This document shows, piece by piece, positions 1 through 45,153 of a stretch of 45,153 nucleotides of DNA (the stretch's first letter is position 1; each line of letters opens with the position of its first letter). The notes under the pieces are model-generated. The model saw nothing but the letters and a program-made list of their open reading frames with translations. It was not told where the DNA came from and did no database searches. Source of the stretch: a virus. A program made the position numbers and the translations under genes. Where the stretch lies: IMG/VR virus record IMGVR_UViG_3300036859_000708, positions 1 to 45,153 of that record, one strand, 5' to 3'.

Positions 1-1810
1 TGCCCGCAGGAATGCCAAGGGCCAAACCACTGGCGATGTCGTACCACCTATCCTCGTCGCCCTTGGCGGCTTCGTAGATATCAGAGCTGGCCTCGATCGC
101 TCCGCCGATCATGGGCGCGCGGCGGAGAAGGCTCCGCATCGTCAACCCGGCTACGCCGGCGGCACCTGCAGTTTCTGCTGCTGCCTCTCCGGCGCCTGCG
201 GCCGTCCCGCTGGCGGTAGCTGCCTTAGCACCGCGGAGCCAACGCCATCCTTTCTTGATGGCCTTCAGACCTCGCCAGCCGACATAGGGGGCTCCGACTC
301 CACCCGTCACCATCCCCACTACGGATCGGACCGGATGATGCGCAAGTTGCCCCTTCGCCCAGGACGCGACATCCGCGATACCCGGAATCTTGTAGCCGTC
401 GACCTCGCCGCCGCCCCACTGGTCGCGCATCCGCTGTACGTCCAGGTCGCGTTGGAAGGACCGTGGGCCTGGTTCCCTACCAAAGACCCGGTTCTCTTGG
501 TCGATCTGCTTCCGCGCCTCTTCGTGTGTCGCGAGGGTCGTGAAGTCCTCGGGCGCGTACGGCCCTTCTTTCGACATGAGGCGCTCGCCGACCTCGGGGG
601 CGATCCCCCGCGAGCGCTCGAGCCAGAGCGCGCCTACGGTCGGCCCGAGCTCTCCACGAACCTCCTCCGCATAGGCGGCTGGCTTCCTCTTGCTCCGTTG
701 CCACTTGTGGAGCTTGAGGAGGCCTTCCGGGCCGGTCGGGTATCCGTTCCCCGTGTCGCGCATGTACGCCTTGATCTCGAAGGCTAGATCGAGAGGATTC
801 GACGCCGGCTGGATGAGGTTCTGCGCGAGCTCCGCGCCCGCAGGACCTCGGCCGATGTCACCGGGTAGCGCCTGAAGCATCCGCTGGAGGTCGACGATTC
901 CCTCCATCTGCTCGCGCGTGCGCGCGTACGTGCCCTCCGAGCGTCCGAGAAGCTGAACGAGGGCTCGGTTCTGCTCGAGCATCTCGCCCATCGTCCGGTG
1001 GCTGGCCGCCGCTTCCTTGGCAATGGTCGCGAGGTACTCCGGCATCTCGCGGAAGCGCGTGACCCCAAACATCTGCCCCGCCGCTTCTCCGCCGCCGCCG
1101 GGCGATCCGTACGCGCGAATCCCGTACTCGCCGATGAGGGAAGAGTCCTGCGGGCTCGTCAGGAGCCCTTGGCGTCCGAGTCTACTGGCGATCCGGAGGC
1201 TCTCATCGGGCCCGACGAAGGAGGTAAAGGCAGGGCCGCGTAGCTTCGTAAGGTCTTGGTCGAACCGGCGGTACGTATCCATCCCGCCGCCCATCCCGAG
1301 GCTGTCGATTGTAAGGTCGCGAGCGAAGCCGTGCGCTCCGGTGACCCAATTCCGAAGCTCACTGGTGGCCGCTCCGATACCGAGCGAGATTCCCGCCGCT
1401 CCGAGCGTACCGACGAGGACCTCTCGCGCCATCCGCTCGAAGCGGTCGCGTGGTTCGCGGCGACCACTGGTACGGGTATCGTCACCTCCGCCGCCGCCAC
1501 TGCCGCCCGTCTTCCCGGCGGCTGTCTCCTCGGCCTTGGCATCGGGGCGGAAGGCTGTCGTCGACTTGACGAGCCGCTCAAGCTGGACGTTCAGAGCTCC
1601 GAAGAGCCGCTCGGAGTTCTGGAGCTCTCGAAGCAGTCCCCTGATCGATCCAGGGACGGGTGTCCCGCCGGTGCTGGCACCAGCGGCCGTCTGCGCGGCG
1701 GGGCCGAGAGTATCCCGCGCGGAGCGTGCTTCGTCACCCAGGGCGCTGGCTGCCGTAGCCCCCTGCTTCTGCACCCGGACGTTGACGTCGATTCCAACGC
1801 TCTCGTTCAT
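1..1810 (-). CDS. Tape measure protein, N-terminal part (runs off the left edge)
   Basis: The minus-strand frame starting at ATG 1810 stays open for 603 codons down to base 2, with no stop; I checked it codon by codon. The ATG overlaps the TGA of the frameshifted chaperone frame (ATGA). The protein begins MNESVGIDVNVRVQKQG, then is rich in Ala, Gly, Arg and Glu, with helical stretches, a Gly-rich linker near residue 100 and alternating hydrophobic Ala/Gly/Val segments towards the window edge. Position directly after a frameshifting tail chaperone, which follows tube and sheath, is diagnostic for a tape measure protein, which sets tail length and is threaded inside the tube. No lytic domain is visible in the part present. 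The true C-terminus lies outside the window. Confidence 0.85.
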   Translation of the reverse strand, partial: MNESVGIDVNVRVQKQGATAASALGDEARSARDTLGPAAQTAAGASTGGTPVPGSIRGLLRELQNSERLFGALNVQLERLVKSTTAFRPDAKAEETAAGKTGGSGGGGGDDTRTSGRREPRDRFERMAREVLVGTLGAAGISLGIGAATSELRNWVTGAHGFARDLTIDSLGMGGGMDTYRRFDQDLTKLRGPAFTSFVGPDESLRIASRLGRQGLLTSPQDSSLIGEYGIRAYGSPGGGGEAAGQMFGVTRFREMPEYLATIAKEAAASHRTMGEMLEQNRALVQLLGRSEGTYARTREQMEGIVDLQRMLQALPGDIGRGPAGAELAQNLIQPASNPLDLAFEIKAYMRDTGNGYPTGPEGLLKLHKWQRSKRKPAAYAEEVRGELGPTVGALWLERSRGIAPEVGERLMSKEGPYAPEDFTTLATHEEARKQIDQENRVFGREPGPRSFQRDLDVQRMRDQWGGGEVDGYKIPGIADVASWAKGQLAHHPVRSVVGMVTGGVGAPYVGWRGLKAIKKGWRWLRGAKAATASGTAAGAGEAAAETAGAAGVAGLTMRSLLRRAPMIGGAIEASSDIYEAAKGDEDRWYDIASGLALGIPAG

Positions 1811-2612
1811 TTCACGGCCGCCGCTTCAGGCTCTTCTTTCGGCAGGAAGATGTGTTCGTAGCCCTTGACGTACTCCGACCAGGGCACCGTCTCTCCGGCC
1901 TCCTCACGCGCGCGCAGCCTGTCGAAGTCAGTGAGAGGGATCCGGGGACTGCCGGGGCAAAGCGGGCAGTGCTCCCGATAGGTCTGCGCCCCGCACGCCT
2001 CGCACTTCCTGACGTGGTCGCCGCGGAGAGCGAGGTCGAACTCAAGATCAAGCGCAATCTCCTCCGAAGTCGCGGAGAGGATCCGCGGATCGTTTCTCGG
2101 AAGCCCGTACTTTCGGCAGTAGAGGTAGAGGTTGAAGTCGTCATCGCTCAGGCGGGACTTGATCCGGCGCTCCCATTGCTGGCGGGCTTTTTTTTTGCGT
2201 TCCCGAGAAGCTCGTTCGCCTTCTCGTACGCTCGAACGATTGCATCCCTGAGCTTCGGCGACGCCTCGGCGGTCGATGCGCACCATGGCGGTACCGATAG
2301 GCGCAGCTCCGGCATCGCCTTGTCGCCGTTCGTTGCTCCGAGGACTGCGAAGAAGAAGAGGGCACGCCCGCTCACGTAGTTCCGAGTCGGCAGGGCGGCC
2401 GGATCGGATACTCCGCGGGCGAGACAAGCCGCGGTATGGAGACTCGCGATGTCGTCTTCATCACCGATGGTGGGGCGGCGGATACAGAAGGTCTGACCGA
2501 AGTCGCTCCCGAATTTCTCCTCCGCTTGGCCCGGGTCGTCGCCGTTCGGCTTCACCTCTGGAAGGTAGATGTCGTTCTCGATGCTGAAAGAGATTGTCTT
2601 CGCTGCTTCCAT
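1807..2612 (-). CDS. Tail assembly chaperone, long form made by -1 frameshift (gpGT-like)
   Basis: Read as a join: frame 0 from 2612 to the A-run at 2188-2196, then the -1 frame to the TGA at 1807. The product would be about 268 residues. The extension starts ARQQWERRIKSRLSDDD, is acidic and helical, then carries four cysteines in a zinc-ribbon pattern (CEACGAQ...CPLCPG) and ends EAAAVK. The -1 frame has no convincing start of its own at the A-run and its stop overlaps the tape measure ATG. In lambda-like systems the minor GT product links chaperone and tail tube during assembly. The frameshift is inferred from sequence. A sequencing error in the homopolymer is the main alternative and would make this one continuous gene. 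Confidence 0.72.
2148..2612 (-). CDS. Tail assembly chaperone, short form (gpG-like)
   Basis: This 154-residue protein starts at ATG 2612 (MEAAKTISFSIENDIYLPEVK) and ends shortly after a run of nine A residues that encodes Ala-Lys-Lys-Lys. It lies between the tail tube gene and the tape measure gene, the standard place for the gpG-type chaperone that coats the tape measure during tail assembly. The family is poorly conserved, so the call rests on position plus the slippery run near the 3' end and the long open -1 frame beyond it. A weak AAGG sits about 11 bases before the start. No enzymatic motif is visible. Confidence 0.8.
   Translation of the reverse strand: MEAAKTISFSIENDIYLPEVKPNGDDPGQAEEKFGSDFGQTFCIRRPTIGDEDDIASLHTAACLARGVSDPAALPTRNYVSGRALFFFAVLGATNGDKAMPELRLSVPPWCASTAEASPKLRDAIVRAYEKANELLGNAKKKPASNGSAGSSPA
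2187..2196 (-). promoter_or_regulatory. Programmed -1 frameshift site (A AAA AAG)
   Basis: On the minus strand the codons are GCA AAA AAA AAG CCC, so the in-frame heptamer A AAA AAG occupies 2193-2187. This is the same heptamer used in E. coli dnaX and is among the most efficient bacterial -1 slippery sequences. Slipping there gives Ala-Lys-Lys-Lys-Ala-Arg-Gln-Gln and enters the long -1 frame that ends at 1807. I did not find an obvious strong pseudoknot just downstream. Confidence 0.75.
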
Positions 2613-2793
2613 GGACGCGCGCCTTTCCGCCGCGGAGCGCGAGGGCTCGCGGAGCTTCCTGGTGCATTCGGATTTCAGGCGCCCGGTTGGGGTGCGTCTC
2701 CCCGAGGGTGGGCGTTGCAGCGTGGGCTTGTGGGGAGAGCCGGTGGTCCGGTCATCTCCCCGGGGATTTGCTACGGTCTACTCGGTTCCTCCG
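2613..2793 (-). other. Non-coding gap between tube and chaperone genes, with a hairpin at 2732-2761
   Basis: This is one of the largest gaps in the window. Bases 2732-2738 (GGGGAGA) pair with 2755-2761 (TCTCCCC), and inside them CCGG at 740-743 pairs with CCGG at 748-751 around a TGGT loop. No U-tract follows on the transcribed strand, so it is not a textbook intrinsic terminator. It may be an RNA processing or attenuation element. The only short frame starting with ATG here encodes 26 Pro-rich residues and is not convincing. Confidence 0.4.
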
Positions 2794-3213
2794 TCAGTCC
2801 ATCGACATCGCGAGGATCGTCAAATCCTGAATCACCGGATTATTTGCCGGAACGTTCAGCCGCTCGCCTTGGATCCTGCAGCCGCGTGCCGTCCGGAGGC
2901 GCTTCTGCGAGAATTGATCCACGATCACGACCCGGAAGCCTCCAGCGTTCAGGAGGTCCTGATCGTCGGAGCTCCGGAGACGGAGCTCCGAGATCGAGAC
3001 TTCGTAGGTGGCGGCCCCGTCGACGATGTCGAAAGGCTCCCGGGAGCCGCCGGCGTGCAGGTGCCGCGTGCCGAGGTTCCGCTGGAGGTTCACCGCGGTC
3101 CAGTTCGGCACCCGCGCGACTCCGCGCCCGAAGATCGTTCCCGCTCCGTCACCGCTCACGAACAAGGCCTCGTGATTGCCTGTGGCTACCCGCTCGTCGT
3201 TCAAGTTGCCCAT
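2794..3213 (-). CDS. Putative tail tube protein
   Basis: The 139-residue protein follows the sheath gene with a 27-base gap and has a strong ribosome binding site (GAGGAGGTAGGGACAC before ATG 3213). It contains alternating beta-rich segments such as GNHEALFVSGDG and ATYEVSISELRLRS and has no enzymatic motif. In contractile-tailed phages the inner tube gene directly follows the sheath gene and precedes the chaperone, which is the arrangement here. Tube proteins of this type are typically about 140-180 residues. The assignment rests on position, size and fold-like composition, not on a recognised signature. A sheath-associated or baseplate-type small protein is the alternative. Confidence 0.65.
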   Translation of the reverse strand: MGNLNDERVATGNHEALFVSGDGAGTIFGRGVARVPNWTAVNLQRNLGTRHLHAGGSREPFDIVDGAATYEVSISELRLRSSDDQDLLNAGGFRVVIVDQFSQKRLRTARGCRIQGERLNVPANNPVIQDLTILAMSMD

Positions 3214-3240
3214 GTGTCCCTACCTCCTCCGCTCGTCTTC

Positions 3241-4722
3241 CTATGGCGCCGAGTTCAGGTTGACGCTGGCCCCTACCGTGATCTTCGTTTGCTTCAGGTT
3301 GAGACCCAAATTTATGAAGTTGATCGGCGGTATTGGAGTTATGTCTCCCGTGATGGTGAGTAGCTGCGCGACCAGGGTGGCCACGATCGACTTCCGGTCG
3401 TAGCCGTTGATCCGGACGGTTGCCGCCGGATCGGTCGCAGCGAGGAGAACGGATTCAAACTCCTCTTCCGCTCGGGTGACGACGGCTAGGCTTCCTTCGT
3501 TCCCGAGGAAGTGCGTGAGCTGAGCGATCTCGAGATCCTCGAGCGCATCCACGGCCGCCAGCACCGACTGCTCGCGATCGTAAAGGTTGTCGCTCGAGAC
3601 CATCGTCGAGATGCCGCGGGAGAGCAGGAACGTGTTCGGCGCAGTCGGATCGGGGACCGGGACCGCGAGGCCGTTCAGGATGAGCCCCTGGATTCCCCCG
3701 ACCTCGGTGTCGATGTCGAGGAGCGCCTCGAGGGACTGCACGTCGAGGTGCTTGAAGGTCATCGGCTGCGACGGGTCAACCGAGCCCGCGAGGGATGCCC
3801 ACCGTGCGGCCGAGAGGTAGCCCGGGAGACCGTTCACCCCGAGGCCGCAGTGCATCATCCGCCGACTGTTCATTCCGGCCGCCTCGGTCGTGAGGGTCGC
3901 CATCGACGCCTGGCGGTTCGAGATCCCGTTCCAGTTCTTGAGATCGGAGCCGACGAACCCGCGGCAGCGCTTCAGGGTGACGTAGGCCTGCAGCATCGCC
4001 CAATAGGTGGTGTCCGAACTCGCGACGTGGATGGCGTTGACCCTGTAGGGGTTCAGAGCGTTCAGCGCGTCGGCCAGGTCGGTTGAGGTCGCCGCCGGCT
4101 CGGTGCCGCCGGTGAAAGGCGTATCGGCGGCAATGGCGGTAGGCGTCCCCTCGAGCGCGAACGTAGCGTAGGTGAAGCCAGCGCGGCCCTTTCCAGGAGC
4201 GCTCCCGATCTGAGCGACGAGATCGGCGATCGTGGTGAAGGAGTACGTCTCGATAACCGTGCCGTTCACGGTGGGCAGCTTCAGCGTCAGGACATTCGGT
4301 GCGCCGATGGTCAGAGTGGCAAGGACGCTGTTCGCCAAGAGCCCCCAGATCTGCGTGGTGATTGTTGCGAGAGTGGCGAGGGCGGCGTTCTTGACCAGGA
4401 TCGTCGCCGGCGTCGCCGGCGTGAGGGGCACGACGAGCACTTGGCCAGGACCGCGGTCGAGATCTGCGAAGGGCGGCACCGCGAGATTGGCGCTGGTGAG
4501 CAGCTCCGACGGGGCGATGAAGCGCGACGGTGAGCCCACGGCGAGCGGAAGCGGCGTGGCCACCTTCGGCGGGAAGAAGCCCGCACCCTTCGCGATGATC
4601 GCGACGATCCCAGTCGGCGTCTGCGACCGAAGCTGTAAGTCGTCCGCGTTGACCGACACGAAGACGCTCGGGAAGGTGGTGTACTTCCCGTCCTTGTTAA
4701 AACCCACTCCCAACTTAGCCAT
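3241..4722 (-). CDS. Contractile tail sheath protein
   Basis: The 493-residue protein starts at ATG 4722 after the purine-rich GGAAGGTGGGATAA. The C-terminal third has the sheath layout: a helical stretch with REQSVLAAVDALEDLEIAQL and LTHFLGNEGSLAVVTRAEEE, followed by a short beta segment (ATVRINGYDRKSIVATL) suited to joining neighbouring subunits. The N-terminal part is Ala/Thr/Pro-rich and beta-like. An inner insertion around residues 110-210 (VLATLTIGAPNVLTLKLP...) resembles the variable surface domain of sheath proteins. It is followed immediately by the tube gene. Presence of a sheath is the main evidence that the virion is a myovirus-like particle. Confidence 0.8.
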   Translation of the reverse strand: MAKLGVGFNKDGKYTTFPSVFVSVNADDLQLRSQTPTGIVAIIAKGAGFFPPKVATPLPLAVGSPSRFIAPSELLTSANLAVPPFADLDRGPGQVLVVPLTPATPATILVKNAALATLATITTQIWGLLANSVLATLTIGAPNVLTLKLPTVNGTVIETYSFTTIADLVAQIGSAPGKGRAGFTYATFALEGTPTAIAADTPFTGGTEPAATSTDLADALNALNPYRVNAIHVASSDTTYWAMLQAYVTLKRCRGFVGSDLKNWNGISNRQASMATLTTEAAGMNSRRMMHCGLGVNGLPGYLSAARWASLAGSVDPSQPMTFKHLDVQSLEALLDIDTEVGGIQGLILNGLAVPVPDPTAPNTFLLSRGISTMVSSDNLYDREQSVLAAVDALEDLEIAQLTHFLGNEGSLAVVTRAEEEFESVLLAATDPAATVRINGYDRKSIVATLVAQLLTITGDITPIPPINFINLGLNLKQTKITVGASVNLNSAP

Positions 4723-5283
4723 TTATCCCACCTTCCTCCCCGCATCACCGACGCCGTCCGCTAGATCGTGGCAGGGATGGCACAGCCACAGTACGTCCAA
4801 CCAATACTCAGGCGCGTACCCCATGTGGTGATGTCCCTCGATACGCCCGCGTCCACCTGCCTCTGGGCCCGTTCTTCCGCATCGACCACACTGATCGGGG
4901 CGAATGAGAGAGCCTTGTGCAACTGCTCTGTTGACAGCCTGCCTCGCGGCATATCTATCCGGATGCTGCTCGCGCTGCCGCCTACTGGTTCGCGCAAGTT
5001 CCGCACGGCCAGCCTTTGTTTGATAGAAGCGGCGCTTGGCGGCCTTGACCACCTGCCGTCCTCGAATCGTCCGGTGATACCGACGGCCTTCCTCGCTCCG
5101 CATCCGTTTCCCTTGATCGGTCTTCCGATAGACGCTGATCGCCGTGACCTGACACTCCTTGCACCACGGAAAGAGTCCGTCTGGCCGCGAGCGATCGCGG
5201 AAAAACGCTGTCCGCGACTGCCATCGCTCGCACTTCGTGCAGAACTTTTCCGACGCCTCGGCGATTGTGAGAGCGTCTTGCAC
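4723..5283 (-). CDS. HNH endonuclease-like protein with N-terminal zinc ribbon
   Basis: This 186-residue protein starts at GTG 5283, overlapping the TAG of the preceding gene by one base (TAGTG). It has an N-terminal zinc ribbon (CTKCERWQS ... CKECQV, about residues 15-45), a basic middle and a C-terminal HNH-type core: CGRCGRTG, then EGHHHMGYAPEYWLDV, then CHPCHD. It is clearly homologous to the 239-residue protein at 14855-15574: both share RYHRT..GR and the HHH-GYAPE-WLDV-WLC core. It lies between an unknown small gene and the sheath gene, a typical site for a free-standing homing endonuclease. A structural role is unlikely. Confidence 0.8.
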   Translation of the reverse strand: MQDALTIAEASEKFCTKCERWQSRTAFFRDRSRPDGLFPWCKECQVTAISVYRKTDQGKRMRSEEGRRYHRTIRGRQVVKAAKRRFYQTKAGRAELARTSRRQREQHPDRYAARQAVNRAVAQGSLIRPDQCGRCGRTGPEAGGRGRIEGHHHMGYAPEYWLDVLWLCHPCHDLADGVGDAGRKVG

Positions 5284-5525
5284 TACTTCTCTTCCTTCTC
5301 CGTGCCGTCCCTGGAGCAGAACGTCTTGAACTCCGCATCCCAGGCCTTCTGCGACCGCTTCTTCAGAAGGCCGCCCTCCACTCGTAGGTGCTCGCGAAAG
5401 CCGGCGAGCAACAGGTGGTAGGCCGGGTGCTTCGTGTGCTCCCAGTCGTCGATACCGACCGGAGCGTCCACGGGAGGCGCCGGATCCGGCTTGGCCGTTG
5501 CCGGCTCGTTCTTGGGATCTGCCAT
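5283..5525 (-). CDS. Small tail-region protein of unknown function
   Basis: The 80-residue protein starts at ATG 5525 behind AGGGAAAGGGAGAAACC. The first 25 residues are Pro/Ala/Lys-rich and probably disordered. The remainder (IDDWEHTKHPAYHLLLAGFREHL...) is predicted helical and charged. I recognise no family. The position between the tail completion candidate and the sheath would normally hold a small neck or tail protein. Confidence 0.65.
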   Translation of the reverse strand: MADPKNEPATAKPDPAPPVDAPVGIDDWEHTKHPAYHLLLAGFREHLRVEGGLLKKRSQKAWDAEFKTFCSRDGTEKEEK

Positions 5526-5540
5526 GGTTTCTCCCTTTCC

Positions 5541-6443
5541 CTATCCGTCCAGCGCGCCGGGCTGCTCAAGGTTGTAGACGTGCGTCACGAACGATCCGTC
5601 GACCGGCGGGTCCGTCGGATTCAGCGTGATGTCGATGTCGGCGACGATGTCGAGCTCCTCGGGCACGGACAGCTCGGTGAAGAGCTGGACGTTCAGCGTT
5701 CGCGTCCGGAATTCCGCCGGCCAATCGTTCGGCCGAAGTCCGAGGTCGGTTGCCATGACTTTCGCTAGGGTGTAACCGCGATTCTCGAACTCTCCTCGAG
5801 CGCGATGGAGAGCGCCGGCGAGGAGCCTCGTCAGGATGATCGCCATCTTCGGCTGCAGCGCCGTGATGGCGACGTTCAGCGTGATCTCCTCGGGGTAGCC
5901 GATCCGGCGATTCAGGCGGTGGAAGACCGCGCTGCTGCCCGTCGCGTGCGGCGCCGCAACGGTGCTGACGACGCCGCGGTGAGTGAGAAGGATCTCGGCG
6001 GGACCGCCACCGATCTCGTAAACCGAGACCTCATCCCCCAGCCGCACCCGTCCCCTCGGTGGCAATCCCGCCGGAATCCCTCCCGCGAGAGAGAGCACGA
6101 CGCCGTCGGCAGCCGTGATGTCCGCGTCGAGGGTCCCAGGGTTGCCGGTGACCACAAACGCCTCTTCGTACTCCGGCGACGTGATGCCGCCGCCCATCAC
6201 CATCGCCCCCGAACTCGCGAGGATGATGTGGACCGTCCAGTCCTCCGCAGCGTCGCGCTGCCAATCGAGGCGGACCCGCCCCTCGTTGTTGCGGAGAGCG
6301 GTCTTGAAGCTGTCGCGCTCGGCGGCAGGACGGGACGCGAAGAGGCGATCGAGATACGTGCCGTTCGCGAGCAGGTCCTCGATGGCTCCCGCGATGACGT
6401 CCTGGACGTCGAGATCCGGGAATGTCATGCCGCCGTAGCTCAT
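5541..6443 (-). CDS. Putative tail completion/neck protein
   Basis: Start is ATG 6443 (MSYGGMTFPDLDVQDVIAG), overlapping the previous stop by ATGA; a longer upstream frame is open but lies inside the preceding gene. The 300-residue protein has a helical N-terminus, a beta-rich middle with GDEVSVYEIGGGPAEI and a C-terminal segment with ITLNVAITALQPKMA and LFTELSVPEELDIVADIDI. The last segment resembles tail-terminator-like proteins that cap the tube, in which short strands alternate with an amphipathic helix. It follows the gp10-like gene, where the tail terminator of HK97-like and Mu-like gene orders is found. This is positional inference, with no signature that I recognise. Confidence 0.6.
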   Translation of the reverse strand: MSYGGMTFPDLDVQDVIAGAIEDLLANGTYLDRLFASRPAAERDSFKTALRNNEGRVRLDWQRDAAEDWTVHIILASSGAMVMGGGITSPEYEEAFVVTGNPGTLDADITAADGVVLSLAGGIPAGLPPRGRVRLGDEVSVYEIGGGPAEILLTHRGVVSTVAAPHATGSSAVFHRLNRRIGYPEEITLNVAITALQPKMAIILTRLLAGALHRARGEFENRGYTLAKVMATDLGLRPNDWPAEFRTRTLNVQLFTELSVPEELDIVADIDITLNPTDPPVDGSFVTHVYNLEQPGALDG

Positions 6444-7267
6444 TCGAGGGCGCTCCCGAAGGTGACCTGGAGCTCCGCGAGGACGTCCTCCTTCGCAGCC
6501 TCGGCGACGATCCGACGCACCTCGGGAGCCACCTCCCGGAGCGTCTCCGCCGCCAGGTGGTAACCGCCGAAGGGCGGCACATACCAGCCGGGGGAATTGT
6601 CCTTCAGGGTCCGGAACGTCGTGTACGTCGAGGAGAGGCCGCCGTTCCCCATCTGCTGGGTCTTTCGGACCATCCCCGCGAACTTGCCGGCCTTCCAGGT
6701 GTAGCCGCGGCCCTCCATGCGCATCCGCTGAAACTCGCTGATCGCGCCCGAGCTCCCGATGCGCGGGAAGGTCTGGAACTGCTGCGCCATGAGGCCGTAG
6801 TGGCGAGTCACGCGGAAATCGAAGCGCGCCAGGCGCGCCTTCGCCTTCGCGTCCTCCCCGGTGCCGAGCATCTTGGCCGCTCGGTAGACCGCCGCCGGCA
6901 TGGTCGCGCGCTCCCGGTGGGTCGTCGAGCCGCCCGACTCGTCTCCTGGCGTGTAGTGCCGGAAGGGGATGGTCAGGTAGTAGTGACCGTCCTTCGCAAC
7001 CTTCGACTTCGGCGTCGGCCAGTGGATCGCGTCCGGAAGGTGGAAGCCCGGGTGCCCGTCCTCGAGAACCTTCGCGTGCGGCGCGTGGTTCACGATCCCG
7101 AGCGAGAGCTCGTTCCCGTTGTTCGGGTAGACGACCGCCTGGTCGCGGGTCAGGTACCCCATGTACGATCCGGTCGACACGTGGTCCGCTGCCTTCAGGC
7201 GCCACGCTTCGAGGATTCGGTCGGCAACCGGACCTTGGAGGGCGATCTTGACGGCGTTGAGATCCAT
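6440..7267 (-). CDS. HK97 gp10-like head-tail connector (neck) protein
   Basis: The 275-residue protein starts at ATG 7267. The N-terminal region (KIALQGPVADRILEAWR) is a helix. A central segment contains VNHAPHAKVLEDGHPGFHLP, which matches the 'N-x-A-P-Y-A-x-x-x-E-x-G' type motif of HK97 gp10-like and phage virion morphogenesis proteins. The C-terminus ends in a helix (HLAAETLREVAPEVRRIVAEA), also typical of this family. It is longer than HK97 gp10 (about 120-150 residues) because of a central insertion. Such proteins assemble at the neck between portal and tail. The neighbouring genes are also neck candidates. Confidence 0.6.
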   Translation of the reverse strand: MDLNAVKIALQGPVADRILEAWRLKAADHVSTGSYMGYLTRDQAVVYPNNGNELSLGIVNHAPHAKVLEDGHPGFHLPDAIHWPTPKSKVAKDGHYYLTIPFRHYTPGDESGGSTTHRERATMPAAVYRAAKMLGTGEDAKAKARLARFDFRVTRHYGLMAQQFQTFPRIGSSGAISEFQRMRMEGRGYTWKAGKFAGMVRKTQQMGNGGLSSTYTTFRTLKDNSPGWYVPPFGGYHLAAETLREVAPEVRRIVAEAAKEDVLAELQVTFGSALE

Positions 7268-7270
7268 GGG

Positions 7271-8002
7271 TCAGCTCGGGAAGCTCACATCCGACGTGCT
7301 CCGCGGGTGCTTTAGGAAGTCGAGGCGCTTACAGAGAGCGCGATACGGCATCGGCTTGCCGTCCTCGCTGCGATCCTGAACGTCCCAGACGAGATATTCT
7401 GCGAACGTCCGCAACAGTACGATGTAAGGAGTCCCATCTGGAATCGCGTTGTTGTTCCAGGCGATTCTATTGCCCGAGAGCGTGATGTCCGGTGTCGGAC
7501 CATCGAAGGTGAGCGGTACGTTCTCGACCTCGTACGGATCGCCTGTTGGCGGAACCCTGACCGAGTAGTGCGCCTTCTCGATTCCGACGACGTGCGTGAA
7601 CCGCGAGATGTCGTGCACGTTCTTCTCCAGCGCGTCGTCCGCGAGAAGGATCGACTGCGGGAGAACGATTCGCGACATGAAACTCGGGACGACGCCAGTC
7701 GGGAAGGTGAAGTACGCGGAGCCCGGCTCGATCATGCCGATGTCTTCCAGGCGTCGCAGGGGCTTCCGGCTGGGCCCGTGGAGCGCGACGTCGATCGGTG
7801 CGATCCAGACGTAGCCCCATGGCCAGCAGGTCTTGCACCCGACGTCAGGCAAACCATCCTTCCAGCACCCGCAGCGCATCGCGATGAGAAGCTTCGCATC
7901 GCGGACGCCGTGCTGCTCGAGCAGGCCATCGAACTCCGCCCCAGCGAAGTGGAAGTCCGAGAACTGAATCCCCGCGTCTTCGGTGATCGCCATGGCTTCC
8001 AC
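7271..8002 (-). CDS. Putative head-tail joining protein
   Basis: The 243-residue protein starts at GTG 8002, one base past the previous stop, or at ATG 7993 (MAITEDAGIQFSDFHF). Residues near 45-65 hold several cysteines (MRCGCWKDG, VGCKTCWPWGYVW) that could bind metal or form a small knuckle. The middle contains repeated beta-like segments (PYEVENVPLTFDG, PDITLSGNRIAWNNN). The gene lies between two neck candidates in a tightly packed block. I do not recognise the family; the head-tail joining role is inferred from position. Confidence 0.55.
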   Translation of the reverse strand: MEAMAITEDAGIQFSDFHFAGAEFDGLLEQHGVRDAKLLIAMRCGCWKDGLPDVGCKTCWPWGYVWIAPIDVALHGPSRKPLRRLEDIGMIEPGSAYFTFPTGVVPSFMSRIVLPQSILLADDALEKNVHDISRFTHVVGIEKAHYSVRVPPTGDPYEVENVPLTFDGPTPDITLSGNRIAWNNNAIPDGTPYIVLLRTFAEYLVWDVQDRSEDGKPMPYRALCKRLDFLKHPRSTSDVSFPS

Positions 8003-8848
8003 TCACGCCACCCCGAGGAGGACGCCCTCTTCCTGAGCCTTCCAGCCGCTGCGGATTTGCTTTTCGTTCTCCATGGCGAGCGTGACCTGCGCGGTGTACG
8101 GGCCAAACTTTCCGCCCATGAAGCTCTGCGAGCGGGAGAGCCCGTCCTCGCTGAGCGACTGGCTCTGGACGCCGCCGGTCCGGATGCTGGTGAGAACGCC
8201 GAAGAGAAAGAGTGTGGTGAGGAGCCGGACGCCCTCGAGGAGGTCGTTGTGGTCCGCGACGAGCTCCTCGCCGTCCTTGTCGAAGCCGGCGGTGTAGTCG
8301 ACGTAGACGATGTGTGGAATCGTCTGGCTTCCCATCATGTAGAGCGCCAGGAGCTGCGGCATCGCCGCCTGGAGCGTCGCGCCGGCGAACGGCAGAAGGC
8401 GAATCTCGCCGTACTGGAAGTCCGGTACGATCCACTTCGGATCGATCACGAAGCCCGACTGCCCGAGCGGCTGTCCCGTCGGCAACTGGATGAACATCCG
8501 GTCGATCGAGCGCACGGGCCTCCGGTTCAACATGGTGAGGCCCCACCGCTCCGGTCCGAACCAATCGCGCTCGAACGGATACGCTGGCTCGGCGTAGTCG
8601 TAGTCGCCGTCGACGCCGTCGGTCGATTTCACCAGGCCGCGGCGCTGGGGATCCGAGGCTACGCGGCGGGCCTTGAAGAAGATGGCGAGATCGCGCTCGT
8701 AGAAGTCTTCTGCCGCGCGGAGCTTCCTGCCGATCTCCTCGACGGGGAAGGGGTTGTCCTCACCCCTCGCCTTGATGAGCACCCCGTAGAGTTCGCTAGC
8801 GAGGATGTCCTCCGGCGTGATCGGGGTCTTGCCCTGATAGTCTGCCAT
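8003..8848 (-). CDS. Structural protein, putative head-tail adaptor
   Basis: The 281-residue protein begins MADYQGKTPITPEDILAS at ATG 8848. It has an early helical segment, aromatic-rich segments (EPAYPFERDWFGPERWG), a beta-rich block (IDRMFIQLPTGQPLGQSG, IHIVYVDYTAGFDK-like) and a helix with LLEGVRLLTTLFLFGVL. The C-terminus has a Ser/Gln-rich segment (TGGVQSQSLSEDGLSRSQS) followed by a probable helix. No catalytic motif is visible. It follows the gene after the major capsid protein, which is where adaptor proteins are encoded. The assignment is contextual. Confidence 0.55.
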   Translation of the reverse strand: MADYQGKTPITPEDILASELYGVLIKARGEDNPFPVEEIGRKLRAAEDFYERDLAIFFKARRVASDPQRRGLVKSTDGVDGDYDYAEPAYPFERDWFGPERWGLTMLNRRPVRSIDRMFIQLPTGQPLGQSGFVIDPKWIVPDFQYGEIRLLPFAGATLQAAMPQLLALYMMGSQTIPHIVYVDYTAGFDKDGEELVADHNDLLEGVRLLTTLFLFGVLTSIRTGGVQSQSLSEDGLSRSQSFMGGKFGPYTAQVTLAMENEKQIRSGWKAQEEGVLLGVA

Positions 8849-8857
8849 CAGGCCCCA

Positions 8858-9370
8858 TCACGGAATGTCGTCGAGGGTCGCGAGGGCCGCCGCGGCGGTG
8901 TCGAGGTAGACTACGTGGGCTGAGAACTTCCCGGCAGTGAGCGGATTGACCGCCACGACGAGAGTCGGCGCGCGCTCCACGGTGGTTTCCACGCTCGTCG
9001 CACCGGTGAATACGGGGATGATGCTCTTCCGGCCGACGGTGCTCCACGGAGCTCCGGAGAAGATCGTGGCGGCGATGAGATCGTCCGCGGCCTCGGCCTG
9101 AAGTGCGGCCGTTGCGCCCGCGCCTCCGTTGAGGGCCGTGGTCACCTTCACCAGTCCGCCAAGAACGATCGCACCGGCCGGCAGCTTCGGCCCGGCGAGG
9201 ACGATCGAGCCGACCGCTCCGCCTTGCGAGGCGAAACTGTAGGTCGCCACGAGGGAGCGCATCGCGCCGCGAGCGTTGTACGCCTCGAAGAGAGCCTGCA
9301 GTTTCAAGCCGAGCCGAACCTTGGCGGCTCCCGGGATGTACCTGTCGATGAGATCGGACCGCTTGGACAT
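8858..9370 (-). CDS. Small virion protein, possible capsid decoration protein
   Basis: The 170-residue protein starts at ATG 9370 behind GGAGGGTAG. A helical N-terminus (YIPGAAKVRLGLKLQALFEAYN) precedes a long Ala/Gly/Val/Thr-rich beta region with SIVLAGPKLPAGAIVLGGLV and APTLVVAVNPLTAGKFSAHVV. This resembles small beta-rich virion proteins often encoded just downstream of the capsid gene that decorate the head or cap it. No known signature is visible. Confidence 0.5.
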   Translation of the reverse strand: MSKRSDLIDRYIPGAAKVRLGLKLQALFEAYNARGAMRSLVATYSFASQGGAVGSIVLAGPKLPAGAIVLGGLVKVTTALNGGAGATAALQAEAADDLIAATIFSGAPWSTVGRKSIIPVFTGATSVETTVERAPTLVVAVNPLTAGKFSAHVVYLDTAAAALATLDDIP

Positions 9371-9382
9371 CTACCCTCCTCC

Positions 9383-10147
9383 TCAGATACCGGCCACCGC
9401 CGCGAGGCCGGACGGCTCCTCCGTCGCCGGAGCCGCAGGCTTCGCGCGCCTAGCCGCCTTCCGGCGCCCCTTGGACGCGCGCCGCGCGCGCGTCGCTGCC
9501 GGGGCGGGTGCCGCCGGCTTCCCTTCCCGGAGCGCGGTCAGTTCGCGGTGCATCGCCTCGTTCGAGAGCTGAAGCCCCTTGACTTGCTCGGCCTGGGCGG
9601 CGAGGTCGGCCCGGAGCTTCTTGTTCTCGGCGGTGAGCTCTCGCACCTGCTCGCTCGGCGGGAGCTTCGAATTGGACAACTCCTTCTCCGCCGCCAGCGC
9701 GCGGTCGCGCCATGTGGTGAGATCGGCGGAAATCGCGAGGTTGGCCGCCGTGAGTTCATCCACCGTCCGTTCGGAGTCCAGGACTCGCGACGGCGATGCT
9801 GACGAGCTCCTCACCTTGCCGAGCTCGGCGTCGGCCGCAGCGAGCTCCTCGTCCGTGCGCTTGGCCTCCCGGAAGTCCGGCAGCCGCAGAAAACGGGCCG
9901 CGATCTCCGCGGCGATCTCCTCCGACACGAGCCACGGGGAGGGCTCGTTTGCGCGCTGGGCGAGAGCCTCACGCTCCGCGTCCCAGTCGGTCCACCGCCG
10001 GTGCCGGTGATCGATCGCGAGCGGTTCGAGCGCGGCGTGTGCACGAATCGCGTCGTCGAGATCTGATCGCTGGCCGTCGGCGACCTTGGCGAAGTGGACG
10101 CCGCTTACGAATTCGCTTGCGTGGGGAAGGTTCGTCTCGACTCTCAT
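9383..10147 (-). CDS. Coiled-coil structural protein of unknown function
   Basis: Start chosen at ATG 10147 (MRVETNLPHASEFVSGVHFA), with GAGG seven bases upstream; a longer frame reaches 10198 but adds only low-complexity Gly/Glu residues. The first 90 residues look globular and include VHFAKVADGQRSDLDD. Residues about 95-200 form a long coiled coil (LTAENKKLRADLAAQAEQVK). The last 45 residues are Ala/Arg/Lys/Pro-rich and strongly basic (RARRASKGRRKAARR), suggesting DNA or tail contact. The total is 254 residues. Position after the capsid gene suggests a virion or assembly protein. Confidence 0.6.
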   Translation of the reverse strand: MRVETNLPHASEFVSGVHFAKVADGQRSDLDDAIRAHAALEPLAIDHRHRRWTDWDAEREALAQRANEPSPWLVSEEIAAEIAARFLRLPDFREAKRTDEELAAADAELGKVRSSSASPSRVLDSERTVDELTAANLAISADLTTWRDRALAAEKELSNSKLPPSEQVRELTAENKKLRADLAAQAEQVKGLQLSNEAMHRELTALREGKPAAPAPAATRARRASKGRRKAARRAKPAAPATEEPSGLAAVAGI

Positions 10148-10215
10148 TCGATCCTCGGGTCTCGCCGGCGCCGCCTCTCCGCCACCACCACCTGCCACCG
10201 TCGGGCTATCGTGTA

Positions 10216-10243
10216 GGGGCGAGGGCCTTGCGACCCCCGCCCC
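10216..10243 (-). terminator. GC-rich hairpin in the gap after the capsid gene
   Basis: Bases 10216-10225 (GGGGCGAGGG) pair with 10234-10243 (CCCCCGCCCC) with one A-C mismatch and an eight-base loop. It lies about 20 bases past the capsid stop (TAG at 10262-10264), inside a 114-base non-coding gap. No U-tract follows on the transcribed strand, so it may act as a weak or Rho-assisted terminator, or protect the capsid mRNA 3' end. Confidence 0.45.
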
Positions 10244-10261
10244 CTTTCATGGGTAGCTCTT

Positions 10262-11749
10262 CTAGAAGGGCCTCCAAGCCTGCGACTTCGGGCAGATGTT
10301 GAAGGCCATGCCGATGTGCTCCACCTTGCCGACGCGGAGCCCACCGAACATCATCTGCGCCCACGGATGCTCCGCCTTGGCCGTCGGGAAGAGTGGGAAC
10401 ATCGTCATCGGCAGAAGCCGGCGGAAGGTGACCGCCTTGTCGCCCGGAGTGAGATTCAGGCCGAGAAGGATGCTGGTGCCCGGGATGAAGGCGTTCAAAT
10501 CCTCGAAGACGGTGCTCGCGCCGGCCTGCCGCGCGACCTGGATCATCTCGCGAAGATCGGTCTTGGCGTTCGTGCCGTTTCGCCGGCCGCGGTAGATGAC
10601 GTAGCCGGTCACTTCGATGCTCCCCGGGTTGGTGATCGTGATCGTCACCTTGTCGCCCTGGGCGACGGTCACCTGAGCGCTCACGGCAGTCGTCGAGCGT
10701 CCGGCCTTCCCGCGCGCCTCGACGCCGTAGTAGTAGAGCCCCGACATCGCCAGCGTGAACTGAGAGCTCGCACCGCCCGCGCCTGCAACCGCAGAAGCGA
10801 TGACGGGCACCGGGAGACCGCTGCCGGCGACGAGACCCGGGTAGGCGCCGGTCCGGGCTTCCCAGGGCATCCCGCCCTCTTCGATGAAGATGTCCTCGTG
10901 CGCCCGAACCGTGCCGCCGTTCGACTGCACGTTGATCCCGGAGACCACCGTGCCGACCTCGAGAGACCGAAGACCGGCCGACGGATTCGCGGAGACGCGG
11001 AACGCCGGATCGAGCTTTTGGTTGATCTCGGAGGTCTGGACCGCTGGCGAGCAGATGTAGTCGGTCAGCCGTCCGAAGTGTCCACGCGAGCGGATCACCG
11101 CGGCCAGGTTCTGGATCTCCTCGGCGACGTAAGAGAGCCCGCCGCCGCGGACGTCGATCATCAGGTCGCCGTCGCCGTGCGCACGGATCTGGGTAACCAA
11201 CCCGTCGAACTCGAAGGGGTTGATCGCCGCATTCCCGTAGATGATGCCGTACTCGGCGTCGACCTTCAGCGAGCGAGCGCCGTTCAGCTTCTCGCGGGCG
11301 ATCGCGTCGACGAGGCCCTTGGTGGAGGCCTGGACCGCCGACACGCGCCGGCGATTCATGAGGTACTTCATCAAAACGACCTGGCGACCGTAGGTCCCAG
11401 TCGTCTCGACGATGTCGCCGAGCTCGTCGTTGAAGCCCGCACCCGGCCACCCGCCGATGTCGGTCTGCTTCACGAACTCGTCGACGGTCGCTGTCGCGGG
11501 GCTCTGATCGATGAGGTTGAAGAGCGTGAACATGTCGTCCAGCGGGATCGTCGCGAGCAAACTGTCCTCGATGGACTGGAGCTGGAGCGCTCGACCTCCG
11601 GTGAAGCCGGCGACGTCGGTTCCGTACCCCGACGTGACGGCCTTCAAGAATTCCCGCGGGTCCGTGAAGACGAACCCCGGAAATGCGCCGGGAGGCATGA
11701 ACCCCTCGCCAGCTTCGACGCCTGTGAACGGAATTCCGTACTCGTTCAT
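10262..11749 (-). CDS. Major capsid protein with inserted fibronectin-III-like domain
   Basis: The 495-residue protein starts at ATG 11749 after AGGAGGAAGAG. Residues 41-100 (GYGTDVAGFTGGRALQLQSIE, then TVDEFVKQTDIGG) match the N-terminal region of HK97-fold capsid proteins in which a T-G-G-x-A-L motif precedes helices. Residues about 120-300 contain helical and strand elements of the shell core. Residues about 312-425 form an insert with fibronectin/Ig character (PVIASAVAGAG, GLYYYGVEARGKAG, GDKVTITITNPGSIEVTGYV). The C-terminus returns to shell sequence (KVEHIGMAFNICPKSQAW). It lies after the protease and scaffold candidates. Residues 40-61 recur in the putative protease. The call is firm; the domain boundaries are approximate. 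Confidence 0.85.
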   Translation of the reverse strand: MNEYGIPFTGVEAGEGFMPPGAFPGFVFTDPREFLKAVTSGYGTDVAGFTGGRALQLQSIEDSLLATIPLDDMFTLFNLIDQSPATATVDEFVKQTDIGGWPGAGFNDELGDIVETTGTYGRQVVLMKYLMNRRRVSAVQASTKGLVDAIAREKLNGARSLKVDAEYGIIYGNAAINPFEFDGLVTQIRAHGDGDLMIDVRGGGLSYVAEEIQNLAAVIRSRGHFGRLTDYICSPAVQTSEINQKLDPAFRVSANPSAGLRSLEVGTVVSGINVQSNGGTVRAHEDIFIEEGGMPWEARTGAYPGLVAGSGLPVPVIASAVAGAGGASSQFTLAMSGLYYYGVEARGKAGRSTTAVSAQVTVAQGDKVTITITNPGSIEVTGYVIYRGRRNGTNAKTDLREMIQVARQAGASTVFEDLNAFIPGTSILLGLNLTPGDKAVTFRRLLPMTMFPLFPTAKAEHPWAQMMFGGLRVGKVEHIGMAFNICPKSQAWRPF

Positions 11750-11824
11750 CTCTTCCTCCTGCCCTTTCCGCTTCCTCTCGATTCAGGCGGTTCGGTCGGG
11801 GTGTTCTCCCGGTCGTTTCCTTCG

Positions 11825-12664
11825 TTACGCCGCTGCCGTGAGGCAGCGCTGCAGCCATTCTCCGAGCGGCGCGTCGTTCGCGGCCACTTCCGCGGCGCTC
11901 GCGTTCATCGCCTTGTAGGTCTCGAGCGACGCGATCGCGCCGGCGTTCTGGAGCGTCGGGTCCTTCACGTAGCCCGTCTTCGCCTTCAAGAAGAGCTTCT
12001 CGCCGCGGAGATCGTCGCCCGGATCGCCGGTAACGAGCTGGCCTTCTCCGGGCGCACGCCGAGGCGCTACCTCGAGCTGGGGTTGACCGATCCGGCGCCC
12101 GCGCGGCGTAGCCGCGAGCGTCTCGACGGATGCCTTCAGCATCTCGATCTGCTTCTCCTGGCCGACGACTCGCCGGGCGAGCAGCACGGTCGCCTTCATC
12201 ATCTCGGCGATCCCGGCCGCGTGATGCCGGTTCCAGGCCTGGTTGTGCTCGGCGTTGGTGCGGATCTGCGCGGACAGAGTGTTCACGCCGTGCAACTGCT
12301 CCTCGAGGATCGGCAGCGCGTTGATGTTGCCGGCCTCGTCGGGAATCTTCGCCTTGAGGAGGACCTGATCGATCGCGGTGTGGTCGACGTCACCGGCCTC
12401 GACGATCGGCAGGACCTCGAGCTCGGCTTCCTTGTCGATCCGCGCCTTCTGAAACATCGGCACGCCCGCCAGGAAGTCGTCGAGCTCCTTGTCCGGCGTG
12501 TTCGCCTTCGTCCCGCATGCGGGGCAGAAGACATGCGCCTTCATCATCTCGCCGGTGCACGAGGAGCACTTCACCATCTCGTGCTCTTCGTCGCCCTTCG
12601 CGCCGCACTTGCCGCAGAAGCGCTGGCCCTTCACCATTTCGGCCTGACAACCCTTGCACATCAT
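11825..12664 (-). CDS. Zinc-ribbon protein at the scaffold position
   Basis: The 279-residue protein starts at ATG 12664 behind GGAGGAGGAATCCC. Two zinc ribbons open it (CKGCQAEM ... CGKCGAK; CSSCTGEM ... CPACGTK, residues 3-52). The rest is helical and charged, with probable amphipathic helices between residues 60 and 200 and an Arg/Pro-rich linker near 195-210. It lies between the putative prohead protease and the capsid gene, where the scaffold is encoded in most tailed phages. Scaffolds are usually helical but rarely start with zinc ribbons, so a regulatory or assembly-factor role remains possible. Confidence 0.6.
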   Translation of the reverse strand: MMCKGCQAEMVKGQRFCGKCGAKGDEEHEMVKCSSCTGEMMKAHVFCPACGTKANTPDKELDDFLAGVPMFQKARIDKEAELEVLPIVEAGDVDHTAIDQVLLKAKIPDEAGNINALPILEEQLHGVNTLSAQIRTNAEHNQAWNRHHAAGIAEMMKATVLLARRVVGQEKQIEMLKASVETLAATPRGRRIGQPQLEVAPRRAPGEGQLVTGDPGDDLRGEKLFLKAKTGYVKDPTLQNAGAIASLETYKAMNASAAEVAANDAPLGEWLQRCLTAAA

Positions 12665-12683
12665 GGGATTCCTCCTCCCGCCC

Positions 12684-13649
12684 CTACGCGGCGGCCTTCG
12701 ACTGCTCCGATCGGTTGCGGATGTCGTTTGCGAAGCGCAGCGCCGAGCGCCGCGCGGTCATCTTGTCGAGCCCCTCGCAGCGCTCGAAGTGGTCTTGCAG
12801 GAGCGCGATGCTCGGCAGCATTCCGGGCATCGTGTGGTCACACGCGCCCGTGTGAAGCGCCTTCATGTAGCGCGTGGTCGCGGTCCCGTAGATTCCGAGC
12901 GGGCGCCGATCGATCGACTGGCGCTGAAGCGCCTGACCGCCGCCGAGGCCGGCGACGTCCGTTCCATACCCGGCGGTGAGAGCCTTCTGCACGCTGCAGG
13001 AGCAGTGCTCGCCGCCGTCGCACGAGTTCGTCTCGGCGAGGATGACCGCCTTGGCGAACTCGCCGAAGGGGATCCTCGAGACCGCCGGGAGCGCGAGGTT
13101 CTGCTGGCCCTTCGCGAAGCCCAGGTTCAGCCACACGCACTTCGTGATGACCTGGTGGCAGACGCCGTTCTTGCAAACGGTCTTGAGAGAGCCTGGAGGT
13201 AGGGGACCGGCGACGCTCGGTCGCCACTTCATCGGCGGATCCGAGAGCTGCGTTGCCCACCACCAGTCCGCCGCCGACACGCCGCCGAACTCGGGGCCGG
13301 CAGAGGGGCCGCCCTGGTAGATCGACCCCTTCACGAAGACGCCGCCGGGACCTTCCTTCACCTCGACCGGGAGGCCGATCTCGTAGATGTGCGGATTCGG
13401 CTTCCCGAGGCGGTGGCCGACGATCGTCATGTGATCGATGTCGATGTTGCCGTTGGCGAGGAAGTTCTCGCGCTGCTCCATGAGTGCGCTCTTCAGGATC
13501 CGCTGGTTCTCCTGGTCACCCGCCTCGTTCGAAGCCTCGACGTAGACGGAGCGCTTGCCTCCCTCCTCGACCGGACGCGCCTTGAAGAACATCGCGTCCT
13601 GGCCTGCGAAGGTGATCTCGAGGAGGTTTTCCGGTGTCGCTGCTTCCAT
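12684..13649 (-). CDS. Putative prohead maturation protease
   Basis: Start is ATG 13649 (MEAATPENLLEITFAG); the upstream TTG would add ten residues inside the 3' flank of the terminator. Of 321 residues, about 60-150 contain ALMEQRENFLANGNIDIDHM (55-74), then IGLPVEVKEGPGGVFVKGSI and WWWATQLSDPPMKWRPSVAG. The His in DIDHMTIVGHRLG and the following beta segments are arranged like prohead proteases that place H-D near 'G-x-x-x' strands, but I cannot assign a full triad with certainty. A Cys-rich segment (CKNGVC, CDGGEHCSCS) precedes the 22-residue motif shared with the major capsid protein (residues 226-247). Context (first of protease-scaffold-capsid) supports the call. Confidence 0.6.
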   Translation of the reverse strand: MEAATPENLLEITFAGQDAMFFKARPVEEGGKRSVYVEASNEAGDQENQRILKSALMEQRENFLANGNIDIDHMTIVGHRLGKPNPHIYEIGLPVEVKEGPGGVFVKGSIYQGGPSAGPEFGGVSAADWWWATQLSDPPMKWRPSVAGPLPPGSLKTVCKNGVCHQVITKCVWLNLGFAKGQQNLALPAVSRIPFGEFAKAVILAETNSCDGGEHCSCSVQKALTAGYGTDVAGLGGGQALQRQSIDRRPLGIYGTATTRYMKALHTGACDHTMPGMLPSIALLQDHFERCEGLDKMTARRSALRFANDIRNRSEQSKAAA

Positions 13650-13680
13650 CCGCCCTGCGTCGATCCCCCACAAACACAAC

Positions 13681-13710
13681 GAGGGCGGACCCCTTGCGGG
13701 GTCCGCCCTC
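13681..13710 (-). terminator. Strong intrinsic terminator
   Basis: Bases 13681-13693 (GAGGGCGGACCCC) and 13698-13710 form a perfect 13-base-pair GC-rich stem with a TTGC loop. On the transcribed minus strand the stem is followed by GTTGTGTTTGTG, a T-rich tract. It lies between the 78-residue HTH protein gene and the protease gene, in an otherwise nearly gapless operon, so it probably lowers or separates transcription of the head module from upstream genes. Confidence 0.75.
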
Positions 13711-13833
13711 TCACGTGTCGTCGTTGCTACGTTTGCGAGGGCCGATTCTGCGCGCTCGGCGCCCTATATGAAGGCGACCCTACGGGTAGATCAGGGGCGA
13801 ATACGATGGACTAGTGAAGTCGGTGGGCGAGAA
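13711..13833. other. Non-coding gap upstream of the terminator
   Basis: About 120 bases between the TAG at 13834 and the terminator stem. No start codon with a plausible ribosome binding site leads into a gene here. A minus-strand CATATAGGGCG at about 13768-13778 resembles the core of a T7-type or -10 promoter element, but no convincing -35 partner is present. A promoter for the head genes could be here; I cannot support one from sequence alone. Confidence 0.3.
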
Positions 13834-14070
13834 CTACGCGGCCACTTCACCAGCGCGCTTGCCGAGGTTGACGACCCAGCGACGGGAGTAACCGGTCATC
13901 CGAGCGACCATCGCGTAGGAGTACTTCTCGAGGAGCCTATGCACTCGCGCGTGCTTCTCGCGCATCCTCTTCAGGCGCGCTGCCGCTCGCTGGAGGCGCT
14001 GCTGTTCCTGCTTCTGGCGGCGCCGGCGGCACATTGGGCACTCGTTTCCGGAACGGGATGAGCTTCCCAC
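13834..14070 (-). CDS. Small basic helix-turn-helix protein
   Basis: Start is GTG 14070 with GGAGGT five bases upstream (MGSSSRSGNECPMCRRRRQKQ). The 78-residue product is very basic, has a CxxC pair near residue 11 and a coiled region, and ends with a helix-turn-helix-like segment (MVARMTGYSRRWVVNLGKRAG). It overlaps the 3' third of the zinc-ribbon gene at 13937-14236 in another frame by 134 bases, which is unusual in this window. A start at an internal ATG (MREKHARVHRLLEKY) would avoid most of the overlap. It is the last gene before the terminator. Confidence 0.55.
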   Translation of the reverse strand: MGSSSRSGNECPMCRRRRQKQEQQRLQRAAARLKRMREKHARVHRLLEKYSYAMVARMTGYSRRWVVNLGKRAGEVAA

Positions 14071-14236
14071 GTCGCACCTCCAACTCGGTTTTGCATTCCG
14101 GGCACGCGATCACCGCGCAGAGCGATGGATCGAGGCGCACGTAGCGCGTGCGATAGACGATGCCTTCCCGGTCGTGCCGCGCCTTCGAGACCAGCAGCGC
14201 CCCGCAGTTCGGACAGTTCTTCCCCTGGTCCGTCAT
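13937..14236 (-). CDS. Zinc-ribbon protein, Com-like
   Basis: The 99-residue protein starts at ATG 14236, four bases inside the previous gene. Residues 8-50 form a zinc ribbon: CPNCGALL near the start and CPECKTELEV after about 30 residues, resembling the Mu Com translational activator family and related phage zinc ribbons. The C-terminal 40 residues are Pro/Ala/Glu-rich and look disordered. This tail overlaps the start of the next gene. The function may be nucleic acid binding. Confidence 0.6.
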   Translation of the reverse strand: MTDQGKNCPNCGALLVSKARHDREGIVYRTRYVRLDPSLCAVIACPECKTELEVRRGKLIPFRKRVPNVPPAPPEAGTAAPPASGSAPEEDAREARASA

Positions 14237-14619
14237 CCTTGGCCCGACTGATCCTTGTGGAGCACGTGACGGTTCCACAGGATGTCGAAGCACTCCGGGC
14301 AGAGAAAGCTTGCGGTTGGGAATCTGCCGAGAGCTCCACTCGGACCTGTGGCCCGAACGTAGACGATCTTGGGGTTTTCCGGGTCGAACAGTATTTCGAC
14401 CTCTGGCGATGACGAAACGCCGAGAAGCTCGAGTTCGGCGAGCTTGCCGAGGCATCCGTAGCCGACATGGTTCCGATCGGTGCCGTCCTTCGTCTGCCAC
14501 AATCGAAGCGCCCCCGTGGAGACTAGGCGCTCGAATTCCTTCGCGACCCTCGCCTGCCACTTCGCGGAGCGGTTGACGTCCCACCGTTGTTCCGCTCGTG
14601 CTTTCGCGCGTCGCTTCAC
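14233..14619 (-). CDS. Unknown phage protein with terminal cysteine pair
   Basis: Start is GTG 14619, overlapping the previous TGA (GTGA). The 128-residue product starts with a basic helical region (MKRRAKARAEQRWDVNRSAK), then has a mixed alpha/beta domain with GCLGKLAELELLGVS, PEVEILFDPENPKIVYVR, and ends with FLCPECFDILWNRHVLHKD. The final CxxC is unpaired, so metal binding is doubtful. I do not recognise the family. Confidence 0.6.
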   Translation of the reverse strand: MKRRAKARAEQRWDVNRSAKWQARVAKEFERLVSTGALRLWQTKDGTDRNHVGYGCLGKLAELELLGVSSSPEVEILFDPENPKIVYVRATGPSGALGRFPTASFLCPECFDILWNRHVLHKDQSGQG

Positions 14620-14858
14620 TCGTCTCCCGAGATTCGCCGCGCCTCGTACCGTCCATGCGCGGCCTTGAAGTGGCGCGAGATCGCGCCCTCGTCGCCGGCG
14701 AGCGCCGCTTTCTCCTCGCGCGCCATCGTCTCCGTCGCGGTGTCGGCCATGGAGTCGGCGAGCTTCCGGATCATGCGGTCGTGCTCGCGCTGGCGCGCGT
14801 GGAGCTGCTCGAGCTTCGTGACGCCCTTCGTCAGGCGGCTGCGGGTGGAGTCGTTCAT
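14616..14858 (-). CDS. Small helical protein of unknown function
   Basis: The 80-residue protein starts at ATG 14858, overlapping the HNH gene stop by ATGA. The sequence is almost wholly helical and charged (VTKLEQLHARQREHDRMIRK ... SRHFKAAHGRYEARR). No known motif is visible. It sits between a likely mobile HNH gene and another unknown gene. Confidence 0.6.
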   Translation of the reverse strand: MNDSTRSRLTKGVTKLEQLHARQREHDRMIRKLADSMADTATETMAREEKAALAGDEGAISRHFKAAHGRYEARRISGDE

Positions 14859-15574
14859 GCGCTCTTCCGTTCCGCCTCGGGGTGGCATCGAGTACAAAGC
14901 CACTCGACGTCGAGCCAATTCTCGGGCGCGTAACCAAGGTGATGATGGGCTTGGATAGCGCTTCGATCATCCACCGTTTGGTCGCCAGCCGATCCGCATT
15001 TTTGACAACACTCGGGGCGCACAAGACGCCCTGACTCCAGAGCAGCCTTAACGGCAAGGCGAGCGCTCACGTGGTCCGGGAACTTCTCGGCATACCTCCG
15101 GAGGTATGCGCGCCCCTTTTCGCTCTTCTGCCATCGGCTGTACGCCGCCTGCTTCACCTTCCGGCCTTTCGGTGTGCGGTGATATCGCATCACCGCCTCG
15201 GAGGCCGCGCGGCGGCGATGTGGGAGCTTTCGATAGCGCTCCTTTATGGCCTTGCCCGATTCGCCGTACCAGCGAGTCCAGCCCACCTGCATGCAGGCCT
15301 TGCAGTGTGATCTGAGACCATCGCTATGATTCTTGTCCGGCGAGAACTCCGCTCGTGGCTTGACCTCCTGGCATCGACTACAACGCTTGTTCCCTTCAGC
15401 AGCGAGAGTGCTTAGTTCTATCTTCCTCGGACTGGGGGGTTTTCGATGACGCTCACGATACCGGCGAGCGCGCTCTACCTGACACTTCTTACAGTGAGAC
15501 GGGATGCGCCCTTTGTAGGGAGGATAAAACTCACTCGGCGGTTTCTGCTCGCCACATTCGCTACAGCGGTTCAT
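14855..15574 (-). CDS. HNH endonuclease-like protein with two zinc ribbons
   Basis: Start is ATG 15574, four bases inside the end of the helicase gene. The 239-residue protein has two N-terminal ribbons (CSECGEQKPPSEF ... CKKCQ; CSRCQEVKPRAEF ... CKAC), a basic middle (RYHRTPKGRKVKQAAYSRWQ) and a C-terminal HNH core (CQKCGSAG, AIQAHHHLGYAPENWLDV, CTRCHP). It is a homologue of the protein at 4723-5283, which has one ribbon. The second ribbon here looks like an extension or duplication. It is most likely a free-standing homing endonuclease inserted after the giant helicase gene. Confidence 0.82.
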   Translation of the reverse strand: MNRCSECGEQKPPSEFYPPYKGRIPSHCKKCQVERARRYRERHRKPPSPRKIELSTLAAEGNKRCSRCQEVKPRAEFSPDKNHSDGLRSHCKACMQVGWTRWYGESGKAIKERYRKLPHRRRAASEAVMRYHRTPKGRKVKQAAYSRWQKSEKGRAYLRRYAEKFPDHVSARLAVKAALESGRLVRPECCQKCGSAGDQTVDDRSAIQAHHHLGYAPENWLDVEWLCTRCHPEAERKSA

Positions 15575-18500
15575 GCCGCGACCTTGGTCCTTTCGGCCGC
15601 TTTCAGCCGTGCCTCGGAGAATACACGGGCGATGCCGGTATCGTCCACGAGGTCGCCGGGGTCGGTTAAAATCTTGCGGAGCTCCATCTTCCGATTCACA
15701 CGGTCCGCCGCGCGCGCCTCGAAGTCGGTGTTCGTGGTCAGGTCGACCAGGTCGATGGCGCCAGCCTTCTGCCCAAGTCGATCGATGCGGCCGTTCCGTT
15801 GTGCCCACGTCTTTGCCGTCCAAGGCCTGTCAAACTGATAGAGCCTCTGCCCTCGCTGCAGATTTAACCCACTTTCTGCGGCATCGCTCACCACGAAGAC
15901 GTCGGCCTTCGCTTCGCCGGTCTCGGGCTGGAACCGGAGGCGCTTCCGGTCCCGCTCCTTCGTCGAGTCGCCTCCGGTCAGCTTCTCGACCCGGTGCCCG
16001 TCCTCGGCCAGGGCCTCGGTGATCTCGTCGACGGCCTTCAGGTTGTGGGCGAAGACGACAGCCGGACCGTCCTTCGGGTTGTGGGCCTTCAGGTCCTGCC
16101 GGAGAGCCGCGATCTTGGCGTTTTGGTCCTTCGGCGCAAGGTTGACGACGCGGTTGAGGGCGTGCTCGGCGTTCGGGTTTCGCTGGATCTCCTTAGCGAT
16201 CGCCTCGTGCTGCTCCGCCGGCGCCGCCGCGAATCGATCCGGGGCCAGTACCTTCGCCGCGGCGACGTCGACCTTCCCGGAGATCCGCGCGGCCCGGAGC
16301 TTCTTCACCGCGTTCTGGACCGCCGCGTACTGCTTCGCTTGCTCCGGATGGAGCTCGACGGAGATCGGGTTTCCGTTGGTGATCGTCTGGCGATTGACCT
16401 TGTGGTTGCCGCGGATCTCGGCGGCGTAGACGTAGGGCGCGACTTCCCGCCGGAGAGCCTCCGCCGCGGCCGTCGTGTTCACGCCATACCTTCGCTTCCA
16501 GTCAGCGGCATCTCCGTACCGTCCGTCGGCGTGGAGCTTATCGAGCAGGGATCGGAGTTCCGAGACATCGTTCTTCACCGGATCCGCTGTCGCCGAGAGA
16601 TAGTACGGCGTGTTGTCGGACACCGCCTGCATGATCTTCGAGACGAGCGAGTCAGGCTTATTTTCGCGGTCGAGGAGGCCGTGGGCCTCGTCCGCCATCA
16701 GGTACTGGTAGGAGATCCCGTTCTTCGCGAGGACCTCTTTCACGAGCGCTGCGCGCGCCTCACGGCGGTTCTGCTCGCTCTTCCCGGGCATCGCGTCCAT
16801 GAAGTGCGTGCTCGCCTCTTCGGGCTTCACGCCTAGGTGCTCGGCGATCAGGTGCACCATGTCGTCCCGGAAGGATTGGTGCGTGTGGACGGTCGCCTGC
16901 AGCTTCGGATCCGCGTGCTGCGCGAGCCGCCCCTCTCGCGAGAGCCCAGGGTCAGCGGCGTAGTTCATGGAGCCCGGCTCGATGTTCTTCGCGAACTCCC
17001 CCCGAAACTGCCCCTGGACCGATGGCGGCACGACAAAGAGGCCGCGCTTCACCCCGGACTCGGGTGTGTGGAGGAGGTGCGAGAACGCGCCGACGCCCAC
17101 GCTGCTCTTCCCCGAGCCAGTTCCGAGTGCGCCGGCGAGGCGCTTCGTTGCGAGGAGGCTCTTGACGGTCCGCTGCTGGTGAATCAGCCGCGCTTGTGCG
17201 CCCTCAGAGTCGGACCAGCGCCGGTCCTTCAGGAGCTCGACGGGGCTCCCCGGCCGCCAGTTCTTGGCGACGCTCGGCAGCGCGGCCGCGAGCTCGGCCT
17301 CGGCGCGGTTGCCGAGCGTATAGCGCTCGTGCCCGTCGGGCGTCCGGCGCTTCGGAGCGTTCGTACTTCCACCCAGCAACCCCATCTGGTTCTGGCGTTC
17401 TATCTCCTCCGCCTGCTGGATCCGCTCCATCCGCTCGGACGCCGATCCGGCCGAGTATTTTCCGCCGACGCGGTTTCGCGCGGCGTCGAGGATCCGCCGG
17501 CGCTCGGTGAGCAGCGCCTCGCGCTTCGCCGGGTCGAGGAAGCCGAGATGGAGCTCTCCGTGCGCCGCCGGCCGGATCCCGATCCGCAGCGGCTCATCGT
17601 GGAGCATCGTGTAGGCCTGGTGGAAATCCTTCACGAAGTCGGACTTCAGCCGGTCCTGGAGCGCGGTGTAGGCGTTGTGGACGCCGCCCATCGCCGCGGT
17701 GTACTCGTTCCACCCGGGGCCACTCGGGGCCCTATATGGCCCTTTAGGGCCACCAGCGCCCCCAGCCGCCTCGAGTTCCTTTCGCTGCTTGTCCCACTCC
17801 AACCACTCCGGGGTGGTTTCACCTCCGCCGAAGAGCCCGGGCGTTGTCTTCGCGGGCTCCTCGGCGAGGTGCTTCCCCAGCCTTTCCTTGGAAGTCGTGT
17901 CCCCTGCGGCGGCTACATGTGATCCACCCCCCTTCGCAACGTGAGAATCGAAGTAGCCCCGTAGCGCGCGCTGGTCCTGGCCCGTGAGCTCGCCGAGCGG
18001 CTTGAACGCCACCATGCGGCGCGGATCCGACGCGAGAGCGCGCGTGATCGCTTCCTGGCTCTGCTTCGAGTCGTAACGGATGCCCTGCGAGTTGATCGGC
18101 GCGGCGTCGGGGGCCCCCACCTTCCGGAAGTGCTCTTCGGTGATCCGGTCGACCGCCGCGGCGTGATCGCTCGCCTTGGCGAGCCGCATCTTCGGCTTCC
18201 CGTCCTCGCCGAGTACCGGCTTGCCCCTCTCGACGAGAGGGACGCGGGTCGGGAAGGCCTTCTCCAGCGCCTCACCGTAGCCTGCCCGGTGCTCAGCCGG
18301 CACCGACATGATGGAGTCGTTCATGTCGCGGAGCACATTGTCGAGCGGCTCGCCGTTCGCCGCGTGCCGCGCGATGTGCTCGTTCACATGGTCGGCGACG
18401 CTCCCACCATCGCCGAACTTCTGGAACGGGCGGATGTTCGTGGTCAGACTCGCCGGCTCGAGGCCGGGGCCGTCGAAAGTCGTCGCCGCCCGGCTGATCG

Positions 18501-20985
18501 TACCCTTGGGTTTCCAGTCAGGCTCGTCGTGCTCACCCTTCTTGATCGCGATCACCTGCTCCTGGAGCTTCATCCGCTCCGGGTTGACCTGGCCGACCAG
18601 CTTCTCGAAGCCGGAGGCGTGCACGGTGCCGAGGAAGTTCTTGCCGTCGGTGTCGATCGTGTAGTCGCTTCGATCGAGGCCAAGCGCGCGTAGCTGGCGG
18701 ATCGCCGCCTCCGATCCGATCTCGCCGAAGTTGACGGAGATCGAATCCGCCCCCTTCTTCCCGAGGGCGTCGACGAGCCCCGCGGTCGCCTCGAACTCGC
18801 CGAGGGTCTGGCCGGCGCGCTGGCGTGCCTCCTCGAGCGCTTCCTGGCGCTTCGCGCGCGCTTCCTGGAGCACGGCCAAGTCCGACGGCGAGGACGCCTG
18901 CTGCAGGACCTCGTCGGCGCGGTCGAGGTCCTCCTCGATCTCGCGCATGGCCTCTTCGACCTCATCGGCCGACTTCTCGGCGTGGTACTCGCCGAGCCTA
19001 GTGGCCATCTCCCGGAGGGTCGACGGATCCTCGAGCTGGCGCATCTTCCAGGCGAGGAGCTCCGCGGCGCCCCGCGCGCCGAGCGTGTCGACCACCTCGC
19101 GGGAGAGCAGCGGCGACTTCGCGTAGGCGAGCGAGGCGTTGTTGAGCGCGTTGTACGCGCCGGCGCCGAGGTGCTGCTCGAGCGAGCGGTGGAGATCCTT
19201 CTTGTCGTAGTCCTCGGTGAATTCCTTCCCCCGGCCGAGGAGGAGATCCGGGCTCTCGACGCGGTCGAGAAACGCCTGGTTCCGCCTCGCCATCACCTCG
19301 TTCTCGATGTCCTTCTCGGCCTTGGCGATCGCCTCGCGGCTCGGTTGGGGACCGAGGCCGGTGAACATGTTCCGGCCGAAGACCTGCTCGTCGACGTCCT
19401 CGCCTGCCTCGACACCTGCGTCCGCTGCGGCGAGTTTCCGCGCGTCGGCGCGGAGCGCCTTGTCGGCCGCGATCAGCTCGATGGCCTTCCGGGAATCGAG
19501 AATCGGCTTCACCTCGAGCTCGGGCTTTCGGAGCACCCCGGTCTCTTTGTAGAGCCGAACTTCGTCCTGGTAGCGCTTCCCTGCGGCGATGAAGCCCTCG
19601 CGCGCCGCCAGATACGCCTCGGCCGACTCCTGGCCCTTCGACTCGAGGAGCTCGTCGTAGCGCTCGTTGACCCGTTTGGCGGAGATCGCTCCGCGCTCGC
19701 CCTTCAGCGCGGGCCCCATCTCGCCCGAGAGGATCGTCAGATCGCTCTTCCGCGCCTCGATCGCTTCGAGGTGAGCCTGGTCCTGCGCGAGCTCCAGAGC
19801 GAGCGTCTCCTCGCGCGGAGACATGGTCGCACCCTCGCCCCGCTTCGACTCGAGCGCGCGGAGCTCCGGCACGTACTGCCGCATGCCTTCGACGACGGTC
19901 TGCCGCTCCTCGGCGACCGCCTGGAGGCCCTGCTCGACGTCCTCCGGCTTCGCCGTAGCGGCCTGGGCGATGAGCTCGGCGGCCCGCTTCTCCGCGGTCA
20001 GGTCCTTCACCCGCGCGATCGCGTCCGGGCTGCCGTCCTTCGCCGCGCGGTCGATCGCCAGCTCGAGCTCGCGCTGGAGCGTGGTGGTGTCCCGCGCGGC
20101 CAGGTGCGCGGCGATCTCTTCGTCCGAGGCATCGCGGGTCGGCGACTTGAAGCCCAGGCCGCCCTTCACCTTCTGCTCCTCCAGGTCCGAGAGCGCGACG
20201 ACGTTCGGGTCGTTGCTCTCGAGCGGGATGTCTCCGAGCCCAGCGGCGCGTCGGGCCTCGGCATCGGCTACGAGTACGCGCTTCGTCTCGGCGAGCACGT
20301 CCTGTGCACGCTGCTCGACGCGCTTGAAATGGGCCTTTTCTTGCTGCTCGATTCGACCCTTACTCGCACCGGCTTTGCCTAGCCGCTCCGCAGTCTCATC
20401 GAACTTCCACTCCTCGTCCTTCCAGCCGAGCGCCTGGGCGACGTTGGCGACGAACTCCCGTCGGCGAGCCTCGTGGAGGGTGTGCGCCTCATCGACTACG
20501 GCCTTCTGCCGCCTGGCCCCTGCCGCCTCCGCTTCCTTCTCCTCGGGCGAGAGAGCCTTCTTCCGCTCGCGCTCGGCGTCGCGCTTCTCGCCTTCCGCCT
20601 GCTTCTTCGCCGCGGCCTTCTCTTTCTCGCGTTGCTTCTGCTCCTCCGGCGAGCGCAGATTCGTCAATTTCAAGTAGTTTAAGGAGCCCCCCGCCCCAGC
20701 GACTACATGGAAAACTCCCGGCTCAGTTTTCGACTCACGAACTTTGACATGCTGACCAGGCCCATCGTCACCGTGGGGCTTCACCGTGATCCAGTGGAAA
20801 GCTCCCTCGGGATCCGAGTACATTTTCCCGAGCGCGCCCTGCTTGGCCTTCAGCATGTCGGGCGCCAGGAGATCCACCGGCACCAGAGCCTCGACGATGT
20901 TGAATACGACCGTGCCGCGCCTGCTCATGCGCTCGGCGAGCACCACCGTCCTCTCGACGGGCTCTCCTCGGAAGGCGACGTTCAC
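15571..20985 (-). CDS. Giant polyvalent virion-region protein with C-terminal SNF2-like helicase
   Basis: The 1804-residue protein starts at ATG 20985. The N-terminus (about residues 60-115) holds a beta domain with GAFHWITVKPHG and VFHVVAGAGGSLNYL, a motif seen in phage polyvalent proteins. Residues about 115-800 are Glu/Lys/Ala-rich helical and coiled coil. The C-terminal third is a superfamily 2 helicase: Walker A GALGTGSGKSS (1285-1295), DEAH box (1432-1435), SAT motif (LSATAD, 1463-1468), and motif VI with QRNGRIDRLGQK (from 1729), as in SNF2/DarB-type proteins. All core motifs look intact. Position between two other virion-associated genes suggests packaging in the head and action on incoming or host DNA. 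A P1 DarB-like anti-restriction role is possible but no methyltransferase motif is visible. Confidence 0.82.
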   Translation of the reverse strand: MNVAFRGEPVERTVVLAERMSRRGTVVFNIVEALVPVDLLAPDMLKAKQGALGKMYSDPEGAFHWITVKPHGDDGPGQHVKVRESKTEPGVFHVVAGAGGSLNYLKLTNLRSPEEQKQREKEKAAAKKQAEGEKRDAERERKKALSPEEKEAEAAGARRQKAVVDEAHTLHEARRREFVANVAQALGWKDEEWKFDETAERLGKAGASKGRIEQQEKAHFKRVEQRAQDVLAETKRVLVADAEARRAAGLGDIPLESNDPNVVALSDLEEQKVKGGLGFKSPTRDASDEEIAAHLAARDTTTLQRELELAIDRAAKDGSPDAIARVKDLTAEKRAAELIAQAATAKPEDVEQGLQAVAEERQTVVEGMRQYVPELRALESKRGEGATMSPREETLALELAQDQAHLEAIEARKSDLTILSGEMGPALKGERGAISAKRVNERYDELLESKGQESAEAYLAAREGFIAAGKRYQDEVRLYKETGVLRKPELEVKPILDSRKAIELIAADKALRADARKLAAADAGVEAGEDVDEQVFGRNMFTGLGPQPSREAIAKAEKDIENEVMARRNQAFLDRVESPDLLLGRGKEFTEDYDKKDLHRSLEQHLGAGAYNALNNASLAYAKSPLLSREVVDTLGARGAAELLAWKMRQLEDPSTLREMATRLGEYHAEKSADEVEEAMREIEEDLDRADEVLQQASSPSDLAVLQEARAKRQEALEEARQRAGQTLGEFEATAGLVDALGKKGADSISVNFGEIGSEAAIRQLRALGLDRSDYTIDTDGKNFLGTVHASGFEKLVGQVNPERMKLQEQVIAIKKGEHDEPDWKPKGTISRAATTFDGPGLEPASLTTNIRPFQKFGDGGSVADHVNEHIARHAANGEPLDNVLRDMNDSIMSVPAEHRAGYGEALEKAFPTRVPLVERGKPVLGEDGKPKMRLAKASDHAAAVDRITEEHFRKVGAPDAAPINSQGIRYDSKQSQEAITRALASDPRRMVAFKPLGELTGQDQRALRGYFDSHVAKGGGSHVAAAGDTTSKERLGKHLAEEPAKTTPGLFGGGETTPEWLEWDKQRKELEAAGGAGGPKGPYRAPSGPGWNEYTAAMGGVHNAYTALQDRLKSDFVKDFHQAYTMLHDEPLRIGIRPAAHGELHLGFLDPAKREALLTERRRILDAARNRVGGKYSAGSASERMERIQQAEEIERQNQMGLLGGSTNAPKRRTPDGHERYTLGNRAEAELAAALPSVAKNWRPGSPVELLKDRRWSDSEGAQARLIHQQRTVKSLLATKRLAGALGTGSGKSSVGVGAFSHLLHTPESGVKRGLFVVPPSVQGQFRGEFAKNIEPGSMNYAADPGLSREGRLAQHADPKLQATVHTHQSFRDDMVHLIAEHLGVKPEEASTHFMDAMPGKSEQNRREARAALVKEVLAKNGISYQYLMADEAHGLLDRENKPDSLVSKIMQAVSDNTPYYLSATADPVKNDVSELRSLLDKLHADGRYGDAADWKRRYGVNTTAAAEALRREVAPYVYAAEIRGNHKVNRQTITNGNPISVELHPEQAKQYAAVQNAVKKLRAARISGKVDVAAAKVLAPDRFAAAPAEQHEAIAKEIQRNPNAEHALNRVVNLAPKDQNAKIAALRQDLKAHNPKDGPAVVFAHNLKAVDEITEALAEDGHRVEKLTGGDSTKERDRKRLRFQPETGEAKADVFVVSDAAESGLNLQRGQRLYQFDRPWTAKTWAQRNGRIDRLGQKAGAIDLVDLTTNTDFEARAADRVNRKMELRKILTDPGDLVDDTGIARVFSEARLKAAERTKVAA

Positions 20986-20991
20986 AAGTGT

Positions 20992-21363
20992 CTACGATTC
21001 CAGAATGCCGTGGCCGAGGACGCTGACGCTCCCGCCCGAGATCGCGGTGATGTTGGCACGGATGTAGTCGCAGGCGTCGTCGAGGGTGAAGAACTTCCCG
21101 CCGGCGATGTTGGTGGCGGCCGCCTTCTCGGGCGGCTGCGGAGTGTTGCCGTCGTTCGAGATCTCGATGTTGAGCACGAGCCCAGCGAGGCCCGGCCCGG
21201 CGAGCACCTGGATGCCCTTGTAGTGGTGAGCGCGGATGTCGATCCACGGTCCCCAGCCGACGGCGGTGGCGCCCTCGAGGAGCACGAAGTCGACTTCCTT
21301 CTCGCGAAGCCCCAGCTTGTGGTTCTGTTTCGAGAGCTTCTCCTGATCAGCCAGTAGCGCCAT
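20992..21363 (-). CDS. Unknown protein, possible virion component
   Basis: The 123-residue product starts at ATG 21363 (MALLADQEKLSKQNHK), 17 bases inside the preceding gene. It is a mixed alpha/beta protein with LREKEVDFVLLEGATAVGWG, YKGIQVLAGPGLAGLVLNIE and FFTLDDACDYIRANIT. No catalytic motif is visible. It is placed between the two giant polyvalent proteins, six bases before the helicase gene, so it may share their fate in the capsid. Confidence 0.6.
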   Translation of the reverse strand: MALLADQEKLSKQNHKLGLREKEVDFVLLEGATAVGWGPWIDIRAHHYKGIQVLAGPGLAGLVLNIEISNDGNTPQPPEKAAATNIAGGKFFTLDDACDYIRANITAISGGSVSVLGHGILES

Positions 21364-24300
21364 GTGCCTCTTCCCCCTTTGGTTTTTCCGACTTTCCGAG
21401 TTTCTTACTTTCCGGCTGCTGCTCCCCGGTGCTCCCGTTCTCAAGACCGTCCGCGAACCTCGGGTACAAACGGGTGAACGTAGCAACGTTCCGCGCCATG
21501 CCGATCGCCACTTCGAATCGGGGCGGGGCGTACCTCTTCCGGGCCTCCGCGAAGAGCTTCGCGCGATCGATGTCCGGTCCGAGGGCGCGGAGCGCGATCG
21601 TCCGGCGGTTATCGTGGTCGCGAATGGCCAGCACTTCCTTCAGGCCACCAACGTCGTCGCCACCGTCGACGGCCACCTTCAGCATCGCGTCGCTCGGCTC
21701 GTTCACGCAGCCGCCCATCTGCTTGACCGTGGGCGGGCACTCGGGCATCTGCGCGCTTTCCGTATCGCGATTGTCGATTTGCGATTCCTGATCCGTGGAG
21801 GCCGGCTTCTGATCCTCACCGGTCGCCGAAGCCGCGCCTGGTGCCTCGTCGCGCACGGCGAAGTAGTCGGCGACCTGCTTGAAGTAGGGCATCGCTTCCG
21901 GCGGCGCCCCGCCCTGAGACTTGAAGGTGAGGTCGTGAATCGCCTCGGCGAGCGCCGTCTGGCGCGCGGTCCGAAACTGGATCTCGATCGGCTTCCCGCC
22001 CGGCTCGGCCACGAAGAGGTGACAGCCTCGGTAGAGGCCCGACTTCGGCGTGTTGATGTAATCCTCTTCGCGCGTCACCTTCATCGAGCGCTGGACTCGA
22101 CCGACGGCGGCGAGGATGTCGGGGCAATTCTCGAGCTCGATGCGTGCGCCGCCCACGTCCTCGATGTCACCGAGACCCTTCTGCTTCTCGACCAGCTTCG
22201 CAGCGAGGGAGGCCGTTTCCCGGAGCCGACCAGCTACCGGCACACCTGGAAAGAGGCCGGTGAGCGTGGTGATCACCTTGGCCAGCGACGCACGGAAGCC
22301 GTCGAGATACGTGCCGAGCTCGTGGTGATCGACTGCCTCGCCTGCTGTCGGGGGCGGCTCGGCCTCCTTCGGCGCCATGAGCGCCGCGGCGGCCGCCGGG
22401 CTCGTCGGGAGTTTCGCGGGCGGTCCGGTGGGCGCGGATTTCCCGTTTCCAGCCCCGGGGCTTGCACCTGGTTGTGCGCGCGGGGGCGGAACCTTCGCCT
22501 TCACGACCATGAGGCCGTCAGGGCCGATATGGCCAAACCGAACCGGGTCGCCGCGGCGATGGACCACCTCGCCACGAACGAGGCCTCCGCCGTGAAACGT
22601 CGACCGGACCTCGGTCTTCCACTCCTGCCACGGCAGCACGTCGATCTGGCCGATGAAGCGCGGATTGTCATAATGCTCGAGGAATGCCGCGCGCGCCGCC
22701 TCGAGACTCTCGAATCCCACCATGGCCTTCTGCTCGTCGACCTCGGTGAACTCGGGCGGCCGCATCGTCGTGACCACGTAGACGTCCGTGCCGTCAATCC
22801 GGTCGCTGTGGGCGAGAGGTCCGAGGAAGACGTCGTGGTGTTCGCCGTCGGTCGAGAGCGTCCGCCTCGCATATCCGTACGGGGTTTTGACCTTTGTCCG
22901 TCCCTCTTCGCCGCTCTCGGCGTCCTTCCAGTGCCGGACCGAGCCGCGGCGGTTCTCGATCGAGACCTGCACCCCATCGACCCATCTCCGGCCGTGGAGA
23001 CGACGAGACTTGAGGACCATGGTGCCTGGATCTAGGATTAGCCCCGGTGAGAGCCCGCTGAAGGCCGGTGCGTTCCGATCCCCATCGTGGGGGTACAACC
23101 CCGGGTAGCCCAGCGGGCTCTTGCCATTTCGGCCCCCGAGGAGCATCCTCGATTCTCGAAAGGGCGACCCGCCAACGCTCGGATCCGTCACTGGCGTCTC
23201 CGTACTGAAAGCTAACGGGCCGCCCTTTCCCTCTGGGTTGCTTTTGATGATCAACGGGCCTATCTTTTTAGTAGGCGCGAGCCCGCCGCCGGTCGGCTTG
23301 CCCGATTCAGCCTCTCCAGGTTGGTCGGCCACCGAACTATCCCCGTCGGGCTCCGCCCTTTTCTCTGGCCACTCGACTCGGTGGTTGTAGTAGAGCTGGC
23401 CATTGTTCAGCTCCCGAATCGTGAATGTCGTTGGCCATGTCTCTCCGTTGAGGAGAACATTCGCGATCAGGTAGTGATATCCGGTCGTGTGCCGGTCCCT
23501 GATGGGATCGCTCGCCGGCTCTGACCTCCAGTAGCTCGTCGCTGGCAGCAGCTTCTCGAAATCCGCCACCATGAGCAGCTTCCGGCGATCGGCCCCGCCG
23601 CCTGCTCGACTAGTTGGCTTGCTGGCGCTGTCATTGTTGAAGCCGATCGGTCCGAGAACGGGGTGATCGAAGGTCTTCTTGTCGACGGCCCACTTCGAGA
23701 GGAGCGCTCGAACACGTTCGCGAAGGGGCTCGATTTCCAGGCCCTTCCACTCCTCCGGAACCGACACAGCGACCGCGGGCAGTTCTCGTGCCGCGTCAAA
23801 CCCGGCCTGCTGTTTCCCCCTGGTGTCTGGCGGTCCTCCGGTAGCTCCCGCCGCCAGGCCACGATCATTCAGCATTCGCGGGGTAGGCTGAAGGCCGTAG
23901 TGCACGTGTCCAGTGCTGGTGATGTAGAACCGGCCACCGCGGGATCCCGGACCGTCGCGCGCTTTCAGGATCTCCCCGTCGAGCGCCTCGAGCTCGCTGA
24001 GCATCTCCGCGCGCAGCGTGACGAGCCACGCCTTCATCATCATGCCTTCGTTGTCGGTGCGGTTCTCAAGGGGTGGGAGGTCGTCTTCTTCGAGGAAAAC
24101 GAGATCCTTCTCGATTGCGATCCGCCGGGAGAGTAGGTCGCGCACCTCGTCGACCTCTGCTTTCCGGAAACTCATCTCACCCCGCCGCGGCCCTGTCTCG
24201 CCACGCACGAAACGCCCGTGGAGTTCTACGCCTGCGGGAAGCGGTACCGAGGCCGCCGCTGGCGAAGCCGCTGCGTGGTCACGCTCGGCGGCCGCGGCCT

Positions 24301-25840
24301 CCTGCATCTTCCGGAAGCCCGCTTCCGCCTCATCGGCCGTCGCTCCCCAGGGGCCGGCGATCGTCCCGTTAGCGTCGACGGCGGCCCACTTGTCGCGGTT
24401 GAGCTGGAACTGACCGCGGCGGACCTCGTATCGCTTGCCGCCGTGCTCGAAGGCGTGTCCGCCACCATCAGCATTCGGAGCGAGCGCGCCCCAGGCCGCG
24501 ACCTTCGCCTTGAACCGAGCCGCCGCGGCTTCACCGCCGAGCGCCTCGAGCCGCTCCGCGAGCGCTTCCTCGAGCGTCGGCACCATCGCCTCGAAGTCCT
24601 CGCGCTTCCACCAGCCAGGCGACGACTCGTAGTAGACAGGCGTCTCGTGCGACCAGCCGCCGGCGTTACGCCGGTAGGCGACGTACTGCTCGGTCAGCCG
24701 CGCAATGATCTCTCTCGGCTCGTGCCAATAGGGACCGAGGACGACTTTCGCGCGCTGGATCCGCGCGCGACCGGCATCGTCTGTCGCGTTCCCGAGCTTC
24801 TCCCGCAGGAGGGTCCGGACGGTCTCCGTAGCGTTCATCCGGCGCTGCGCCTCGGAGACCAGGGACCCCGGCGATACATCGGCGAGCGACGATGAATCGT
24901 AGAGCGTGCCCGATCCGCGGGCACGGACCTGCTTCTTCTTCCCGAGCTTCGAGCCGGCCTGGATGTCGATGAAGTGCCCGAGTTCGTGGGCGAGAGAGGC
25001 GATCGGCTGCCCCGCCTCGTCGGCCATGCCGGTGGTGACGGTTCTTTCGCCAGGAGCGTAGAGTCCGCTGGCATTCGCTCTGAGAAAGGGAAATTTTCCG
25101 CCCGTGTGCGCGATCGTGAGATTGGATGCGCGCATCACGTCGGCGAGTGGGCCTAGGACCTCTTCGATTTCGTCAAGGCCGCCCAGGACGTCCTCTCGGA
25201 CGGCCGCCGTCATCGGCCGTCCATCTTGCCTCTTGATTTTGGGACCCCTGGTCGCCTGCATCGTATCATCGACGGCAGCGGACAAATTCGCGAAGGAAGT
25301 CCGGTATCCTTTCGCATACCTCTCTCTGGCGGAGAGCGCGGTGCGCAATTCGGGATGCTGGCGAATCACGGCATGGGGAACGGGCTTTCCCTCGCTGATC
25401 GCTTGCTTGACCGTCCGCATGTAGACGTCGCGAAAGATGTGCCGGATCGCAGCCTCTTCGCCCGCGCGGGCCCGATCGAGGATTCCACGCCGCGCGGTGA
25501 GCTCGCCGCGCAGGGTAGCGCGCTTCACCGGGTCCTTCTCGCGGTTGAAGGTTCGGACGAGACGGTTGTACCACTCCGGACCGATGCGCCCCGAGAGGTG
25601 CGCGCGATGTCGCTGGAGATGATCTGGCTCGAGGAGCTGCCACTCGGCCGCCGCCAGATCATCAGCGCGCGCCGCTGCTTCAGGTCGCTGAGCGGCTGGA
25701 TGCGGGGCAACGGGCTTGCGGGTGAACTCGCCGCCATGCTCGCCACCGGCGACACGCGGATGCTCGCTCGCCTGGAAGGGCTTCCGTAGGCCAAAGGTGA
25801 ACCCCAACTGGGTCGCGGCCTTGACGAGAAGGGCTATCAA
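21347..25840 (-). CDS. Giant polyvalent protein: metallopeptidase-, nuclease-, pyrophosphatase- and RelA/SpoT-like domains
   Basis: Start chosen at TTG 25840, overlapping the previous stop (TTGA); the open frame extends 32 codons further upstream without a convincing start. The 1497 residues contain: HPRVAGGEHGGEFTRK (27-42), a C-terminal-tail type motif; a zincin-like HELGH (285-289); a barnase/RelE-like region near 755-825 with TTGYHYLIANVLLNGETWP and LYYNHRVEW; an inorganic-pyrophosphatase-like region (983-1080: TPYGYARRTL, HHDVFLGPL, MVGFESLEAARAAFLEHY); and a RelA/SpoT synthetase-like domain (1173-1308) with GRLRE, SLAAKL, DVGGAR, YRGCH and IEIQFRT. The hallmark synthetase residues D1228, R1233, Y1270, H1274, E1286, Q1288 and R1290 look intact; no HD hydrolase is visible. 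This combination would fit an ejected multifunctional effector. Confidence 0.8.
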   Translation of the reverse strand: MIALLVKAATQLGFTFGLRKPFQASEHPRVAGGEHGGEFTRKPVAPHPAAQRPEAAARADDLAAAEWQLLEPDHLQRHRAHLSGRIGPEWYNRLVRTFNREKDPVKRATLRGELTARRGILDRARAGEEAAIRHIFRDVYMRTVKQAISEGKPVPHAVIRQHPELRTALSARERYAKGYRTSFANLSAAVDDTMQATRGPKIKRQDGRPMTAAVREDVLGGLDEIEEVLGPLADVMRASNLTIAHTGGKFPFLRANASGLYAPGERTVTTGMADEAGQPIASLAHELGHFIDIQAGSKLGKKKQVRARGSGTLYDSSSLADVSPGSLVSEAQRRMNATETVRTLLREKLGNATDDAGRARIQRAKVVLGPYWHEPREIIARLTEQYVAYRRNAGGWSHETPVYYESSPGWWKREDFEAMVPTLEEALAERLEALGGEAAAARFKAKVAAWGALAPNADGGGHAFEHGGKRYEVRRGQFQLNRDKWAAVDANGTIAGPWGATADEAEAGFRKMQEAAAAERDHAAASPAAASVPLPAGVELHGRFVRGETGPRRGEMSFRKAEVDEVRDLLSRRIAIEKDLVFLEEDDLPPLENRTDNEGMMMKAWLVTLRAEMLSELEALDGEILKARDGPGSRGGRFYITSTGHVHYGLQPTPRMLNDRGLAAGATGGPPDTRGKQQAGFDAARELPAVAVSVPEEWKGLEIEPLRERVRALLSKWAVDKKTFDHPVLGPIGFNNDSASKPTSRAGGGADRRKLLMVADFEKLLPATSYWRSEPASDPIRDRHTTGYHYLIANVLLNGETWPTTFTIRELNNGQLYYNHRVEWPEKRAEPDGDSSVADQPGEAESGKPTGGGLAPTKKIGPLIIKSNPEGKGGPLAFSTETPVTDPSVGGSPFRESRMLLGGRNGKSPLGYPGLYPHDGDRNAPAFSGLSPGLILDPGTMVLKSRRLHGRRWVDGVQVSIENRRGSVRHWKDAESGEEGRTKVKTPYGYARRTLSTDGEHHDVFLGPLAHSDRIDGTDVYVVTTMRPPEFTEVDEQKAMVGFESLEAARAAFLEHYDNPRFIGQIDVLPWQEWKTEVRSTFHGGGLVRGEVVHRRGDPVRFGHIGPDGLMVVKAKVPPPRAQPGASPGAGNGKSAPTGPPAKLPTSPAAAAALMAPKEAEPPPTAGEAVDHHELGTYLDGFRASLAKVITTLTGLFPGVPVAGRLRETASLAAKLVEKQKGLGDIEDVGGARIELENCPDILAAVGRVQRSMKVTREEDYINTPKSGLYRGCHLFVAEPGGKPIEIQFRTARQTALAEAIHDLTFKSQGGAPPEAMPYFKQVADYFAVRDEAPGAASATGEDQKPASTDQESQIDNRDTESAQMPECPPTVKQMGGCVNEPSDAMLKVAVDGGDDVGGLKEVLAIRDHDNRRTIALRALGPDIDRAKLFAEARKRYAPPRFEVAIGMARNVATFTRLYPRFADGLENGSTGEQQPESKKLGKSEKPKGEEAHGATG

Positions 25841-26625
25841 GCCACCGCCTCCGAGCGCCTCGGCTGGACAGCGCGCCGAATTGCAGCGGGATCTAGACCC
25901 AGCTCTTGGCACGCCCAGAGGAAGGTCGTTGGCCAACGACCGCCCGTGCGGAGCCAGCCCTCAGCATCTTCCACCTCGTCAGGCTCACCCTTGATCTGCC
26001 CCGTCGCGAGTGCGATGGCATCCTCGATCACCGCGCACCACAATTCCCGGCTCCCTATGGCTTCTGAATCCGCTATCGCTTCCGGGTCAGCAGGTGCCGG
26101 TTGCCGGATACTCTGCTTAACGAGTCGCAGGCCCTTGCCCAACTGCGCGCGATGCTCGACCCAGTGAGCGAAGCATCGCCGACCGTAGAACGATCCGTTG
26201 ATCGCATGGCGGATCTTGAAGAGCGGCCCGTTACAACCCGGCTCGATGCAAGAGACCAGTCGGCTGTGGCCGCGCGGTCGTCGAGCAATGCCCAGCGCCG
26301 CCATACGCTTCCTGACCGAACTGTGCTTTGCCCCGAAGATCGCCGCGATCTCCTCCGTCGTCTTGCGCTCACCCCAATAGAGCTTGGTCAGGAGCGCAGC
26401 ATCGTAGGGGAGCTTCCGCCGGATGCGAGAGCGGCACCCACAGCAGATGCGCGGAGGTCGCCCCGGGTACAGCTTATACTCGAACGACTTCCCGCAAGCG
26501 CACGTCGCTGCCTGGCGCACGTACTTACGCGGACGACCGATCGGCAGGCCAGCTTCTCTCCGCCGGCGAAGACGCTCGCGCACGATCTCGCTGAAATTAG
26601 GTGGACGCTGGTAGACGCCGGTCAC
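25837..26625 (-). CDS. Zinc-ribbon and helix-turn-helix DNA-binding protein
   Basis: Start is GTG 26625, overlapping the previous TGA. The 262-residue protein has a basic N-terminus, a zinc ribbon (CACGKSF ... CCGC), an HTH (TTEEIAAIFGAKHSSVRKRM), a second ribbon (CIEPGCNG ... CFAHW) and a C-terminal helical domain with WPTTFLWACQELGLDPAAIR, a motif seen in regulators and endonuclease-associated proteins of phages. The HTH plus ribbons resemble DNA-binding parts of homing endonucleases, but no HNH triad is complete. It may be a regulator or a mobile element protein inserted before the polyvalent gene. Confidence 0.65.
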   Translation of the reverse strand: MTGVYQRPPNFSEIVRERLRRRREAGLPIGRPRKYVRQAATCACGKSFEYKLYPGRPPRICCGCRSRIRRKLPYDAALLTKLYWGERKTTEEIAAIFGAKHSSVRKRMAALGIARRPRGHSRLVSCIEPGCNGPLFKIRHAINGSFYGRRCFAHWVEHRAQLGKGLRLVKQSIRQPAPADPEAIADSEAIGSRELWCAVIEDAIALATGQIKGEPDEVEDAEGWLRTGGRWPTTFLWACQELGLDPAAIRRAVQPRRSEAVA

Positions 26626-26753
26626 GTCGCCTCGTGCGCACGCGCTTCGAGCTCGGCGTATTCTTCTGAGGAGAACGGCCCTTCGCTGTGCCCACTGGGC
26701 CACGTGACGATGACCGAGCCGTCCTCGAGCATCTCGACCTGCCACTCGTTCAC
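26622..26753 (-). CDS. Small unknown protein
   Basis: The 43-residue frame starts at GTG 26753, overlapping the preceding TGA, and ends in a GTGA overlap with the next gene. It encodes MNEWQVEMLEDGSVIVTWPS plus a helical tail (SSEEYAELEARAHEAT). The beta-hairpin start and helical tail look like a folded mini-protein. It is too short to classify. Confidence 0.55.
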   Translation of the reverse strand: MNEWQVEMLEDGSVIVTWPSGHSEGPFSSEEYAELEARAHEAT

Positions 26754-26935
26754 CGGCGCGCTCGCTTCCGCCGGCGCTTGGCGTAGACCCCGAACTTCCG
26801 GCGGACCGCATCAATCTCGTCGTCGGTCATGCCCTGCTGTCGAAGTGAGTCCCGAAGCCGGCTCACCAGCACGATGTTCACCACCTCCACCTTCCGGCTG
26901 ATCTGCTCGAGCGCCTGCTTTTCCGAAAGTGTCAC
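26750..26935 (-). CDS. Small basic helical protein
   Basis: The 61-residue product starts at GTG 26935, overlapping the preceding TGA (GTGA). It is helical (LSEKQALEQISRKVEVVNIV) and ends in a strongly basic tail (VYAKRRRKRARR), which suggests nucleic acid contact. No known motif is visible. Confidence 0.55.
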   Translation of the reverse strand: MTLSEKQALEQISRKVEVVNIVLVSRLRDSLRQQGMTDDEIDAVRRKFGVYAKRRRKRARR

Positions 26936-27558
26936 GCGAGGTTCCGGTACGCCGTCTTGTCGGCTTGGCCGATTCCTCCCGGATGATCGGCGTGCGTTCT
27001 TTTCGCGATCGCCTGCTTCGCTTCTTCCTGCTCCTTCGGATCGCTCGGCTTCTTCACGCCAAGTACGAGATTGCCTCCCGCGTGATGCAGGCCGATTGAG
27101 CTTCCGCGGCCAGCGGCCTGAAGGTGTTCCCGGGCGCGGTCGAAATGGTGATCGGAAAGCTTGGAATGATGCTCCGCGTCCCGCTGGTGTGCCTCTGCGA
27201 CGCGCCAATCCTTCTCTCCCTTCGCCTTCTTCTCGTGCTCGGTCGCGCGGGCGTCGTGGTGGGCGTGGGCCTGGAGGTGAAGTCGACCTGCCTCGGCATG
27301 CTCGTCCTTCGAGAATCCGCCGGCCTCGGCGCCGCTCGCGAACACCGGCTTCTTAGAGCGCGTCTGGCCGAGCTGGTGCGCCCCGTCCTGGTCGACGCGC
27401 GGATCCGCGAACGTCTTGCCCGGCGCCGGGATGCTGGCGAGCAACTTTGCTTCCGGCTTTCCATCCGGCTCCGGCTTCGATGCGACCTTGGCCTTCAGGA
27501 GAAGCCGGAGAACGGGGCGGCGCGGGGCCGGGAAGAGCGCCGCAAAGACGGTCCTCAT
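26932..27558 (-). CDS. His-rich repeat protein, paralogue of the next upstream gene
   Basis: The 208-residue protein starts at ATG 27558, in an ATGA overlap. It contains GQTRSKKPVFASG (64-76) followed by a His/Ala/Glu-rich helical stretch (FSKDEHAEAGRLHLQAHAHH). The same layout (G-H/Q-T-R-x-K-P-V-Y/F-A, then F-x-x-x-E-H-A-x-A) appears in the 401-residue neighbour. The C-terminal part has HHAGGNLVLGVKKP and KEQEEAKQAIAKRTHADH. Sequences with this motif occur in phage proteins near heads. A virion or ejected role is possible; no enzymatic residues are evident. Confidence 0.6.
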   Translation of the reverse strand: MRTVFAALFPAPRRPVLRLLLKAKVASKPEPDGKPEAKLLASIPAPGKTFADPRVDQDGAHQLGQTRSKKPVFASGAEAGGFSKDEHAEAGRLHLQAHAHHDARATEHEKKAKGEKDWRVAEAHQRDAEHHSKLSDHHFDRAREHLQAAGRGSSIGLHHAGGNLVLGVKKPSDPKEQEEAKQAIAKRTHADHPGGIGQADKTAYRNLA

Positions 27559-28760
27559 CCCTCGACCTTCGCTGGCAGCGTCGTCCAGCCGTGCCGCTTC
27601 GCGACATGGTGCGTCGCGATACCATCGACGATGTGGTAACCGCCCGCTGGGTTTCGCCGGACCGAGACGGGCTCGCGCTTGGCTCGCTTCCCCGCCGCCG
27701 CCTCGCGCATGTACCCTTCAGCACGATCCGCCGAACTTTCGAGGTCGCTATGCTCCCGATTTCCGGGAGCCGGCATGAGCTGGTGGACCGGAAGGTGCAC
27801 CGTTCCCTCCGGCATGTCGAAGTAGCTCGCGTGGGCCTGCGGGAGCTTCTTCCTTTCTCCAAGCTTCCGATGCTGCGATACGGCGTCCTCGTGCTGCGCT
27901 GCCATATCCGGATCGCCGCCTTCGCCGCGCTGCGCTCGCCCGAGACGCTCGTGCGCCTGGGCCGCGCGTTCGTGCTCGGCATGGTCCCAGGTGGAGGTGT
28001 CGGGCATCATGGGATTCGCCCGGCGCGCGTGCTCGCTTGTACGACGGCTCTCGTCTAGCGCGGCTCTCACGTTCACCGTATTCCGCGCCGGCGAGCTCCC
28101 GGTGGGGCCCGGATGAGCGGAGCGCTGGTGCTCGACGGCCTTCTTCGAGACCTCGCTGAGATTGTCGCCTTCGTGCCGCCACCGGCACTCCCTACACTCG
28201 GCCGTGTGCTTGTCTGCGGGCGTGCCCGGATGCCGCTCGCCTCGGACCGGAGTCCGCTCGCCGTAGCGCCACTTTCCTCTCTCGTTCCGGAACCCCTTCC
28301 CACCTCGCGAGCCGGGTGCTTTCGGCTCGCTCCCTCCGAAGAGGCTGATTTGCGTGGCCTTCATCATGATGAAGCAGGGCGGGCAGTCGCCCTCGAGCAC
28401 GTGCACCGGTGTCGCCGCCTTGACCATGTCCATCTCGGGGACCGACATCTGACGATCGCCGCGGGAGAGCACCTTGTGGACTGCGGCGTAGAAGGCATGG
28501 TGCGCCGCACGCTTCGAGCGCTCCTCGCGACCCGCGCCGACGATGTTCGAAACGTGGCGCAGCGCTTCGCGCTCGTGGTGCTCACTGGCGTCGGCATGCT
28601 CCTCCGGCGTGAAGTGCTCCGCGTAGCCGAGGTGCCCAAGGGACTGCCCGCCGCCGGCGTAGACGGGCTTCCCCTTGCGCGTGTGGCCGATCACGTGCCC
28701 GCCGCGGGAGCCCTCGCCGCCGTGGTGAGCCAGTGCCGGAGATGCGGTCGCGAGCTCCAT
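27555..28760 (-). CDS. His-rich polyvalent-like protein with C-terminal ParB-like domain
   Basis: The 401-residue protein starts at ATG 28760, sharing one base with the previous stop (TGATG). It begins with GHVIGHTRKGKPVYAGGG (21-38) and a His/Glu-rich helical region. The middle is basic and has Cys pairs (CRECRWRHEG, CPPCF). Residues 319-401 resemble the ParB/sulfiredoxin-like nuclease fold: VHLPVHQLMPAPGN, a helix with DRAEGYMREAAAGK, EPVSVRRNPAGGYHIVDG, then IATHHVAKRHGWTTLPA. The D-G in IVDGIATHHVA matches the conserved segment of ParB-like domains. It could modify or cleave DNA/RNA, but this is inference. The neighbour at 26932-27558 is a shorter paralogue lacking this domain. Confidence 0.65.
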   Translation of the reverse strand: MELATASPALAHHGGEGSRGGHVIGHTRKGKPVYAGGGQSLGHLGYAEHFTPEEHADASEHHEREALRHVSNIVGAGREERSKRAAHHAFYAAVHKVLSRGDRQMSVPEMDMVKAATPVHVLEGDCPPCFIMMKATQISLFGGSEPKAPGSRGGKGFRNERGKWRYGERTPVRGERHPGTPADKHTAECRECRWRHEGDNLSEVSKKAVEHQRSAHPGPTGSSPARNTVNVRAALDESRRTSEHARRANPMMPDTSTWDHAEHERAAQAHERLGRAQRGEGGDPDMAAQHEDAVSQHRKLGERKKLPQAHASYFDMPEGTVHLPVHQLMPAPGNREHSDLESSADRAEGYMREAAAGKRAKREPVSVRRNPAGGYHIVDGIATHHVAKRHGWTTLPAKVEG

Positions 28761-29389
28761 CAGCCCACCACCTCCGCCGCCCGTACTTTCTCCACCGCGT
28801 CCGGGAACATCTGTGCGAAGAGCTCGTCGATCTCCTTTGCGGAGAGTGACCTGGCGAAGCGGAGCCCGGCGAAGTAGCCCTGCGCGTACATTTCCGCGTT
28901 TTCATCGATCACGTGGCCCGTGGCCCTCCCCTCTGGTCCCCCGAGGCCCGGGAACCTTCCCCACGGATCGGCGTGGTACTGGTTCAGCGACCCTTCGAGG
29001 TAGAGGCCGGCCAAGGTATCCTCCGCCGGCGCCTCGCCCCGCTCGACGACAAAGCATCCAGAAGGGCTGCACCTATGCCACCTGATCGTCGGGACCCGCT
29101 CGAGGTTGTACTTCGTGTAGATGTCAGGCGTGATGCGCAGCCCGCCGATCATGACGATCGCCGCGGACCAGAAGGCATCTGTGAAGATGGTCGCTTGGAC
29201 TCGGCGCCTGGGTGGAAGGTTCTCGCCCCCGAAGGCTTCCCGAAGGGCGAGCAGTACGCCTTGGACTAGGACAGGGGCGCGAGCGTCTTCATCGCACACC
29301 CATCTCTGCTCGACGTCATCGTACGCGATCCCGGATCCGTCCTCTTTCCATCCGGAGTGATCCTCGGTGCGGCTGATCGAGATCTTCAC
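28760..29389 (-). CDS. Unknown protein
   Basis: The 209-residue protein starts at ATG 29389 (MKISISRTEDHSGWKEDGSG) and ends one base into the next gene. It has mixed alpha/beta content, with ATIFTDAFWSAAIVMIGGLR and a hydrophobic aromatic stretch (YFAGLRFARSLSAKEIDELF). I recognise no family. It is one of three consecutive unknown genes between the Ig-like protein and the His-rich proteins. Confidence 0.6.
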   Translation of the reverse strand: MKISISRTEDHSGWKEDGSGIAYDDVEQRWVCDEDARAPVLVQGVLLALREAFGGENLPPRRRVQATIFTDAFWSAAIVMIGGLRITPDIYTKYNLERVPTIRWHRCSPSGCFVVERGEAPAEDTLAGLYLEGSLNQYHADPWGRFPGLGGPEGRATGHVIDENAEMYAQGYFAGLRFARSLSAKEIDELFAQMFPDAVEKVRAAEVVG

Positions 29390-29392
29390 GGC

Positions 29393-30199
29393 TCAGCTCC
29401 TCTCGTCCAGCCGCCAGGTAGGCCTTCCGAGCATCGCCACGCACCACGTCGGCTCGGTGGTCACCTTGTCGTGGGCGATGAATTCCCGGACGATCCCCTC
29501 ACCGCCATGCCGAAGGTCGAGGGCGAGCCGCTTCTTGATCTCCGTGTAGAGCTCGCCCGTGACTTTCTCTCGAAGTACCTCGTAGCCATAGACATACTCG
29601 CCTGTGACCTTCTGGATCGCGGCATCGAGCATGCCCGGCTCGAGACCAGGGATCTCGCGCTCGAAGTGCTCGATGTTTTCCCAGACGGCCCGCTCCACGT
29701 AGACCGGCCGGCCGCCGTTGGTGATGGCGACCGGATACGCAAAGACGGGCGGATAGTTTTTCTTGGTGAGCCCCGGCACCTCTTCAGCCTTCTCAACCTG
29801 ACGAGGCGGACCCGGGTCGGCGCCGTCGAATTCCTCCATGAAGCCGATACGCCGGCACGGGAAGAAAACCTTCCCCGGATGCTCCGCCGGGTTGAACGGC
29901 CGCGTCATCGCTCCCGGATGCGGCAACCTGACGAGCCCGCCCTCGAGGATCTCAAGCGCCACGCCAGCGATGACCATCACACCGGGCTTGTCGAGCGGGA
30001 TCTGCCGCAGGACTACCGGCTCTGGCCGCTGATCGGAAGGGACAGGGGTCCCGAAGAAGTTGATCTCTTCAAGACCATCCGCAGTGCACCGGAGCGCGTG
30101 CTCGAGGCTGAACTCCATCGCCCCACCGCCGTAGAGTGGCCAGTGCGTGTAGCCGTCTTCCGTACGGTGCAGCTTCCCGACCTTTTCGTCTGCAGCCAT
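29393..30199 (-). CDS. Unknown protein
   Basis: The 268-residue product starts at ATG 30199 (MAADEKVGKLHRTEDGYTHW). It contains VVLRQIPLDKPGVMVIAGVA, HPGKVFFPCRRIGFMEEF and a C-terminal WCVAMLGRPTWRLDERS. It looks globular and mixed alpha/beta, without catalytic motifs that I recognise. It is packed against its neighbours with gaps of three bases, so it is probably in the same transcript. Confidence 0.6.
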   Translation of the reverse strand: MAADEKVGKLHRTEDGYTHWPLYGGGAMEFSLEHALRCTADGLEEINFFGTPVPSDQRPEPVVLRQIPLDKPGVMVIAGVALEILEGGLVRLPHPGAMTRPFNPAEHPGKVFFPCRRIGFMEEFDGADPGPPRQVEKAEEVPGLTKKNYPPVFAYPVAITNGGRPVYVERAVWENIEHFEREIPGLEPGMLDAAIQKVTGEYVYGYEVLREKVTGELYTEIKKRLALDLRHGGEGIVREFIAHDKVTTEPTWCVAMLGRPTWRLDERS

Positions 30200-30202
30200 C
30201 GG

Positions 30203-30451
30203 TCAGCTCCGCGGCGGCCACGCCCAGGTCAAAGGTTTCTTGTTCTCGTCGTAGGAGATCTTCTCCTGGAAGAGCACCGACGAATGCGCGCCCGCCTCGA
30301 GCGCCTCGTGCATGTCCTCGCCCGGATGGATGTTGACGTTCAGGTCGACTACGTTCTCGCCGTGGACCGCCACGACCGTCGCCGGCCGCTCTTTGCCGTT
30401 CAGCGTGACGAATCGTACGATCCGCCCCACGCTCACCTGTCCGTTGGCCAT
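30203..30451 (-). CDS. Small beta-rich protein of unknown function
   Basis: The 82-residue protein (ATG 30451) has a beta-barrel-like pattern: VSVGRIVRFVTLNGKERPAT and VVAVHGENVVDLNVNI, then LFQEKISYDENKKPLTWAWP. Small SH3-like or OB-like proteins of this kind with 'G-R-I-V' starts are common in phage genomes but have no assigned role. It lies just before the hairpin-containing gap. Confidence 0.6.
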   Translation of the reverse strand: MANGQVSVGRIVRFVTLNGKERPATVVAVHGENVVDLNVNIHPGEDMHEALEAGAHSSVLFQEKISYDENKKPLTWAWPPRS

Positions 30452-30513
30452 CGACTCTCCCTTCGAAAGTTTTCACCCGCCGGCCGCGGAGTGCCGCGAC
30501 AAGATATTCGCCC

Positions 30514-30560
30514 CGATGGCATTCCCATCGCGGCGGGTCTCACTTCCCCCTGAGGGGGAA
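30514..30560 (-). other. Two tandem hairpins in the gap after the Ig-like gene
   Basis: In the 113-base gap, 30514-30519 (CGATGG) pairs with 30525-30530 (CCATCG) around CATTC, and 30544-30550 (TTCCCCC) pairs perfectly with 30554-30560 (GGGGGAA) around TGA. The second hairpin starts five bases after the TGA of the Ig-like gene. No U-tract follows, so an intrinsic terminator is uncertain. They may be RNA processing or stability elements. Confidence 0.45.
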
Positions 30561-30564
30561 TCCT

Positions 30565-31023
30565 TCAGATCGGCTCTTCGGCTCCCTCTTCGATCGACGC
30601 GGCGGTCGCCTCGAGCGGCAGGTAGTTGACCGTGATCGTCGCCGAGAGCGACCGGACGCCGGCGCCGAGGTCCGCATCGGCCGTCACGGTGAAGTCGCAA
30701 GGGCCCTCGGTCACGCCTGGCTCCGCCGGGACGCTCTTGCATGAGAATCCGTCCGCCGAGGGCTCCATCACGCCCTTGGTCGGGTCTGAGACCGTCCACA
30801 CCGGGATCCCGTCGACGCGCGCGGGCGTCCCGTCCGCCTTGGTGAAGTGGGCGATCATGTTCTTCTTCGACTGATTGTGCTGGTCCATGCTGCCTCCGTT
30901 GGGAATTTCGATCCCGTCCACCATGAACGAGATCGTTGTTGCTTCTCTTGGTTTCCGTCGCCTGCCGCAGAGGCCGAGCTTCCGAAGCAGGAATGGGATG
31001 AGCCCGCCGGGACGGTCGCTCAT
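30565..31023 (-). CDS. Ig-like domain virion protein
   Basis: The 152-residue protein starts at ATG 31023, overlapping the MuF-like gene by ATGA. Residues about 60-150 have an Ig-like beta pattern: ARVDGIPVWTVSDPTKGVM, then a Cys pair (SCKSVPAEPGVTEGPC), then FTVTADADLGAGVRSLSATI, a motif common in phage proteins of bacterial-Ig type. The first 40 residues are basic and may anchor it. It is preceded by the MuF-like gene and followed by two hairpins. Such proteins often decorate virions or bind cell surfaces; the exact role is unknown. Confidence 0.65.
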   Translation of the reverse strand: MSDRPGGLIPFLLRKLGLCGRRRKPREATTISFMVDGIEIPNGGSMDQHNQSKKNMIAHFTKADGTPARVDGIPVWTVSDPTKGVMEPSADGFSCKSVPAEPGVTEGPCDFTVTADADLGAGVRSLSATITVNYLPLEATAASIEEGAEEPI

Positions 31024-32204
31024 GCGAGCCCTCGCTCTTCCATCACCGGCCCGAACTTCTTCCGGTGCAGTCCAGCGACGAAGTCGCTCGGCGCCGCCTG
31101 GAACGGGCCGCAGACGCACTGAGGATGCGTCGATGCGATCCGGGCGTGATACGGCTTCACCGTGTTCGGCCCGAGCGCGTCCTCGGCGAGGATCTCCGCC
31201 TTCGTGTACAGTCGCGGCGAACCGTCGGGCTCTCGATAGAGACGAAGACATTCTGAGCACGCGCGTGAACTGGTGTCGCGATAGATTTTCCCGTCCTCCG
31301 CGACGCCGCTCATCTCCACCGCCCAGGAGCCTTCCGACCGCGCATCGGAGATCTCCGTGCGGGCAACTCTTTCCCAGTCCCTCGCGATTCCGCCTTCCTT
31401 GTCGAGCTTCTCGTAGAGGTCTCGCGCGAGCTTCATCGCGCCGCCGCGGTCGCGAATCGCCCGGCGGGTCATGACGCGGAGTAGCCGCTGCTCTTCCGCT
31501 GCCACGGTCTCCCAGGCTCGCTGGGGTTCCCTGAGCAGCACGGGAGTTAGGTGGATTCCCGCGCGCTGGCGGGCGAACGCCATGGCGGCGCGCTCCGTGT
31601 CGGTCAGCTTCACCGACTCCGCGAGCGCCATCGCGCGCGTCCAGGAGAACGTCGCCGTCGGCCCGACCGAGCGATAGACGCGCCCGAGCCGGTATGCGAT
31701 CGCCGGCCAGTCGTAGACCTCCTGCGAGGTGACGCCGAGCTCTGCCAGGCGTACGCGAGTCGCCGGCGAGACGTTCATGCCGATCGAGAAGCCGGACGCC
31801 CGCCGCACGTCGAAGAGGAGTTCCTCGAAGCGTGCGTAGACGTCGGGATCGGTGAGATCTCCGTCGTGCTGGCCGATGAACCGCTCGACGACCCGGCGGA
31901 CAAGCTGGCGCGTGGAGGTGTAGTGGCGCCTCGCTTCCTCGACCAGGCGCTCCAAGAACCACTCGTCGAACGCGGCCCCTTCCTTGGGAGCGCGTGCGAC
32001 GAGATACCGGCCGCCGCTCGGGAAGACGGCCTTGATGAGCTCGCCGACGCCTTCGTCGTCCGCCGGCGACCTCTGGAGGACGACGTTCGACCATCGACCG
32101 GCGGGGTCCTGGACGAGGTACTCCCCGCCCTCCGGGAAGAGGTGCCGAAGCGCCGCCCGAGCCACCATCGGCTCGAGCGGCGGGTCGATGACGACTTGCT
32201 TCAC
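31020..32204 (-). CDS. Phage Mu F-like head morphogenesis protein
   Basis: Start is GTG 32204, overlapping the TGA of the 171-residue gene (GTGA). The 394-residue protein has an N-terminal beta region (VVIDPPLEPMVARAALR), a long helical middle and a C-terminal MuF-like domain near residues 275-380: WERVARTEISDARSEGSW, TSSRACSECLRLYREPDGSP, then HARIASTHPQCVCGPFQAAP. The R-T-E, CxxC and H-P-x-C-x-C spacing matches Mu gpF/SPP1 gp7-type minor head proteins, which follow the portal and may be internal capsid proteins. The order here is portal, zinc ribbon, then MuF. Confidence 0.75.
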   Translation of the reverse strand: MKQVVIDPPLEPMVARAALRHLFPEGGEYLVQDPAGRWSNVVLQRSPADDEGVGELIKAVFPSGGRYLVARAPKEGAAFDEWFLERLVEEARRHYTSTRQLVRRVVERFIGQHDGDLTDPDVYARFEELLFDVRRASGFSIGMNVSPATRVRLAELGVTSQEVYDWPAIAYRLGRVYRSVGPTATFSWTRAMALAESVKLTDTERAAMAFARQRAGIHLTPVLLREPQRAWETVAAEEQRLLRVMTRRAIRDRGGAMKLARDLYEKLDKEGGIARDWERVARTEISDARSEGSWAVEMSGVAEDGKIYRDTSSRACSECLRLYREPDGSPRLYTKAEILAEDALGPNTVKPYHARIASTHPQCVCGPFQAAPSDFVAGLHRKKFGPVMEERGLA

Positions 32205-32716
32205 TCGGGCTTCGTCTCGCCCTCGCCGCCGGTGGGCTCGACCTTCCGCCGATAGGGAGCGTCCTCGGGATTCTCCGCATCGAGCATCTTCTTGAAGTCC
32301 TCGAGCGGCCAGATGACGCCGCCGAACTTGACGGCCGGCGGGCGACCTTCCTCGGAGATGATCGGGATGTCGAGGAAAGAAGTGTCGACGGCCGTCGCTT
32401 CTTCTCCGTGCCGTCCCAGCGGCTGCAGGACAGCCTCCGCTCCTTGCTCGAGCATCGCCTCCACGACCGTCGCGAACATCTCCGCGGCGCTCGCGGTCGG
32501 GTTCGTGCGAGCTTTCAGAACGAACGCTTCGAGGAACGCTCTGTCTCGAGGCGACATCCATTCCGGGAAGTCCACGACGGCATTCGGATCGAACGGCTCG
32601 GCGACTCCGTGCCCGCACGAGGGACAGGTCGTACCCTCGACGTAGTGGAAGACCCGCTTGCACGCGATGCACCGCACGCTCCCCTCGTACCCTGTGTGAC
32701 CGTCCTTCAGCGCCAT
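32201..32716 (-). CDS. Zinc-ribbon protein following the portal
   Basis: The 171-residue protein starts at ATG 32716, sharing one base with the portal stop. An N-terminal ribbon (CIACKRVFHYVEGTTCPSCG, residues 16-35) is followed by a helical region (RDRAFLEAFVLKARTNPTAS) and an acidic C-terminus. No enzymatic motif is visible. Its site between portal and MuF-like gene suggests a head assembly factor. Confidence 0.65.
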   Translation of the reverse strand: MALKDGHTGYEGSVRCIACKRVFHYVEGTTCPSCGHGVAEPFDPNAVVDFPEWMSPRDRAFLEAFVLKARTNPTASAAEMFATVVEAMLEQGAEAVLQPLGRHGEEATAVDTSFLDIPIISEEGRPPAVKFGGVIWPLEDFKKMLDAENPEDAPYRRKVEPTGGEGETKPE

Positions 32717-34437
32717 CAGATTGCCTCCTCTTCTTCGATGCGAACGCGACCACGAACGTCCGAGATCTCGATCCGGTGCTTGGCGAGCGAGCCGATTCGC
32801 GCCTTGGCTATCGCCCCCTGTGCGAACGGCTGCGGCTGCTGTTGCGCGCCACCGGCCCCGCGAAACGGGAGCACCTTGCCGCCGCCGGCGCCGCCCTGGC
32901 CCGGCTGCTGCTGATCCTCTTCGTCCTCGTTCCGGTACGGGAGCGGTCGCTCGCCGTCCGGGAGCGCATCGCCCGCGCCGCCGCCCTCCTGGCCGCTCTG
33001 CGCGGCCTGCATCTTCATCGCCGCGTCCTGCATGTAGAGCGGGAGCAGCGAGGGGTTGATCGGCGCCTTCCCCATGAGCGGATTCTCGTGGGGGTCGAGC
33101 CCGTCCTTCGCGCGGAGCTCATCAAGCGACATGTCGAGCTTCTCGCGCTCGTGGCGCTGGTCTTCGTTTTCGGGGAAGAGGCCGACCCAGGTGAGCGCGA
33201 ACTTCTTGGTGAGCTCGGGGACGATCCGGGTGTTGAAGAGCTTCAGCACCCACATGGCGCGCGGGATGAAGCCCTTGTTGCGGCCCTCCTGCAGCCGCTC
33301 CTCGGTATCGTTCCCGGTGCCGATCCCGCCGCTGCGCGCGTTGAACGACGCTAGATTCAGGATCTCCGGCGACGTCCCCTGGAGCGCCGTGTAGATCGAA
33401 TTCACGAAGGTCAGCCACTGCGGGTAATGGATCTCCGCTTCCTTCGTGTCGATCGGCGTCCATGCGGCGCCGCCTTCCGCGCGAGACTCGGAGACGAGGA
33501 CCGGCATGCCGAAGCGTTTCGCGGCGCCGCGAAGGAGCGCGTCCCACTGCTGGATGAAGAAGTTCAGCGCCTTCCGGTTGAAGCGGCCGTAGAGCGTGAG
33601 GAAGCCACGCGGGAGACTGTTCCTGTCGAGTGCGGCGGCGTTGAACGTGCAGGTGTTCAGATAGCTCGTAGCGAGCCGGCAGAAGACCTCGAGCTCGCTC
33701 ATGCCGTAGCCGTTGTAGGCGAGCGTCGTCCGCGGGTTCCGGATCGGGTAGACGAGCTCGTCCGCCATGAACCCCATCACCGGCTGGTTCTGGAGGATCT
33801 GCACGGCGACGATCGAGTCGTCCCCCTGGTAGCCGCTCTCGCGCGCGAGCCGGACCGTGTTGGCGTCGAGCGCGTACCAGCCGACGAGCCGGCCGGCGTA
33901 GTCGCGCTCGAGCTCGATCGGGCAGGCGTCGAGGGTGAGGCTGTCGTGGAGGAGCGCGGAGACGAAGCCGGTCAGGTCCCGGCGCTGCATCCGATCGCGC
34001 TTCTTCGGATCGGATTCGGTCCCGGAGTTCTCGAGGATCTCGTCGAGGCGGCGGAGCTCCTTCTCGTCGTCGTCGGTGATCTTCTCGCCGTCCTTCCGGA
34101 CCCAGTCGTAGCCGAGCGGGTTCTGGTCGTTGTCGCTGTAGCGCCGGAGGTAGGGAACGATCTGGCGGATGAACGTCAGCACCACCGCCTGGTGGATGTC
34201 GAGCTGCTCGCCCATGTACGACAGGAACTCGAAGCCGCGGCCGAACGGCTTCTCGTCCCACCGCTCCCAGGGAGATCCCGCGCCGGCGATCCCGAGATCG
34301 TTCACCCGGACGATGGCCTTGTGGCCGTCTTCCGGATGCGGGACAGCCATCTCGTACCAGGTCTGGTTCAAGACCTTCGCCTTGACCATCTGGCCGCTCG
34401 CTTCGACCTGGGCGTACTGCCGGAACCAGGAGGCCAT
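32716..34437 (-). CDS. Portal protein
   Basis: The 573-residue protein from ATG 34437 has an N-terminal region (PHPEDGHKAIVRVND), then FGRGFEFLSYMGEQLDIHQA and a long helical stretch, as in portals of large myoviruses. Later it has YPIRNPRTTLAYNGYGMSEL and LEVFCRLATSYLNTCTFN, the helix-rich stem and crown region, and FALTWVGLFPENEDQRHERE. The C-terminus is Gln/Gly-rich and disordered (RNEDEEDQQQPGQGGAGGG). A coding-like frame runs upstream to about 34626 without ATG, GTG or TTG (ADERRDINRELVASYIDQLQ), so the true start is probably CTG 34566 or another rare codon. The SD-like GAGGAG immediately before ATG 34437 is too close. Confidence 0.8.
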   Translation of the reverse strand: MASWFRQYAQVEASGQMVKAKVLNQTWYEMAVPHPEDGHKAIVRVNDLGIAGAGSPWERWDEKPFGRGFEFLSYMGEQLDIHQAVVLTFIRQIVPYLRRYSDNDQNPLGYDWVRKDGEKITDDDEKELRRLDEILENSGTESDPKKRDRMQRRDLTGFVSALLHDSLTLDACPIELERDYAGRLVGWYALDANTVRLARESGYQGDDSIVAVQILQNQPVMGFMADELVYPIRNPRTTLAYNGYGMSELEVFCRLATSYLNTCTFNAAALDRNSLPRGFLTLYGRFNRKALNFFIQQWDALLRGAAKRFGMPVLVSESRAEGGAAWTPIDTKEAEIHYPQWLTFVNSIYTALQGTSPEILNLASFNARSGGIGTGNDTEERLQEGRNKGFIPRAMWVLKLFNTRIVPELTKKFALTWVGLFPENEDQRHEREKLDMSLDELRAKDGLDPHENPLMGKAPINPSLLPLYMQDAAMKMQAAQSGQEGGGAGDALPDGERPLPYRNEDEEDQQQPGQGGAGGGKVLPFRGAGGAQQQPQPFAQGAIAKARIGSLAKHRIEISDVRGRVRIEEEEAI

Positions 34438-34632
34438 CTCCTCGCCGGAGATGGACTGGAGCTGGTCGATGTAGCTGGCTACGAGCTCGCGATTGATGTC
34501 GCGGCGTTCGTCAGCCGGGGTTCGCGGGTCGGATTGCGCGCGGAAGTGACTCTCGATGGATGCCAGAAAGGCCCATCGCCGAGCGCGCGGAAGCAGTATG
34601 GACCGAAACGAGCCGGGGTTTCAACAGCGTTC

Positions 34633-34851
34633 TCAGGAGGAGAGCTGCCTGCCGGCGCCTGCAGCGGCGTTCATCGGTCCGACCTCCATCCGCTTGATGC
34701 CGTCCGCTACGAAGTGCACCACGAGGGTGCTGCCGTCTTCCTTGGTCATGATGACCCAGGGAAGCATCAGGCTCCACGCCCGGAGGCCGCAGATCTCCTC
34801 GATGGCCCCGTCCTCGTGCGTCAACTGCATCTTACCTACGTCCACGTTCAA
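34633..34851 (-). CDS. Small protein of unknown function
   Basis: The 72-residue product starts at TTG 34851, overlapping the previous TGA (TTGA). It is beta-rich (MNVDVGKMQLTHEDGAIEEI, WVIMTKEDGSTLVVHFVADG) with a Gly/Ala tail. The downstream stretch to the portal has no clear start in another frame. Unknown role. Confidence 0.55.
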   Translation of the reverse strand: MNVDVGKMQLTHEDGAIEEICGLRAWSLMLPWVIMTKEDGSTLVVHFVADGIKRMEVGPMNAAAGAGRQLSS

Positions 34852-35093
34852 ACCACCTCGCCTTCCAGCACCTGGCGCGCCACTGCCCCTTCGCGGACCT
34901 CGAACCCCATGCGGCCGTCCTCGAGGGTGATCACCAGTTGGGACCGAGAACGCACACCCCAGTGCTCCTGGAGGAACTTCGTAGCCGACTCGATCGCTTC
35001 CTTGAGGGTGCTTCCCTCGCGGCGGTCCGTATCGTCGGGGAGCGAGGTCCCGGAGAAGCGTTGAATCTGCTGCGGGATCGGTTGTTCAGGCAC
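34848..35093 (-). CDS. Small protein of unknown function
   Basis: The 81-residue product starts at ATG 35093, overlapping the preceding gene by eight bases. It has a helical middle (STLKEAIESATKFLQEHWG) followed by strands (QLVITLEDGRMGFEVREG). No motif is recognised. It belongs to a run of small genes between TerL and portal. Confidence 0.55.
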   Translation of the reverse strand: MPEQPIPQQIQRFSGTSLPDDTDRREGSTLKEAIESATKFLQEHWGVRSRSQLVITLEDGRMGFEVREGAVARQVLEGEVV

Positions 35094-35442
35094 GGGCTTG
35101 GGCCTCGATTCTTTCCGCAGTGTGCTTCAGGAATCCACACGCCGAACAGGGACACGTCCGCCACGCTTCGTCTGCGAGCATGGACGCGAGCTCGCCGTCG
35201 AGGGTAGCCCTCGTGACGAAGCCGAGCCGCTCGCGCTCCTGCTTCGGCATCTTCTCGATCGAGTAGTCCTCTCGGGCGATGATGATCTGAACGTCGCGCC
35301 CGTGCCGCAGCAGCCATTCCCGGATGCTGGCGACCACCGACTGCGGCGGCGAGAGCGCGGCTTCCGGAAACCTGATGACCAGAATGTCGCCGCTCGTGAG
35401 GTCTTTGATCGGCACCATCGAGAGGATCTCTGTCTTCGTCAT
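35086..35442 (-). CDS. Small protein of unknown function with Cys pair
   Basis: The 118-residue protein starts at ATG 35442 behind GGAGGTCAGTCTGAC. It has MVPIKDLTSGDILVIRFPEA (beta), SVVASIREWLLRHGRDVQII, and a C-terminal CPCSACGFLKHTAE. The CPCSAC could bind metal. No family is recognised. It is part of a tight block. Confidence 0.6.
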   Translation of the reverse strand: MTKTEILSMVPIKDLTSGDILVIRFPEAALSPPQSVVASIREWLLRHGRDVQIIIAREDYSIEKMPKQERERLGFVTRATLDGELASMLADEAWRTCPCSACGFLKHTAERIEAQARA

Positions 35443-35443
35443 G

Positions 35444-35881
35444 TCAGACTGACCTCCTCGTCGCCGCCGCCTTCATGATCGTCACCTTCGGTTCTGCATC
35501 CCACTCGTACCCGAAGAGGACACAGAGCCCGCGCGCGAGCTCTTTCTGCATCTGTCTCGTCGCGGTGCGCTGCTGCTCGGCTTCCATCTTCGCGGCGAGC
35601 TTCCGTGCGGCAAGCTCCATCGTCTTGAGCTCCCGGAGATCTCGACGGCGTCGCCACCAGCCGAGCGGGCCGCGGTAGTCGATCCCCCGGATCTTGGCGT
35701 GGAGCTGATTGAACGCCTGCTGAAGCTCAGAGACCATCCTCTGCGTGTAGCTCGCGAGCGTGTTGTGCTTCTCCTGGAGCTCGGAGACCGCCCGCTGCAG
35801 GTTCGGGAAGTGCGCCCGGATCTCCCGGATCTCTGCCTCTTTCTGTAGTTCCTTGCCGACGCGCGTTACGCTGTGAGTCAT
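35444..35881 (-). CDS. Coiled-coil protein
   Basis: The 145-residue protein starts at ATG 35881 behind AGGGGGAGAG. Helices dominate: LQRAVSELQEKHNTLASYTQ, SELQQAFNQLHAKIRG and LAAKMEAEQQRTATRQMQK, with a basic turn (GWWRRRRDLRELK). It may be a packaging or head assembly accessory. No signature is recognised. Confidence 0.6.
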   Translation of the reverse strand: MTHSVTRVGKELQKEAEIREIRAHFPNLQRAVSELQEKHNTLASYTQRMVSELQQAFNQLHAKIRGIDYRGPLGWWRRRRDLRELKTMELAARKLAAKMEAEQQRTATRQMQKELARGLCVLFGYEWDAEPKVTIMKAAATRRSV

Positions 35882-35889
35882 CTCTCCCC

Positions 35890-36246
35890 CTATCGTTTGC
35901 AGATGTCCCTGAAGTCGTCCCCTCGAGCAATCCGTAGGTCCCGGGGCGATAGCTTCCGCTGTGCATCTTCGTCGGCGGTCTCGAGCCGGTGGGCTAGCTC
36001 GCGGAGCTCCTCCGGCGTGACCTTCACCCGCCCGCGCTGCTCGGCGCTCATCATCCGGTAGACGAGCTCGCTCGTGATCGCGTCCTCGATGAACTGCCCC
36101 ACGGTCGTCTGGGCGGTCCTGGCTCCGAGCTTCAGACGATCGATCCAGAGCCCGTAGACGCTCACCCGGAAGACTTCGACGTTGTCGTTGCCGGTCACCA
36201 TGTCGACGGCGATCCGGCTCCGGGCGGCGAGTTGTGAGCGGCTCAT
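35890..36246 (-). CDS. Helical protein of unknown function
   Basis: Start is ATG 36246 (MSRSQLAARSRIAVDMVTGN), six bases after the TerL stop. The 118-residue product has TVGQFIEDAITSELVYRMMS, EELRELAHRLETADEDAQR and a basic C-terminus (SPRDLRIARGDDFRDICKR). The C-terminus looks like a terminator-associated helix. It may be a packaging accessory. Unrecognised. Confidence 0.6.
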   Translation of the reverse strand: MSRSQLAARSRIAVDMVTGNDNVEVFRVSVYGLWIDRLKLGARTAQTTVGQFIEDAITSELVYRMMSAEQRGRVKVTPEELRELAHRLETADEDAQRKLSPRDLRIARGDDFRDICKR

Positions 36247-36251
36247 GCCCA

Positions 36252-38510
36252 CTACTCGTAGCCCTCGTCTAGATCCGTCTTCGCCTGGTACCCGAGCTCG
36301 CACGCCGGCAGGTTCTTCGTGACGAAGAAGAGCCGGTGCTTGCACCAGTCGTCCGCCCGCCGGTTCACACAGTTTCCGCAGGTCGGCGCCTCGTCCTTGC
36401 CTACGGCGGCACCCTCCGAAATGAGCATCGTCGCAGCGCCTGGGAACATCCCCGGGAGCCGCTCGCGGATCTGCTCCATGTCGGCGCTCGCCGCCCGCTT
36501 GGCCTTGGGAGCCGGCCGCGGCGCCGCGACCCGCGGCATCTCCACGGGCGGCTTCTCGTCTGAAGCCTTCACCATCTCCGCCTCCCTCCGCTCCTCCGGC
36601 GCCTCTTCTTCCCTGGGAGTGTTCTCCTCCGCACCCGGGATCAGCATGAACTCCGTGCCGAACCGGCGCGCCATCGCCACGAACATGAGCATGTTGGCGT
36701 AGGCGAAGTGGGGATCCGCGCCGACCTTCCGGACCGCACGCCGGAACCGGCGCTCGTCGCGGCGCCCGGGCGTCTTCGCGTCGCGGAGCTCGGTCACCAG
36801 CGCGACGCGCTTCAGGTGCGCCCAGAATTCCTTGCACGTCATCATCTGCTCGCGGCCTTTGTCGGTCTTCACTTCCTGCGTCAGCAGCCGCGAGTCCGGA
36901 TGCTCGACGAGGCCCGACGTCCATTTGCCGAGCGTGAGGCTCATGACCTTGTACTGGTCGAGCGTGACCGCGTAGCGGAGCTTGATATCCTCCTCGGTCT
37001 TCCGGTGCTTCACGTTGTCGCGCGGCCGATCGCCCCAGGCGAGGGGCTCGTTCTCGAGATCCTGGTAGTTGGCGACGAAGACGCGCGCGCGATCGCCGCC
37101 CTCGCCCTTGTTGAAGTGGTCGGCGAAGAGATGTGCCTGATTGTAGTTCGGGTTGGCCTCGATGCAGGCGTAGCGCACCCGGTACTCGTCCATGAGCTTG
37201 TAGACCCGCGGAAACGGATCCTTCGCCTGGACGATCTCGAAGTGCAGGTAGCGGATCCGTCCCTGGCTGCTGAGAGCGCCGATCGTAACGTGGTTATCCT
37301 GGCCCATCTGGTCGACGCCCATGAAGACGCCCGACGGGTACTCGCCTACCTTCGGTCGGCCCCAGTGGAGCCCCTGCGCCTTGCCCTTGTCCTCCGCGGC
37401 TCGGAGGACGTCGTCGTTGATCGGCTGTGTATCGGGATCGGTGTACGGGAGCCCTAATTTTCTGTTGAAGAAATTCTTTGTATCGACGCGCGTGAGCCAC
37501 GCTTCCATCATCTCGGCCACGGTGATTCGTGGCGAGAGCATCTGCGACCAGTGGAAGCCGATCTTCCGCGAGAGCGGATTGTGCGCGCGAAAGACTCCGT
37601 CCTGTGGGTCGGGAATGACCTTGTCGCAGCGCCGGTGCCGGTAGAAGAATCCCCTTGGGATGCCGGGTGTCGTTCCGTTTCCCTCGCCGATGCACTCGGG
37701 ACCGGTCCTCGGATGCCACTCGTCGGAGAGCACGACACCGCCGGCGCACCCACAGCGGGTGTGGAACTCCCGCTGGTCCGAACGCCGGTAGAAGTAGTCG
37801 ATGTCGGCGTCCGGGAAGTTGGCGGTCGAGACCTTCCCCTTGAACTTCAGGAGCGACGCGGAAACACGCTCTTCGGTCTTCTCGATGTCGGCCGCGACCA
37901 TCTCCTGCACCTCGTCGAAGATCAGGAAGTCGAGCGGTTTCGACTCGGTCGTGACCGTGCCGTGGATGTAGAGGAAGTAGATAATCGACCACATGATCCG
38001 CCGCATCTCGGCCGAGCCCTCGTCGATCACGCGCTTCTGGTGCGGCGTGTTCGGGTCTCCCATGAGCCGATGGATCCCCGGATTATCGCGGACGAAGCGG
38101 ATGAACCGGTTCGACGAGAAGTCGAGGGCCTGGTCCTGCGTCGGCAGGAAGTAGCCGCCCTGGTAGCGGCCGAGCAGCGAAAGCCAGATCGGGAGAAGGA
38201 GGAAGAGCACCGACCCGCCCGACTGCGATGCCTTCATGATCGTCATGTCGGTCCCGCGAACGCTCTCGAGCTCCTTCGGATCCTTCGAGGCGAGCTGCCG
38301 CGGGATCGCTTCGTAGACCTGAGAGAGGTAGCGCCAGACCGTGAAGTCGACGGGCTCGCGGTCGGCGATGAAGCCACCTGAGCCGGCCCACTCAAGAAAG
38401 GATTGGTCTCGCGCTTGCGCCGCTGGCCGCAGGCGCTCCGCGGTCGCCTGCCGGTACGCCCGGAAGCGGTTGACGATCGACTCTCCGAAGCTGGCGGCTT
38501 GCTCGATCAC
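36252..38510 (-). CDS. Terminase large subunit (GpA-like)
   Basis: Start chosen at GTG 38510 (GTGA overlap with the previous TGA); TTG 38513 is adjacent. The 752-residue protein contains a Walker-A-like KASQSGGS (93-100) like lambda gpA-type terminases, a Walker B IFDE (197-200), a coupling motif (STANFPDADI, from 228), a Cys/His-rich insertion (about 250-300) and a nuclease domain starting VFMGVDQMGQ (D400) and continuing CIEANPNYNQAHLF. A long acidic/Ala-rich C-terminal extension ends with a zinc-like CGNCVNRRADDWCKH. It packages DNA into the prohead with TerS and the portal. It is about 100 residues longer than typical GpA, owing to the C-terminal extension. Confidence 0.88.
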   Translation of the reverse strand: MIEQAASFGESIVNRFRAYRQATAERLRPAAQARDQSFLEWAGSGGFIADREPVDFTVWRYLSQVYEAIPRQLASKDPKELESVRGTDMTIMKASQSGGSVLFLLLPIWLSLLGRYQGGYFLPTQDQALDFSSNRFIRFVRDNPGIHRLMGDPNTPHQKRVIDEGSAEMRRIMWSIIYFLYIHGTVTTESKPLDFLIFDEVQEMVAADIEKTEERVSASLLKFKGKVSTANFPDADIDYFYRRSDQREFHTRCGCAGGVVLSDEWHPRTGPECIGEGNGTTPGIPRGFFYRHRRCDKVIPDPQDGVFRAHNPLSRKIGFHWSQMLSPRITVAEMMEAWLTRVDTKNFFNRKLGLPYTDPDTQPINDDVLRAAEDKGKAQGLHWGRPKVGEYPSGVFMGVDQMGQDNHVTIGALSSQGRIRYLHFEIVQAKDPFPRVYKLMDEYRVRYACIEANPNYNQAHLFADHFNKGEGGDRARVFVANYQDLENEPLAWGDRPRDNVKHRKTEEDIKLRYAVTLDQYKVMSLTLGKWTSGLVEHPDSRLLTQEVKTDKGREQMMTCKEFWAHLKRVALVTELRDAKTPGRRDERRFRRAVRKVGADPHFAYANMLMFVAMARRFGTEFMLIPGAEENTPREEEAPEERREAEMVKASDEKPPVEMPRVAAPRPAPKAKRAASADMEQIRERLPGMFPGAATMLISEGAAVGKDEAPTCGNCVNRRADDWCKHRLFFVTKNLPACELGYQAKTDLDEGYE

Positions 38511-38719
38511 CAATCCATCTCCCGGACGAATCGGCCCACCTTCCGGAGCGCGTTCCGCTCCGTCATGAAGACGCCGCCGCGAGTGATCCCCAGTTCGCGC
38601 GCGACCTCATCCTGCGTGCGGATTGGGTCGCCGAGCGCAGCATGGCCGATTGCCTCGTCCAGGAACGCGCGGAGCTTCTTGACCGACGAGGTGTCCCTCG
38701 GACGCCAGGTGCCCTTCAT
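38507..38719 (-). CDS. Sigma-region-4-like helix-turn-helix protein
   Basis: The 70-residue protein starts at ATG 38719, in an ATGA overlap. After a helical start it has DEVARELGITRGGVFMTERN followed by ALRKVGRFVREMDW, which resembles the sigma-70 region 4 HTH ('evA-x-x-L-g-i-s-r-x-r-V-x-x-x-E-x-x-A-L-R-k-L'). It lacks other sigma regions, so it may bind DNA or RNA polymerase as a regulator, or be a TerS-like DNA binder. It lies directly before TerL. Confidence 0.65.
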   Translation of the reverse strand: MKGTWRPRDTSSVKKLRAFLDEAIGHAALGDPIRTQDEVARELGITRGGVFMTERNALRKVGRFVREMDW

Positions 38720-38814
38720 CGCCACGACCTCATCCACCAAGTGACCGCGACCGCCACGCCGACGATCACGAAGGCCTGTGGCCAGGAGAGCGTCGCCCAC
38801 TGTTCGGGAGTCAT
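38716..38814 (-). CDS. Very small single-pass membrane protein
   Basis: The 32-residue frame starts at ATG 38814 (ATGA) and ends in ATGA. It encodes MTPEQWATLSWPQAFVIVGV plus AVAVTWWMRSWR: one hydrophobic segment flanked by basic residues. Overlaps on both sides support translation. Function unknown. Confidence 0.5.
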   Translation of the reverse strand: MTPEQWATLSWPQAFVIVGVAVAVTWWMRSWR

Positions 38815-39524
38815 CTGGGCACGATCTCGTCACCGTCGAGCGTGTCGCGGTGGTAGTGGGGCGGATTCCCGAAGGTCGCGCACTCCGGACAGTAGGGATT
38901 CGAATCGCCCTTCCCCTTCGTCGCGATCGCTGCGACGCCGACGGTCGCGACGTCGGCCGGCCGCCAGACGTAGCCACACGTCTCGTTCTGGCACGCATGC
39001 GAGCGGTGCGGCGGGTTCGTCCAGCCCTTCTCCGGCTGGGGCTTGTCGACGTGCTTCATTCCACACGCCGGGCAGTGGAGCACCATCGGGATCGGGCTGC
39101 GCAGCATGGCGAGCTCGGCCGTCTGCTTGTTCACGATGTCGGAGAAGCGGTTCCGGTCGCGCGCCACGGCGTTGAGCGCGTCTTCGAGCGAGGAGACTGC
39201 CGCGTGCAACTGGATGCGTGCTTGGTTGTGCCGCTGCTCCTGTTCGAGGTGGTAGTGTGCTTCGCGCTTCCAGTATTCCAGCTCGCCGCTCCCCTTCGGC
39301 ACCGCGTAGGCGCATGGGAATGGGATCTCCGGCCCGTCGCCACAGAAGCACGAGCACGCGGCGCAGAACCCATCGCCGTCGTCGACGTGCTGGTCGTGCG
39401 GCTTGCCAGGGTTTCGGCTCCACCGGAGGTCCCCTGCTGTTGGTCTCCGTAGCGGCTCCTCTGCGACCATCGCCGCGGCCTGAACCAAAGGATCGTCGCT
39501 CACGGGTTCACGTCGGTCCGGCAT
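38811..39524 (-). CDS. Cys-rich zinc protein with coiled coil
   Basis: The 237-residue protein starts at ATG 39524, sharing one base with the previous stop (TGATG). Residues 54-71 contain CAACSCFC and another Cys; 88-140 are helical (REAHYHLEQEQRHNQARIQL). Residues 151-190 form a metal-binding-like segment (CPACGMKHVD, PPHRSHACQNETCGYVWRPAD). A further CPEC (212-215) is present. The CPACGxxHVD-H-C-W-RPAD-V signature occurs in phage proteins of unknown role. It may bind DNA near the terminase genes. Confidence 0.65.
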   Translation of the reverse strand: MPDRREPVSDDPLVQAAAMVAEEPLRRPTAGDLRWSRNPGKPHDQHVDDGDGFCAACSCFCGDGPEIPFPCAYAVPKGSGELEYWKREAHYHLEQEQRHNQARIQLHAAVSSLEDALNAVARDRNRFSDIVNKQTAELAMLRSPIPMVLHCPACGMKHVDKPQPEKGWTNPPHRSHACQNETCGYVWRPADVATVGVAAIATKGKGDSNPYCPECATFGNPPHYHRDTLDGDEIVPR

Positions 39525-39799
39525 CAGAGTAGTTCCCCCTGTCGCGCCTCGGGCGTCGTCTCCCAGAACTCCTGGCAGCGACGCGCGGCCTCGAGGTACT
39601 CGGCGCTCGGCCGCTTATCGACCTCCTGGCCCTTGCGGTACGTGCGCCAGATCTCGGTCCGGAGTTCCTGAGGGAGCTCGTACCAGTGCGGCTTGCAGGC
39701 GAGCATCGACGCCGGCACGAACCGGTCGCACGTCCGCTTGTGGCAGCGGTGGCCGCTCTCGCGCTTGAACGGGTAGCGGTAGCCTCGGCGGGCATTCAC
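39524..39799 (-). CDS. Cys/His-containing small protein
   Basis: The 91-residue product starts at GTG 39799, overlapping the previous TGA (GTGA). It has HRCHKRTCDRFVPASMLACKPHWY (a Cys/His cluster at 18-40, shown split as HRCHKRTC and CKPHW) and then a helical segment (PQELRTEIWRTYRKGQEVDK). Metal binding is plausible. Unknown function. Confidence 0.6.
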   Translation of the reverse strand: MNARRGYRYPFKRESGHRCHKRTCDRFVPASMLACKPHWYELPQELRTEIWRTYRKGQEVDKRPSAEYLEAARRCQEFWETTPEARQGELL

Positions 39800-39969
39800 A
39801 GCCAGAGCTCCCACGGATAGCGGTTGGTGACGAGCGGGATCACGACCCAGGCGATGCATGCGGCGACCCAGATCCAGAAGACCACCTGCGGAGCTAGGAG
39901 GACCCCACCGCCAAGCAGCGCCACGATGGCGAGCGCGAGCAGCGCTGTACGTCGCGGGCCCCAGGTCAT
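39796..39969 (-). CDS. Small two-segment membrane protein
   Basis: The 57-residue protein starts at ATG 39969 (ATGA overlap). Two hydrophobic segments (TALLALAIVALLGGGVLLAP and FWIWVAACIAWVVIPLV) make it a membrane protein. It has no lysis signature such as a holin-like charged tail. It is one of several tiny membrane proteins in this block. Confidence 0.6.
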   Translation of the reverse strand: MTWGPRRTALLALAIVALLGGGVLLAPQVVFWIWVAACIAWVVIPLVTNRYPWELWL

Positions 39970-40226
39970 GCTTCCACCATCCTGAGCCGCCCCGTCGGCT
40001 TGCGCGTGGGCGAGCTCATGCACGTCGCGAAGTGGACGATGTAGAGGTCGGCGAGCCCCGCGCGCTCCGCCTCTGGCACGATCGCGTACGTCCCGAGCTG
40101 GCGGTTGATCAGGGCCGAGCCACGCGGGGAGGGCCGGACGTCGATCGGCGCCCGCTTCCGGCTGGTCTCGTGCTCGAGCCAGTAGACCCGGGCGTGGCAG
40201 AAGCGGCACGGCGTCGCGGTGGTCAT
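39966..40226 (-). CDS. Small Cys protein, paralogue of the one at 43782-43988
   Basis: The 86-residue product starts at ATG 40226 (ATGA). It contains CRFCHARVYWLEHETSRKRA, then PIDVRPSPRG, then a His/Cys pair (HFATC). The protein at 43782-43988 has the same layout: CRAEIYFLYNPKSGRSTPVD, IDPDPRG, HMGTC. They share C-x-x-x-x-(I/V)-Y, P-(I/V)-D-x-x-P-x-P-R-G and H-x-x-x-C. This family is seen in phages but has no known role; metal binding is probable. Confidence 0.65.
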   Translation of the reverse strand: MTTATPCRFCHARVYWLEHETSRKRAPIDVRPSPRGSALINRQLGTYAIVPEAERAGLADLYIVHFATCMSSPTRKPTGRLRMVEA

Positions 40227-40414
40227 CGGCGTTGGTCCTTCGCTACGTGGCGTAGCATCTCGCTGCACCTGTCACACTTGATCGTCTGCCGAGTCGGCCG
40301 GCGTTTCGCCGTGACCCATTGATCGTGCCCGCAGTCGAGTTGGAGGTTCCATCGCTGAGCGTTCAACGGGGATTGCCTCACCGATTCGATTCGCGACGAC
40401 AGCACTTTACCCAC
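40223..40414 (-). CDS. Small zinc-binding-like protein
   Basis: Start chosen at GTG 40414 (MGKVLSSRIESVRQSPLNAQ), with AAGGAGG about eight bases upstream; an earlier TTG at 40468 would add a basic stretch. The 63-residue protein contains LDCGHDQWVTAKRRP and IKCDRCSEM, a C-x-H...C-x-x-C arrangement that probably binds zinc. The tail is basic. Unknown role. Confidence 0.6.
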   Translation of the reverse strand: MGKVLSSRIESVRQSPLNAQRWNLQLDCGHDQWVTAKRRPTRQTIKCDRCSEMLRHVAKDQRR

Positions 40415-40490
40415 GACGCTCCTCCTTCTCTGGGGGTTGGGGTACTTGTGCCGGATCACGCGGGGCAATCCCTACACGAACTCGGGTCAT
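40407..40490 (-). CDS. Very short frame with ATGA coupling
   Basis: A 27-codon frame starts at ATG 40490, overlapping the previous TGA, and ends with TAA at 40407-40409, seven bases past the start of the next gene. It encodes MTRVRVGIAPRDPAQVPQ followed by PPEKEERRG. Its position exactly bridges two coupled genes, and it may be a leader for translational coupling rather than a functional protein. Confidence 0.35.
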   Translation of the reverse strand: MTRVRVGIAPRDPAQVPQPPEKEERRG

Positions 40491-40687
40491 TCTTGCTCCC
40501 CGGTCGTCATGAACTTCGCCCCGCACGGGCAGCAGAGCCACGACCACTTCCCCGACGGATGCGCCGGGTAGGCCTCGCGCGTGAAGTCAAGCGCCGCCGG
40601 CGAGGTGCGGCAGGTGCTCGCCGCACCACTCGGCCACCTCACCCGGCCGTCGAAGCGCCTGCAAGTGTAGTCGAGCTCGTCCGTCAT
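40487..40687 (-). CDS. Small Cys protein
   Basis: The 66-residue protein starts at ATG 40687 (ATGA overlap). It contains LDYTCRRFDGRVRWPSGAAS and a C-terminal KWSWLCCPCGAKFMTTGEQE. The CCPCG suggests metal binding. Unknown function. Confidence 0.55.
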   Translation of the reverse strand: MTDELDYTCRRFDGRVRWPSGAASTCRTSPAALDFTREAYPAHPSGKWSWLCCPCGAKFMTTGEQE

Positions 40688-40854
40688 CGCCGTCGACCCC
40701 GTGGCGACCGAAGTCCACCGACCTTCTCCACGAGCTCGCCGAGCTTGTCGTAGTAATTGCAGGACGGGTGCCGGCGGCAGTCGAGGTGATCCCCCGAGCA
40801 GCACGCCCGGCACGTACAGTTGCATTGGCGCCGTGGCTTCGAGGATTCAGCCAT
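40684..40854 (-). CDS. Small Cys-rich protein
   Basis: The 56-residue protein starts at ATG 40854, overlapping the preceding gene by eight bases. It has eight cysteines within the first 35 residues (CNCTCRACCSGDHLDCRRHP), a probable metal site, and a basic tail. Too short to classify. Confidence 0.55.
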   Translation of the reverse strand: MAESSKPRRQCNCTCRACCSGDHLDCRRHPSCNYYDKLGELVEKVGGLRSPRGRRR

Positions 40855-41059
40855 CGGTGAGCTCCTCGATCTCGCGCACGAGCGCGTGCACCGCGCCGTT
40901 GCTGCGGATGTCTTGGAGCCAAAGCTTCGCCCGCCTCAGAAGGCCCACGACGGCGGCAGGCTCGGGCGCCGGCGCCGGCGGTGCCGCGGCCCGGCAGTTA
41001 CACTTCCAAGCGTAGTTCTCGGCGAAGTGAGGGCAGCCGGGTTGATGGCTCAGGTTCAC
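40847..41059 (-). CDS. Small Cys protein
   Basis: The 70-residue product starts at ATG 41059, ATGA overlap. It has HQPGCPHFAENYAWKCNC, an Ala/Pro linker, and a helix (LLRRAKLWLQDIRSNGAVHA). It may bind metal. Unknown role. Confidence 0.55.
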   Translation of the reverse strand: MNLSHQPGCPHFAENYAWKCNCRAAAPPAPAPEPAAVVGLLRRAKLWLQDIRSNGAVHALVREIEELTDG

Positions 41060-41280
41060 TGGGGCTTCCCCCGCTCGAAACGTGCCTTGGCGATGATGCG
41101 CCGAATCTCCCCCGTACTCCGGTGGTTCGCTTGGAGCTCGCCAAGCACATAGTCGAGGGTGCGAGCGGCTGCTTTCGCCGCGACGGTCCGGACCTTCGCG
41201 CGCACGACAGGTGCGACGATTGCCGCCGGAAAATCGTCCTCGACAGCAAGATCGATCTCACGTTCGAGTCTCTTCGTCAC
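41056..41280 (-). CDS. Small helical protein
   Basis: Start is GTG 41280, overlapping the previous TGA. The 74-residue product has TKRLEREIDLAVEDDFPAAI and a helical C-terminus (STGEIRRIIAKARFERG). No motif is recognised. Confidence 0.55.
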   Translation of the reverse strand: MTKRLEREIDLAVEDDFPAAIVAPVVRAKVRTVAAKAAARTLDYVLGELQANHRSTGEIRRIIAKARFERGKPQ

Positions 41281-41558
41281 GGCTGAAACCCTCCCGCCGG
41301 CGCGCCGATCAGCGCCGCCAGCCCGCGCCACCACCGCTGGTGCGGCGCGCACCAGTCCGTGTCCTTCGCGAGGTGCGTCGCGTGGCTCAGGCAGATCGGT
41401 CGGTCACAGGTCTTCCCGTTCCGGAGCGGGAAGTCGCACAGGAGATCCGCGCGCCGGCCGCACCCAGGCTCCGGGCAGTACTTCGTCCGGCCGCGGCCCG
41501 TGCAGACGAAGCCCATGGGCTGGCCGGTCGCGGGGTCGTTGATGACGTCGCACTTCAT
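41277..41558 (-). CDS. Zinc-finger-like small protein
   Basis: The 93-residue product starts at ATG 41558, ATGA overlap. It carries FVCTGRGRTKYCPEPGCGRR, CDFPLRNGKTCDRPIC and HQRW, a Cys/His pattern consistent with two zinc sites, and a hydrophobic C-terminus. A nucleic-acid-binding role near packaging genes is plausible. Confidence 0.6.
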   Translation of the reverse strand: MKCDVINDPATGQPMGFVCTGRGRTKYCPEPGCGRRADLLCDFPLRNGKTCDRPICLSHATHLAKDTDWCAPHQRWWRGLAALIGAPAGGFQP

Positions 41559-42181
41559 CCCGTGAGCAGCCTCTGGTAGCTGCCGTCGACGCCGCGGCCG
41601 AGCTCCACGATCGCCTGCTCCACCTTCTCCGCCGGCACGAACTTCTCGAGGATCCGGTAGATCACCTGGATGAGCGTCTCGAGCTTCTCCGCGGTGTCCT
41701 GCTCGCCGTCGCGTGTGAGACCAAGGATCTTCGACAGCGAGTCCAGGGCGCCCTTCTTGTCATGGAGCTTGAAGGAGAAGTCGGCCTCGACGATCGGTTG
41801 CCCATTCCGCTGGGGAATCGTCCGAATGATCCTGCGCACCGACGAGACGGCTCGGCGCTCGTTTTCAGAGAGATCCTTCGAGGCGATGAGGGTTGTGTTC
41901 CCGTCCTTGTCCCACTCGAGATGCTTCCCGATGTCGGAGAAGCCGAGACGACCGAGCTCCCGGACCACCTCTGCGGCCTTGATGTCGGCGCGGTTCGTGA
42001 GTGCCTTTTGACGCTCCGCGAGGTGCCTGGCGACCGTAACATTTGTTAACAAACGCGCAGCCGCAGCGCGGGCTGATTTCTCCGTCTTCACCTTGTACCC
42101 GGCAGCCTTGTACGCGACGGTCGCGTTGCCGCCCTTCAGGTACTCGTCGACGAACCGGCGGTGCTTTTCGGATATCTTCAC
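41555..42181 (-). CDS. Terminase small subunit
   Basis: Start is GTG 42181, overlapping the HNH stop (GTGA). The 208-residue protein begins MKISEKHRRFVDEYLKGGNA, the 'Q/K-x-x-F-v-x-E-Y-l-x-x-x-N-A-t-x-A' motif of the terminase small subunit family, followed by AYKAAGYKVKTEKSARAAAA (HTH). Residues about 95-150 contain WDKDGNTTLIASKDLSENER and EADFSFKLHDKKGALDSLSK, typical of this family. It recognises the packaging site and works with TerL, encoded about 3 kb downstream. Confidence 0.85.
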   Translation of the reverse strand: MKISEKHRRFVDEYLKGGNATVAYKAAGYKVKTEKSARAAAARLLTNVTVARHLAERQKALTNRADIKAAEVVRELGRLGFSDIGKHLEWDKDGNTTLIASKDLSENERRAVSSVRRIIRTIPQRNGQPIVEADFSFKLHDKKGALDSLSKILGLTRDGEQDTAEKLETLIQVIYRILEKFVPAEKVEQAIVELGRGVDGSYQRLLTG

Positions 42182-42690
42182 AGGCGATGCTCTGAGTGCC
42201 AGGTAATGTGGCACGGCTCGCAAAGCGTGACGCCATTCCGCACATCCAGCCGAAGCATAGGGGCCTCCGCCCAGGATTGAAGGTGGTGGGCGTGCAGGCG
42301 CTTCGTGCCTCCACACTTGACACACCGATACCCATCTCGCTCCAGCACCTGCTTCCGCCACGCTCTCGAGTCTGTGCGCCGCGCCATGACCCCTACGAGC
42401 TCCGGAATCTCTCGCCATGGCGGATACATTTCGTCGAGTAAGTAGGCGCAGGCCATCCGCTGCTCTGGAACTAGATCCTCGTCGAGCATTCTCTCCGCGA
42501 TGCCGAGAATCTGCCGTTCCCCATAGCGTGCCAGCCGTGCCGAGATTTCCTCTCTCGTCACTGGGGTGAGTTCGTGGAGGTGGCGCTGCATACGGCGCAG
42601 CGCGGCCAGCTTGGCAGCCATCCATTTTCGGATGAGCACGATGTCTGCCTCGCTGAGCTTCACCAGATGGTACTGTCCGTCCTTGTCCAT
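42178..42690 (-). CDS. HNH endonuclease
   Basis: Start is ATG 42690 (TTG 42693 is next to it). The 170-residue protein has a helical N-terminal half and a complete HNH core: CVKCGGT (about 123-129), LHAHHLQSW, LRLDVRNGVTLCEPCHITWH. The His-Asn-His residues and both Cys pairs are present. HNH genes often sit beside terminase genes and may take part in packaging cleavage or act as homing endonucleases. It directly precedes TerS, with a GTGA coupling. Confidence 0.85.
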   Translation of the reverse strand: MDKDGQYHLVKLSEADIVLIRKWMAAKLAALRRMQRHLHELTPVTREEISARLARYGERQILGIAERMLDEDLVPEQRMACAYLLDEMYPPWREIPELVGVMARRTDSRAWRKQVLERDGYRCVKCGGTKRLHAHHLQSWAEAPMLRLDVRNGVTLCEPCHITWHSEHRL

Positions 42691-42697
42691 CAACTGT

Positions 42698-42838
42698 TCA
42701 CCGCGCCCCGAACAGGTGGTAGAGCACCACGCCGGCGAACACGCCGACGAAGAACACCACCGTGAAGCACGCCCTGAGGTAGGCCGCTTGGAAGGCGCGT
42801 TCGACCTCCTCCTCGGCGATCATGTTCTCGGACCTCAC
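42698..42838 (-). CDS. Small membrane protein
   Basis: Start is GTG 42838, overlapping the previous TGA (GTGA); ATG 42823 is also possible. The 46-residue product has EEEVERAFQAAYLRACF then a transmembrane segment (TVVFFVGVFAGVVLYHLFG). Unknown function; it may be a membrane-acting factor. Confidence 0.6.
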   Translation of the reverse strand: MRSENMIAEEEVERAFQAAYLRACFTVVFFVGVFAGVVLYHLFGAR

Positions 42839-43014
42839 GGGATGATCCCCCTCACCGTGGGCACGAGCGCCGTGATCGCCTGCACCCCAAACACGACGAC
42901 GACCGCCATGCCGAAGCACGCGGCGACGATGGCGAGCACCACGATGACGGGGCTCACGTGAGGCGGGACCGGTCTCGGCGGCATGTCCGCGAAGTCGAAA
43001 GAGCGCCGGGTCAT
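42835..43014 (-). CDS. Small single-pass membrane protein
   Basis: The 59-residue product starts at ATG 43014 (ATGA overlap with the preceding gene). The hydrophobic segment (VIVVLAIVAACFGMAVVVVF) starts after MTRRSFDFADMPPRP, with a Pro-rich cytoplasmic-like start. A signal anchor is likely. It is coupled to another small membrane protein downstream. Confidence 0.6.
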   Translation of the reverse strand: MTRRSFDFADMPPRPVPPHVSPVIVVLAIVAACFGMAVVVVFGVQAITALVPTVRGIIP

Positions 43015-43211
43015 GACGCTCCCGGCGCCTCCGCTCTCTCGACCATCCCTTCCGCCGTGACCCGCTTCGCCATGTAGTCGGCGACGCGAGCCCGGTCGGC
43101 GTGTGTCGGAAGACGCCGGAGCTGCTTCATGATGTTCGAGAGCACGCTCGACTCGACGTCTCCGTCGCCATTGCTGCGCCTTTTCGGCTTCGGATCCGGT
43201 GTTTCGCTCAT
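43011..43211 (-). CDS. Small basic protein of unknown function
   Basis: The 66-residue product starts at ATG 43211 (ATGA). It is MSETPDPKPKRRSNGDGDVE, then a helical segment (LSNIMKQLRRLPTHADRARV). No motif is recognised. Confidence 0.55.
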   Translation of the reverse strand: MSETPDPKPKRRSNGDGDVESSVLSNIMKQLRRLPTHADRARVADYMAKRVTAEGMVERAEAPGAS

Positions 43212-43342
43212 GACTGTCCCCCCTGTTGGCTCCGCCCGACGAGAAGCGGCACCGGCCGTCCGTCGAGGAAGAGCTTGATGTTCTCGGCCATCGCGATCCG
43301 ATGCCCCGCCATCATGCAGCGGAGTTTCGCGCGTTCGGTCAT
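43208..43342 (-). CDS. Very small protein
   Basis: The 44-residue frame starts at ATG 43342 (ATGA) and ends in another ATGA. It encodes MTERAKLRCMMAGHRIAMAE, NIKLFLDGRPVPLLVGRS and a Gln/Gly tail. Both junctions couple to neighbours, which supports translation. Unknown role. Confidence 0.5.
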   Translation of the reverse strand: MTERAKLRCMMAGHRIAMAENIKLFLDGRPVPLLVGRSQQGGQS

Positions 43343-43782
43343 CGCTCGACTCCGTCGCAGCGCTCGCCAAAGCCGCGCCGCTCATGGAAGCGATAGTCGA
43401 TTTCAGCGTAGGGGACGCCGCAGAGACGCCCGCGGAAGAGGTGCCACGCCTCGGAGTTCTCTTTCGTCGCCAGCGCCATCGTCTCGAAGTAGGGGAGTCG
43501 TTCCTTCCGAAGGAGCCACAGCTCCACGCCGCGCGTGGTCACAAGCTTGCAGTGAAGCAGGCCGTAGTGCATGGCCGCGTGGAGCACGATGTCCCGTACC
43601 TCCGGTTCCACGTCACCCGACGGGCGAAACATCGCACCACCAGCCGCTCCGAGGTGAAGCTTCTCTGCGGCTCCGTGGACAAAGCCGGCTGCGAAGAGGA
43701 GCTCCTGCTCGCGCGTCTTGGCGTAGTGCCTGAGGGCCTCATGATAGAGCGGCCCGCACGTAGTCGATCCCTGCCTCTCCAT
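43339..43782 (-). CDS. Unknown alpha/beta protein
   Basis: Start is ATG 43782 (MERQGSTTCGPLYHEALRHY), sharing a base with the previous stop (TGATG). The 147-residue product has ELLFAAGFVHGAAEKLHLGA, EVRDIVLHAAMHYGLLHCKL and LPYFETMALATKENSEAWHL. It looks globular. No family is recognised. Confidence 0.6.
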   Translation of the reverse strand: MERQGSTTCGPLYHEALRHYAKTREQELLFAAGFVHGAAEKLHLGAAGGAMFRPSGDVEPEVRDIVLHAAMHYGLLHCKLVTTRGVELWLLRKERLPYFETMALATKENSEAWHLFRGRLCGVPYAEIDYRFHERRGFGERCDGVER

Positions 43783-43988
43783 CACTCCTCCCGCGCCGAG
43801 CACGTCCCCATGTGATTCGTGTGGCGCTCGATGATCGGAGCGCTCGGGAGAGACGCGCGGCACTGGCCGTCCTCGAGCGAGATGATCAGGTTCCCGCGCG
43901 GGTCCGGATCGATGTCGACGGGCGTGGAGCGACCGCTTTTCGGGTTGTAGAGAAAGTAGATCTCCGCGCGGCAGTAGCGCTTGCTCAT
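43782..43988 (-). CDS. Small Cys protein, paralogue of the one at 39966-40226
   Basis: The 68-residue product starts at ATG 43988 (ATGA). It carries CRAEIYFLYNPKSGRSTPVD, IDPDPRGNLIISLEDG and TNHMGTC. It is the second copy of the C...PxD..P.PRG...HxxxC family in this window and lies about 3.7 kb from the other. Confidence 0.65.
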   Translation of the reverse strand: MSKRYCRAEIYFLYNPKSGRSTPVDIDPDPRGNLIISLEDGQCRASLPSAPIIERHTNHMGTCSAREE

Positions 43989-44272
43989 GCCGATCCTCGG
44001 ACTGCGGGCGGGGGCGAGCTCGAGAGGGAGTCAGACCCCCGCCCGCAGTCTTCGGCCACCGCATCGGAGCCAATCTCCAGTGCGGCAGCTATCCGTTGCG
44101 CTTCTTCGAAGGCTGCGCCGTGCAAGATCCGGAGCCGCAGCATCCTCCGGAGCGTCTCGGCGCGCGTCGGATCGAGAAAGACGCGGTGATTCGTAGCGTA
44201 GCCGCATACCAAGGTGCGTGCGTTTCCCGGCGCGAAATCGTAGCTGCAGAGGTCAGGATGATCGGACTTCAT
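43985..44272 (-). CDS. Unknown small protein
   Basis: The 95-residue product starts at ATG 44272 (ATGA overlap). It has MKSDHPDLCSYDFAPGNART, TLRRMLRLRILHGAAFEEAQ and a Ser/Pro-rich tail. Unknown function; it is coupled to the resolvase gene. Confidence 0.55.
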   Translation of the reverse strand: MKSDHPDLCSYDFAPGNARTLVCGYATNHRVFLDPTRAETLRRMLRLRILHGAAFEEAQRIAAALEIGSDAVAEDCGRGSDSLSSSPPPAVRGSA

Positions 44273-44826
44273 CGGCGCCCCTTCCTCTTCGCCAGGAGCT
44301 CCTGTTGCGCGGCCCCGAGTTCGCGCTCGCGGAGCATCCCTCGGGCTTTGATGCCGACATGCACCGAGTCAGCCATGTCCTCGGTGAAGAGATCGGCCGA
44401 CGGGAAGACCTCGCGCACAATCTGCCAGGCGATCCGCATCGAATGAGCCTTGATCTGCACGCTCTTGAGCCCCACGAGGCCGAGGTTGCCCTGCCAGTCA
44501 GCGGGCCGGACGACGATGCTGGCGAGCCTCCGACGGTAGACTTCGCGCAGCACCATGCCCCGGAGCTCGGCCAGGTTGTTGAGGGTGGACCAGCCGAAGC
44601 GCGGGTGAAAGAAAGCGTCCTCGACCGCGACCGCACGGATCCGCGCGTGCGGATAGCCGAGATCGTCCATCACCGAGCAGCAGTAGTCCGTGGCGGCATC
44701 GTTGTTGCCCTTCCCCGGGAAGGTGCACCCGCCGACAGCCAGAACCCGGCCCGTCGCGTAGTCGACGCGTGTGTACCCGACGTGATTGCTCGCTTGGTCG
44801 AAAGCCAAGACTATGCCGCCTTCCAC
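44269..44826 (-). CDS. RuvC-like Holliday junction resolvase
   Basis: The 185-residue protein starts at ATG 44826 and has the RNase-H-like fold layout: IVLAFDQASNHVGYTRVD (D10), then a central strand with VAVEDAFFHPRFG (E69), then FTEDMADSVHVGIKARG (D150/D153). These acidic residues match the catalytic set of RuvC-like resolvases. It may resolve replication or recombination junctions before packaging. It overlaps the next gene by ATGA. Confidence 0.8.
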   Translation of the reverse strand: MEGGIVLAFDQASNHVGYTRVDYATGRVLAVGGCTFPGKGNNDAATDYCCSVMDDLGYPHARIRAVAVEDAFFHPRFGWSTLNNLAELRGMVLREVYRRRLASIVVRPADWQGNLGLVGLKSVQIKAHSMRIAWQIVREVFPSADLFTEDMADSVHVGIKARGMLRERELGAAQQELLAKRKGRR

Positions 44827-44857
44827 GAGACCTCGTTGGTAGTTCCCTGAGTTGCGC

Positions 44858-45106
44858 TCACGCCTTGCGCCGCCTTTCCGGCAGCATCCCGAGGTTCTGC
44901 AGGTGGAAATAGAGCGTCGATCGGTCGAGAGCGATGAGCTCCGAGACGCGCGTCTTGTTTCCGCCGCAGGCCTCGAGCCAGCGCTTGAAGTAGGCCTTCC
45001 GCGCCGCCCGGATGAACTCGTGGTACGGCAGGCTCCAGTCGAGGACCTCGGCAGGCGGCTTCGGTTCCTCGACTGGGGGCCCTTCGCTGCGGACCGGTGT
45101 GCTCAG
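44858..45106 (-). CDS. Fis-type helix-turn-helix DNA-binding protein
   Basis: The 82-residue product has KAYFKRWLEACGGNKTRVSE followed by LIALDRSTLYFHLQNLGMLP, the Fis/NtrC-type HTH pattern, and a Pro/Glu-rich N-terminus. No ATG, GTG or TTG lies in frame before the HTH. CTG at 45106 is preceded by a perfect AAGGAGGT six bases upstream and overlaps the previous TGA, so a CTG start is likely; the frame is also open to the window edge. It is probably a regulator. Confidence 0.65.
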   Translation of the reverse strand: MSTPVRSEGPPVEEPKPPAEVLDWSLPYHEFIRAARKAYFKRWLEACGGNKTRVSELIALDRSTLYFHLQNLGMLPERRRKA

Positions 45107-45153
45107 GCTGGGACCTCCTTCGTCTGCGCCTGGCCGAGCATCACGTCGAAGCC
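45103..45153 (-). CDS. 3' end of an unknown gene (truncated by the window edge)
   Basis: The frame reads GFDVMLGQAQTKEVPA and stops with TGA at 45105-45103, which overlaps the possible CTG start of the Fis-type gene. Only 16 residues are visible, so no function can be given. The coupling to the next gene supports it being real. Confidence 0.5.
   Translation of the reverse strand, partial: GFDVMLGQAQTKEVPA

Follow-up and report, generated by a model that had tools for sequence, protein, structure and literature searches.

A copy of the mature capsid protein arm in the tail of prohead proteases from phages with SPO1-type capsid proteins

Introduction

What is a piece of the major capsid protein doing in the tail of a prohead protease? 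The question is raised by the window, the whole 45,153-nucleotide stretch of DNA analyzed here (IMG/VR viral contig IMGVR_UViG_3300036859_000708), in which genes for a helicase, an endonuclease, a prohead protease, a scaffold-like protein and the major capsid protein (MCP) follow one another in the order of transcription on the minus strand; the large helicase protein matches phrog_62. The initial annotation had pointed out that MCP residues 40–61 (11567–11632) and protease residues 226–247 (12909–12974), both on the minus strand, are identical at 16 of 22 positions, and these coordinates, residue numbers and count proved exact. In giant phages, both the entry of the protease into the closing procapsid and the purpose of self-cut protease tails are described as unresolved (PMC5694885).

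Results

The motif pair in the window

The full shared stretch is four residues longer at its N-terminal end and pairs MCP K36–E61 with protease K222–D247, with 19 of 26 positions identical (Table 1). Ungapped BLOSUM62 scoring of the pair gives 97, against a maximum of 46 among 100 shuffles, and the MCP profile phrog_752 itself matches protease residues 229–258 through its positions 20–49 (E 0.02). A six-frame search of the window revealed no third copy of the motif. The DNA of the two copies, which had also been described as alike, is 79% identical across 78 nt, but this similarity is explained by protein identity and codon bias and by nothing beyond them, the same codon being used at 13 of 20 identical residues where 10.9 would be expected.

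Table 1 Features of the head gene module in the window; arrows mark predicted cuts.
Feature	Coordinates	Strand	Basis
MCP, 495 aa, SPO1/Herelleviridae type	10262..11749	-	phrog_752; AF2 model vs 9vel
MCP propeptide, residues 1-36, removal predicted	11642..11749	-	K36 alignment with A511 and 812 sites
MCP P1 Lys36 codon	11642-11644	-	K36 invariant in relatives
Motif copy 1, MCP K36-E61 KAVTSGYGTDVAGFTGGRALQLQSIE, predicted mature N-arm	11567..11644	-	low pLDDT in monomer model
Scaffold-like protein between protease and MCP	11825..12664	-	position and site enrichment
Prohead protease, 321 aa from ATG at 13649	12684..13649	-	Foldseek to T4 gp21; phrog_1028 weak
Protease Lys23 (MFFK↓AR), predicted N-terminal autocleavage site	13581..13583	-	invariant in 51 relatives; scaffold site consensus
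Protease Lys200 (EFAK↓AV), predicted cut at catalytic-domain end	13050..13052	-	invariant in 51 relatives
Protease Lys222 (VQK↓AL), predicted P1 of motif-proximal autocleavage	12984..12986	-	Lys in 68/71 relatives
Motif copy 2, protease K222-D247 KALTAGYGTDVAGLGGGQALQRQSID, MCP-arm mimic	12909..12986	-	sequence match; AF2 mostly disordered
Protease C-terminal helical domain, residues 253-320, behind motif	12690..12893	-	AF2 mostly confident helices

The mature capsid protein begins at the motif

A profile search aligned MCP residues 32–476, most of the protein, with phrog_752 (E 3.2e-63), and the AF2 model matched the SPO1 capsid 9vel (E 2.8e-28) and the phage 812 capsid 5lii (E 1e-12); as modeled, the fold is that of HK97, with the SPO1/812 capsid as its nearest counterpart. 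Residues 1–57 have pLDDT below 50 in the AF2 monomer. Where does the mature protein start? The mat_peptide feature of the A511 GenBank record places the mature capsid protein (Cps) from residue 24 onward, after Lys23, starting with SFTTGYGITPDTQ, and the chain of the phage 812 entry 9row has 439 residues, which is the 463-residue precursor minus 24, and begins SFQTGYG. The SPO1 entry 9vel models 434–445 of 468 residues and, since 445 is the length that remains after Lys23, one or more chains probably have the arm ordered throughout its length. In A511 and 812, therefore, cleavage at Lys↓Ser/Ala places the start of the mature MCP exactly at the motif, and the same presumably holds for SPO1. The motif is thus the mature N-terminal arm of SPO1-type MCPs and sits on the retained (primed) side of the cleavage site, not in the propeptide. 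The window MCP is predicted to be cut in the same place, as its K36, invariant among relatives, falls in the alignment on the P1 Lys of A511 and 812. A mature capsid protein that keeps its full N-terminus, the case that the initial annotation had set against its own proposal, is contradicted by the A511 record and 9row, in which the N-terminus is lost exactly here.

A short cleavage rule without the motif

Is the motif itself the cleavage signal? The pattern hydrophobic-x-Lys-[Ala/Ser] occurs 472 times in the scaffolds versus 64 times in shuffled sequences; a scaffold protein has about seven such sites, which lack the motif and mildly favor Leu at P2' and Ala at P4'. The scaffold-like protein of the window, which carries an N-terminal double zinc ribbon (DZR Pfam, E 1.9e-6), has six hydrophobic-x-K↓A sites, likewise without the motif. 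Because scaffold sites do without it, the motif is ruled out as the cleavage signal itself; the predicted signal is short, hydrophobic-x-Lys↓Ala/Ser, and the 25 residues behind it serve another purpose. A shared cleavage or scaffold-docking signal had been suggested for the pair. The first of these is lost with the motif-free scaffold sites, and docking fits better because the cut leaves the motif in place, as the arm of the mature MCP.

Architecture and predicted self-processing of the protease

The first Foldseek match of the protease model is T4 gp21 (5jbl; E 3e-4, probability 0.99), with low TM-scores of 0.24 by query and 0.40 by target, followed by herpesvirus proteases; the head maturation protease profile phrog_1028 is a weak match. 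A TTG at 13679 is a possible alternative start. Residues H73 and S145, which we take from family knowledge to be catalytic, are invariant among 51 sequences. In the AF2 monomer the catalytic domain (about residues 22–198) and the C-terminal helices (253–320) are mostly confident, and most of the motif and the linkers have pLDDT below 50. Three lysines, Lys23 and Lys200 (both invariant in the 51 relatives) and the near-invariant Lys222, fit the site consensus, and their conservation predicts three cuts, one at the N-terminus, one following the catalytic domain and one immediately ahead of the motif. As the initial annotation had supposed, the protease very likely processes both itself and the capsid N-terminus, at positions that are equivalent as judged from sequence, because the two copies are conserved together and both stand directly behind a Lys↓(Ala/Ser) protease site.

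The C-terminal helices of the two subgroups are at best weakly related to each other (hhalign probability 25%), and a relationship between the protease tail and the scaffold C-terminus was rejected in both subgroups (hhalign probability below 2%). A tblastn search with the 101-aa protease tail alone returned no match at E<0.01, which reflects the limit of a single-sequence search. The proteases of the relatives fRuSau02 (PMC5618024), Bc431v3 (PMC3601020) and JS1 (PMC12977511) have been detected in purified virions; this would be expected if the tail stays in the shell, but it may also be carry-over.

Distribution of the pair among phages

The motif-pair group covers Herelleviridae, proteobacterial phages of about 90 kb and Thermus phages. 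The window phage is a member of its Gram-negative-associated branch, and its MCP is 38% identical to that of Bordetella phage PHB04. Both homologues are present in 14 annotated phage records. The motif was found in both proteins of PHB04, of the Pseudomonas phages Touem01, Dolphis and Jeremy, and of Aeromonas ST4, Enterobacter phiT5282EW, Yersinia fHe-Yen8-01, Morganella Mecenats66 and Thermus Cumys; among Herelleviridae the same holds for Bacillus Bp8p-C and Goe26, Staphylococcus Fi4S2 and 812, Enterococcus Revolver, Brochothrix ADU4, Listeria A511, Lactobacillus Bromius and Aerococcus AVP. Staphylococcal phage ISP also falls within the group, as do phages closely related to Bacillus phage SPO1. 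The N-terminal peptide of the phage K-type MCP occurs at 1116 places in 582 phage records, approximately two per genome, and a motif search of 17 whole phage records counted exactly two copies in 15 and no third copy in another virion protein. One copy was counted in the Thermus phage Lalka27b because its protease copy is degenerate, and none in Cumys, as both members of its pair have diverged.

IMG/VR scans yielded 160 loci, of which 89 non-redundant (de-replicated) contigs were tested by comparing the first 100 MCP residues with the protease of the same contig and treating a score above 45 as a match. The MCP N-terminus matched its own protease in 77 of the 89, always at 57–77% of protease length, versus one match to shuffled proteases and 2/87 to scaffolds. 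In most of the other 12 the tail is shortened, for example to EKALTAGGGSPLVPESLEGG; a diverged form and a tail with almost nothing left (L126) also occur. Precisely the K-A-L-x-A-G and ESLEG ends survive in the reduced tails. In a set of bacterial-genome loci, collected after model building, the pair was present in 19/19 testable loci from Nitrospirales to Thermus, one or two of which duplicate viral contigs of the first set (an 87,509-base Nitrosomonas contig, for example, duplicates L050); no comparable match was found in the neighboring open reading frames of these loci. Alignment of homologues, which had been proposed as a check, thus shows the pair to be conserved in the 77 contigs and the 19 bacterial-genome loci, and a motif confined to one protein, which had been named as a counter-case, is approached in one subgroup only, where the protease copy is reduced or nearly lost (12/89). 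Given these 12 contigs and the degenerate copy in Lalka27b, the full motif is not indispensable.

Co-variation of the two copies

The copies are 62% identical within genomes and 46% between genomes. Protease partners were shuffled within MCP clades at four clade cut-offs, and none of 5000 trials attained the observed value. With the remainder of both proteins taken into account, a partial Mantel test returned r 0.38, a value reached by 0/500 permutations. Taken together, these sequence comparisons strongly support co-variation of the copies inside genomes beyond phylogeny, and stop short of proof because permutation within clades leaves some phylogeny. Lineage-specific oddities are present in both copies, namely HGGTDQ in ADU4, AGDPHALD-GVPAIR in Cumys and AGTG in Bromius, and codon identity at the shared unusual residues of ADU4, Bromius and 812 is near expectation. 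Similarity between the copies stops sharply after QSL[D/E].

How did the pair arise? Partial gene duplication had been offered as the alternative to a shared signal, and in part this stands: the pair probably goes back to an ancient duplication, but in the window and the majority of relatives the codon test rules out gene conversion or a duplication of recent date. Across genomes, 684 codons are identical versus 640.5 expected (z 2.5), which perhaps reflects rare gene conversion, with L019 and L097 as candidates for recent events, and not the main cause of the resemblance. Co-variation with so little gene conversion suggests that selection at the protein level maintains both copies, and the sequence data favor selection on both to fit a common partner.

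Discussion

We hypothesize that the copy of the mature MCP arm in the protease tail has been selected to dock the enzyme in the procapsid, from which self-cleavage then frees it; we place the probability of this reading slightly above one half. In the precursor, the tail would occupy the MCP-arm binding site on neighboring capsid subunits or, alternatively, a scaffold site shared by the two precursors. Docking would recruit a modest number of protease molecules into the procapsid, near their substrates; autocleavage at Lys200 and Lys222 would then release the catalytic domain and leave a tail peptide whose new N-terminus matches that of the mature capsid protein. Two observations touch on such mimicry from opposite sides: most of each copy is disordered in the AF2 monomers, as expected of an arm that folds on its partner, and MCP arms, locally present at very high concentration, would compete with a mimic. 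More tentatively, the protease might act as an honorary capsid subunit by way of its MCP-arm copy, the self-cut peptide staying behind as a permanent minor component of the shell and perhaps filling arm sockets that have no donor, for example at the portal vertex.

Could the motif instead bind the protease itself? The enzyme's own copy would then serve in cis as an autoinhibitory pseudo-substrate, the MCP copy would be bound in trans, and the MCP and protease cuts would be ordered or delayed relative to those in the scaffold. The motif directly adjoins the scissile Lys in both proteins, the P2' Leu and P4' Ala preferences extend to scaffold sites, and the ends kept in reduced tails are compatible with such an exosite. 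However, predicted cuts at many scaffold sites do without the motif, the AF2 monomer gives it no confident placement on the catalytic domain (residues 216–230, pLDDT below 50), and the mature MCP retains it, which suggests that it functions in the shell; we consider an exosite unlikely. Also doubtful is an arrangement in which precursor MCP and protease bind one scaffold site during procapsid growth. Co-varying copies would be expected with a shared partner of this kind, and internal proteins of the T4 core do use targeting sequences (PMC5694885), but the mature MCP still carries the motif once the scaffold has been destroyed, and scaffolds are highly divergent and of low complexity whereas the motif is conserved.

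Concerted evolution without function, in which a partial duplication is homogenized by gene conversion between loci about 1.3 kb apart, would account for the small excess of identical codons and the two candidate loci. It is very improbable given codon identity near expectation in most genomes (ADU4, Bromius and 812 included), the sharp end of the similarity and a motif conserved over MCPs that are only about 20–25% identical. Chance or compositional resemblance is ruled out by the gap between the observed and shuffled scores and by recurrence of the pair across unrelated hosts.

How does docking by a capsid-arm copy compare with known systems? The catalytic fold with its His and Ser is common to the window protease and T4 gp21, of the herpesvirus assemblin superfamily. 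The herpesvirus protease (UL80/UL26 type) reaches the procapsid via a C-terminal extension that is later self-cleaved; there the tail is common to protease and scaffold, whereas the window tail is common to protease and MCP, not scaffold. Similar mimicry is ruled out in T4, where gp21 and the gp23 N-terminus show no similarity (score 29, shuffled 38), in contrast to the window protease, whose tail copies the MCP arm. The T4 capsid-targeting sequence (CTS) is likewise a short shared peptide beside a prohead-protease site and directs proteins into the prohead, but it lies in an N-terminal propeptide that is cut off (PMC5694885; also general knowledge), whereas the window motif reproduces part of the MCP and remains after the cut, and in this respect is not a CTS. 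Cleavage is predicted after Lys in the window group and occurs after Glu in the T4 gp21, phiKZ and SPN3US systems. Precedents for a tail self-cut are SPN3US gp245, which removes its own 64-residue C-terminal propeptide (PMC10052503), and the C-terminal autocleavage of the phiKZ protease, whose role has been called unresolved (PMC5694885); what sets the window protease apart is the MCP-arm copy in its tail. A further likeness is to the head module of SPO1, A511 and 812, with the same MCP family, protease–scaffold–MCP order and, as predicted for the window, K↓S/A processing; A511, 812 and close SPO1 relatives carry the motif in both proteins, like the window phage.

The open-access papers searched gave no earlier report of a shared motif or of a capsid arm in a protease tail, Herelleviridae included. 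The protein families are known; what is new, as far as the open-access literature shows, is the capsid-arm copy in the prohead protease across the whole group. The short hydrophobic-x-Lys↓Ala/Ser signal provides a predicted processing rule for the head proteins of this entire group, and the motif is a marker for prohead proteases annotated as 'hypothetical protein', as in Touem01, phiT5282EW and 812. In the well-studied, therapy-relevant Kayviruses, in A511 and in SPO1 relatives, the protease tail carries a recognizable label, the capsid arm, and the question of how a protease enters the closing procapsid and why it cuts off its own tail is thereby testable by point mutations.

Variation in the protease copy of the motif

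In a SPO1-like subgroup of relatives (loci L109-L141), the protease motif is reduced to its two ends, EKALTAGGGSPLVPESLEGG, and in one relative (L126) it is almost gone, whereas the full arm is kept in the major capsid protein (MCP) of this subgroup. The protease tails of two other relatives, L097 and L019, exhibit codon identity to the MCP copy in excess, and the L097 copy has the MCP-type form ASNYQTDV; both are candidate recent gene conversions. Several divergent proteases, namely those of the window, L018, L116, L139 and L142, have a Cys-rich linker (for example SCDGGEHCSCS or CCGGCNCSGG) ahead of the Lys|Ala site next to the motif.

Features of the surrounding head modules

Among 163 scaffolds, a double zinc ribbon was found only in the window and in its closest relative, L018, where it forms the N-terminus of the scaffold-like protein; such a ribbon is an unusual feature in a scaffold. 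The Endonuclease VII/HNH-like gene of the window may be a mobile element inserted into the head module.

Features of the head modules
Feature	Locus	Position	Strand	Remark
Endonuclease VII/HNH-like protein with Lar-like stretch	window	14855-15823	(-)	between helicase and protease
Cys-rich linker, protease residues 209-220	window	about 12990-13025	(-)	
Double zinc ribbon	window	12512-12658	(-)	start of scaffold-like protein
Scaffold-like protein	L018	4116-4949		double zinc ribbon at start

The MCP of a Calidithermus chliarophilus contig (L203) carries a divergent AGDPHALD motif, and no protease was recognised upstream of this MCP gene. Separately, in the genome of Thermus phage Lalka27b (L009), a CRISPR array (8162-8600) is annotated downstream of the capsid gene, adjoining a TnpB-family transposase.

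Two head modules (L187 and L201) lie within bacterial contigs of 1.8 Mb and 1.4 Mb (Oxalobacter and Microvirga, respectively). For this reason, the lineage with this head module probably includes prophages.
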